A stretch of 35,608 nucleotides of DNA from Candidatus Poribacteria bacterium (lineage in GTDB: Bacteria > Poribacteria > WGA-4E > WGA-3G), in assembly GCA_009843785.1 (NCBI GenBank), contig VYCT01000066.1, positions 1-35,608 of the forward strand. Reading direction: 5' to 3'. Made by a program: the position numbers and the translations under genes. Below, in pieces: positions 1 to 35,608 of the stretch; position 1 is the stretch's first letter; each line of letters begins with the position of its first letter. Under the pieces are notes generated by a model that worked only from the letters and a program-made list of their open reading frames with translations, had not been told where the DNA came from and searched no databases.

Positions 1-60
1 AGTGTTGGTTGTCTGAAGCAGGGTTTTCAGGATCATCCTTGTAATCATCGCGCGTCAAAA
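1..60. repeat. Possible dispersed-repeat fragment at window start
   Basis: No gene is visible before the promoter at 82. The stretch contains the small palindrome AGGATCATCCT near 29-39. Its style resembles short intergenic repeats of related genomes, but no second copy occurs in this window, so the call is tentative. Confidence 0.25.
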
Positions 61-81
61 CTTTACACATCCGCTATTTGG

Positions 82-110
82 TTGACATTTCAAAGGTTAT
101 CGACTATAAT
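82..110 (+). promoter_or_regulatory. Consensus sigma-70 promoter of the SDR gene
   Basis: TTGACA at 82-87 and TATAAT at 105-110 are separated by exactly 17 bases, a perfect match to the housekeeping promoter. Transcription should begin near 117, giving a leader of about 55 nt before the ATG at 172. The TTG at 82, which could be taken for an upstream start codon, is the -35 box itself. Confidence 0.8.
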
Positions 111-171
111 AGCAGCTATTAGGGCATTGCCCTCAAACCGTATTATACCAATAAAAGGACATAGAATTCTA

Positions 172-942
172 ATGGATTTAGGACTAAAGGATAAAGTAGT
201 CGTTGTGACAGGAGCGAGCCGCGGTATCGGACGCGCCATCGCACACGGATTCGCTGAAGAAGGCGCGCGATTGAGCATCTGCGGCAGAACCGAAGGGACA
301 CTCCAAAGTGTAACAGACGAACTCACCGCGAAAGGCGCAGAGGTTTTCGCCAAGCTCACAGATGTTACGGATACCGAACAAGTTGAAGCATTTATGGCAG
401 AAACAGTGGGAACCTACGGTAGAATCGATGTTGTCGTAAACAATGTCGGCGGCAGCCGATGGACCCCGCTGGAGGAGATTTCGGATACCGAGTGGCACGA
501 AATCCTTGATCTGAACTTAGTTTCTGCGGCGCGCGTTAACCGACTCGCGATCCCTGAAATGAAAAAGCAAGGAAGCGGTGTCATTCTGATGATAACCTCT
601 ATCTACGGCAGGGAAGGCGGTGGACACATTACGTATAACGCCGCCAAAGCCGCCGAAATCAGTATGACGAAGTCGTTGGCGAAAGAACTCGCACCGGACA
701 ATATCCGTGTGAATAGCGTCGCTCCCGGTTCAATCCTCTTTCCGGGTGGCGGTTGGGCACGGCGTATGGCGGCAGATCCGGAGGCGATGGAAGCTTTTGT
801 GAAAAGCGATATGCCCCTCGGCAGGTTCGGGAAACCAGAAGAAATCGCGAACGTCGTCGTTTTTCTTGCATCGGAACGTGCAAGCCTCGTAACAGGTGCT
901 TGTGTGAACGTTGATGGGTGTCAGACACACTCAAATATTTGA
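172..942 (+). CDS. SDR-family NAD(P)-dependent oxidoreductase
   Basis: This is a 256-residue classical short-chain dehydrogenase/reductase, which moves hydride between NAD(P) and an alcohol or ketone in the cytoplasm. The Rossmann nucleotide motif TGASRGIG is at residues 13-20, NNVGG (the NNAG equivalent) starts at 90, and the catalytic set is Ser143, Tyr155 and Lys159 (YNAAK). The C-terminal NVDGC box also fits the family, and the length is typical. The ATG at 172 is chosen because the reading frame extends upstream only through the -35 and -10 promoter boxes, and because AAGGA lies about 12 bases before this ATG. The substrate cannot be read from the sequence; many SDRs of this type are annotated as FabG-like or sugar dehydrogenases. 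It appears monocistronic, with a hairpin region downstream. Confidence 0.9.
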   Translation: MDLGLKDKVVVVTGASRGIGRAIAHGFAEEGARLSICGRTEGTLQSVTDELTAKGAEVFAKLTDVTDTEQVEAFMAETVGTYGRIDVVVNNVGGSRWTPLEEISDTEWHEILDLNLVSAARVNRLAIPEMKKQGSGVILMITSIYGREGGGHITYNAAKAAEISMTKSLAKELAPDNIRVNSVAPGSILFPGGGWARRMAADPEAMEAFVKSDMPLGRFGKPEEIANVVVFLASERASLVTGACVNVDGCQTHSNI

Positions 943-1215
943 CGTAGTTGGATAAATGATGCGTAGGTGCTCCGTCAAAATGACGGGGTTTCGGCGCGTC
1001 ATTTTGACGGATACGCCAAAATGACAGGGTTCAAAGTCTGTGTGGATCCAATAACTATCCAGTTCTGTCAATTGGCATGATGCTTGCGCCTTCACAATTA
1101 ACCCAAGTTGATACCTATCCTTCCGCGATTCAGACGATTAACACAAAAGACCCTCCTTCCACCCTTCCGTTTCTCTTTAGAAGATGAAAATTAAAGATCG
1201 TTTAAAATTTTTCCC
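943..1215. other. Intergenic region, no gene seen
   Basis: This spacer lies between the SDR and DUF1501 genes. It contains the palindromic hairpin at 971-1011 and then featureless sequence up to a promoter candidate at 1216. No coding potential or RNA gene was recognised. Confidence 0.6.
971..1011. repeat. 15-bp perfect inverted repeat, possible terminator or REP-like element
   Basis: Bases 971-985 and 997-1011 are perfect reverse complements around an 11-nt loop. Each arm contains the near-palindromic core CGTCAAAATGACG, and a third, partial copy (CAAAATGACAGG) follows at 1017-1028. There is no T-run after the stem, so an intrinsic terminator is possible but not typical; a repeat element is at least as likely. 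Confidence 0.6.
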
Positions 1216-1245
1216 TTGTTTATAAAGACACAAACATGGTAAAAT
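1216..1245 (+). promoter_or_regulatory. Candidate sigma-70 promoter of the DUF1501 gene
   Basis: TTGTTT at 1216-1221 and TAAAAT at 1240-1245 are separated by 18 bases. The -10 box is preceded by TGG, an extended -10 (TGn). The predicted start of transcription near 1252 leaves a leader of about 25 nt containing the GAGGAGG ribosome site. Confidence 0.5.
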
Positions 1246-1276
1246 GGTATAGACGAAATAATTGAGGAGGGTGGAT

Positions 1277-2587
1277 ATGGACACAAAATTGTGGGTTCCC
1301 GAATACGACACACCAGAATTATGGCATAAAGAGATCTCACGCCGCGGGTTTTTCAAGAGCGGTATCAGTAGTTTTCTGGGACTGATTGCAATGCAGCACT
1401 TCGGTTCCAGTAGTTTCGCGCAGCTTGAAGATGTAATACCGCGCGCAAAGCATTGTATCGTGCTTTTTATGAGTGGCGGTGCCAGCCAGCTAGATACATT
1501 TGATCCGAAACCCGGTACTAAAAATGGCGGCCCCTTCGCAGCAATTCCGACAAGTGCTACAGGTATACAGGTCTCCGAACACCTCCCGAATGTTGCTGAG
1601 CAGGCACACCATCTCTCTATTATCCGTTCCATGGTTTCGCGTGAAGGGAATCATGAACGCGCCCGCTACTTACTACATACAGGATATGCCCCCGGTGGAG
1701 CCGTCAGACATCCGACCCTCGGATCAATCACTTCTTACTATCTTGAAGACGCACTTTTGGATCTGCCGAGTTGTGTTAACATTAATTCGCCGACATACTC
1801 CGGCGGCTTTCTCGGTGCAACGCACGATCCGTTTGTCGTTAAAGATCCGATGAAACCTGTCGAAGATATCTCCTATCCAGCGCAGATGGACACACACCGT
1901 TTTCGTGAACGACTCAAGATGCTCAGAGCGATTGAGAAAGATTTCATCGCGAAACGGACGGGACGCAGCACAGAAGCACATGAAGCGATTTATAAGAAAG
2001 CAGATGAACTCATCAATTCCCCGAAAATAGACGCTTTCCGACTCGACGAAGAGCCAATCGCCATCCGCGAAGCGTATGGTATGAACAAATTCGGTCAAGG
2101 GTGTCTTATGGCACGACGACTTGTAGAGGCTGGGGTCAAATTTGTAGAAGTCGCATTAGATGGTTGGGATACACACCAAAACAACTTTGATCGGACAAAA
2201 GAACTTCTTGATAGCGTGGATCCAGCGTTCGCGATGCTCCTGAAAGACTTATCCGAGCGGGATCTCCTCGAAGATACTATTGTACTCTGGCTGGGTGAAT
2301 TCGGACGCACGCCGAGAATCAACGAAAACGATGGACGCGATCATCATACCAACGGTTGGTCGGCTGTCGTCGCAGGCGGTGGGACCCGGGGTGGACAGAT
2401 CGTCGGTGGTACCAATGAAGATGGTAGTGAAGTCGTTAGTGGTGCTGTCGGTGTACCTGATCTTTTTGCATCGCTCTGTTTCGCACTTGGTGTTGATGGG
2501 AATGAAGAAAATTATTCTCGCTCCGGGCGACCGATTCGAGTCGTCAACGATGGTTCGGTTATAGAGGAGTTGTTCAAGGCAATATAG
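1277..2587 (+). CDS. Tat-exported DUF1501 family protein (sulfatase-like fold)
   Basis: This 436-residue protein belongs to the DUF1501 family, common in Planctomycetes and Poribacteria, with an alkaline-phosphatase/sulfatase-like fold. A twin-arginine signal, SRRGFFKSG at residues 21-29, predicts folded export to the periplasm. Family landmarks are LFMSGGASQLDTFDPKP near the start of the mature domain, DGWDTH near 294, GEFGRTP at 340-346 and GRDHH near 354. The frame opens upstream at a TTG (1262), but that codon overlaps the strong GAGGAGG ribosome site at 1264-1270, so the ATG at 1277 is the start. DUF1501 genes usually sit next to a DUF1549/DUF1553 cytochrome gene; none is present here, so this is a stand-alone copy. 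The substrate is unknown. Confidence 0.9.
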   Translation: MDTKLWVPEYDTPELWHKEISRRGFFKSGISSFLGLIAMQHFGSSSFAQLEDVIPRAKHCIVLFMSGGASQLDTFDPKPGTKNGGPFAAIPTSATGIQVSEHLPNVAEQAHHLSIIRSMVSREGNHERARYLLHTGYAPGGAVRHPTLGSITSYYLEDALLDLPSCVNINSPTYSGGFLGATHDPFVVKDPMKPVEDISYPAQMDTHRFRERLKMLRAIEKDFIAKRTGRSTEAHEAIYKKADELINSPKIDAFRLDEEPIAIREAYGMNKFGQGCLMARRLVEAGVKFVEVALDGWDTHQNNFDRTKELLDSVDPAFAMLLKDLSERDLLEDTIVLWLGEFGRTPRINENDGRDHHTNGWSAVVAGGGTRGGQIVGGTNEDGSEVVSGAVGVPDLFASLCFALGVDGNEENYSRSGRPIRVVNDGSVIEELFKAI

Positions 2588-2704
2588 TTGTCAGTTGTCA
2601 GTACTCAGTTTTCAGTTAAAGAGGTTTGCTGTTACTTGCACAGTAAACTCAACTGCCACAAGAACCCTCTTAACCGATAACTGACAACTGGTAACTGGTA
2701 ACCA
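2588..2704. repeat. Heptamer hairpin element, copy 1
   Basis: The left arm is a run of 7-mers of the type NNNTCAG (TTGTCAG twice, TACTCAG, TTTTCAG). The right arm is the inverse type (CCGATAA, CTGACAA, CTGGTAA twice). Between them lies a core with AAAGAGG and, in the other direction, CCACAAG...CTCTTAA. It fills the whole gap between the DUF1501 gene and rsmD. Confidence 0.75.
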
Positions 2705-2710
2705 CTAAAC

Positions 2711-3316
2711 ATGAGAGTTATCGCTGGCACATTCAGAGGGAGACGTTTGGTTGCACCGAAGGGCAATCGTGTTGTCCGCCCTACTGCAGATCGCGTTAAA
2801 GAATCTATTTTCAGTATGCTGCGAGAACAGGTGATTGACGCGAATTTTCTCGACCTTTGTGCCGGTACAGGGAATGTGGGGATCGAAGCGTTGAGCCGTG
2901 GTGCGAAACATGTCACCTTTTTGGAGCGCGACCCGCGATGCATCCAGATGATAGAACAAAACCTTCGGATATGTGGACTTACGACTGAACCGCGCGCAGC
3001 TCGCAAACCAACTGATACAATATGTCTGCTCCGTCGCGATGCTGTGAAAGGGATTACGTATCTCCAGAAACAGGCTGCTGTGTTTGAGGTTATCTATTTT
3101 GATCCACCCTATGCCGTAGGTTTACAGGGCGGTTCAGAACTATACACCGCCTGTTTAGCGTTGCTGGCTGAGAATTCACTGCTCCACGCCACGGGTGTAT
3201 TGCTTGTTGAACATGCAAAGCAGTTTGTGATACCTGACAGCGTCGGAAGTTTGGCACGGAGTCGGCAGGCGAATTATGGGGATACGGTCGTATCATTTTA
3301 CCAAAGGAATTCGTAG
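2711..3316 (+). CDS. rsmD: 16S rRNA (guanine(966)-N2)-methyltransferase RsmD
   Basis: This 201-residue enzyme uses S-adenosylmethionine to methylate N2 of G966 in 16S rRNA during 30S assembly. It begins MRVIAGTFRGRRL, the usual RsmD opening. The motif for contact with rRNA and SAM, VRPTADRVKESIFS, follows at about residues 23-36, the SAM-binding DLCAGTGNVGIEALSRGA near 56, and the catalytic DPPY near 132. Length is normal for the family. Between the strand after LERD and the catalytic motif there are a few extra residues, as in many RsmD proteins. The repeat element before it leaves only six bases upstream of the ATG, so no clear ribosome site is visible. Confidence 0.93.
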   Translation: MRVIAGTFRGRRLVAPKGNRVVRPTADRVKESIFSMLREQVIDANFLDLCAGTGNVGIEALSRGAKHVTFLERDPRCIQMIEQNLRICGLTTEPRAARKPTDTICLLRRDAVKGITYLQKQAAVFEVIYFDPPYAVGLQGGSELYTACLALLAENSLLHATGVLLVEHAKQFVIPDSVGSLARSRQANYGDTVVSFYQRNS

Positions 3317-3387
3317 ATTTTTAAGCCGTATGTTATTTAGTATTAGAGGGTGATCTACCCTTTACGCACTGGGCATAGACATAAAAA

Positions 3388-4125
3388 ATGAAGATTTTGA
3401 ACCTCCAATCCGGAACCCCGTTTCAAATGGGCAAAGGCAAAAATTGGCGTGTCGTACATCCAGATATGGGATCTGTGCAGTTGACGCTGAACCATGGACT
3501 CCACGCTCCCGGTCAAGAATTTACACAGCACTATCATGACGCATCAGAGGACGCAATTGTCGTTTTAGAAGGTGGCGGTGCTATCCGACAGGGGAGTGTC
3601 TATACACCGATTGCTGCAGGCGATGTTATTTTTGTTCCCGCAGGCGAAGTCCACGGTACAGTCAATACCACGCCGAACAAAGCACGCTTGATTAGTTTCC
3701 AAGCGCCGCCGGATATGGCTCTCTACCGGGGCGAACGCGATACACCAGATGAAGCGCCAACGCCACAAGATGGGCATCGGAGCAACGTTCAGGTGCTTAA
3801 TATGGCACGGTGTGGACCGGTGTTCGGAAAAGCCGCTGATTGGCGAAGCGTCGTCTCACCGCAAAAAGGTTCTGTACATCTCTCCTTAGATTACATCTGT
3901 CTTGACAAGGGGCAACACTTTACGCATGAACCGATACATAGCGAATCAATTTATGTGCTAAAGGATGGATGTGCTGAAGTGAAGGAGAATAGTGGAGAGA
4001 CGCATACACTCGAACGATATGATGTCCTCTTCCTCTCCCCTGGGGACTCCTTTTCACTTTCACAGGCTGGGGATGAACAGACGGCAGTCATATCTTGTCG
4101 GGCAGTCGCCTCTTCCGGGAGTTGA
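3388..4125 (+). CDS. Double-cupin domain protein
   Basis: This 245-residue protein is built of two cupin beta-barrels. The first carries GQEFTQHYHDASEDAIVVLEGGG around residues 46-68, giving an HxH metal site and an acidic residue. The second has GQHFTHEPIHSESIYVLKDG around residues 173-192, with His, His and Glu/Ser in equivalent places. Both are followed by the second cupin motif (GDVIFVPAGEVHG in the first; DVLFLSPGDSF, without a terminal His, in the second). The second barrel therefore may have lost a metal ligand. Function is unknown; double cupins act as oxygenases, isomerases or sugar binders. There is no leader peptide, so it is probably cytoplasmic. The ATG at 3388 follows an A-rich stretch with no clear ribosome site. 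Confidence 0.8.
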   Translation: MKILNLQSGTPFQMGKGKNWRVVHPDMGSVQLTLNHGLHAPGQEFTQHYHDASEDAIVVLEGGGAIRQGSVYTPIAAGDVIFVPAGEVHGTVNTTPNKARLISFQAPPDMALYRGERDTPDEAPTPQDGHRSNVQVLNMARCGPVFGKAADWRSVVSPQKGSVHLSLDYICLDKGQHFTHEPIHSESIYVLKDGCAEVKENSGETHTLERYDVLFLSPGDSFSLSQAGDEQTAVISCRAVASSGS

Positions 4126-4235
4126 TGGCTTTCAGCACATTCGCTATGCTCGCTTTCAGCAATCGGCTTTCAGTAATCTGTTTGCAACTGCCACGCGCTC
4201 TACTGACGGCTGACGGCTGATGACTGACAGCCACG
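4116..4235. repeat. Heptamer hairpin element, copy 2
   Basis: The left part contains TTTCAG and CAATCGG units around 4130-4175. The right part is a run of CTGACGG, CTGACGG, CTGATGA and CTGACAG at about 4203-4230. The left edge overlaps the last few codons of the cupin gene. It resembles the copy at 15823-15969 most closely in unit sequence. Confidence 0.6.
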
Positions 4236-4255
4236 ATCAAAAAGGAAATTAATGG

Positions 4256-6739
4256 ATGAGACCAGATGATGTAGCAGTCTCACGGCAGGGGAACCTCGCT
4301 GTGATAAATCACAATAAATTTGAGATTAAATTTAACCTTTCAAAAGGAACTTGGGATTATGTTGATGAAAACGGTGACACAATTATCCGAAACGGGTGTG
4401 CACAGGTAACCCTCGACGATGGAACTGTTATCAAAACCGAAGACACTGGCACCCGCGAATTTAGGACCGAACTTCCCAAAACCGATGCTTTCGGTGATTA
4501 TCATCAGGTCCGTTTCTCACACGAGGCGACAGGTAAGGGCATTCGGATAAATACCTACCTCAATTGTTATAACGCGCATCCCGCTATACATCTCAAAGTT
4601 GGTGTTGAAAACCTAAAACCTGAACCGTTGCAACTTGACAGCGTGACAGTACTGGGTGTTTCTACAAATCGCGGTGCCGTTTTGCTCGGTACAACACCAG
4701 CGGAGTGCCACCTTTTTATTAATATGCCGCCCGTCTCCCCCGGTGTCAGTAAAAGACTCTATGACGGATTCCTTCTCAGCGAGACCGATGCTATGCATCC
4801 GAGCCATGATGGTGTACTTCACGATACACAGACTGGCAAGGCACTCGTCTTCGGTTTCTTGACTACTGAGAAGTGGTGGCCCCGGATTCAGGTCGGTTGT
4901 CAACACAATGGTGGAAAACGTTCACAATCGAGTGCGAAAAACAAAAAAACATCGGTATCAGGCGTTAACTCGTGGGCACTCTATCACCAGTGTGCGCAGC
5001 ACTGCGACGCTGGTGAGGAAATTCTCTCTGAAACTGTTTATATTAATTTTACAGGTGGTGCTCAGGCTGCCTACGAACACTATACGGCTCTCAGGGCGAA
5101 AAAAGGCGAACGCACGAATGTGCAATCTACGACGGCTCGCGATGAATCGTTTGCGGCGTGGTCTTTTTCTCATACATCAGGCCCCCTTGATCCCGATGCT
5201 ATATTAACCCAAACAGATGCACTCGCCGAGCACCCTCTGTTTCAACCCAACGCCCCGGGCGGTATCCGTTATATTCAACTTGACGCAGCGTCAGGATTAC
5301 AAAATCCAGAGACTGTCAACCAGATTCAAGCAAAAGGGTTTAAGGCAGGGCTCCAAGTTAATCTGTTCGGTCTCGCACTTGATTCGGAACTTGTACAGAA
5401 CCATCCAGACTATTGCATACAGGAGCAGCCTGCAACTCGCAGCGGAAGGAGACACCCCCGTAGACGCACTGCACACAACGGCTCCAAACCCGCAACAATC
5501 CATCTGCCAGACACCGGCAAAGAGGTCGCACTCTTGGACGTTTCGCATCCAGAAGTACAGGCACGTATTCGTGAACAGATTAAACACATGGTGAACGGTT
5601 GTGGCTATTCACTCATTAATGTAGACTTCACCGCTTATACAACGGGGCTTACCAACGCTTCACACAACTTGCGATGGCATGATGACAGCTTAACGGCAGT
5701 CCAACTTTATCGTCTCGCTGTTGAACTGCTAAGAGATACAATTAATGAGGTTCGCTTAGAAAACGAGCCACCAAAAGAGGACGTTTTTTTGGCAGGATAC
5801 AATGCTATTTCGGACCTTTGTGTGGGGAGTGTTGTTATCAACGCACCGCTCCTTAACGCACCCTTTGCCTCTGGGGGTACCTCCAACCGTGCAAGTGATC
5901 AGTGGCATCATCAACGGGGCACGAAGCATCGCTTAAGTAGATATGCAGCGTATCTACGAGAGCATAAAGTCCTCTGGAACCATCTTTTTGGCGAACTTGC
6001 TGTTGATGAACCACGACCTATCAATGAGGCAATCGCGGAGATGACTGCCGCCGCACTCAGTGGCGGTGCTGTGCTTTGCGCTGACCCAATCGCGACACTT
6101 ACGCCATTGCGGGCAGCGTACTTAGCAAAAATCTTCCCGCTTCTAAATGAAGCCGCGACTCCCGTGGATATTTATGACGAACCTTTCCCCAAAGTTTGGA
6201 GTCTACCTATTTCAACACCTCAGGAAACATGGTATCTCGCTGCAGTCTTCAATTGGAATGATCACGAAGACGATGTTTATTTTGAACTTGATGCGCTGGG
6301 TGTGCCTGAATCTAACGGGTTCCTTGTTCACGATTTCTGGATGCGTCAATACCTCGGCAAGGTTTCACAAAGCGTAAACTTGTTGAATATTCCGCCCCGT
6401 TCCGCGAAGCTGCTCTGTTTCCGTGAGGAGCAGGACATACCCCAATTGCTCGCAACCGATATTCACTATACACAAGGCAGTGCCGAGATCCTATCTGCCG
6501 GTTGGGATACTCACAGCCAAAGTTATCTACTCGTTTGCAAACCGCTGAGACAGGCTGAGGGGACATGCTTTATTCATGTGCCAGAGGGCTATCTACCCAT
6601 CAGTGTCGCAACTTACGGCAGCGGTTATGAATATAATTGGGACAGACCGATTTATCAGTTAAAGTTTACTGAGACGCAACCGGAGCAGTTAGTACACGCC
6701 AGCATCCACTTCGCAAAAACTTCCGGAGGCACCGTGTAA
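4256..6739 (+). CDS. Large clan GH-D-like (alpha-galactosidase-type) protein
   Basis: This 827-residue protein has a general plan like GH36/GH27 enzymes. An N-terminal beta-sandwich-like part (about 1-300) is followed by a barrel-like part and a C-terminal beta region. Resemblances to alpha-galactosidases are GFKAGLQVNLFGL...HPDY near 360-385 and LLDVSHPEVQARI near 425 followed by INVDF with Asp457, where those enzymes have the nucleophile (KWDxN). The region of the acid/base Asp could not be placed with confidence. There is a basic, Arg-rich stretch near 397-410 (SGRRHPRRRTAHNG) that looks inserted. No signal peptide is seen, so it would act in the cytoplasm. AAAGGAA precedes the ATG at 4256; another ATG at 4252 is out of frame and stops at once. 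The enzymatic role is an inference. Confidence 0.6.
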   Translation: MRPDDVAVSRQGNLAVINHNKFEIKFNLSKGTWDYVDENGDTIIRNGCAQVTLDDGTVIKTEDTGTREFRTELPKTDAFGDYHQVRFSHEATGKGIRINTYLNCYNAHPAIHLKVGVENLKPEPLQLDSVTVLGVSTNRGAVLLGTTPAECHLFINMPPVSPGVSKRLYDGFLLSETDAMHPSHDGVLHDTQTGKALVFGFLTTEKWWPRIQVGCQHNGGKRSQSSAKNKKTSVSGVNSWALYHQCAQHCDAGEEILSETVYINFTGGAQAAYEHYTALRAKKGERTNVQSTTARDESFAAWSFSHTSGPLDPDAILTQTDALAEHPLFQPNAPGGIRYIQLDAASGLQNPETVNQIQAKGFKAGLQVNLFGLALDSELVQNHPDYCIQEQPATRSGRRHPRRRTAHNGSKPATIHLPDTGKEVALLDVSHPEVQARIREQIKHMVNGCGYSLINVDFTAYTTGLTNASHNLRWHDDSLTAVQLYRLAVELLRDTINEVRLENEPPKEDVFLAGYNAISDLCVGSVVINAPLLNAPFASGGTSNRASDQWHHQRGTKHRLSRYAAYLREHKVLWNHLFGELAVDEPRPINEAIAEMTAAALSGGAVLCADPIATLTPLRAAYLAKIFPLLNEAATPVDIYDEPFPKVWSLPISTPQETWYLAAVFNWNDHEDDVYFELDALGVPESNGFLVHDFWMRQYLGKVSQSVNLLNIPPRSAKLLCFREEQDIPQLLATDIHYTQGSAEILSAGWDTHSQSYLLVCKPLRQAEGTCFIHVPEGYLPISVATYGSGYEYNWDRPIYQLKFTETQPEQLVHASIHFAKTSGGTV

Positions 6740-6763
6740 CTTCAGGAAAGTAGGGGGCAGAAC

Positions 6764-7396
6764 ATGAGCACTGTTCATACACAAATGCAAACCCTCAAAG
6801 CGCGCGCAAGCGTTTGTACGGCTTGTGACTTAGCAGAAACCCGTACAAATGTCGTTTTCGGTAGCGGAGATGCCACCGCGAAATTAGTGCTTGTTGCAGA
6901 GGGCCCCTCCGCTGCGGATAATCACACGACGCTGCCATTTTCAGGCCCTACTGGGAATTTACTTGATGAAGTATTGACAATAAATGATTTGACGCGCAGT
7001 GACATCTGGCTCACCAACATCATTAAGTGCCGGGCAGCGAGTCCTAAAGGCGGTGTGTTAAAAAATCGTCCACCGAAGGCATCAGAAATCAAGGCGTGCG
7101 CTAAATGGCTTGATGGTGAACTCACCTTAGTCCAACCTTCGGTGATTCTCTGTATGGGCGCGCCTGCGGCGAAAGTGCTGATTCGCCGAAGTTTCCGTAT
7201 CACGGAAGAGCGTGGCATCTGGTTTACGGATACCGAATATGCGCCTTTTACTATGGCAACATTTAACCCCGCGTACATCCTCAGACAAGAGGGTGAGGAT
7301 TTCACAGCGATGCGGCAAATCCTCGTTGATGACATTGCCGAAGCTGCACGGAAACTACAAGAAGCACCCGAAACACCGAGATTAACCCTTTTTTGA
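6764..7396 (+). CDS. Uracil-DNA glycosylase, family 4-like, with altered His motif
   Basis: This 210-residue protein removes uracil (or a related lesion) from DNA if it acts like its family. Four cysteines at 18, 21, 89 and 112 fit the [4Fe-4S] site of family 4 enzymes. AEGPSAAD (usual GEGPG-type motif 1), LPFSGPTGNLLDEVL and LTNIIKCRAASP follow the family order. The C-terminal motif normally reads HPSYLLR or HPAxLLR, but here it is NPAYILR with Asn168 in place of His, and motif 1 has Ala for the first Gly. Both could alter specificity or activity. A purine-rich ribosome site (AGGAAAG...GGGGG) precedes the ATG, 24 bases after the upstream gene, so co-transcription with that gene is likely. 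Confidence 0.82.
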   Translation: MSTVHTQMQTLKARASVCTACDLAETRTNVVFGSGDATAKLVLVAEGPSAADNHTTLPFSGPTGNLLDEVLTINDLTRSDIWLTNIIKCRAASPKGGVLKNRPPKASEIKACAKWLDGELTLVQPSVILCMGAPAAKVLIRRSFRITEERGIWFTDTEYAPFTMATFNPAYILRQEGEDFTAMRQILVDDIAEAARKLQEAPETPRLTLF

Positions 7397-7514
7397 ATAG
7401 CACTAAAGTTTGGACAATTTTAAGATGCCCAACAAAGGGGTCCAATCAGATGCCGCTTTCGTAGCATAGGAGACCGTTGGTTTCCCGTGTTCACATAGCA
7501 GATACTATTCAGAA

Positions 7515-8291
7515 TTATCTCCTTTGCTTAATTTTACCCCAAATTGTTGCAACTTTACCTACTGGATCAACGGCCAATGTCGCTTCTAAGCCGTTATCCA
7601 TGAGTGATTGGATATCGTCTTCCTCTAATGCAACATCGAAGAGGATCATTTCATCAAACATACCTTCCCACTCTCTACCGCCGCCGCTCCATGAACCGAT
7701 GCGTCCAGGTCCAAATTCGCCTGCCAAGGGACCCCATTTACCCTCTGCATCCAGTTCACCGTCAAAGTAGACACGAACCGATTCGTCGGTGCTGCTGTAG
7801 GCGACTGCAAGATGGAACCATTTATTCAAGATACCTTTATCTGCTGTAAAGTCTGAATCGGGCCAACCCGGGTGCCGAACAGGGTTGTTGGAGTGAATCG
7901 CCATCTCCATCTTATTATCCGGTCGGAATTGATAATGGACATACCCAGCTGCCCAACCGTCACGGTTAAAAAAACATCTCCACGCGCCAACTCTCCCTGT
8001 TGAATTGAACCATTTGATGAGCGTAAAGTCCTCGAGCGGTCCAATCTCAGGAACGGTGACCCAAGCGTCCTTTCCGTTGAGTTCTATAGCATTCCCGAAT
8101 TTACCTTTCACCCATTTCGCACCGCCGACAAGGTTACCGTCGTTATCGTTGCCAGATGCGTCTTTAGCCACTTTTCCGTTCGTTTCGTCAAACAACCATG
8201 CACCGACAATAGACTGCGGATCGATTTCAGCATTGCTGAACTGGGCAAACATGGAAACTACGATGATTAAACTGATTGTAAAGCGTACCAT
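7515..8291 (-). CDS. Secreted LamG-domain (concanavalin A-like) protein
   Basis: This 258-residue protein starts with a signal peptide (hydrophobic residues 5-18, probable cleavage after SNA at 21). A single LamG/concanavalin A-like jelly-roll domain follows: VGAWLFDETNG, DASGNDNDG, FGNAIELNGKDAWV, then WFHLAVAYSSTDESVRVYFDGE and GRIGSWSGGGREWEGMFDEMILFDVALEEDDI. These are the normal landmarks of the LamG_3 family. The tail (AVDPVGKVATIWGKIKQ) is a style I associate with Poribacteria. It probably binds carbohydrate or is a surface protein; no catalytic residues are evident. On the minus strand AGGAG precedes the ATG by 8 bases. It is the only minus-strand gene in the window and converges with the glycosylase gene. 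Confidence 0.85.
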   Translation of the reverse strand: MVRFTISLIIVVSMFAQFSNAEIDPQSIVGAWLFDETNGKVAKDASGNDNDGNLVGGAKWVKGKFGNAIELNGKDAWVTVPEIGPLEDFTLIKWFNSTGRVGAWRCFFNRDGWAAGYVHYQFRPDNKMEMAIHSNNPVRHPGWPDSDFTADKGILNKWFHLAVAYSSTDESVRVYFDGELDAEGKWGPLAGEFGPGRIGSWSGGGREWEGMFDEMILFDVALEEDDIQSLMDNGLEATLAVDPVGKVATIWGKIKQRR

Positions 8292-8353
8292 CTTTGTTCT
8301 CCTCTGCTTATCGGTTGTTAATTTTCTGAAGACTCAGGATATTCTTACGGTGG

Positions 8354-8382
8354 ATTGTAGCACAGATTGCCAGAAAACTGAA
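8354..8382 (-). promoter_or_regulatory. Candidate sigma-70 promoter of the LamG gene
   Basis: Read on the minus strand, TTCAGT (8377-8382) and TACAAT (8354-8359) are 17 bases apart, with TGC just before the -10 box (extended -10). It would start transcription near 8347, about 55 nt before the ATG at 8291. Confidence 0.5.
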
Positions 8383-8512
8383 CAAAATTCTGCTGATTTC
8401 ATCTGATTTGTTGTGTATACTGCGTCATATAACTGCATTGGGATGCCAATGAAAAAATACGAAGCGTTGCCTAAAATTTTTCCAAATTCTGTGAAAAAAT
8501 TGAAAAAAATGG

Positions 8513-8541
8513 TTGACAAACTTCTAAGAACATGTTATAAT
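8513..8541 (+). promoter_or_regulatory. Consensus sigma-70 promoter of the bc operon
   Basis: TTGACA at 8513-8518 and TATAAT at 8536-8541 are separated by 17 bases, with TGT before the -10 (extended -10). This is an ideal housekeeping promoter and points at the Rieske/cytochrome b genes. Transcription should begin near 8548, leaving an unusually long leader of about 210 nt. Confidence 0.85.
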
Positions 8542-8760
8542 ATTTAACGCTCAGACATGCAAAATAGCGTTGGGTGAATCTTGTGCCTTCGATAACCAAA
8601 CCAATCTGGAATTGGCGAGTATGTTTTACCCGCGCAGGAATGACTTTCAAGTGAAATGAAAAAAGATTTTGATGAATTGCTTTGGCATCATATTATAATG
8701 TAGGCAGTTGCCTTTAATTTCGTAGAACTGACGCGGGCGCGTCTGTCTACTAAATCGGGG
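8542..8760 (+). promoter_or_regulatory. Long leader of the bc operon with 5' hairpin and second -10 box
   Basis: No gene is seen here. AACGCT (8546-8551) and AGCGTT (8566-8571) can pair at the extreme 5' end of the transcript. A second perfect TATAAT at 8694-8699 has only a weak -35 (TTGATG at 8669-8674, 19-base spacing) and might be a second promoter. No known riboswitch was recognised. Confidence 0.4.
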
Positions 8761-9255
8761 GTGGAAGTGGTATCTCGACGTAAATTTTTCAAATTCCTCG
8801 GTTGGGGAAATTTCACTGCAGCACTGGGTTTAACCTTGGGACCAGGGCTGGTTCGGTATCTGTATCCACGTGTGTTGTTTGAACCGTCCTCTATTTTTAA
8901 AGCAGGATTTCCAGCAGAGTATCCGCCGGGCAGCGTTAGCGAAAAGTTCAAAAAGGAACCGTTTGGCGTTTGGATCGTCCGGAAGCAGGATGGCGAATTT
9001 TACGCACTTTTAACCATTTGCACGCATCTCGGATGTACGCCGCGCTGGCTCGGTTCTGAAAACAAATTCAAGTGCCCCTGCCACGGTAGCGGTTTCGACC
9101 GCGAAGGTCTGAACTACGAAGGCCCCGCACCACGACCCCTTGAACGCGTTAAAATTACATTGGCAGAAGATGGTCAGATCGAAATCGATAAGTCTGTGAA
9201 GTTTTTAGGTGAGAAGGGGCAGTGGACCGACCCAGGCTCCTTTTTGAAGGTCTGA
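8761..9255 (+). CDS. qcrA: Rieske [2Fe-2S] protein of a bc-type complex
   Basis: This 164-residue high-potential iron-sulfur subunit takes one electron from quinol at the outer face of the membrane and passes it to cytochrome c. A twin-arginine motif (SRRKFFKFLG, residues 5-14) leads into a single membrane anchor. Cluster ligands are Cys87, His89, Cys105 and His108 in the boxes CTHLGC and CPCHGSGF, with Cys92 and Cys107 for the disulfide. The start is probably GTG at 8761; a second GTG at 8767 would have the GGGGG run at better spacing, and the choice does not affect the Tat motif. It is the first gene of a four-gene operon (Rieske, cytochrome b, subunit IV, octaheme protein) and follows the strong promoter at 8513. 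Confidence 0.93.
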   Translation: MEVVSRRKFFKFLGWGNFTAALGLTLGPGLVRYLYPRVLFEPSSIFKAGFPAEYPPGSVSEKFKKEPFGVWIVRKQDGEFYALLTICTHLGCTPRWLGSENKFKCPCHGSGFDREGLNYEGPAPRPLERVKITLAEDGQIEIDKSVKFLGEKGQWTDPGSFLKV

Positions 9256-9271
9256 AGAAAGGAGAGCATTT

Positions 9272-10141
9272 GTGCCTGGCTCCGGTCAGGTAGAAAAGGC
9301 GTTTCGGCGTTTTGGGCGCACCTTGAATGCCCATACCACAACCTACACGTCGGAACTTGCTATCAAAAATATGAACGAAGAACGTAAAGGGCTCAAAGAA
9401 AAGATTACGAATTCCGATATTTGGCGCTCTATATTCCGCCACGGATATGAAGACACAGGGCGCAGGTACACCTTACAAATTCTCCAAAACGTCTGGTTGC
9501 ATCTCCATCCCCCTCGGGTTTCTCGCCATGCACTCAACTTCCGTTTTACATGGTGCATGGGCGGTATTACCTTCCTCATGTTCCTCGTAACAGCTGTCAC
9601 CGGCGTGCTCCTGATGTTCTATTACCGTCCGACCGCTGAATACGCCTTCCACGATGTTCAATACCTCGAATTTGACATTCCGTTCGGCATGCTCCTCCGG
9701 AACATGCACCGCTGGGCAGCGCACGGGATGGTGATTTCGGTGATGTTGCACATGTTCAGAGTTTTCTTGACCGGTTCCTACAAGAAGCCACGCGAATTCA
9801 ACTGGGCAGTGGGTGTCATCTTACTACTTGTGACATTTTTCCTAAGTTTCACTGGCTACCTCTTACCTTGGGATCAATTGGCTTTTTGGGCGGTGACTGT
9901 CGGAACCAACATGGCACGCGCAACACCGGTATTGGGACACGAAGGCCCATTCGCACCACAAGACATCACACAATCCAACGATGTCCGATTCGCACTGCTC
10001 GCAGGTACGATTGTAGGGCCCTCAACCCTCTTGAGGTTCTATATTCTACACTGTGTCGCTGTGCCCCTTTTGGCAAGCGTTTTGATGGCTTTGCATTTCT
10101 GGCGTGTCCGTAAAGATGGAGGCATCTCTGGACCCCTATAG
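9272..10141 (+). CDS. Cytochrome b (b6-like N-terminal half) of the bc complex
   Basis: This 289-residue membrane protein holds the two b hemes of the quinol-oxidising complex. About 85 hydrophilic residues precede four transmembrane helices. Heme ligand pairs are His146/His160 on helix B (14 apart) and His260/His275 on helix D (15 apart). The 15-residue helix D spacing and the absence of the C-terminal helices mark it as cytochrome b6-like, with the rest supplied by the next gene. RNMHRWAAHGMVISVMLHMFRVF and FTGYLLPWDQLAFWA are strong family signatures; His151 is an extra His between the ligands. The GTG at 9272 has AAAGGAG 7 bases upstream; a later ATG (9371) would only trim the soluble N-terminus. 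The gene lies 16 bases after the Rieske gene. Confidence 0.92.
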   Translation: MPGSGQVEKAFRRFGRTLNAHTTTYTSELAIKNMNEERKGLKEKITNSDIWRSIFRHGYEDTGRRYTLQILQNVWLHLHPPRVSRHALNFRFTWCMGGITFLMFLVTAVTGVLLMFYYRPTAEYAFHDVQYLEFDIPFGMLLRNMHRWAAHGMVISVMLHMFRVFLTGSYKKPREFNWAVGVILLLVTFFLSFTGYLLPWDQLAFWAVTVGTNMARATPVLGHEGPFAPQDITQSNDVRFALLAGTIVGPSTLLRFYILHCVAVPLLASVLMALHFWRVRKDGGISGPL

Positions 10142-10232
10142 ACGGAATTGCTGGAACAAATCTTTTGTGGCAGCGGAACGCAGTTTCTGTTAGCATACGC
10201 AAGCAATCCTATCTTCAAAGGAGCAGAATCGT

Positions 10233-11099
10233 ATGGAGCATTTTATACTATTGGTGACGAAGCCGGATAATGTCCCTATTGTTGCTATCCTTTTTTTGAT
10301 ACCCTATTTCATCTGGCTCTCTTACCGGCAAGCACGTCTGACTGACGCGACAGGTGTACCCTCGGATGCTGCACTCAACGATAAGGTCTATGTGTGGCCC
10401 TACCTCTGCCGGAACGAGTTTATCTGCGCAATTATTGTGATGCTGGTGCTCGGTGTCTGGTCTATTATGATTGATGCCCCACTTGAAGAACCGAGCGATC
10501 CGACGAAAACGCCGAACCCCTCTAAAGCACCTTGGTATTTCCTCGCACTTCAGGAGATGCTCGTTTACTTTGATCCTTGGATCGCAGGCGTGGTCCTGCC
10601 CGGCCTCATTATCGCAGGGTTGATCGCTATTCCCTACATTGACACGAACCCAAAAGGTAAAGGCTATTATACCATCAAAGAACGCCCCTTCGCACTCGCC
10701 GTATTCTGCTTCGGGTTTATCATTTTGTGGATCGTCTTGATGGTCGTCGGGACATTCCTCAGGGGGCCCGGTTGGAACTTCTTCGCGCCGTGGGATTATT
10801 GGGACCCACACCTTGTTGTGCCACTGACGAACGTAAATTTATCGTATCTTTTCGGGATTCGGAGTGAGGTTACTGCAAACTTTTTCGGCTTCGCCGTCGT
10901 CGCAGGTTATTTCTTGATCGGGCCAGTTGTCTATTTATGGAAGTATAAGAGTAACCGTTTCTTACAGGAGCTCGGGCTCGTTCGGTATATCATTGTCTCG
11001 TTTCTGTTTTTAACGATGCTCGCACTACCAATCAAGATGATCTTGCGAATATTCTTCAATGTGAAATACATTTGGGTATCCCCGTGGTTCAACATCTAA
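10233..11099 (+). CDS. Cytochrome b C-terminal subunit (subunit IV-like) of the bc complex
   Basis: This 288-residue integral membrane subunit completes the cytochrome b core. It opens with a membrane helix (PIVAILFLIPYFIW), then a second at about 62-79. The quinol-site region follows with KAPWYFLALQEML at about 98-110, where Pro100-Trp101-Tyr102 stands for the PEWY motif; the Glu of PEWY is replaced by Ala in front of Pro-Trp-Tyr, a variant known in split bc complexes of several phyla. Four more hydrophobic helices follow, with two at the C-terminus not found in plant-type subunit IV. AAAGGAG sits 8-9 bases before the ATG. The 91-base gap to the cytochrome b gene holds nothing recognised. 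Confidence 0.88.
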   Translation: MEHFILLVTKPDNVPIVAILFLIPYFIWLSYRQARLTDATGVPSDAALNDKVYVWPYLCRNEFICAIIVMLVLGVWSIMIDAPLEEPSDPTKTPNPSKAPWYFLALQEMLVYFDPWIAGVVLPGLIIAGLIAIPYIDTNPKGKGYYTIKERPFALAVFCFGFIILWIVLMVVGTFLRGPGWNFFAPWDYWDPHLVVPLTNVNLSYLFGIRSEVTANFFGFAVVAGYFLIGPVVYLWKYKSNRFLQELGLVRYIIVSFLFLTMLALPIKMILRIFFNVKYIWVSPWFNI

Positions 11100-11234
11100 G
11101 AATAGCTATCAGCTTCTTAGCCGAGAAAACGTAAGCCCAACCAACGGGCCGGGCTGGCTTTACGGAAAGGAACGTCAGAGTCGAAGCCCACTTGAACGAA
11201 CCGCAAGAAAAATTAGAAAAAGGGAGTAAAGTTC
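11100..11234. other. Spacer before the octaheme gene with imperfect hairpin
   Basis: Sequences around 11130-11165 (GTAAGCCC on the left, GGGCTGGCTTTAC on the right) can form an imperfect stem. It may be an intercistronic processing or attenuation site; no gene is seen. AGGGAG at 11221-11226 is the ribosome site of the next gene. Confidence 0.35.
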
Positions 11235-14200
11235 GTGAGGAACAAAAAAGAAATTCCCGCTGAAAATAAATCGTATTCTGCTTTGTTCTTTATTCTGTCC
11301 GGACTGTTAGGACTCGTAACCTTATGGGGGTTCTGGAGTGAGATGATCACCCGCCGCCCATGGAAGCAAATCCAGCAGCAGTTTTATCAGTATGAATATG
11401 AGAAAACACACGCGGAATTAGAAAATGCAAAGCTGGTTTTGCCAGAACTTTCTACGCCTCAAGAACCCGACGCGAAACAGTTAGGTAGCTTGACTAAAGC
11501 CGTACGGAACGCTCACGTTACACTTGAGGAAGCATTGCAGGCACGCAAGTTTCGACAGAGTGAATCGGACGCGATTAACTATAAGTATCAGCATAGCCTC
11601 CATATAGCAAAAGGTAGACGTAATGAGACGGTCGACAAGTGGCAACAGAAATTAGCTGAACTTGAATCGCAGATTGAAGGCGAATTGACTGAGGCTGTCT
11701 TGGCAGCGGAGGCAACTTTTGCTGATGCGAACAAGGATTTGGCGCGATTCTATCAAACCAATAACGACCCACAACAGGCACTTAGTACTTACCTCATCGC
11801 ACTGAAGTATAACGCTACGGACGCGGAGATCGCTGATGGCATCACGGCTGCACAAGCAGCACTTCAGGTGCTACAAGCCGACAAAGCTAAGTATGATGAG
11901 GTTGCGCGTCTGCAGGAAAAATTGAATTCCGTCGGTGGTATCAAGCGAACCTTCCTCGGCAGCCTATTGGAAAATCCGTTCCGTGAAACACGAACTATTA
12001 CGCAATATTATCTTGAAGATTTTAATCACACCGCAGATAGGTGTGCTACATGCCACTTTTCTGCTGATCGAAGTGGCTATGAACAATCCGCAGAAGAGAC
12101 GTTTGAGATTGAAGGTGATGGCGAAAATCCCGTCGTCCAACGCCTCAAGCACGCGAAGGTCAAAGTCGGTAGTGAAGGCCTCGTCATTGATGGGTTTGAT
12201 GCAGAGGCAGACGAATATACACTCGAAGAAAATGGAACGCTTACTTTCAGTGATCCGGATGTCTTCGGTGAAGTTGAGATTTCTTATGACACCGGTTACC
12301 GGTCCGTCCTTCAGACACATCCGCACCGCGATGTTCTCCTCGCAAAGCACCCTGTTGACAGATTTGGGTGTGTACCGTGCCATGGTGGACAAGGACAAGC
12401 ATTGACAGCAAAAGCTGCTCACGCCCTCACACATGCTGAATACTGGCTCAGTCCTGTACTCGGGTTAGATGAACATACCGGCAGAAAGTCCGAAGAGACG
12501 AAAGGGTATATGGAATCTAACTGCCGCCGGTGCCATGACGGGGTCATGAAATTAGATTACGGTGTAGATCCTCAAACAGATGAACCTGTCGACTACGCAC
12601 CGAATCTCACAAAAGGGTTAGCACTCTTTGAAGACCTCGGTTGCCACGGTTGCCACGCTGTAGAAGGGTATAGTGCAATCGAAAACATCGCTAAAGTCGG
12701 TCCATCGCTTGCTAAAGTTGGTAGTAAGGTGAAAGACACAGCTTGGCTCGAAAGTTGGATTAAGAAACCTGAGGCACATCTGCCGAGTACAACAATGCCG
12801 AACTTCTTCCCTGCCGAGGGGATGAGCCAAGTCGTCTATCTCAAAAACGGCGGAACGCGCACCGGCGTTGTCACGAAAACAACCAACGGTATTGAGATTA
12901 AAACAGATGATGGCACTGTATATCCCTATCCGGACGATTATGTCCTCCGTATCGTTGATGAAGTGAAGTCTATTGCAGCATATCTCGCAACGATGAGTGA
13001 TGCAAATCTTGACGAATCTTCTGTAAACTACTCCCAATCTGAAAGCGTTATTAAGGCAGGCGAAGAGACTGTTAAAACTGTCGGTTGTCTCACATGTCAT
13101 GCCGTTGGCGACTTAGGGAGCGATTTCAGCCCAGCACTTGATAGTGTCGGGGCGAAGGTTACGCCGAATTACCTCCGTCAATGGATCAGCGACCCGAAGG
13201 CTTATGATCCCGATACCAGTATGCCGAGTTTGCGGTTAAGTAACCGCGAAATTAACAACGTTGTCGCCTATCTGATGAGTTTACAGAAAGCAACTCCCAA
13301 CGCAGCGGGTGAATCCATCGGTGAAGTGGACGTAGCAGAGGGCGAAACACTCGTCAGAACTTACGGATGTTTCGGTTGCCACGAAATACCTGGTTTTGAA
13401 GATGAATCGAAGGTCGGTGCTGACCTCGGCGAATTCGGCGCGAAACTCGCTGATGAACTTGACTTTGGCGATACAGTAGGCATTGAACACAGTTGGACCG
13501 GATGGACGATCGGCAAAGTTACTGACCCGCGACGTTATCAAACCCGACGGATTGCCTCGCGGATGCCTGTCTTTCATCAAATTAAGGACAACGAAGAAAA
13601 CGCAAGGGCACTCGCTGTGCTTTTGAAGAGCTTCCAACCCGAAAAATATCCGCTCAGTTATATACATAACCGATCCGAAAAGTTGAATCGTATTGATGCG
13701 GGTAGACGATTGGTCAAAAAATATAACTGCACCGGATGCCACGAGATTGAGGGCGCAGGTGGTGATTATCGAGACGTTATCATCGCACATGAAGGACTCA
13801 GTGATATGATTGCTACGCAGCTTGCACCGCCACCACTGAAGGCTGAGGGAGCAAGGGTCTATCCCGACTGGTTGTTTAAGTTTCTCAAGGAGCCTTCTGA
13901 TATCCGATACGGACTCAAAGTACGGATGCCGACATTTAGGCTATCTGATGATGAAGCGACCACGCTTGTCGAATACTTCTCTGCGCTTGACGATGAACCG
14001 TTCCCTTATGAGACGCTTAAAGTGCCAACTCCAACGCGGGCTGAATTGCAGGTCGGTAAGCAGATTTTTGACGCACTCCAGTGTATCTCTTGCCACCCTT
14101 CACAGGGTGAAGTGATTCCTCAAGGAAGTGACAAGGCAGGGCGTCCCGATCTTTCATTGGCAAAAGAACGTCTCAAACCGGATTGGCTCATTGACTGGAT

Positions 14201-14354
14201 GAAAGACCCGCAGTCGTTCCAACCCGGAACAGCGATGCCGCAGGCGTGGCCACTCGTCGGTGGACAACACATGGCAGTTGATGGTTACGCTGGCAATGAT
14301 GCTGAAAAACAGATTCAACTCGTCCGAGATTATATGATCTCGTTGGGACGTTAA
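11235..14354 (+). CDS. Membrane-anchored octaheme cytochrome c of the bc complex
   Basis: This 1039-residue protein has one N-terminal membrane helix (about 13-36), a long charged alpha-helical/coiled-coil and TPR-like stretch (about 40-235), and then a periplasmic part with eight CxxCH heme sites starting at residues 270, 379, 430, 470, 618, 712, 832 and 950. The last five sit in repeated class-I-type cytochrome c modules, each followed by a W...P...MP pattern whose Met could be the sixth ligand. Between the fourth and fifth is a small beta-module (VVYLKNGGTRTGVVTK..., about residues 530-560) like that of Planctomycete-type heme proteins. Being last in the bc operon it most likely takes electrons from the Rieske protein in place of cytochrome c1. 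GTG start with AGGGAG 8 bases upstream. Confidence 0.9.
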   Translation: MRNKKEIPAENKSYSALFFILSGLLGLVTLWGFWSEMITRRPWKQIQQQFYQYEYEKTHAELENAKLVLPELSTPQEPDAKQLGSLTKAVRNAHVTLEEALQARKFRQSESDAINYKYQHSLHIAKGRRNETVDKWQQKLAELESQIEGELTEAVLAAEATFADANKDLARFYQTNNDPQQALSTYLIALKYNATDAEIADGITAAQAALQVLQADKAKYDEVARLQEKLNSVGGIKRTFLGSLLENPFRETRTITQYYLEDFNHTADRCATCHFSADRSGYEQSAEETFEIEGDGENPVVQRLKHAKVKVGSEGLVIDGFDAEADEYTLEENGTLTFSDPDVFGEVEISYDTGYRSVLQTHPHRDVLLAKHPVDRFGCVPCHGGQGQALTAKAAHALTHAEYWLSPVLGLDEHTGRKSEETKGYMESNCRRCHDGVMKLDYGVDPQTDEPVDYAPNLTKGLALFEDLGCHGCHAVEGYSAIENIAKVGPSLAKVGSKVKDTAWLESWIKKPEAHLPSTTMPNFFPAEGMSQVVYLKNGGTRTGVVTKTTNGIEIKTDDGTVYPYPDDYVLRIVDEVKSIAAYLATMSDANLDESSVNYSQSESVIKAGEETVKTVGCLTCHAVGDLGSDFSPALDSVGAKVTPNYLRQWISDPKAYDPDTSMPSLRLSNREINNVVAYLMSLQKATPNAAGESIGEVDVAEGETLVRTYGCFGCHEIPGFEDESKVGADLGEFGAKLADELDFGDTVGIEHSWTGWTIGKVTDPRRYQTRRIASRMPVFHQIKDNEENARALAVLLKSFQPEKYPLSYIHNRSEKLNRIDAGRRLVKKYNCTGCHEIEGAGGDYRDVIIAHEGLSDMIATQLAPPPLKAEGARVYPDWLFKFLKEPSDIRYGLKVRMPTFRLSDDEATTLVEYFSALDDEPFPYETLKVPTPTRAELQVGKQIFDALQCISCHPSQGEVIPQGSDKAGRPDLSLAKERLKPDWLIDWMKDPQSFQPGTAMPQAWPLVGGQHMAVDGYAGNDAEKQIQLVRDYMISLGR

Positions 14355-14506
14355 TAGTTATCGGTTTTCGGTCATCGGTTATCGGTTAAGAGGTCTCTTG
14401 TGGCAAGAACAGGAAAGGTAACCGCCACAAGTTCTTAACCGAACAACTGAAAGATTTTTCGCAGAAAAATCGTACTGACAACTGACAACTCTTAAAACTG
14501 ATAACC
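14355..14506. repeat. Heptamer hairpin element, copy 3
   Basis: The left arm has TTATCGG, TTTTCGG, TCATCGG and TTATCGG units. The core contains CGGTTAAGAGGTCTCTTGTGGC, written here as CGGTTAAGA + CTTGTGGC, and its near reverse complement GCCACAAGT + TCTTAACCG. The right arm has CTGACAA twice and CTGATAA. It separates the octaheme gene from the monoheme gene. Confidence 0.75.
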
Positions 14507-14509
14507 ATT

Positions 14510-14866
14510 ATGAAACACCTTGCCGTTGTCATCGTCATGATTATTGTGTGGCTCAACGGGTTAATCTGGTTGGGTAACCAGGTCGATCCGAGTACGAAGT
14601 ATCCGTCGGAGGTTGAATACAAGTACGCCCGCTACTGTGCGGGATGCCATGGCAGCAACGGTGAAGGCAGCGGACGCATCGGTCGTTTCAAGAAACTGGA
14701 CCCGGCAGACCTAACAGACAACAGTCTCTGGGAAATGCATGACGATGAACAATTGCTGGAGAGCATTAACACAGGAAAAGACGATATGCCGGCGTTCTAC
14801 TACTATCTCAGCGATGAAGAACAACGCGAAATTCTTGCTTATATTAAGGAAATATTTCGCCCGTGA
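14510..14866 (+). CDS. Small membrane-anchored monoheme cytochrome c
   Basis: This 118-residue class I cytochrome c has an N-terminal hydrophobic segment (residues 5-20) that can serve as an uncleaved anchor or signal. It carries one heme site, CAGCH at 43-47, followed by GSNGEGSGRIG and a KDDMPAFYYYLSDEEQREILAYIK tail in which the Met of DDMPAF is the likely sixth ligand. It is probably the mobile or tethered electron shuttle from the bc complex to an oxidase. It follows the octaheme gene after a repeat element, and no good ribosome site is seen before the ATG at 14510. Confidence 0.88.
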   Translation: MKHLAVVIVMIIVWLNGLIWLGNQVDPSTKYPSEVEYKYARYCAGCHGSNGEGSGRIGRFKKLDPADLTDNSLWEMHDDEQLLESINTGKDDMPAFYYYLSDEEQREILAYIKEIFRP

Positions 14867-14950
14867 TACAAAAACGATCTTTAAAAAATAATGCATATCT
14901 GAGGCAGAGTCGTTCAATTCACCCGTAGTTTCGATTTTGCGCGCAAGATT

Positions 14951-14990
14951 TCTTTGCTGACTGCTGACGACTGGCGGCTGAAAACTGGAT
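14951..14990. repeat. Partial heptamer element (right-arm type)
   Basis: A run of CTGACTG, CTGACGA, CTGGCGG and CTGAAAA units without a clear inverse arm. It lies in the 204-base gap between the monoheme cytochrome and the first cupredoxin gene. Confidence 0.5.
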
Positions 14991-15000
14991 GCCTTTTAAT

Positions 15001-15030
15001 TTGCGTTCTTAATTTCTGTAGTGTTAATAT
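15001..15030 (+). promoter_or_regulatory. Candidate sigma-70 promoter of the cupredoxin/CydA-like module
   Basis: TTGCGT (15001-15006) and TAATAT (15025-15030) with 18-base spacing and TGT before the -10. Transcription would start near 15037, about 35 nt before the ATG at 15071. It would allow the second respiratory module to be expressed apart from the bc operon. Confidence 0.45.
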
Positions 15031-15070
15031 ATTGCAGAACAAATTTAAACTATAAGAGGAGAATATAATC

Positions 15071-15820
15071 ATGAAAACCCTAATAACCTTGCTTGTCTTT
15101 GGAATGCTCGCAAGCGTCGCAGTGGCAGGCAATATCACCGGCACAGTCATGTATGATGGCGACGCACCGGCGCGCCCAGAACTAACGGCTACTAAAGACG
15201 ATCATTGCATTAAAACTGTAAAAGGCACAAAGTCAGAGGCACTCGTTGTCTCAAAAGGCAAGGGCATTAAGAATGTTGTTATTTATGCCCGCGTCCCCAG
15301 AACAAAAGTAACCCTGCCTAAAAAGAATCCTGTTATGGATCAGAAGGGATGCGCTTACTATCCGCACGTGCTTGTTGTGCCTGTCGGTGCTACAGTGGAT
15401 CTTGTCTCCAGTGATCCAGTGGCGCACAACGTCCACTCACATGCCCAGAAGAATGAGGCAGTGAATACGCTGATTCCGAAGCCTGGGGTAGTCATCCCAC
15501 ATACAATCACTAAGGCTGAGGAAATTAAGTTCACATGTGATATCCACGCGTGGATGACCGGCTACATCGTCGCTGTTCCCAGCAATTTTTATACTGTCAC
15601 CGGTTACAAGAACGCTGAAGACGAAATGATCAGTTCAGATGCTTTTGAGAAATCGGCGGACACTGGTAAGTATACGCTCGAAAATGTCCCTGCCGGTAGA
15701 GCGCGCGTCGTCGCATGGCATGAAGAGCTCGGCACAGCAAAAAAAACCGTTGAAGTACCTGCAAGTGGTGATCTTACCGTAAACTTCACAAGTGCTGATT
15801 TTAAGAAAAAAGCGAAATAA
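15071..15820 (+). CDS. Periplasmic cupredoxin, amicyanin-type copper site (paralogue 1)
   Basis: This 249-residue protein has a signal peptide (cleavage probably after VAVA, about residue 19). A blue-copper fold follows in which His119 (AHNVH), Cys156, His159 and Met162 (CDIHAWM) form a likely type 1 copper site with the amicyanin-like Cys-x2-His-x2-Met spacing. The last 80 residues are a carboxypeptidase-regulatory-like beta-sandwich (TGKYTLENVPAGRARVVAWHEELG). It should carry single electrons in the periplasm. A second paralogue (22423-23205) closes the same module. AAGAGGAG lies 10 bases before the ATG. Its exact redox partner cannot be told from the sequence. Confidence 0.85.
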   Translation: MKTLITLLVFGMLASVAVAGNITGTVMYDGDAPARPELTATKDDHCIKTVKGTKSEALVVSKGKGIKNVVIYARVPRTKVTLPKKNPVMDQKGCAYYPHVLVVPVGATVDLVSSDPVAHNVHSHAQKNEAVNTLIPKPGVVIPHTITKAEEIKFTCDIHAWMTGYIVAVPSNFYTVTGYKNAEDEMISSDAFEKSADTGKYTLENVPAGRARVVAWHEELGTAKKTVEVPASGDLTVNFTSADFKKKAK

Positions 15821-15822
15821 TA

Positions 15823-15969
15823 GCAATCAGCAGTCAGCCGTCGGTGGTCAGCAAGAAACCTTCTTTGCTGACGGAAACCGAAAGTTGATGGCTGATCGTC
15901 TGTTTGGTTTGATAGGTTCAGAAAGTTGAAAGGGATCCCGCTGACAGCCGATGGCTGACAGCCGAAAGC
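15823..15969. repeat. Heptamer hairpin element, copy 4
   Basis: Left arm of CAATCAG, CAGTCAG, CCGTCGG and TGGTCAG; right arm of CTGACAG, CCGATGG, CTGACAG and CCGAAAG. The core has AAGAAACC...CTTTGCTGACGG. It runs to the base before the ATG of the next gene, which therefore has no independent ribosome site. Confidence 0.75.
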
Positions 15970-15970
15970 C

Positions 15971-17872
15971 ATGAAAATATCTAAAAAGAGACTCTATCTT
16001 ATACTGGGCTGCGTGCTCGTCTTTTATGCCGTGTTGGCTATCGCACCCGCGTTCGCACAGGACATGACTGAGGCTGAATATCGTCCTTTCCCGGTAGTCG
16101 GCAGCCGAACCGCAGCATGGATCGCCGCGCAGCTCCACCTATTGTTCGGATCCTTCATTCTCGGTGTCCCGATGTTCGCCGTTATCATCGAATTTATCGG
16201 CTGGAAGACCAAGGAGGAACGATACGATCGGATGGCACAGGAGTTCATTAAACTCTGTATGGGCGCGTTTTCGACAACAGCCTTACTCGGTGGAGTCCTC
16301 GTCTTCATTCTTATCTGGTGCTACCCGAAGGTGATGAGCAAACTCAGCGGGATATTCGGACCGACGATGATTTTTTATGTCATCCTGTTCTTCGGCGAAA
16401 CCTTTACGCTCTACCTCTATTCCTACGGATGGGATAAGATGCAGGGACGGCATAAAGGATGGCATCTCTTCCTCGGTGTTTTATTAAATGTGTGGGGCAC
16501 GGCGATTATGTTTGTCTCTAATTCATGGCTGACTTATCAGACGAGCCCGGCAACACAACACGGTATCATCTCTGAGATGCGAAAGAAATCTTGGGTTGAA
16601 GAAAAAATGGCTGCGGATCCGTCGCTAACACCTGAAACCGTTATGGAGGGGGTTACAAGCCATACAATGGTGCCACTCCACAATGAGACAACAGGCGAGT
16701 TCATGGCGACCGTTTGGGATGCCGTCAACAACTTTACGTGGATGCCGGTTAACATTCACCGGTTGATCGGAAATATTGCCTTCGGCGGTTCAATAGTGGC
16801 GGCTTATGCCGCGTTTCGCTTCCTCGTCGCGAAAACGAAGGAGGACAAAGCGCACTACGATTGGATGGGGTATAATGGAAACTTCATCGCACTCTGTGGA
16901 CTCATTCCATTACCGTTTGCAGGGTATTGGCTTGGCCGCGAAATCTACATGTTCAACAACACCATGGGCATTAATATGATGGGCAGCCTCTTCTCTTGGC
17001 TGTTTATCATTCAGGCGGTAATGATTGGTGTCCTATTCATCGGCGCGAACTACTACCTCTGGTCAGGTATGGGACGGATTGATGGTGCAGAGATTTATGC
17101 GCGCTACCGTCCGTACATGATTATCGTTATCATTGTCTGTGTTGCCATCTGGATGACCCCGCGAACACTCTCTAAAATCTCGACCGCCAGTGAACTGAGT
17201 GCTATGGGCGGCGCGAACCATCCGCATCTGGGATCTTTCGGACTCATGACTGCCAAGAATACAGCTGTGAATATCATTATCCTGACCACTTTCTTGAGTT
17301 TTCTATTTTATCGGCGTTCTGGGAAAACACCAACGGCGAGTTGGCGAACAGTCGGGAACATTGTGATCTCTGCTCTCTTCTTTTTCGCAGTCGTCTCAAT
17401 CGTGGTGATCGGTATCGTAGGATTTGCCGTGCCGACAGATTTTCGTGTCAACGTGCTAACCCCGTGGCAGGTCGTGATCGCCGTCGTTGTGATGTTCGCG
17501 GTGACGGTACTTGATGCTTTGATGTACAGGAGAGCGCAGACTTCGGGGACTATCAAATGGGGTGAGATGACAGACCGCTCACAATATGTGTTAATTCTCT
17601 TGGCAATTACATTTACGTCCTTGATGGGTTTGATGGGGTACGCTCGCTCCGGACTTCGAGAACAGTGGCATGTCTTCGGGGTCATGCCGGATACGTCCCC
17701 TGACGCGTTTACACCGCCTCTCAGCGAGGCAGTGAACATGGTCGCTATTATTATGGTTATCTTCTTCGCACTCGTCGGCTTTATCTTCTGGCTCGGTCTG
17801 TGGGGTGAAAAGAAAAAACAAACTGCGGCTCCGCCTGCGGAAGCGGAGGGTGTAGCTCAAGGGGATGATTAG
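15971..17872 (+). CDS. CydA-like (cytochrome bd subunit I-related) membrane protein
   Basis: This 633-residue protein has about 14 hydrophobic helices. The N-terminal half resembles cytochrome bd subunit I: AQLHLLFGSFILGVP (equivalent of the heme b595 His), FVSNSWLTYQTSPA (like ANSWMQ.PVG) and NIHRLIGNIAFGG (equivalent of the heme b558 His). The classical quinol-loop box GRQPW is absent; near the C-terminus a related-looking GYARSGLREQWHV may be its counterpart. No cydB or cydX follows. Instead come three cytochrome c genes, a pattern I recall for bd-like oxidases of Nitrospira and other deep lineages. It may pass electrons between quinone and cytochrome c, or reduce oxygen; the reaction is unproven. 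The ATG lies directly after a repeat element and lacks a clear ribosome site. Confidence 0.75.
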   Translation: MKISKKRLYLILGCVLVFYAVLAIAPAFAQDMTEAEYRPFPVVGSRTAAWIAAQLHLLFGSFILGVPMFAVIIEFIGWKTKEERYDRMAQEFIKLCMGAFSTTALLGGVLVFILIWCYPKVMSKLSGIFGPTMIFYVILFFGETFTLYLYSYGWDKMQGRHKGWHLFLGVLLNVWGTAIMFVSNSWLTYQTSPATQHGIISEMRKKSWVEEKMAADPSLTPETVMEGVTSHTMVPLHNETTGEFMATVWDAVNNFTWMPVNIHRLIGNIAFGGSIVAAYAAFRFLVAKTKEDKAHYDWMGYNGNFIALCGLIPLPFAGYWLGREIYMFNNTMGINMMGSLFSWLFIIQAVMIGVLFIGANYYLWSGMGRIDGAEIYARYRPYMIIVIIVCVAIWMTPRTLSKISTASELSAMGGANHPHLGSFGLMTAKNTAVNIIILTTFLSFLFYRRSGKTPTASWRTVGNIVISALFFFAVVSIVVIGIVGFAVPTDFRVNVLTPWQVVIAVVVMFAVTVLDALMYRRAQTSGTIKWGEMTDRSQYVLILLAITFTSLMGLMGYARSGLREQWHVFGVMPDTSPDAFTPPLSEAVNMVAIIMVIFFALVGFIFWLGLWGEKKKQTAAPPAEAEGVAQGDD

Positions 17873-17989
17873 ATGAGAAGGATATGTTCGATTCTGGAAT
17901 TAGTCAGGTGCTGATTCTAAGAGGGTGGTAAACTAAGCAACTTTGCATTGCTAAATATTGGAACTGTCACCTCAACCCGATCTACTTAA

Positions 17990-18046
17990 TCAAAAACCCG
18001 CTCGTAATGAAATGGAGAGCGGAGCGAAAACTTAATAATTAAAAAT
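17990..18046 (+). promoter_or_regulatory. Structured mRNA leader, copy A (covarying stem)
   Basis: CCGCTC (17998-18003) and GAGCGG (18017-18022) pair perfectly around a 13-nt loop. They are followed by a conserved GAAAACTTAATA and TAAAAATATG, where the last three bases are the start codon of 18047. The aligned 60 bases share 44 identities with the leader at 19677-19736, and three of the six base pairs differ by compensatory changes. No Shine-Dalgarno sequence lies between the stem and the ATG. Confidence 0.55.
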
Positions 18047-19555
18047 ATGTCGAGAAATACGCTTATAAAAATCGCAAGTCTAATCTTAATGGTGGTGAGT
18101 TTCATCGCCTATATCGCTGGCGCATCTGCATTTCCAATCGCCTCGGAAAACCTACTGCCTTGGTCGGTCTGGTTTCTAATCGCGGTAATTGTAAACATCG
18201 TCTTGTGGTCCAGCGTTATGAGATTACTAACGTTCTCGCTTGCCGTGATATGGTTTTATGCCTTTGTTGCAGGCTTGGTACCGGAAAGTTCCACAGCGGT
18301 GAATTTAACCGAACTGGATTGGAGCGACCCGGAGGCTGTGGCTGAACAAGGTGCCTTGGTCTTTAACGGAAAAGGACAATGTGCCGCGTGCCATACCGTG
18401 GATACCTCCGCACCGCCAGGAAGGTGTCCCGACTTGACAGACATCGGCACTAACGCTGCAACCCGTGTACCCGGTATGGATGCCAAAGCGTATTTGATTG
18501 AATCCATGTATCAACCGGCGAACTTTCTTGTGCCCGGCTACGGCAAAATTATGCCAGAGGTATGGAAGGCACCGATCGCGCTCTCCAAATTAGAGATCGA
18601 AGCGGTTATCGCTTATCTCCAGAGTCAAGGCGGCGAAATTGACCCGACACCGTTTGATGAACCTATAGATAGAGCGGACGCAGGGGCCACTGCTGACGCA
18701 CTTCCGCCCTTGTTGACCGGTGACTCGGAACTCGGCAAAAAGGTGTTTGTCGATGCTGCATGTATCTCATGCCATGCTGTGACAGGAATAGAGAGTCCAG
18801 CAGCGGGTGAAACAACAAATGAAGACTTTGAAGATGTCACCGCACCCGATCTCTCCGAGATCGCAGCCTTTAATGACATGCGCTACCTTGAAGAGTCAAT
18901 CCTTGTACCCGGCGCGCAAATTGTGAGCGGTTATGGTGCCGTTACCGTCCGTGCCAAAGGAACGACCTTCCAAGGAACGCTCGTCTCACAGGACGAAGAA
19001 AAAATTGTCGTCCGAACCAAAGCAGCTGACGGAACCGAAGAAGAACATACCATCTTATTGAGTGAAATTGATGATGAGCCAATTGAAGAACTCACAAACC
19101 TGAAAGCGAGGGGTTATTTTACATTAACCCTAACGCCTGCGGATGCGGATGCACCCGTAAGTGGTCAATTGGTTTCCGAAACTGATGAAACGGTAACGCT
19201 TAAGGTTGGTGAGGAAAATCAAACGTTTTCTAAAACAGATGTGAAGATGCAAATGACGCTTGTCGATTATGATGATGAAGAAACTGTTGGCGAACATGTT
19301 TCGGGAACAATGGACGACTTCGAAATTGTTTTAATCATTGATCGCACTGAGGAGACTTATGATCCGTTTGATTATCAAAGTGGTACCATGACCCGTGCGT
19401 CTGGCAAGAGGTTGCTTGTTACATCGCCGATGCCCGAAAACTTCCCGATCATCTTATCAGTGGCGGATTTGACCAACCTACTCTCTTTCTTAAGCACACT
19501 CACGGGCGCGACAGCGGAAGCAGCAGAGGAGACAGAAGATACTCCTGCAGAATAA
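18047..19555 (+). CDS. Membrane-anchored diheme cytochrome c with two beta-modules
   Basis: This 502-residue protein has three N-terminal membrane helices (about 8-30, 40-58 and 62-82), then two heme sites, CAACH at 112 and CISCH at 239. The second heme domain is split by an insertion. After YEESILVPGAQ-type sequence comes a beta-module (RAKGTTFQGTLVSQDEEKIVV), then a second one (352-400, LKARGYFTLTLTPADA...), then the closing MPENFPIILSVADLTNLLSFLS. The first module and closing segment follow the plan of Planctomycete-type heme-binding domains (TIGR02603-like). The second matches the insert in CoxB in this window. It likely receives or donates electrons to the CydA-like protein encoded just upstream. 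Translation seems to depend on the leader at 17990 rather than on a normal ribosome site. Confidence 0.88.
   Translation: MSRNTLIKIASLILMVVSFIAYIAGASAFPIASENLLPWSVWFLIAVIVNIVLWSSVMRLLTFSLAVIWFYAFVAGLVPESSTAVNLTELDWSDPEAVAEQGALVFNGKGQCAACHTVDTSAPPGRCPDLTDIGTNAATRVPGMDAKAYLIESMYQPANFLVPGYGKIMPEVWKAPIALSKLEIEAVIAYLQSQGGEIDPTPFDEPIDRADAGATADALPPLLTGDSELGKKVFVDAACISCHAVTGIESPAAGETTNEDFEDVTAPDLSEIAAFNDMRYLEESILVPGAQIVSGYGAVTVRAKGTTFQGTLVSQDEEKIVVRTKAADGTEEEHTILLSEIDDEPIEELTNLKARGYFTLTLTPADADAPVSGQLVSETDETVTLKVGEENQTFSKTDVKMQMTLVDYDDEETVGEHVSGTMDDFEIVLIIDRTEETYDPFDYQSGTMTRASGKRLLVTSPMPENFPIILSVADLTNLLSFLSTLTGATAEAAEETEDTPAE
19100..19246 (+). other. Shared 49-residue module within the diheme cytochrome c
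   Basis: Encodes residues 352-400. Against CoxB residues 191-240 it shares about 29 of 50 positions, including LKA-GYF, LTPADA and QT-SK--VK. The two DNA segments are also visibly alike, which suggests a fairly recent duplication or transfer between the two genes. Confidence 0.8.
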
Positions 19556-19676
19556 CAGATAATGAATCGTAGTTCGGGGCCCGACCCATCACTGGAAACG
19601 GGCAACCATCTGTAATGTCCAAGTAAAGTTTTTTTTTCAGTTGCTTGATAAAGTTACAAACCTTGCCTCAAATTAA

Positions 19677-19733
19677 CCGAAAACCTGCCTGAAACGAAGT
19701 AGAAGGCAGAGCAGAAACTTAATAGCTAAAAAT
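19677..19733 (+). promoter_or_regulatory. Structured mRNA leader, copy B (covarying stem)
   Basis: CTGCCT (19685-19690) and AGGCAG (19704-19709) pair perfectly around a 13-nt loop. The same downstream AAACTTAATA and TAAAAATATG run into the start codon at 19734. Relative to copy A, three pairs changed from C-G, T-A and C-G to T-A, C-G and T-A, keeping the stem. There is no visible Shine-Dalgarno sequence here either. Confidence 0.55.
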
Positions 19734-20510
19734 ATGAAGAAGATGTCGCTTTTTACAATATGTCTCATAATTCTGGTTGGGTCTTGGGTCTTCCTACGTT
19801 TCGTCGTTGGAGGCATCATCTCAGTACCGATACCCGGTAGCGTGATTGCGATGTATATGGGGCTGATAGTCATCGCTATCTTGGTGCATATCTCTGTTGA
19901 GGACTCGCTCTTTCGCGAGTTTCGCCGCCCTATCCTTGAAACGCTGGTGGATGACAAACGCCGTCTTCACCGTCGCGTGCTTGTGGTGTTGATCCCGCTC
20001 CTTCTACTCGGTTATACCTACTCGATTATCGCACAACGAGCGAATCCACCGGGAAGCCCGCGGGACGCACACCCATCGCCGCCCCTTGAATTGACCTACA
20101 AAGATGAGGTCATCGGCACGATGCAAGATGTCGTCAACCCCTTCCGACACTATGAAAAAGATGACCCGGAGGCGTTCAGAGCGCATGTTGAAAACGGTAA
20201 ACGCGTCTATCATCATAATTGCTTTTACTGCCACGGAGACCACTTAGATGGGCAAGGGCATTTCGCGCCATACCTTCAGCCGCTACCCGCTAATTTCCAG
20301 GACCCAGGCATTATTCCCAACTTCCAAGAATCTTTCTTCTTTTGGCGAATTGCTAAGGGCGGACCCGGATTACCCGCAGCCGGGACACCTTGGGATTCAG
20401 CAATGCCTATCTGGGAAAACACCTTGACGAAAGACGAAATTTGGGACGTTATCCTATTTCTATCGGATTACACCGGTTATCAGTTCCGAACCTTTGGGGA
20501 GGCACACTAA
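19734..20510 (+). CDS. Membrane-anchored monoheme cytochrome c
   Basis: This 258-residue protein has two N-terminal membrane helices (about 5-45, hairpin-like), a charged linker, another hydrophobic segment near 80-95 (VLVVLIPLLLLGYTYS), and a C-terminal class I cytochrome c domain with one heme site, CFYCH at 163-167. GDHLDGQGHFAPYLQPLPANF and PWDSAMPIWENTLTKDEIWDVILFLSDYTG follow, with the Met of SAMPIW the likely sixth ligand. It is two bases from the next cytochrome gene, so the two are surely co-transcribed and probably act together with the CydA-like protein. Confidence 0.87.
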   Translation: MKKMSLFTICLIILVGSWVFLRFVVGGIISVPIPGSVIAMYMGLIVIAILVHISVEDSLFREFRRPILETLVDDKRRLHRRVLVVLIPLLLLGYTYSIIAQRANPPGSPRDAHPSPPLELTYKDEVIGTMQDVVNPFRHYEKDDPEAFRAHVENGKRVYHHNCFYCHGDHLDGQGHFAPYLQPLPANFQDPGIIPNFQESFFFWRIAKGGPGLPAAGTPWDSAMPIWENTLTKDEIWDVILFLSDYTGYQFRTFGEAH

Positions 20511-20512
20511 AA

Positions 20513-22225
20513 ATGAGAATCAGAACAGTCGCTCTCCTACTTATCCTGTTTGGAATGTTTGGTGTGCTTAGCCTTACATACGCGCAGAATGCACCGGAGG
20601 CTTCCGAAAAAGGAAAACAGGTTTATGAAAATAGCTGCGCACACTGCCACGGCACCGAAGGCAGAGGCGACGGCTCCGCAGCGGAAAATCTGCTCCCAAA
20701 ACCGAGGGATTTTACACGCGGTTTGTATAAAATCCGGTCCACAGGAACCGGAGAACTGCCAACCGATCAAGATCTGTTTGACATCATCACCGAAGGGATG
20801 CCCGGCTCGTCTATGCCTCCGTGGGATACTGCCTTAAGTGCCAACGACCGCTGGGAAGTGGTGGCATATATCAAAACCTTCTACGACGGCTTTAAGGAGG
20901 CTGAAACACCGCCAAAGCAGATTAACCTGTCCGGGAAAGTCCCTTACTCTGAACAGAGTGTAGAAACCGGAAAAGCACTTTATACCGAACTCGGTTGTGT
21001 GGAATGCCACGGAAACATCGGAAGAGGGGACGGCACTTCGGCACCGGACCTGACCGATGAATGGGGATTCCAGAGCTGGCCCGCGAATCTGACGCAGGGT
21101 TGGAATTTCCGCGGCGGCGCAGACACCGAAGACATCTTCAAACGCTTCGTCGGCGGACTCGCCGGTTCTGCTATGCCAGCATTTGAGGGCGATAGCTTTC
21201 CAGGCTTCGGACTGACAGCTGAAGAATCCAGTCGCATGATTGAATTGGATAACAAAGATGAAATGACAGAAGCAGAGGAAGAAGAATCCGCCCAGCTTTA
21301 CGAGAAATACGATGCTGCTGTTGACATCGCTCTCAACCTTGCAGAAGGTACAGAACTGTCTGCAGAAGAAAAACAGATTTATGATGATGCGATGAAAGTC
21401 GTCTATGAAAAGAGTTGGCATCTGGCGAACTATGTTAAATCGCTTATGCCTGAGAAACGTCCTGAACCCGCTATCGGCAACAACGTACTCCGTTCACAAT
21501 ACATTCACGGTGAGTTGCCTGAAATGGATAATGCCGCATGGGAGACGCTTGAAGCAAGGTATTTCCCGCTCGTAGGGCAAATCGTCATTGAACCTCGGCA
21601 GTTTAATCCAACGATTGATGCTGTGAATGTTAAATCGTATTACAATGACACAGAGGTCGCTTTCCTCTTTGTGTGGGACGACCGGACGCACACGACTGAC
21701 GAGACCGATGAGGAGACGGGGAAAACCCTTGAAGATGCCTTAGCAGTCCAGTTTCCGGCGAAAGTGCCGCAAGGACCGACCGCACCGAAACCCTATTTCT
21801 TATGGGGTGGTAGACTGCCGGTCTATCTATGGCACTGGAAAGCCTCCGCACCTGAACAGGTGACCGAGCTGACCGCCAAAGGTGTTAACAATGCAGAAGT
21901 GCAGGAAGCACAGGGCGAATTAAAAGCACAAGCCACCTATACAGAGGGGCAATACAAACTATGGGTGAAACGCGCCTTAAAGACTGAGGACAAAAAGGAC
22001 TTGCAACTTGATCCCGGTGTCTTCGTGCCTATCGCTTTCTCGGCGTGGGACGGCGCGAACGGTGATGTTGACACAAAACGGGTCATGACAAGCTGGTATA
22101 CTTTTGTGCTTGAACCTGTACCATCTTCAAAGCGGTTCATTTATCCGCCCGTAATTGCACTGCTCTCTGTTGGCTTCCTCTTCGGTTTACGCGCATTCGT
22201 ACAACGCAGAAATTCAGAAGAATAG
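20513..22225 (+). CDS. Diheme cytochrome c fused to an ethylbenzene-dehydrogenase-type heme b domain
   Basis: This 570-residue protein begins with a signal peptide (about 1-22). It has two cytochrome c domains with CAHCH at 42 and CVECH at 162, then an EB_dh/DMSO-reductase-II gamma-like domain (about 325-535, with YIHGE, VKSYYNDTEVAFLFVWDD and LWGGRLPVYLWHWKA) that in known enzymes binds a single heme b. It closes with a membrane anchor (FIYPPVIALLSVGFLFGLRAF). Between heme c 2 and the EB_dh part is a glutamate-rich helical insert (about 245-290). The ATG at 20513 is preferred over an upstream in-frame start because GGGGAGG lies 10 bases before it and the signal peptide begins there. No molybdopterin catalytic subunit is nearby, which is odd for this gamma-type domain. 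Confidence 0.87.
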   Translation: MRIRTVALLLILFGMFGVLSLTYAQNAPEASEKGKQVYENSCAHCHGTEGRGDGSAAENLLPKPRDFTRGLYKIRSTGTGELPTDQDLFDIITEGMPGSSMPPWDTALSANDRWEVVAYIKTFYDGFKEAETPPKQINLSGKVPYSEQSVETGKALYTELGCVECHGNIGRGDGTSAPDLTDEWGFQSWPANLTQGWNFRGGADTEDIFKRFVGGLAGSAMPAFEGDSFPGFGLTAEESSRMIELDNKDEMTEAEEEESAQLYEKYDAAVDIALNLAEGTELSAEEKQIYDDAMKVVYEKSWHLANYVKSLMPEKRPEPAIGNNVLRSQYIHGELPEMDNAAWETLEARYFPLVGQIVIEPRQFNPTIDAVNVKSYYNDTEVAFLFVWDDRTHTTDETDEETGKTLEDALAVQFPAKVPQGPTAPKPYFLWGGRLPVYLWHWKASAPEQVTELTAKGVNNAEVQEAQGELKAQATYTEGQYKLWVKRALKTEDKKDLQLDPGVFVPIAFSAWDGANGDVDTKRVMTSWYTFVLEPVPSSKRFIYPPVIALLSVGFLFGLRAFVQRRNSEE

Positions 22226-22403
22226 TTAGTTGTCGGTGTTCAGTTCAAGTGATGCTTGAAGATAATCAAAGGCTTTTAACTGAATACCGATAACTGATAA
22301 CGAATAATCAATTAATCTCTAATTACCAGTGTTCAGTTCAAGAAACTCTTGTGGATAATCAAAGGCTCCTTAACTGAAAACTGACAACCGATAACTGATA
22401 ACT
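22226..22403. repeat. Heptamer hairpin element, two tandem copies (5 and 6)
   Basis: Two units, about 22236-22302 and 22329-22403, share GTGTTCAGTTCAAG, GATAATCAAAGGCT and TTAACTGAA before runs of CCGATAA and CTGATAA. TTCAGTT and AACTGAA within each unit are inverted. The second unit has the core word CTTGTGG seen in copies 3 and 7. Confidence 0.75.
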
Positions 22404-22422
22404 ATTAAAAAGGAGAAAAAAA

Positions 22423-23205
22423 ATGAAATCCTATTTGTTGGCAACTCTCACGGTGCTTCTCGCGTGCTGCTACATTGGGACAGTTTTCGCGGCTGACTCC
22501 GACGCAGGCGAAATGGAAATGTTGGTATTTCCTGAAGCGTATAAGGCTATGAAGGTGGGCAACGGCGGCACAATTAGTGGTGTTGTGAAGTTTGAAGGAG
22601 ACGTGCCTGAGAAGAAAGCACTGGAAATCACTAAAGACAAGCAAGTTTGTGGTGCTGACGAAAAGTTTGATGAGTCACTGGTCGTTGGTGAGGGCAACGC
22701 TTTAAAAAATACAATTGTCTACCTAATTGACATTTCAACAGGTAAAGATTTTGACAAAGATGCCAAAGTGGAGATTGACCAGAAGGGTTGCAAATTTACA
22801 CCGCATGTCCAGATCGTTCCTGTTGGCGAACGCTTAACAATGCTAAATTCCGATAAGATTATGCACAATGTGCATATCTTCAGTAAGATCAACAAATCGG
22901 TTAACAAAGCGCAGCCAAAAGCCCGTCGGAAGATGCCCCTCAAGGCTGTCAAGAAGGCGGAAGGTCCCGTCGAAGTCAAATGCGACGTTCACGGGTGGAT
23001 GTCTGCTTGGATTTCTTACGTACCGCACCCCTATTTTGCTGTTACCAACGAAAAGGGTGAATTCACGCTTGAAGATGTTCCGGCAGGTGAATATAAACTC
23101 GGCTATTGGCATGAAGCGTGTGGCACGAACAGCAAGGCACCCGTCGCTGTTACTGTAGAAGCTGGCGGCACCATCACGCAAAATTTCACGCTGAAACTGA
23201 AATAG
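22423..23205 (+). CDS. Periplasmic cupredoxin, amicyanin-type copper site (paralogue 2)
   Basis: This 260-residue paralogue of the protein at 15071 has a signal peptide cleaved probably after VFA (about residue 24). Shared blocks are ISGVVKFEGDVP, DQKGC...PHVQIVPVG, MHNVHIFSK and CDVHGWM. These give His, Cys, His and Met for a type 1 copper site with Cys-x2-His-x2-Met spacing. The C-terminal domain (GEFTLEDVPAGEYKLGYWHEACG) is again regulatory-like. AAAAGGAG lies 9 bases before the ATG. It closes the CydA-like module, so copper proteins flank that module on both sides. It may serve the aa3 oxidase downstream as electron donor. Confidence 0.85.
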   Translation: MKSYLLATLTVLLACCYIGTVFAADSDAGEMEMLVFPEAYKAMKVGNGGTISGVVKFEGDVPEKKALEITKDKQVCGADEKFDESLVVGEGNALKNTIVYLIDISTGKDFDKDAKVEIDQKGCKFTPHVQIVPVGERLTMLNSDKIMHNVHIFSKINKSVNKAQPKARRKMPLKAVKKAEGPVEVKCDVHGWMSAWISYVPHPYFAVTNEKGEFTLEDVPAGEYKLGYWHEACGTNSKAPVAVTVEAGGTITQNFTLKLK

Positions 23206-23334
23206 CGATCAGCAATCGGCATGCTTCGCAGTGAGAATGGTCGGCAAGAGGTTTCCCTTGTGGTAGACACAGAGGTTTTGCATTCCATAACGACTGAAGG
23301 TTTCCGACAGCCGACAGTTTCCGACAGCCGAATT
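23206..23334. repeat. Heptamer hairpin element, copy 7, overlapping the ABC ATPase start
   Basis: Left units CGATCAG, CAATCGG and TGGTCGG; core AAGAGGTTTCCCTTGTGG; right units CCGACAG (three times) and CCGAATT. The 18-base word at 23222-23239 recurs exactly at 33233-33250. It encodes the apparent first 37 residues of the ATP-binding protein and ends where the usual family N-terminus begins. Confidence 0.7.
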
Positions 23335-24258
23335 GAGGTAGAAAATCTCTCACACGCTTATCAGAAGCGGCAGGCACTTGACAATGTCAGTTTTGATGTC
23401 TCATGTGGTGAGATTTTCGGACTCCTCGGACCGAACGGAAGTGGGAAAACGACCCTCTTCAGGATTCTGTCTACACTGATGCCAGTAACTTCTGGCACTG
23501 TTCGCATCCTTGGACATGACTTAGCCACCGAGGTGAAGGCGATTCGGAACCTTTTAGGGGTCGTTTTTCAACACCCAGGGTTAGATGCCAAGCTTACCGT
23601 CGTTGAGAATTTAAGACACCACGGACACCTCTACGGACTCGCTGGTAAAACCCTGCATCACCGAATTTCGGAGCTCCTGGAACGTTTTGGGGTCGCTGAT
23701 AGGGCTAAGGAACGTGTTGAAATCTTATCCGGCGGTTTAAAAAGACGGGTGGAAATAGCGAAAGCCCTGCTCCACTCCCCTCGTGTGCTACTCCTTGACG
23801 AACCGACCAGCGGGTTGGATGTGACCGCACGCCGACAACTCAGTGATTACCTCGGGACGATTGCACAGACGGAGGATATCCTCGTTTTGTTGACAACACA
23901 TCTTTTGGATGATGCCGAGGCATGCGATCGAGTCGGCATTCTGGATGCCGGTCGGTTAGTCGCCCTCGGAAACCCTGATGCGCTCAAGGCACAAGTGGCA
24001 GGCGATGTTATCCTCATAGAGAGTACTGACAATGAAACGCTTGGGACCGCTATTGCCGAAAGGTTCCGCGTTTCAACCGTATTTACGGATAATCAACTGC
24101 GCATTGAGTGTAAACGCGGGCATGAATTCGTTCGAGATGTCGTTGCCACGTTTCCAGACGAGATTCAGACGATTCGGTTTGGAAAACCGACACTGGAGGA
24201 CGTGTTCATAAAATTGACGGGAAACCCATTCGTGGAGAAAAAGGATACGGAAAATTAA
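23221..24258 (+). CDS. ABC transporter ATP-binding protein (DrrA/CcmA-type)
   Basis: This protein powers an ABC-2 exporter by ATP hydrolysis at the inner face of the membrane. Walker A is GPNGSGKT at 70-77, the Q-loop VFQHPGLD follows, the signature is LSGGLKRRVEIAKAL, and Walker B is LLLDEPTSGLD; the switch is TTHLLDDAE. The C-terminal 100 residues are the usual regulatory extension. If read from ATG 23221 it has 345 residues, but the first 37 come from a repeat element and look unlike any family N-terminus. The normal opening (xIEVENLSHAYQ) begins at 23332, where the codon is ATT and no ribosome site is seen. The true start is therefore uncertain. The partner permease gene follows, overlapping its end. 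Confidence 0.87.
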   Translation: MLRSENGRQEVSLVVDTEVLHSITTEGFRQPTVSDSRIEVENLSHAYQKRQALDNVSFDVSCGEIFGLLGPNGSGKTTLFRILSTLMPVTSGTVRILGHDLATEVKAIRNLLGVVFQHPGLDAKLTVVENLRHHGHLYGLAGKTLHHRISELLERFGVADRAKERVEILSGGLKRRVEIAKALLHSPRVLLLDEPTSGLDVTARRQLSDYLGTIAQTEDILVLLTTHLLDDAEACDRVGILDAGRLVALGNPDALKAQVAGDVILIESTDNETLGTAIAERFRVSTVFTDNQLRIECKRGHEFVRDVVATFPDEIQTIRFGKPTLEDVFIKLTGNPFVEKKDTEN

Positions 24259-25036
24259 AAATCTGCTACCGATTGCAACGATATGGTGGCGCGAAATCAT
24301 CAGATTTTATCGGCAACGGAGCCGACTCTTCAGTGCTATCGCGCAACCTTTGGTGTTTTGGCTGCTCATCGGGAGCGGCTTGAGTGCTTCTTTTCGACCC
24401 GCTGGGGCAGTGAACGGACCGGATTATATTGCATACTTTTATCCCGGTATCGTCGTTTTAGTCTTGCTTTTTACGTCTATTTTCGCTACAATTTCTGTTG
24501 TCAATGATCGGCGCGAAGGCTTCTTACAGAGTATACTCGTCGCTCCTGTCCCAAGGTGGCGGGTTGTCATGGCACAAGCATTAGGCGGGACAACTTTAGC
24601 GCTCTTACAAGGGCTACTGCTATTGCTACTCGCACCAACGGTAGGCATCCAGTTCGGCGCAATATCGATCCTACTCTCTATCGGTGTGATGGCACTTTTA
24701 GCGTTTGGCTTGACAAATCTTGGTTTACTGATCGCGTGGCGGATGGAGTCAACGCAAGGATTCCATGCAATTATGAATCTCTTGTTGATTCCGATTTGGC
24801 TCCTTTCCGGCGCGTTTTTCCCGAGCACTGGCGTACCCGGTTGGTTAGCATGGACAATGAAATTGAATCCACTCACGTATGGGCTGGCAGCTTTTCGACA
24901 CAGCCTCTACTTTGATACCACCGCAAACGCGTTTGGAGAAGGCCCCCTTTGGACACTCTCTCTGCTGATTACCGGGCTGTTTTGTGTTTTGGCGTACGTA
25001 GGTGCAACCCTTACAGCGTCCGTACAAACGAATTAG
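24245..25036 (+). CDS. ABC-2 type permease without a normal start codon
   Basis: This is the membrane partner of the preceding ATPase, with six hydrophobic helices and the DrrB-like LNPLTYGLAAFRHSL near the C-terminus. Family resemblance in this frame runs back to about 24245 (IRKIKNLLPIATIWWREIIRFYRQRS..., given here in part), but codons from 24218 on include no ATG, GTG or TTG until TTG at 24350. Starting there would cut into the first membrane helix. Candidates are ATA 24245 (GGAG 7 bases upstream), ATT 24254 or CTG 24263; otherwise a +1 shift from the ATPase frame or an assembly indel. The coordinates given use 24245. The exported substrate is unknown; next to cox genes, copper or heme handling is a guess only. 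Confidence 0.75.
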   Translation: MRKIKNLLPIATIWWREIIRFYRQRSRLFSAIAQPLVFWLLIGSGLSASFRPAGAVNGPDYIAYFYPGIVVLVLLFTSIFATISVVNDRREGFLQSILVAPVPRWRVVMAQALGGTTLALLQGLLLLLLAPTVGIQFGAISILLSIGVMALLAFGLTNLGLLIAWRMESTQGFHAIMNLLLIPIWLLSGAFFPSTGVPGWLAWTMKLNPLTYGLAAFRHSLYFDTTANAFGEGPLWTLSLLITGLFCVLAYVGATLTASVQTN

Positions 25037-25060
25037 ACTTGTTAAAAACGAAACTCTTAC

Positions 25061-25090
25061 GCGCTTGTCGCTTTTCAAAGAGCGAAGCGC
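25061..25090. repeat. Hairpin before coxB
   Basis: GCGCTT at 25061-25066 pairs with AAGCGC at 25085-25090, and CGCT at 25069-25072 with AGCG at 25081-25084, with a two-base bulge. It ends five bases before the AAGGAGG ribosome site of coxB. It may be a terminator of the ABC genes or a leader structure of coxB; no T-run follows. Confidence 0.45.
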
Positions 25091-25108
25091 ACTCTTAAGG
25101 AGGACTGG

Positions 25109-25969
25109 ATGCTTCAATGGCTACCAGAGAACGTATCAACGTTCGGGCAAGGCGTTGATAACCTCTTTCACGCTATCTATTGGCTTACCGTCGTTGTGTT
25201 TATCCTTGTGATGGGCACGCTTATTGTTTTTCTAATTAAATATCGACATCAGGAAGGCAAAAAGGCAGACTACATTGAGGGGAGCACAACGCTGGAAATC
25301 GTCTGGACAGTTGTTACAACAGTGATTGTCTTTGTCCTCGCGATGTTTAGTTACCCGCAATGGAACAATATTAAGTCGCCGACACAATTTCCTGAGAATC
25401 CAGATGTTGTCGTACAGGTCAGTGGAAAGCAGTTCAACTGGGATATGACCTATCCCGGCCCCGATAACGAGTTCGGGACAGACGACGACCTTGAATTGGA
25501 AAACGAATTGCATGTGCCGATGAACGCGGTCGTGCATATCCGATTAACCGCTGAGGATGTCATCCACAGTTTTTTTGTGCCACAATTACGGCTGAAACAG
25601 GACGCATTGCCGAACCGATTTATCAATGTTTGGTTTCAGACAGAATTGGATGATAAACCGATTCAAAACTTTGAAAGGCTGAAAGCGAAAGGGTATTTTG
25701 CAGTAACGCTAACGCCTGCTGACGCAAATACGCCACTGATAAGTGGGACTATCCTCAAGGAAACCGAGGATACCTTAGAACTGGAAGTCGGTGATGAGAC
25801 CCAAACGATTTCTAAAGCGAATGTAAAACAGTTAGCCCCAAAGGTATGGCGTTATGAAATACCCTGTGCCGAACTCTGTGGATTCGGACACTCTGGAATG
25901 CTCGGCTATCTTAATGTGCATACGCAAGAAAGTTATGATGCTTGGGTACAAGAAAGATGGCCCCAGTAG
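25109..25969 (+). CDS. coxB: Cytochrome c oxidase subunit II with an inserted module in the CuA domain
   Basis: This 286-residue subunit accepts electrons from cytochrome c or a cupredoxin through its binuclear CuA centre. Two membrane helices (about 20-45 and 65-88) are followed by the periplasmic cupredoxin domain. Ligands are His153, Cys253, Glu255, Cys257, His261 and Met264 (CAELCGFGHSGM). His to first Cys is 100 residues; in Paracoccus it is 35 (His181 to Cys216). The extra 65 residues include 191-240 (LKAKGYFAVTLTPADA...), which match the module at 19100-19246. WRYEIPCAELCG resumes the normal sequence. All CuA ligands are intact, so the protein should still work. AAGGAGG lies 7 bases before the ATG. 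No signal peptide lipobox and no fused heme c are seen. Confidence 0.93.
   Translation: MLQWLPENVSTFGQGVDNLFHAIYWLTVVVFILVMGTLIVFLIKYRHQEGKKADYIEGSTTLEIVWTVVTTVIVFVLAMFSYPQWNNIKSPTQFPENPDVVVQVSGKQFNWDMTYPGPDNEFGTDDDLELENELHVPMNAVVHIRLTAEDVIHSFFVPQLRLKQDALPNRFINVWFQTELDDKPIQNFERLKAKGYFAVTLTPADANTPLISGTILKETEDTLELEVGDETQTISKANVKQLAPKVWRYEIPCAELCGFGHSGMLGYLNVHTQESYDAWVQERWPQ
25679..25828 (+). other. Shared 50-residue module inserted in CoxB
   Basis: Encodes CoxB residues 191-240, in the loop between the first CuA His and the Cys pair. It replaces the short turn (typically PGxY) that joins these strands in other subunits II. About 29 of 50 residues match residues 352-400 of the diheme cytochrome c at 18047. 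Confidence 0.82.
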
Positions 25970-25989
25970 GCTCAAGGAGGATAGTAAAT

Positions 25990-27813
25990 ATGCACGATAA
26001 CGAACATACGGAACATCATCACGAAGAAAGTTTTATTCGTAAATACATCTTTTCGCTCGACCACAAGACAATCGGTAAGCAGTTCCTTATCTATGGACTG
26101 ATTATGTTCTTTGTCGGCGGCGGACTTGCCCTGCTCTTTAGGTGGCAACTCGCCTACCCCGATCAGCCGCTACCGATCATCGGTGCCTCACAACAATATC
26201 TTGACGAGGGTGAAGTTGTCACAGGGGCTGACAGGATGTGGGAACGTATCTATGAGTCGGATAAAGAGGAATGGCTTGAGACAAGCATGCCGAGCGGTGT
26301 CATTACACCCGAATTTTACAATATGCTCTTTACGATGCATGCAACCATTATGGTCTTCTTTGTCGTCGTTCCGATTTTGGTGGGGGCTTTCGGAAACTTC
26401 CTAATTCCGTTGATGATCGGGACACGCGATATGGCGTTTCCGATCCTTAACATGCTCTCCTTTTGGCTCGCTGTTCTCGCTGCAATTGTGATGGCGATCG
26501 GGTTCTTTGTTCCGGGGGGACACGCTGCAGCCGGATGGACGGGCTACGCACCCCTCTCTGCTGACCCGCAATGGACAGGTGTAGAGTGGGGACAGAACCT
26601 CTGGGCAATCAGCCTACTCATTCAAGGCTTCTCCTCTTTGGTAGGTTCTATTAACTATATCACCACGATTATCAATATGCGCGCACCGGGGATGACTTTC
26701 TTTCGCATGCCATTAGTCATCTGGTCGCTTTTCATCGTCGCGATCCTCTTGCTACTCGCATTCCCTGTGTTGTCTTCCGCACTCGCGCTTCTCATCTTTG
26801 ATAGGCTGGCGGGCACAACATTCTTCTCCGCAACAGCGGAAGGCGGGGGGGACCCGCTGCTCTGGCAACATCTCTTCTGGTTCTTCGGACACCCAGAGGT
26901 CTATATCCTCATTTTGCCAGGCATGGGAATCGCTTCCGAGTTGATTGCCGTCTTTTCACGGAAACCGATCTTCGGATATCGGTCCATGGTCTGGGCAATG
27001 ATCGCCATCGCGTTTTTGGGTTGGATTGTCTGGGGGCACCACATGTTCCAAAGCGGTATGCGTTCCGAAATGGGTAACTTCTTCATGACGACAACTATGC
27101 TTATTGCGGTGCCTTCTGCCATTAAAACATTTAACTGGCTGGGAACAATGTTCCGAGGTTCAATCCGATTTACAGCCCCAATGCTCCACGGGATTGCCTT
27201 CGTTTCGATGTTTGTCATCGGTGGGCTCAGCGGTATCTACATGGCAAATACGCCAGTCGATATCTTCATCCACGATACTTACTACATTGTGGCGCATATT
27301 CACTATGTTGTGTTCGGCGGAAGTCTGTTCGCTATCTTCGGTGGCATCATCTTTTGGTTCCCAAAGATGTATGGTCGCTATATGAACGATGCACTCTCCA
27401 AAATTCACTTTTGGTTGACGTTCATCGCGTTCAACTGTACATTCTTCCCCATGCATATTCTCGGCGTAGGTGGACACATGCGGCGCATCTCCAACCCGCA
27501 GCAATATGAGTTCCTGCAAGTGTTTGAAGGCATGAACATCTTTATCACAATGAGTGCGTTCACACTCGGTTTCGCACAATTAATACTCGTCTTTAACTAC
27601 TTCTGGAGTATGTACAAAGGGAAAGTTGCCGAACAGAATCCGTGGCAGGTCAATACACTGGAATGGGAAGCACCGACACCTGTACCACATGGCAACTTCG
27701 GTCAAATCCCAACTGTCTACCGCGGTCCCTATGAATATAGTGTACCCGGTGAAGAAGAAGACTGGACTCCGCAGGCACAACCTGAACATGCACCCGCTAC
27801 AGGCGGAGACTAA
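25990..27813 (+). CDS. coxA: Cytochrome c oxidase subunit I, A1-type heme-copper oxidase
   Basis: This 607-residue catalytic subunit reduces oxygen to water and pumps protons. It has about 12 membrane helices. TMHATIMVF carries the heme a ligand. FFGHPEVYILILPG gives the CuB His, the proton-channel Glu and the cross-linked Tyr; GHHMFQSGM gives the other two CuB His; and HDTYYIVAHIHYVVFGG holds the heme a3 and heme a ligands. The GHPEVY form marks the A1 subfamily. After helix 1 there is a 40-residue periplasmic loop longer than usual (about 58-100). The ATG at 25990 is preferred over an upstream in-frame start because it has AAGGAGG 10-12 bases before it and a start with MHDNEHTEHHHEE followed by SLDHKTIGKQFLIYG. 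It lies 20 bases after coxB. Confidence 0.96.
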   Translation: MHDNEHTEHHHEESFIRKYIFSLDHKTIGKQFLIYGLIMFFVGGGLALLFRWQLAYPDQPLPIIGASQQYLDEGEVVTGADRMWERIYESDKEEWLETSMPSGVITPEFYNMLFTMHATIMVFFVVVPILVGAFGNFLIPLMIGTRDMAFPILNMLSFWLAVLAAIVMAIGFFVPGGHAAAGWTGYAPLSADPQWTGVEWGQNLWAISLLIQGFSSLVGSINYITTIINMRAPGMTFFRMPLVIWSLFIVAILLLLAFPVLSSALALLIFDRLAGTTFFSATAEGGGDPLLWQHLFWFFGHPEVYILILPGMGIASELIAVFSRKPIFGYRSMVWAMIAIAFLGWIVWGHHMFQSGMRSEMGNFFMTTTMLIAVPSAIKTFNWLGTMFRGSIRFTAPMLHGIAFVSMFVIGGLSGIYMANTPVDIFIHDTYYIVAHIHYVVFGGSLFAIFGGIIFWFPKMYGRYMNDALSKIHFWLTFIAFNCTFFPMHILGVGGHMRRISNPQQYEFLQVFEGMNIFITMSAFTLGFAQLILVFNYFWSMYKGKVAEQNPWQVNTLEWEAPTPVPHGNFGQIPTVYRGPYEYSVPGEEEDWTPQAQPEHAPATGGD

Positions 27814-27824
27814 GCGACGGAAAA

Positions 27825-27920
27825 AAATGGAATGGAAGAACGGAAGGATGGAAGGAGGGCACCCTAACCTTCCTATCTTCCTGCCTTCCAACTAAGAAGC
27901 TTCCAGTCTTCCATACTTTT
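27825..27920. repeat. Purine/pyrimidine switch element
   Basis: From about 27829 to 27859 the strand is nearly all purine, built on GGAAGG and GGATGGAAGG words. From about 27868 to 27915 it is nearly all pyrimidine, with CCTTCC and CTTCC words. The halves are imperfect inverted repeats around CACCC. It fills the gap between coxA and ctaA and belongs to a different family from the heptamer elements. Confidence 0.6.
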
Positions 27921-27941
27921 GGTCTTTGGTGGAAACTTGGC

Positions 27942-28889
27942 ATGCAACAACACGCTGACTATAGCCCATGGCTACATAGAACGGCACGCCTCACCGCAGG
28001 CGCGACATTCTTGTTGATTGTCATTGGAGGGATTGTCACAAGCACAGATTCTGGATTGGCTGTCCCTGATTGGCCAACAACTTTCGGATACAATATGTTC
28101 TCCTATCCCTTATCGGAGATGGTAGGCGGCATCTTGTATGAACATAGCCATCGACTCATGGGGTCTCTCGTCGGCATCTTAACAATCGGGCTCTTTCTCT
28201 TGATATTGGCGAAGGATTCCCGAAAATGGCTGAAATGGCTCGGACTCGCTGCACTCATTGCTGTTATTGTACAGGGTGTGCTCGGTGGGCTCCGGGTTAC
28301 GCAGATTAATCGCAACTTCGCGATCGTACATGCATGTCTTGCACAAGCGTTTTTCGCACTGCTCTGTGGCATCGCTTGGTTCACCTCGCGGGACTGGCGG
28401 CGAAATAAAACTGGAACCCCGGTTCGTAGGGGCGAGGTCGCCTCGCCCAGACTCCGAAGGCTCAGCCTGATTACAACAGGGCTCATTTATGTGCAGCTCA
28501 TCTTTGGGGCGATTTTGCGACATACCGGCAGCAGACTTGATGCGCATCTCCTTTTTGCTTTCTTGGTGGCACTACATATCTTTTTGCTCGCAAGACGTTT
28601 GTTAGCAGTGGACAGTGAATCAGACGGAATTGGACAATCAACGCCATTATTATTACTTGGGCTTCTTGTTGTTCAGTTGATGCTCGGCACCGGAGCGTTT
28701 TTCGCGAAACTGACTGCATTCGGCGAGACATTCGCAGCAGCACTCACGGTCACAATTACCACTGCACACGTCGCAGTCGGCGCGCTCATATTGGTGAGCA
28801 GTTTTGTGCTTACCTTGAAAATCTACCGGTTCACCGATGCATCGGTGGCTGTTGATGCATCAGCAAGTGGGACACTGGTTACAGAGTGA
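27942..28889 (+). CDS. ctaA: Heme A synthase (CtaA)
   Basis: This 315-residue membrane enzyme turns heme O into heme A for the aa3 oxidase. It has eight helices in two four-helix halves. Conserved points are TSTDSGLAVPDWP, EHSHRLMG, VHACLAQ in the first half and LRHTGSRLDAHLLFAFLVALH and TAHVAVG in the second, giving the heme His pairs. Between the halves the loop residues TPVRRGEVASPRL come from a REP-like palindrome lying in frame (28421-28448). GGTGG about ten bases before the ATG at 27942 serves as the ribosome site. It precedes ctaB by nine bases, so the two heme A steps are encoded together. Confidence 0.92.
   Translation: MQQHADYSPWLHRTARLTAGATFLLIVIGGIVTSTDSGLAVPDWPTTFGYNMFSYPLSEMVGGILYEHSHRLMGSLVGILTIGLFLLILAKDSRKWLKWLGLAALIAVIVQGVLGGLRVTQINRNFAIVHACLAQAFFALLCGIAWFTSRDWRRNKTGTPVRRGEVASPRLRRLSLITTGLIYVQLIFGAILRHTGSRLDAHLLFAFLVALHIFLLARRLLAVDSESDGIGQSTPLLLLGLLVVQLMLGTGAFFAKLTAFGETFAAALTVTITTAHVAVGALILVSSFVLTLKIYRFTDASVAVDASASGTLVTE
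28421..28448. repeat. REP-like palindrome inside ctaA
   Basis: GGGCGAGG (28430-28437) and CCTCGCCC (28441-28448) are perfect reverse complements around TCG, preceded by GGTTCGTAG. Short elements of the form GTAGG-G-CG...CG are typical of intergenic DNA in this type of genome, and related words (CCGTAGG-GCGGCATCT) occur at 35479 and 35532. Here one sits in a coding sequence without breaking the frame. Confidence 0.7.
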
Positions 28890-28898
28890 GATAACATA

Positions 28899-29825
28899 AT
28901 GCGTTCAACAACAGTAACACTACCAGACAACACAGATACGGCAAATCCACCAGCGAAACACACGGTTTTCGCGCGACGTGCCGCTGACTATGTTGAGTTC
29001 ATCAAACCGCGATTGGTGGTGATGATACTCATTACGACCGCTGCCGGTTTTTATCTCGGCGCGCAGCAGACCGTAGATTGGCTGCTCTGCTTGCATACGC
29101 TTGTCGGGGCAGGATTGACAGCGGCGGGCGTGTTAGGACTCAACCAATATCTTGAACGCGATGTAGACGCACAGATGAAACGGACGCAGGAGAGACCGCT
29201 CCCTGATGGTAGGATGAACCCATTGGAGGCATTAATCGTTGGTGTCGTTCTTACAGGTAGCGGAATGCTTTACTTGGCGTTCATCGTCAATACGCTGAGC
29301 GGATTTGTTATTTCGCTGATAGTCGTGAGTTACCTGTTTCTCTATACACCGCTGAAGCGGAAGACTTCGCTGTGTACGCTGATCGGGGCAGTACCAGGCG
29401 CGCTCCCGCCTGTCGTCGGATGGGTCGCGGCGCGAGGGACGCTGACAGGTGAGGCATGGGTGCTATTTGCGATACTCTTTTTATGGCAGCTGCCACATTC
29501 TCTTGCAATCGCCTACATCTATCGTGAAGACTACGCAAAAGCCGGATTCCGCCTATTACCGGTCATTCATCCAGATGGCGCAAGCACGTGCCGTCAAATT
29601 GTGATGAATTGCGTCGCACTCCTCGGCATCGGTTTGTTGCCTGCGTTGTACAACCTTGCCGGTAGTATCTATTTCTTTACAGCATTGGTATCCGGTGTGG
29701 CATTCTTGGGGTTCGGTATCTATTTAGCACGGACACGTTCGGTAAAGGCGGCACGCTATCTATTATACGCATCGCTGCTTTATCTGCCAGTGGTGTTCAT
29801 CACGATGGCGTTGGATAAAATTTGA
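28899..29825 (+). CDS. ctaB: Protoheme IX farnesyltransferase (heme O synthase, CtaB)
   Basis: This 308-residue UbiA-family membrane enzyme attaches a farnesyl group to heme B, producing heme O, the substrate of CtaA. It has nine hydrophobic helices. The prenyl-diphosphate/magnesium motif is NQYLERDVDAQMKRTQERPL (about 85-104), with a second conserved loop YREDYAKAGFRLLPV. YVEFIKPRLVVMILITTAAGF is the usual opening of the first helix. The N-terminus has about 20 polar residues. It overlaps the next open frame by the TGATG junction, though that gene probably starts at 29843. Confidence 0.94.
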   Translation: MRSTTVTLPDNTDTANPPAKHTVFARRAADYVEFIKPRLVVMILITTAAGFYLGAQQTVDWLLCLHTLVGAGLTAAGVLGLNQYLERDVDAQMKRTQERPLPDGRMNPLEALIVGVVLTGSGMLYLAFIVNTLSGFVISLIVVSYLFLYTPLKRKTSLCTLIGAVPGALPPVVGWVAARGTLTGEAWVLFAILFLWQLPHSLAIAYIYREDYAKAGFRLLPVIHPDGASTCRQIVMNCVALLGIGLLPALYNLAGSIYFFTALVSGVAFLGFGIYLARTRSVKAARYLLYASLLYLPVVFITMALDKI

Positions 29826-29842
29826 TGAGGAGCCTACAAACC

Positions 29843-30295
29843 ATGAACGCGCCAGAGCATAGTCAGCAAAATCGCCGCCTCGGACTTATTTTGGTTCTGT
29901 TGTTTGTAGGATTGTTTGCGCTTGTGACAGCAACGATTATTACAGGTAGCAAAACACCTCCGCTTATTGAAAAAATTATGGGCGGCATTATTTCTCCGAT
30001 TTTAGGTGTTATTGGGCTTCTGCTGATTATCGGGGCAGTCGCTGAGGTTGTTTTTCAGACTCTAAAAAGAGGCGAAAGTCTTGTTAGCAATCTTGTTGCG
30101 CCCTTTTTAGGGGTCATTGGATTGCTACTGATTATTGGGGCAGTCGTTTGGATTGTTTTTGAGATTCTGAAAAGCGGAGAAAGTCCTGTGAGTGATCTTG
30201 TTGCGCCGATTTTTTGGGGAGCCATTGGACTGCTACTGATTATCGGGGCAGTCGTTAGAAATCGTTATTCGGATTCGCCGAAAGACTTAAAATGA
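29843..30295 (+). CDS. Small membrane protein with three tandem repeats, function unknown
   Basis: I do not recognise a family. The 150-residue product has an N-terminal membrane helix (LILVLLFVGLFALVTATII) and then three copies of a unit beginning G-IGLLLIIGAVV, 35 and 36 residues apart. Each is a hydrophobic helix; the first two are followed by a polar link KSGES-VS-LVAP. The repeats are also visible in the DNA (starts near 30011, 30116 and 30224), so they arose by tandem duplication. ATG 29843 is preferred because GAGGAG lies ten bases upstream; an earlier ATG at 29825 overlaps the ctaB stop. Its place inside the cox cluster suggests a role in oxidase assembly, but nothing proves this. Confidence 0.7.
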   Translation: MNAPEHSQQNRRLGLILVLLFVGLFALVTATIITGSKTPPLIEKIMGGIISPILGVIGLLLIIGAVAEVVFQTLKRGESLVSNLVAPFLGVIGLLLIIGAVVWIVFEILKSGESPVSDLVAPIFWGAIGLLLIIGAVVRNRYSDSPKDLK

Positions 30296-30344
30296 AAAGC
30301 ATCTTGATCACGAGATTGAAATGATTACGAGATTGGAATAAATA

Positions 30345-30944
30345 ATGATGGCACAGAACAACGTTGAAATGCGCGAGTCCGATCGCCCACCCTTGAGCAA
30401 CGCACGATTGGGGGTATTAGTCCTGCTCGGTGCAGAGACGATGCTGTTTTCGGGACTTATCGGGACGTTTCTCGTATTTCGGGTCGGGAATGTCACATGG
30501 CCCCCGCCATCGCATATCGGGATTGAGTTGCCACGGGTCGTAACTGGCATTAATACCGCTCTGCTTCTGCTCAGTGGGTACACAATGTTTCAAGCGTGGC
30601 GCGCGATCCGGAAAGACAGCGTAAAGCAGCTCCGTAATTGGCTACTGATCACCGGGGTACTTGGGCTACTTTTTCTCGGTGTACAAGGCAGTGAATGGGT
30701 ACAACTCATTCGCAACGGACTTACGCTTCAATCTGGCGTATATGGCGGCATCTTTTATGTACTAATCGGGTGCCATGCGGTTCACGTACTGAGTGCTGTT
30801 ATCTGGTTGTTTATTGTTTTCGGGATGGCAATGGCAGGACGGTTCTCGGCAGACCGATACACGGGCGTTGATACTTGTGCGATCTACTGGATTTTTGTCG
30901 TCGCACTCTGGCCAATTCTCTATGTTTTGGTATATCTCTCGTAG
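30345..30944 (+). CDS. Cytochrome c oxidase subunit III-like protein, divergent
   Basis: This 199-residue protein has five membrane helices and is related to CoxIII: RLGVLVLLGAETMLFSGLIGTFLVFR, FLGVQGSEWVQLIRNGLT, FYVLIGCHAVHVLSAVIW and the final helix CAIYWIFVVALWPILYVLVYL. The normal closing motif YWHFVD-IW is here IYWIFVVALW, lacking the His and Asp. It is clearly a paralogue of the more typical subunit III at 31288 and may be a structural companion to it. Two ATGs lie together at 30345 and 30348; no strong ribosome site is seen. The gene is 49 bases after the three-repeat protein. Confidence 0.8.
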   Translation: MMAQNNVEMRESDRPPLSNARLGVLVLLGAETMLFSGLIGTFLVFRVGNVTWPPPSHIGIELPRVVTGINTALLLLSGYTMFQAWRAIRKDSVKQLRNWLLITGVLGLLFLGVQGSEWVQLIRNGLTLQSGVYGGIFYVLIGCHAVHVLSAVIWLFIVFGMAMAGRFSADRYTGVDTCAIYWIFVVALWPILYVLVYLS

Positions 30945-30966
30945 GCATCGTGAAAGGAGTGTCAGA

Positions 30967-31230
30967 ATGTGTAGATTTTTTTTAGGGGTCTCCCTCTTGA
31001 TGGTCGTTATGCTCATGGTACCGACATATCTTGAAGCATGCCCTGGGTGTAAAACACTTGATGACCCTATCGGTAAAGGTTTTAATTGGAGTATCCTTTT
31101 TATGATAGCGATGCCCTTTACTGTTTTTGGGGTCGTCGGCGGCACGATTTTCTTACAATGGAACGGTTATCGATTATCGGTTATCGGTAATCGGTTAAAG
31201 GAGCGTCTGCTACGCATCAGAAATTCTTAA
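30967..31230 (+). CDS. Small membrane protein with CPGC motif
   Basis: This 87-residue protein opens with a hydrophobic segment (about 4-22, signal or anchor), then EACPGCKTLDDP with Cys25 and Cys28, then a second helix (SILFMIAMPFTVFGVVGGTIFL). Small proteins with a CPxC box and an ILFM-AMPF helix are, from memory, common in cox clusters of related phyla; the function is not known. The Cys pair could bind copper or be redox active; no His follows, so it is not a heme c site. AAAGGAG lies eight bases before the ATG at 30967. The last 20 residues (after FLQWNGY) are encoded by a heptamer element, so the native C-terminus has been replaced or lengthened. Confidence 0.75.
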   Translation: MCRFFLGVSLLMVVMLMVPTYLEACPGCKTLDDPIGKGFNWSILFMIAMPFTVFGVVGGTIFLQWNGYRLSVIGNRLKERLLRIRNS

Positions 31231-31266
31231 CTGACGACTGACAACTGATAACTGACAACTGATAAT
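31155..31266. repeat. Heptamer hairpin element, copy 8, inside a gene end
   Basis: Left arm with TTATCGA, TTATCGG, TTATCGG and TAATCGG. Right arm is a perfect tandem run of five units at about 31232-31266: CTGACGA, CTGACAA, CTGATAA, CTGACAA, CTGATAA. The left arm and core are translated as the end of the CPGC protein; the right arm lies between its stop and the ribosome site of the CoxIII gene. Confidence 0.8.
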
Positions 31267-31287
31267 AAATAAAGGAGTTTAAATATA

Positions 31288-31938
31288 GTGGAACACGCTA
31301 CCACTTTAGACCACACTGAAGACGTATACGAGCCTTCACTTACGCCGGACAGCCTCGGCAAGCTCGGCATGTGGATTTTCCTCGTCGGGGATACCATGTC
31401 CTTTGGCGCGTTGCTCGCAGCGTACGCGGCACTCCGGGCGGGTGCAGGCATAGTGGGTTGGGTACCACCGGACGAAATCCTCGGTATTAACCTAACCGCG
31501 GGCATGACATTCCTCCTGATATGCAGTAGTGTCACTATGGTGAAGGCACTCGAATCCATTCAGAGCGGTAATGTTTCTCGCATGTGCCTGTTTCTTGGAC
31601 TCACAATCGCTGGCGGTGTCATTTTCTTAGGGTTACAGGCTTATGAATGGTATCACCTTATTACCCACGGCTTGACGCTTACTGAGATTCCCGCTCACGG
31701 GTTAAAGAGTGATGTTATAAGCGGTTCAACGCTCTTTGGTCCAACTTTCTATGCCATCACAGGTTTCCACGGCTTGCACGTGACGGGTGGTGTCATTTAT
31801 CTCATCGTTATCTTGATACACGGCTTGCGGGGCAGGTATACCGCTGAGTTTAACCATGAGGTAGAAATCGTCGGACTCTACTGGCACTTCGTTGACCTTA
31901 TCTGGATTATGGTCTTCACCTTCATTTATCTACTATAG
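31288..31938 (+). CDS. coxC: Cytochrome c oxidase subunit III
   Basis: This 216-residue subunit stabilises subunit I and supports proton uptake and long-term activity. It has five membrane helices: SLGKLGMWIFLVGDTMSFGALLAAY, AGMTFLLICSSVTMVKAL, LGLTIAGGVIFLGLQAYEWYHLI, FYAITGFHGLHVTGGVIYLIVIL and VEIVGLYWHFVDLIWIMVFTFIYLL. The YWHFVDLIW closing motif and FHGLHVTGG are diagnostic. The two N-terminal helices of seven-helix forms are absent, as is normal for caa3/aa3 oxidases of this type. The GTG at 31288 has AAAGGAG ten bases upstream. It is followed at 11 bases by subunit IV. Confidence 0.93.
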   Translation: MEHATTLDHTEDVYEPSLTPDSLGKLGMWIFLVGDTMSFGALLAAYAALRAGAGIVGWVPPDEILGINLTAGMTFLLICSSVTMVKALESIQSGNVSRMCLFLGLTIAGGVIFLGLQAYEWYHLITHGLTLTEIPAHGLKSDVISGSTLFGPTFYAITGFHGLHVTGGVIYLIVILIHGLRGRYTAEFNHEVEIVGLYWHFVDLIWIMVFTFIYLL

Positions 31939-31949
31939 GAGTAATAAAA

Positions 31950-32285
31950 ATGGCACAGGATGAACACAAAGATCACCCGAAATACATGACTATCTTCTGG
32001 TGGCTTTTGGGGTTGACAGTCGCTGAGGTTTTGGTCGTGATTCCCGATCTCCCTATAGCAATCAAAGCCATCTTGCTTATCGGAATGGCATGTTCCAAGG
32101 CCGCCCTTGTCGCTATCTATTTCATGCATCTGAAGTTTGAAAGGAAAACGTTGACAATTATCGTGCTAACACCTTTTATTATCTGCGTTTTTCTCGTCGT
32201 CATGTTGATGCCCGACCTCACATTAGATGCACGACTCGACGGCATAGAGAAACCGGCGGAAGTTGTGGATACGTCGGCTCACTAA
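31950..32285 (+). CDS. Cytochrome c oxidase subunit IV (prokaryotic)
   Basis: This 111-residue accessory subunit has three membrane helices and the family blocks HPKYMTIFWWLLGLTVAEV and CSKAALVAIYFMHLKFERK. It packs against the catalytic core and helps assembly. TAGGAG lies eight bases before the ATG. It is one of a tight string of genes (subunit III, IV, SCO, small protein) with gaps of 11, 20 and minus 4 bases, so these four are translated from one message. Confidence 0.9.
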   Translation: MAQDEHKDHPKYMTIFWWLLGLTVAEVLVVIPDLPIAIKAILLIGMACSKAALVAIYFMHLKFERKTLTIIVLTPFIICVFLVVMLMPDLTLDARLDGIEKPAEVVDTSAH

Positions 32286-32305
32286 CTACTCACTGGGTTT
32301 GGAAT

Positions 32306-32941
32306 ATGGAAGCACAAGCCGATAATGCCGCTAAAGTGGGACGCAAATTTGACAAAAGCACCCTGATCTGGGTAGTGCTCGGTGTCATCATTATCGCTAT
32401 CGCGGCTGTCAACTTATGGTCGGTATTTGGCACCAAACCAGAAGTACTCACTGAAACTGCTTCTATCGGCGTGCCAGACTTTAGCCTGACGAACCAGCAA
32501 GGGGAGTCATTAGGGTTATCCGACATGGTGGGCAAAATTTGGATCGCAGACTTCATCTTCACCAATTGCCCAACGATTTGTCCAGCGATGACACAGGAGA
32601 TGGCACGCTTGCAATCCGAATTTGTTGCAGACCCCGTCTATTTTGTCTCCTTTTCTGTCGATCCAGAGCGGGATACGACAGAGGTGCTCACGCGCTACGC
32701 AAAGGCTTACGGTGCAGACGATAGGCGTTGGCACTTTCTCACCGGCGACAAGGCACATATTTATCAGTTAGCCGAACACGGGTTCAGTTTGGCCGCGGGG
32801 CACAAGGGGAGCGAAATACTCCATAGCCCGCGGTTCGTTCTCGTCAAAGCGGATGGGAACATCCATGACCACTACGATAGTCGCAGTAAACCCGCGATGC
32901 TGCGTTTACGCCGAGATGTCAAAACGCTCCTAAAAAAATGA
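32306..32941 (+). CDS. SCO1/SenC-type copper chaperone
   Basis: This 211-residue thioredoxin-fold protein delivers copper to the CuA site of CoxB. One N-terminal membrane anchor (about 21-42) places the domain in the periplasm. Copper ligands are Cys88 and Cys92 in TNCPTICP and His173 in ILHSPRF. SVDPERDT and FTNCPTICPAM are strong family marks; length is standard. It is separated from subunit IV by 20 bases, and its stop overlaps the next start (ATGA at 32938-32941). Confidence 0.93.
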   Translation: MEAQADNAAKVGRKFDKSTLIWVVLGVIIIAIAAVNLWSVFGTKPEVLTETASIGVPDFSLTNQQGESLGLSDMVGKIWIADFIFTNCPTICPAMTQEMARLQSEFVADPVYFVSFSVDPERDTTEVLTRYAKAYGADDRRWHFLTGDKAHIYQLAEHGFSLAAGHKGSEILHSPRFVLVKADGNIHDHYDSRSKPAMLRLRRDVKTLLKK

Positions 32942-33204
32942 GAGACTTTGATCTGAATCTCTTAATCTCTCTTGCGGCTTTTGTAATTCACTTCACTTTC
33001 GGATTTTTCCGTGGACGCTTTAAAAGATTCAGCCGCCCCTGGAGCAGATGTCTCTACATTCCGATTACAATGAACATCGTTGTTCGACACTTTATCCTCA
33101 ATTGGAAGTGGCAAACCGCGATGGTTTACTTATGGCCAGCAACGCTCATCGCCCATATACTCGGCGGCTTTCTGGGGGCGCGTTACAGAGACCGGAGTCC
33201 ATAA
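32938..33204 (+). CDS. Small membrane protein, function unknown
   Basis: This 88-residue protein has two or three hydrophobic segments (ISLAAFVIHFTFGFFRG, the middle, and MVYLWPATLIAHILGGFLGAR) and several Arg residues. I recognise no family. The four-base ATGA overlap with the SCO gene implies coupled translation and so a link with oxidase assembly. It is the last gene before a strong terminator hairpin, and thus the end of the cox operon. Confidence 0.65.
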   Translation: MRDFDLNLLISLAAFVIHFTFGFFRGRFKRFSRPWSRCLYIPITMNIVVRHFILNWKWQTAMVYLWPATLIAHILGGFLGARYRDRSP

Positions 33205-33205
33205 T

Positions 33206-33233
33206 AAAATTATGCCTTAAATGGCATAATTTT
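33206..33233. terminator. Intrinsic terminator ending the cox operon
   Basis: AAAATTATGCC (33206-33216) and GGCATAATTTT (33223-33233) form a perfect 11-bp stem with the loop TTAAAT. The stem begins with A4 and ends with T4, so it could stop transcription in both directions, although the T-run is part of the stem and short. Confidence 0.7.
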
Positions 33234-33330
33234 GCTTCGCAGTGAGAATGCTTTACATTTGGAGGGCGGATATAAGCAACGCACCTGAAAGTTGAAACGC
33301 CCGTTGTTTCTCCGCAAGGAAAATTAAAAA

Positions 33331-35238
33331 ATGATTAAGAAGATTTACGTGCCAGTTGATAATTCGGACTACTCCGATGCAAGTATCGCTTTAGCGGTCG
33401 AATTCGCAAAGAAATTCGGCTCACATCTCGTCGGTTCGCACGTTTACGCCGCAAAGATGCACGATGTCCGCTTCAAGCAGATGGAATACACCCTTCCAGA
33501 AGAGTATCAAGACGAGGTCGAGCTTGAAAAACAACGCCGCATCCACGATACCCTCATTACGATGGGACTGCAACTGATCTCCGATTCCTATCTTGAGGTG
33601 ATGAAACAGAAGTGCACCGAATTTGATATCCCGTTTGAACCCAAAATGCCGGAAGGCAAACACTTTATAAAACTCGTTGAAGACATTCAGGAAAGCGATT
33701 ACGATCTCGTCATTATGGGTGCACTCGGCATGGGTGCAGTCAAAGATAGCCTTATCGGCGGTGTTACTGAACGCGTCGTCCGCCGTATTAATACCGATAC
33801 GCTCGTTGTCCGAGACCTTGAACCCATTGAAGCACATAACGGCAATATCCTCGTCGGCATTGATGGAAGCCCTGAATCTTTCTCAGGTTTGAAAACCGCA
33901 ATACAACTCGGACGTAAGTTTAACAAACAGGTTGAAGCCGTTGGGGTTTATGACCCTTATCTACACTACATCGTCTTCAATTCCGTCGTGAATGTGCTAA
34001 CCGAACGCGCCGCAAGAACTTTCAGATTTAAAGAGCAAGAACAACTCCACGAAGAGGTGATTGATACCGGATTAGCAAAAATTTATCAGTCACACTTAGA
34101 AGTCGCGCGCGCCATTGCAAAAGATGAACACGACTATGCTCTAAAAATTACCCTGCTCGACGGAAAGGCATACGAAAAGATTCTACAATATGTCCGAAAA
34201 ACGAACCCCTGGCTCCTCGTCTTAGGTAGAATCGGTGTCCATAGTGAACAAGAGATGGACATCGGAAGCACTGCAGAAAATCTGTTACGTCTTGCCCCTT
34301 GCAATGTGCTTTTATCCAGTCAGCGTTATTTTCCACAAATAGATGTGAAAGCGGAAGAGACGCTCGTCTGGACGCAGGAGGCGTTAGATAGAATGGAAAA
34401 AGCCCCACCCTTAGTGCGTGGCATCGCTAAGACAGCCGTACATCGGTTTGCCATTGAACGCGGTCATTCTGTTATTACCGAGAGCGTCATTGATATGGCG
34501 ATGGAAGCGATTATGCCGCAACGTGCATCTGAAAAACTGACGCGTGTCGCAAAAGAGATCGCTGAACAGAAAGTCTTAGAGTCAGATGCCGTCCAGACAT
34601 ATATCTGTGGCGAGTGTGGCTATGCCGCACACAACCAGCAACCCGTCCAGTGTCCTGTCTGTAGTTCACCACCGGAACGTTTTCAGATGGTGGACAAAAC
34701 CGCTCTGGAGAACGTGGCCGTAGACGAAGGCGGTGCTGCCGAGGAAGAAACGTTTGATGGCGTACGACTCCAATGGTCAGAACAGGCGAAAAAAGCGCTG
34801 CGTGGCGTGCCACGCGGCTATATGCGGCGCAATGTCAAAGCACGCATCGAAAAATCCGCACGTTCCCAAAAAATTGGCACTATTACAAATGCCTTCGCAA
34901 CAGAGATTATCAATGACAGCATGGGCGAAGCAGCTGCAGTCCGTGAGGATGCACCTGAACTCAGAACCTTGCAAGCACAGACTTCCGATGCCCAGAATAC
35001 AGAAGTCGTTCCAGGTTTTGAAAGTCCAGTGAAATGGACGGAAGAGGCAATCGAGCGTTTGAATTTGGTGCCTGCTGGGTTTATGCGAAATATCACGCAG
35101 ACCCGAATAGAACAGCGAGCGCAAGAGCACAACATTGAACAAGTTACACTCGATTTCACAGCACGCGTCATTGAAGATGGCAGAAGCCTCGCCAATGAAG
35201 TACTCGGACAGTATTATCAACAGCCGAATCAGGATTAA
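33331..35238 (+). CDS. Tandem universal stress protein fused to zinc ribbon and PCP_red-like domains
   Basis: This 635-residue protein has two USP domains: 1-166, with MGALGMGAVKDSLIGG as nucleotide-binding loop, and about 171-330, starting NILVGIDGSPES. Then comes a PCP_red-like helical domain (about 349-392, WTQEALDRMEKAPPLVRGIAKTAVHRFA), a rubredoxin-like zinc or iron ribbon (Cys426, 429, 441, 444: CGECG and CPVC), and two more PCP_red-like domains (about 482-535, WSEQAKKALRGVP, and about 568-620, WTEEAIERLNLVP). PCP_red is otherwise known from the C-terminus of the BchB/ChlB subunit of protochlorophyllide reductase. It lies behind the cox terminator. An AAGGAAAA site precedes the ATG at 33331. 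The role is unknown; redox or stress sensing beside the respiratory genes is possible. Confidence 0.85.
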   Translation: MIKKIYVPVDNSDYSDASIALAVEFAKKFGSHLVGSHVYAAKMHDVRFKQMEYTLPEEYQDEVELEKQRRIHDTLITMGLQLISDSYLEVMKQKCTEFDIPFEPKMPEGKHFIKLVEDIQESDYDLVIMGALGMGAVKDSLIGGVTERVVRRINTDTLVVRDLEPIEAHNGNILVGIDGSPESFSGLKTAIQLGRKFNKQVEAVGVYDPYLHYIVFNSVVNVLTERAARTFRFKEQEQLHEEVIDTGLAKIYQSHLEVARAIAKDEHDYALKITLLDGKAYEKILQYVRKTNPWLLVLGRIGVHSEQEMDIGSTAENLLRLAPCNVLLSSQRYFPQIDVKAEETLVWTQEALDRMEKAPPLVRGIAKTAVHRFAIERGHSVITESVIDMAMEAIMPQRASEKLTRVAKEIAEQKVLESDAVQTYICGECGYAAHNQQPVQCPVCSSPPERFQMVDKTALENVAVDEGGAAEEETFDGVRLQWSEQAKKALRGVPRGYMRRNVKARIEKSARSQKIGTITNAFATEIINDSMGEAAAVREDAPELRTLQAQTSDAQNTEVVPGFESPVKWTEEAIERLNLVPAGFMRNITQTRIEQRAQEHNIEQVTLDFTARVIEDGRSLANEVLGQYYQQPNQD

Positions 35239-35340
35239 TGTCCCTCCTATATATATGAAAATATGGAGATTCCTTTGCTTCGTATCCAAAGCCATTCAGT
35301 TCTCGGTTTTTTCGTCCAATTTTGCCCCCCAGGCCCGGTA

Positions 35341-35362
35341 GGTGCGGTTTCCTAACCGCACC
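35341..35362. repeat. REP-like hairpin
   Basis: GGTGCGGTT and AACCGCACC are perfect reverse complements with loop TCCT, preceded by CCAGGCCCGGTA. The preceding words are shared with the hairpin at 35413 (CCAGGTCCGGTA). Confidence 0.75.
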
Positions 35363-35607
35363 ATAAGTGTCAATTTTAGAAAAAATAACCGCTTGGGTAC
35401 CCAGGTCCGGTAGGTTCGGTTTCAAACCGAACCGGATACGACGCGGAAACCTTGATGACTTCAAACCTCTCTTGAGTTCCGTAGGAACGGCATCTGTGTA
35501 GAAATGTGTCTCCGCCAAAAACCAGGTTTCCCCGTAGGGGCGGCATCTATGATCGGGGCGCACCAAATATCGCAAAATATCCCTAAATTGACACCTATGG
35601 TGCGGTT
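35354..35607. repeat. Inverted pair of 23-base sequences bounding about 208 bases
   Basis: Bases 35354-35376 and the complement of 35585-35607 agree at 22 of 23 positions. They include AACCGCACCATA and GTGTCAATTT, separated by one differing base. The arrangement looks like the ends of a small non-coding mobile or palindromic element. No transposase or target duplication is visible. Confidence 0.55.
35413..35433. repeat. REP-like hairpin, second copy with compensatory change
   Basis: GGTTCGGTT and AACCGAACC pair around TCA. Compared with the copy at 35341, the fourth base pair changed from G-C to T-A, keeping the stem. Confidence 0.7.
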
Positions 35608-35608
35608 T

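Follow-up and report, generated by a model that had tools for sequence, protein, structure and literature searches.

The cytochrome c oxidase subunit II (CoxB) encoded in the Candidatus Poribacteria DNA analyzed here (35,608 nucleotides of contig VYCT01000066.1, hereafter called the window) carries an additional module in the hairpin that leads to its CuA cysteines. On sequence comparison, this insert is homologous to the middle one of three repeats in the nose region of a diheme cytochrome c, the gene of which lies 6.5 kb upstream of coxB (table 1). In the account that we favor, with a probability of about 0.7 and with its parts either demonstrated or strongly indicated, a small nose module of Sm/SH3-like type, originally part of the diheme cytochrome, would have been copied once, in frame, into the tip of the CoxB β-hairpin, an event placed in an ancestor of genomes belonging to this family of Poribacteria. 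Purifying selection would then have kept the new allele, and homologous recombination would have passed it among species and genera, in the present case through a short tract of approximately 0.45 kb.

Window CoxB scores 158 bits with TIGR02866, the CoxB equivalog model (curated cut-off 147.7), and possesses the complete set of CuA ligands (His153, Cys253, Glu255 with its carbonyl, Cys257, His261, and Met264), all of which are invariant in an alignment of 27 CoxB sequences. Its His153 and Cys253 lie 100 residues apart, as against 35 in orthologues of the same genus, 35-37 in most CoxB proteins from other sampled genera, and 35 in Paracoccus subunit II, which aligns without gaps across the His-Cys stretch. 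The original prediction, made from the DNA alone, had reported this contrast with Paracoccus and placed an extra module in the hairpin preceding the CuA cysteines; both points agree with the comparison of orthologues. It had confined the module to 25679-25828 (residues 191-240), where the match with the cytochrome does lie, but the true insert is longer. This insert is in frame, flanked by RFINVWF and RYEIPCAELCG, and nearly its whole length is homologous to the cytochrome repeat. A search of the genome found no second CoxB, and hence it is the modified subunit that has to do the work, provided that the oxidase is used. Residue 109 of the protein (25433-25435), which would correspond to the electron-entry tryptophan (bovine W104), is Phe and is invariant in the 27-sequence alignment; Trp111 is kept.

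Table 1. Positions of the features discussed in the text, numbered along the window
Feature	Positions	Strand	Basis or remark
Diheme cytochrome c, membrane-anchored, relative of Kustd1711 (PDB 7zs0)	18047..19555	+	
Nose region repeat 1, aligned with the Kustd1711 nose	18932..19075	+	strands 298-337
Nose region repeat 2, counterpart of the CoxB insert	19061..19249	+	
Nose region repeat 3	19247..19408	+	repeat 2 vs 3 E 3e-4; strands 402-449
coxB, cytochrome c oxidase subunit II, 286 aa, CuA domain	25109..25969	+	ORF, TIGR02866, ligand columns
Recombination tract common with the Plut_88885 genome (G065/L092), ~0.45 kb	25607..26054	+	informative sites
Insert in CoxB, residues ~177-247, net +65 aa, in place of the EATKAG hairpin	25637..25849	+	orthologue comparison
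Section of the insert with homology to cytochrome c repeat 2 (nose-like; predicted small β barrel)	25640..25834	+	
coxA, subunit I	25942..27813	+	tree conflicts with insert tree

The similarity with the cytochrome had been estimated as about 29 matches over 50 residues, and exactly 29 of the 50 are identical. With BLOSUM62, the local protein alignment of insert and cytochrome scores 188, compared with a mean of 36.7 (SD 5.5, maximum 90) for 2000 shuffles; the DNA alignment scores 70, compared with a mean of 16.6 (SD 2.0, maximum 25) for 500 shuffles. The 50-residue match, for which proper statistics had been set beforehand as the test, thus persists far beyond the shuffles, as does the predicted likeness at DNA level. 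Within the genome, the match of insert and cytochrome has an E value of 4.5e-14, and the profile built from four CoxB inserts matches repeat 2 with E 5.7e-24 and 99.6% probability in a profile-profile comparison. These statistics uphold the idea of an extra module in the CuA domain common to CoxB and the diheme cytochrome. Searching for other copies of the 50-residue unit yielded only two real copies in the genome, the third match being DnaK (E 0.55), which rules out a genome-wide mobile in-frame repeat like the palindromic elements of Rickettsia. The insert has no direct match among solved structures and no match to TIGR02603.

The cytochrome is related (E 3e-33) to Kustd1711 of Kuenenia stuttgartiensis, in which a five-stranded "nose domain" is inserted in the second heme domain; its published description notes a close resemblance to Hfq and a negative charge, and suggests that the charge of the protein mediates interactions (PMC11791136). 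Like Kustd1711, the window cytochrome would have a small Hfq-like β barrel in its second cytochrome c domain, between the heme motif and the axial Met. Unlike Kustd1711, which has a single nose, it possesses three repeats, one of which is also present in CoxB, a protein that is not a cytochrome c. These repeats, only weakly similar to each other (E 4e-5 for repeats 1 and 2, E 3e-4 for repeats 2 and 3), occupy approximately 160 residues between "SGYG" and the axial "SPMP", the place of the nose in the Poribacteria cytochrome, and the alignment with Kustd1711 passes through repeat 1. Direct comparisons with the Kustd1711 nose, each a single one, are weak: E 0.009 for the CoxB insert, 8e-4 for repeat 2, and 1e-3 for repeat 1. 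TIGR02603, a putative heme-binding domain, matches the second heme domain together with repeat 1 at 47 bits, below its cut-off of 68. The AlphaFold model of the cytochrome has low overall quality (mean pLDDT 57), and we took from it no more than the strand pattern and some weak support for the fold; with this model, Foldseek returned Kustd1711 first, followed by tandem KOW, Tudor, and Hfq barrels, the Hfq match of the whole-cytochrome model being weak (E about 0.1-0.2).

Directly upstream of the cytochrome gene lies that of a protein resembling subunit I of cytochrome bd (CydA, 15971-17872), although no CydB was seen among the annotated genes of the window. ORFs of approximately 1190 aa with weak matches (L083, L084, and L086) were considered as a new host family of the module and rejected, for each joins three parts: a paralogue of the diheme nose cytochrome, a glucose/sorbosone dehydrogenase domain, and an additional cytochrome c domain.

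The structure of CoxB with the module in place was predicted by AlphaFold from 27 CoxB sequences, only four of which cover the insert. In the prediction the insert has five strands (196-203, 211-218, 222-227, 230-235, and 239-253), the last of which is preceded by a short helical turn, and its pLDDT ranges from 79 to 93, being around 92 for most of it. The model thus supports the prediction of a folded five-stranded barrel, whose last strand is drawn as continuous with the strand leading to Cys253. In a cupredoxin fold, the tip of the hairpin would lie at the end of this strand opposite the copper, at a distance of perhaps 15-20 Angstrom.

The original prediction had the module copied either from or to a cytochrome c. 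The cytochrome copy is present in nearly all genomes of the order, whereas a search of related CoxB proteins found the insert in only four of the 85 genomes of the phylum: the window genome and G065 (Plut_88885), which belong to one genus, and G051 and G060, which belong to a sister genus. This distribution settles the direction, with the cytochrome as the source family and CoxB as the recipient. A scan of limited sensitivity found no module-bearing CoxB outside Poribacteria. A fresh copy of the genome's own cytochrome can be discarded, given that the insert is 57% identical to it and up to 62% identical to the cytochromes of other genera. That these are MAG data could favor an assembly artefact, or else a chance similarity. 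However, the four insert-bearing genomes were assembled separately, one of them (G060) as a single chromosome, the reading frame is open, and the alignment score is far beyond that of the shuffles; misassembly is in practice excluded, and we consider the probability of either explanation to be negligible.

Insert-free CoxB proteins of several families keep the intact hairpin WFEATKxG-YEIP. A wide occurrence of unrelated loops at this hairpin had been seen as a danger to the concept of a shared module; a single one was found, in G047, and hence the site is tolerant but not widely occupied. The loop in question (CoxB L070) is a strongly acidic DETEP repeat that brings the His-Cys spacing to 69; by its CoxA, G047 groups with the insert-bearing G051 and G060. 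The CoxB proteins of the latter two genomes (L055 and L056) also show a smaller-scale, tandem-like expansion, DNEFNTEAG.D.ELGTVDDPGDD, as a second addition in a different loop of their CuA domain.

How did such a rare allele come to be in two genera? In the tree of the module, built on 69 columns, the CoxB inserts of all four genomes fall into a single clade with support 96/95, and a branch supported at 100/99 separates these inserts and the cytochromes of their own family from the cytochromes of families f2 and f4. All four inserts have in common one additional residue within NTPx[IV]xG, as well as the junctions ELD...VKQL...WR[YF]E. Two independent copyings from cytochrome c to CoxB, one in each genus, would account for the long branch that separates the g1 and g13 inserts, as well as for the separate backbone history of CoxB in G051 and G060; yet the support for the clade, the extra residue in common, and the shared junction residues on both sides render them improbable. 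The divergence between the inserts of the two genera (46-52% identity) indicates that they are old, and this would also fit an ancient insert in the ancestor of the family that was subsequently lost many times, precisely and without any horizontal spread. Such a scenario would require repeated exact excision to restore the intact WFEATKxG-YEIP hairpin of several families, and it is contradicted by direct evidence of transfer, presented below; we therefore judge it to be very improbable.

The spread by recombination finds its evidence in the conflict between trees and in the distribution of informative sites. Well-supported branches of the CoxA tree, in which G065 lies beside the insert-free G004 and the window sequence falls within a supported group with the insert-free G005, G014, G015, and G021, force at least three changes of insert state; the tree of the CoxB backbone, with the insert left out, needs three changes. 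For G051 and G060, CoxA groups with that of G047 and G056 and the CoxB backbone does not, a mismatch that points to a previous transfer of coxB. Over the window in general, the DNA is most similar to the genomes behind L096, L106, and L097; in the neighborhood of the insert, by contrast, L092 (the contig of G065) shows the greatest identity. Among the sites separating L092 from L106 and L097, 15 of 18 side with L092 inside the tract given in table 1, as against 33 of 336 outside it (Fisher p 7e-12); this p value is somewhat optimistic, as the bounds of the tract were taken from the same sites, though the contrast remains large. Consistently, dS is lower for the insert (0.22) than for the remainder of coxB (0.46). 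Tract sites and dS contrast together indicate that the insert allele has moved between species by homologous recombination. The insert thus belongs to one older clade of CoxB inserts and reached the window species within a short recombination tract.

Subunit II is likewise combined with cytochrome c material in caa3 oxidases, in which a whole heme domain is joined at the C-terminus, and the caa3 oxidase 2yev was the top fold match. Unlike caa3 enzymes, window CoxB carries a heme-free accessory module, which is inserted internally. Subunit II of Corynebacterium glutamicum, CtaC, contains an extra charged cluster near the cytochrome c site, for which contact with the partner cytochrome has been proposed (PMC5040959). 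It resembles our case as a lineage-specific addition to the CuA domain, but it is no copy of a cytochrome module, and corynebacterial and mycobacterial CtaC proteins have only about six extra residues at the hairpin, which places their addition in another part of the protein. Mitochondrial cox2 genes also contain in-frame insertions (PMC9174706, PMC5374615, PMC5695614), which are eukaryotic and of other origin. The type of domain and the existence of additions to subunit II are already known; the capture, its place, and the recombining allele make a new form of such additions.

The insert is under purifying selection: its dN/dS is 0.24 between the window and G065 (p = 0.005 for being below 1) and 0.18 between G051 and G060 (p = 6e-5), both by a simple count test. 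These values are higher than those of the remainder of coxB, and the insert evolves faster than the CoxB backbone. In functional terms, genes for a bc-type complex lie in the window together with that of the diheme cytochrome and a cluster for an aa3-type oxidase. The module would rigidly extend the CuA domain, its last strand running into that of Cys253, and could help to keep near CuA either the diheme cytochrome with its triple nose or a different c cytochrome from the cluster. Such a putative docking role, which the original prediction had raised along with a regulatory one, is reasonable because the site adjoins CuA in sequence and the module is common to a probable partner; it also accords with the charged surface suggested to act in Kustd1711 and with the contact role proposed for the CtaC addition, even if this is in a different loop. 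Net charge is negative in the soluble part of CoxB as well as in the diheme cytochrome and the remaining c cytochromes of the cluster, and so simple attraction between charges is unlikely and the contact would need to be of another kind, perhaps barrel-to-barrel rather than between opposite charges. We advance this role tentatively, at odds clearly short of even. That a nose-to-nose contact might fix the donor at CuA, with the recombining allele acting as a "docking allele" that rewires electron entry in a subset of sponge-symbiont species, is a bolder extension that we deem unlikely.

Approximately 95% of the relatives have the cytochrome and the oxidase without the insert, which is therefore dispensable. 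This absence is also what one would expect if the module, instead of docking a cytochrome, were a tolerated passenger that folds by itself in a permissive hairpin and has no role, selection merely preventing harmful unfolding. Its faster evolution in comparison with the CoxB backbone and the unrelated DETEP repeat in the same hairpin of G047 point in this direction too, whereas dN/dS values well below 1 in two independent pairs, and the gain of the allele by at least one further lineage instead of losses only, speak against it. Toleration without function stands as a serious contender, a little below an even chance; it competes with the docking role only and leaves the single capture and spread of the module unaffected.

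The CuA domain of CoxB shows strong conservation, and it is unusual in nature for a domain to be captured from a probable partner and to move afterwards between species by short-tract recombination; the hosts here are a few species of sponge-symbiont Poribacteria. The sister species G065 and G004, the former with the module and the latter without it, have otherwise near-identical CoxB proteins and offer a natural experiment on cytochrome c docking. Moreover, the nose domain, here represented in solved structures of one protein only (Kustd1711), proves to be both repeated and portable.

Other features of the window concern the same bioenergetic genes. Beside those for the Rieske protein and a split cytochrome b lies the gene for a 1039-aa protein with eight CxxCH motifs (11235-14354), forming part of an unusual bc-type complex. 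The one oxidase cluster includes two COX3-like genes (30345-30944 and 31288-31938), and at its end (33331-35238) universal stress protein domains are joined to repeated PCP_red domains, which resemble the C-terminal part of protochlorophyllide reductase.
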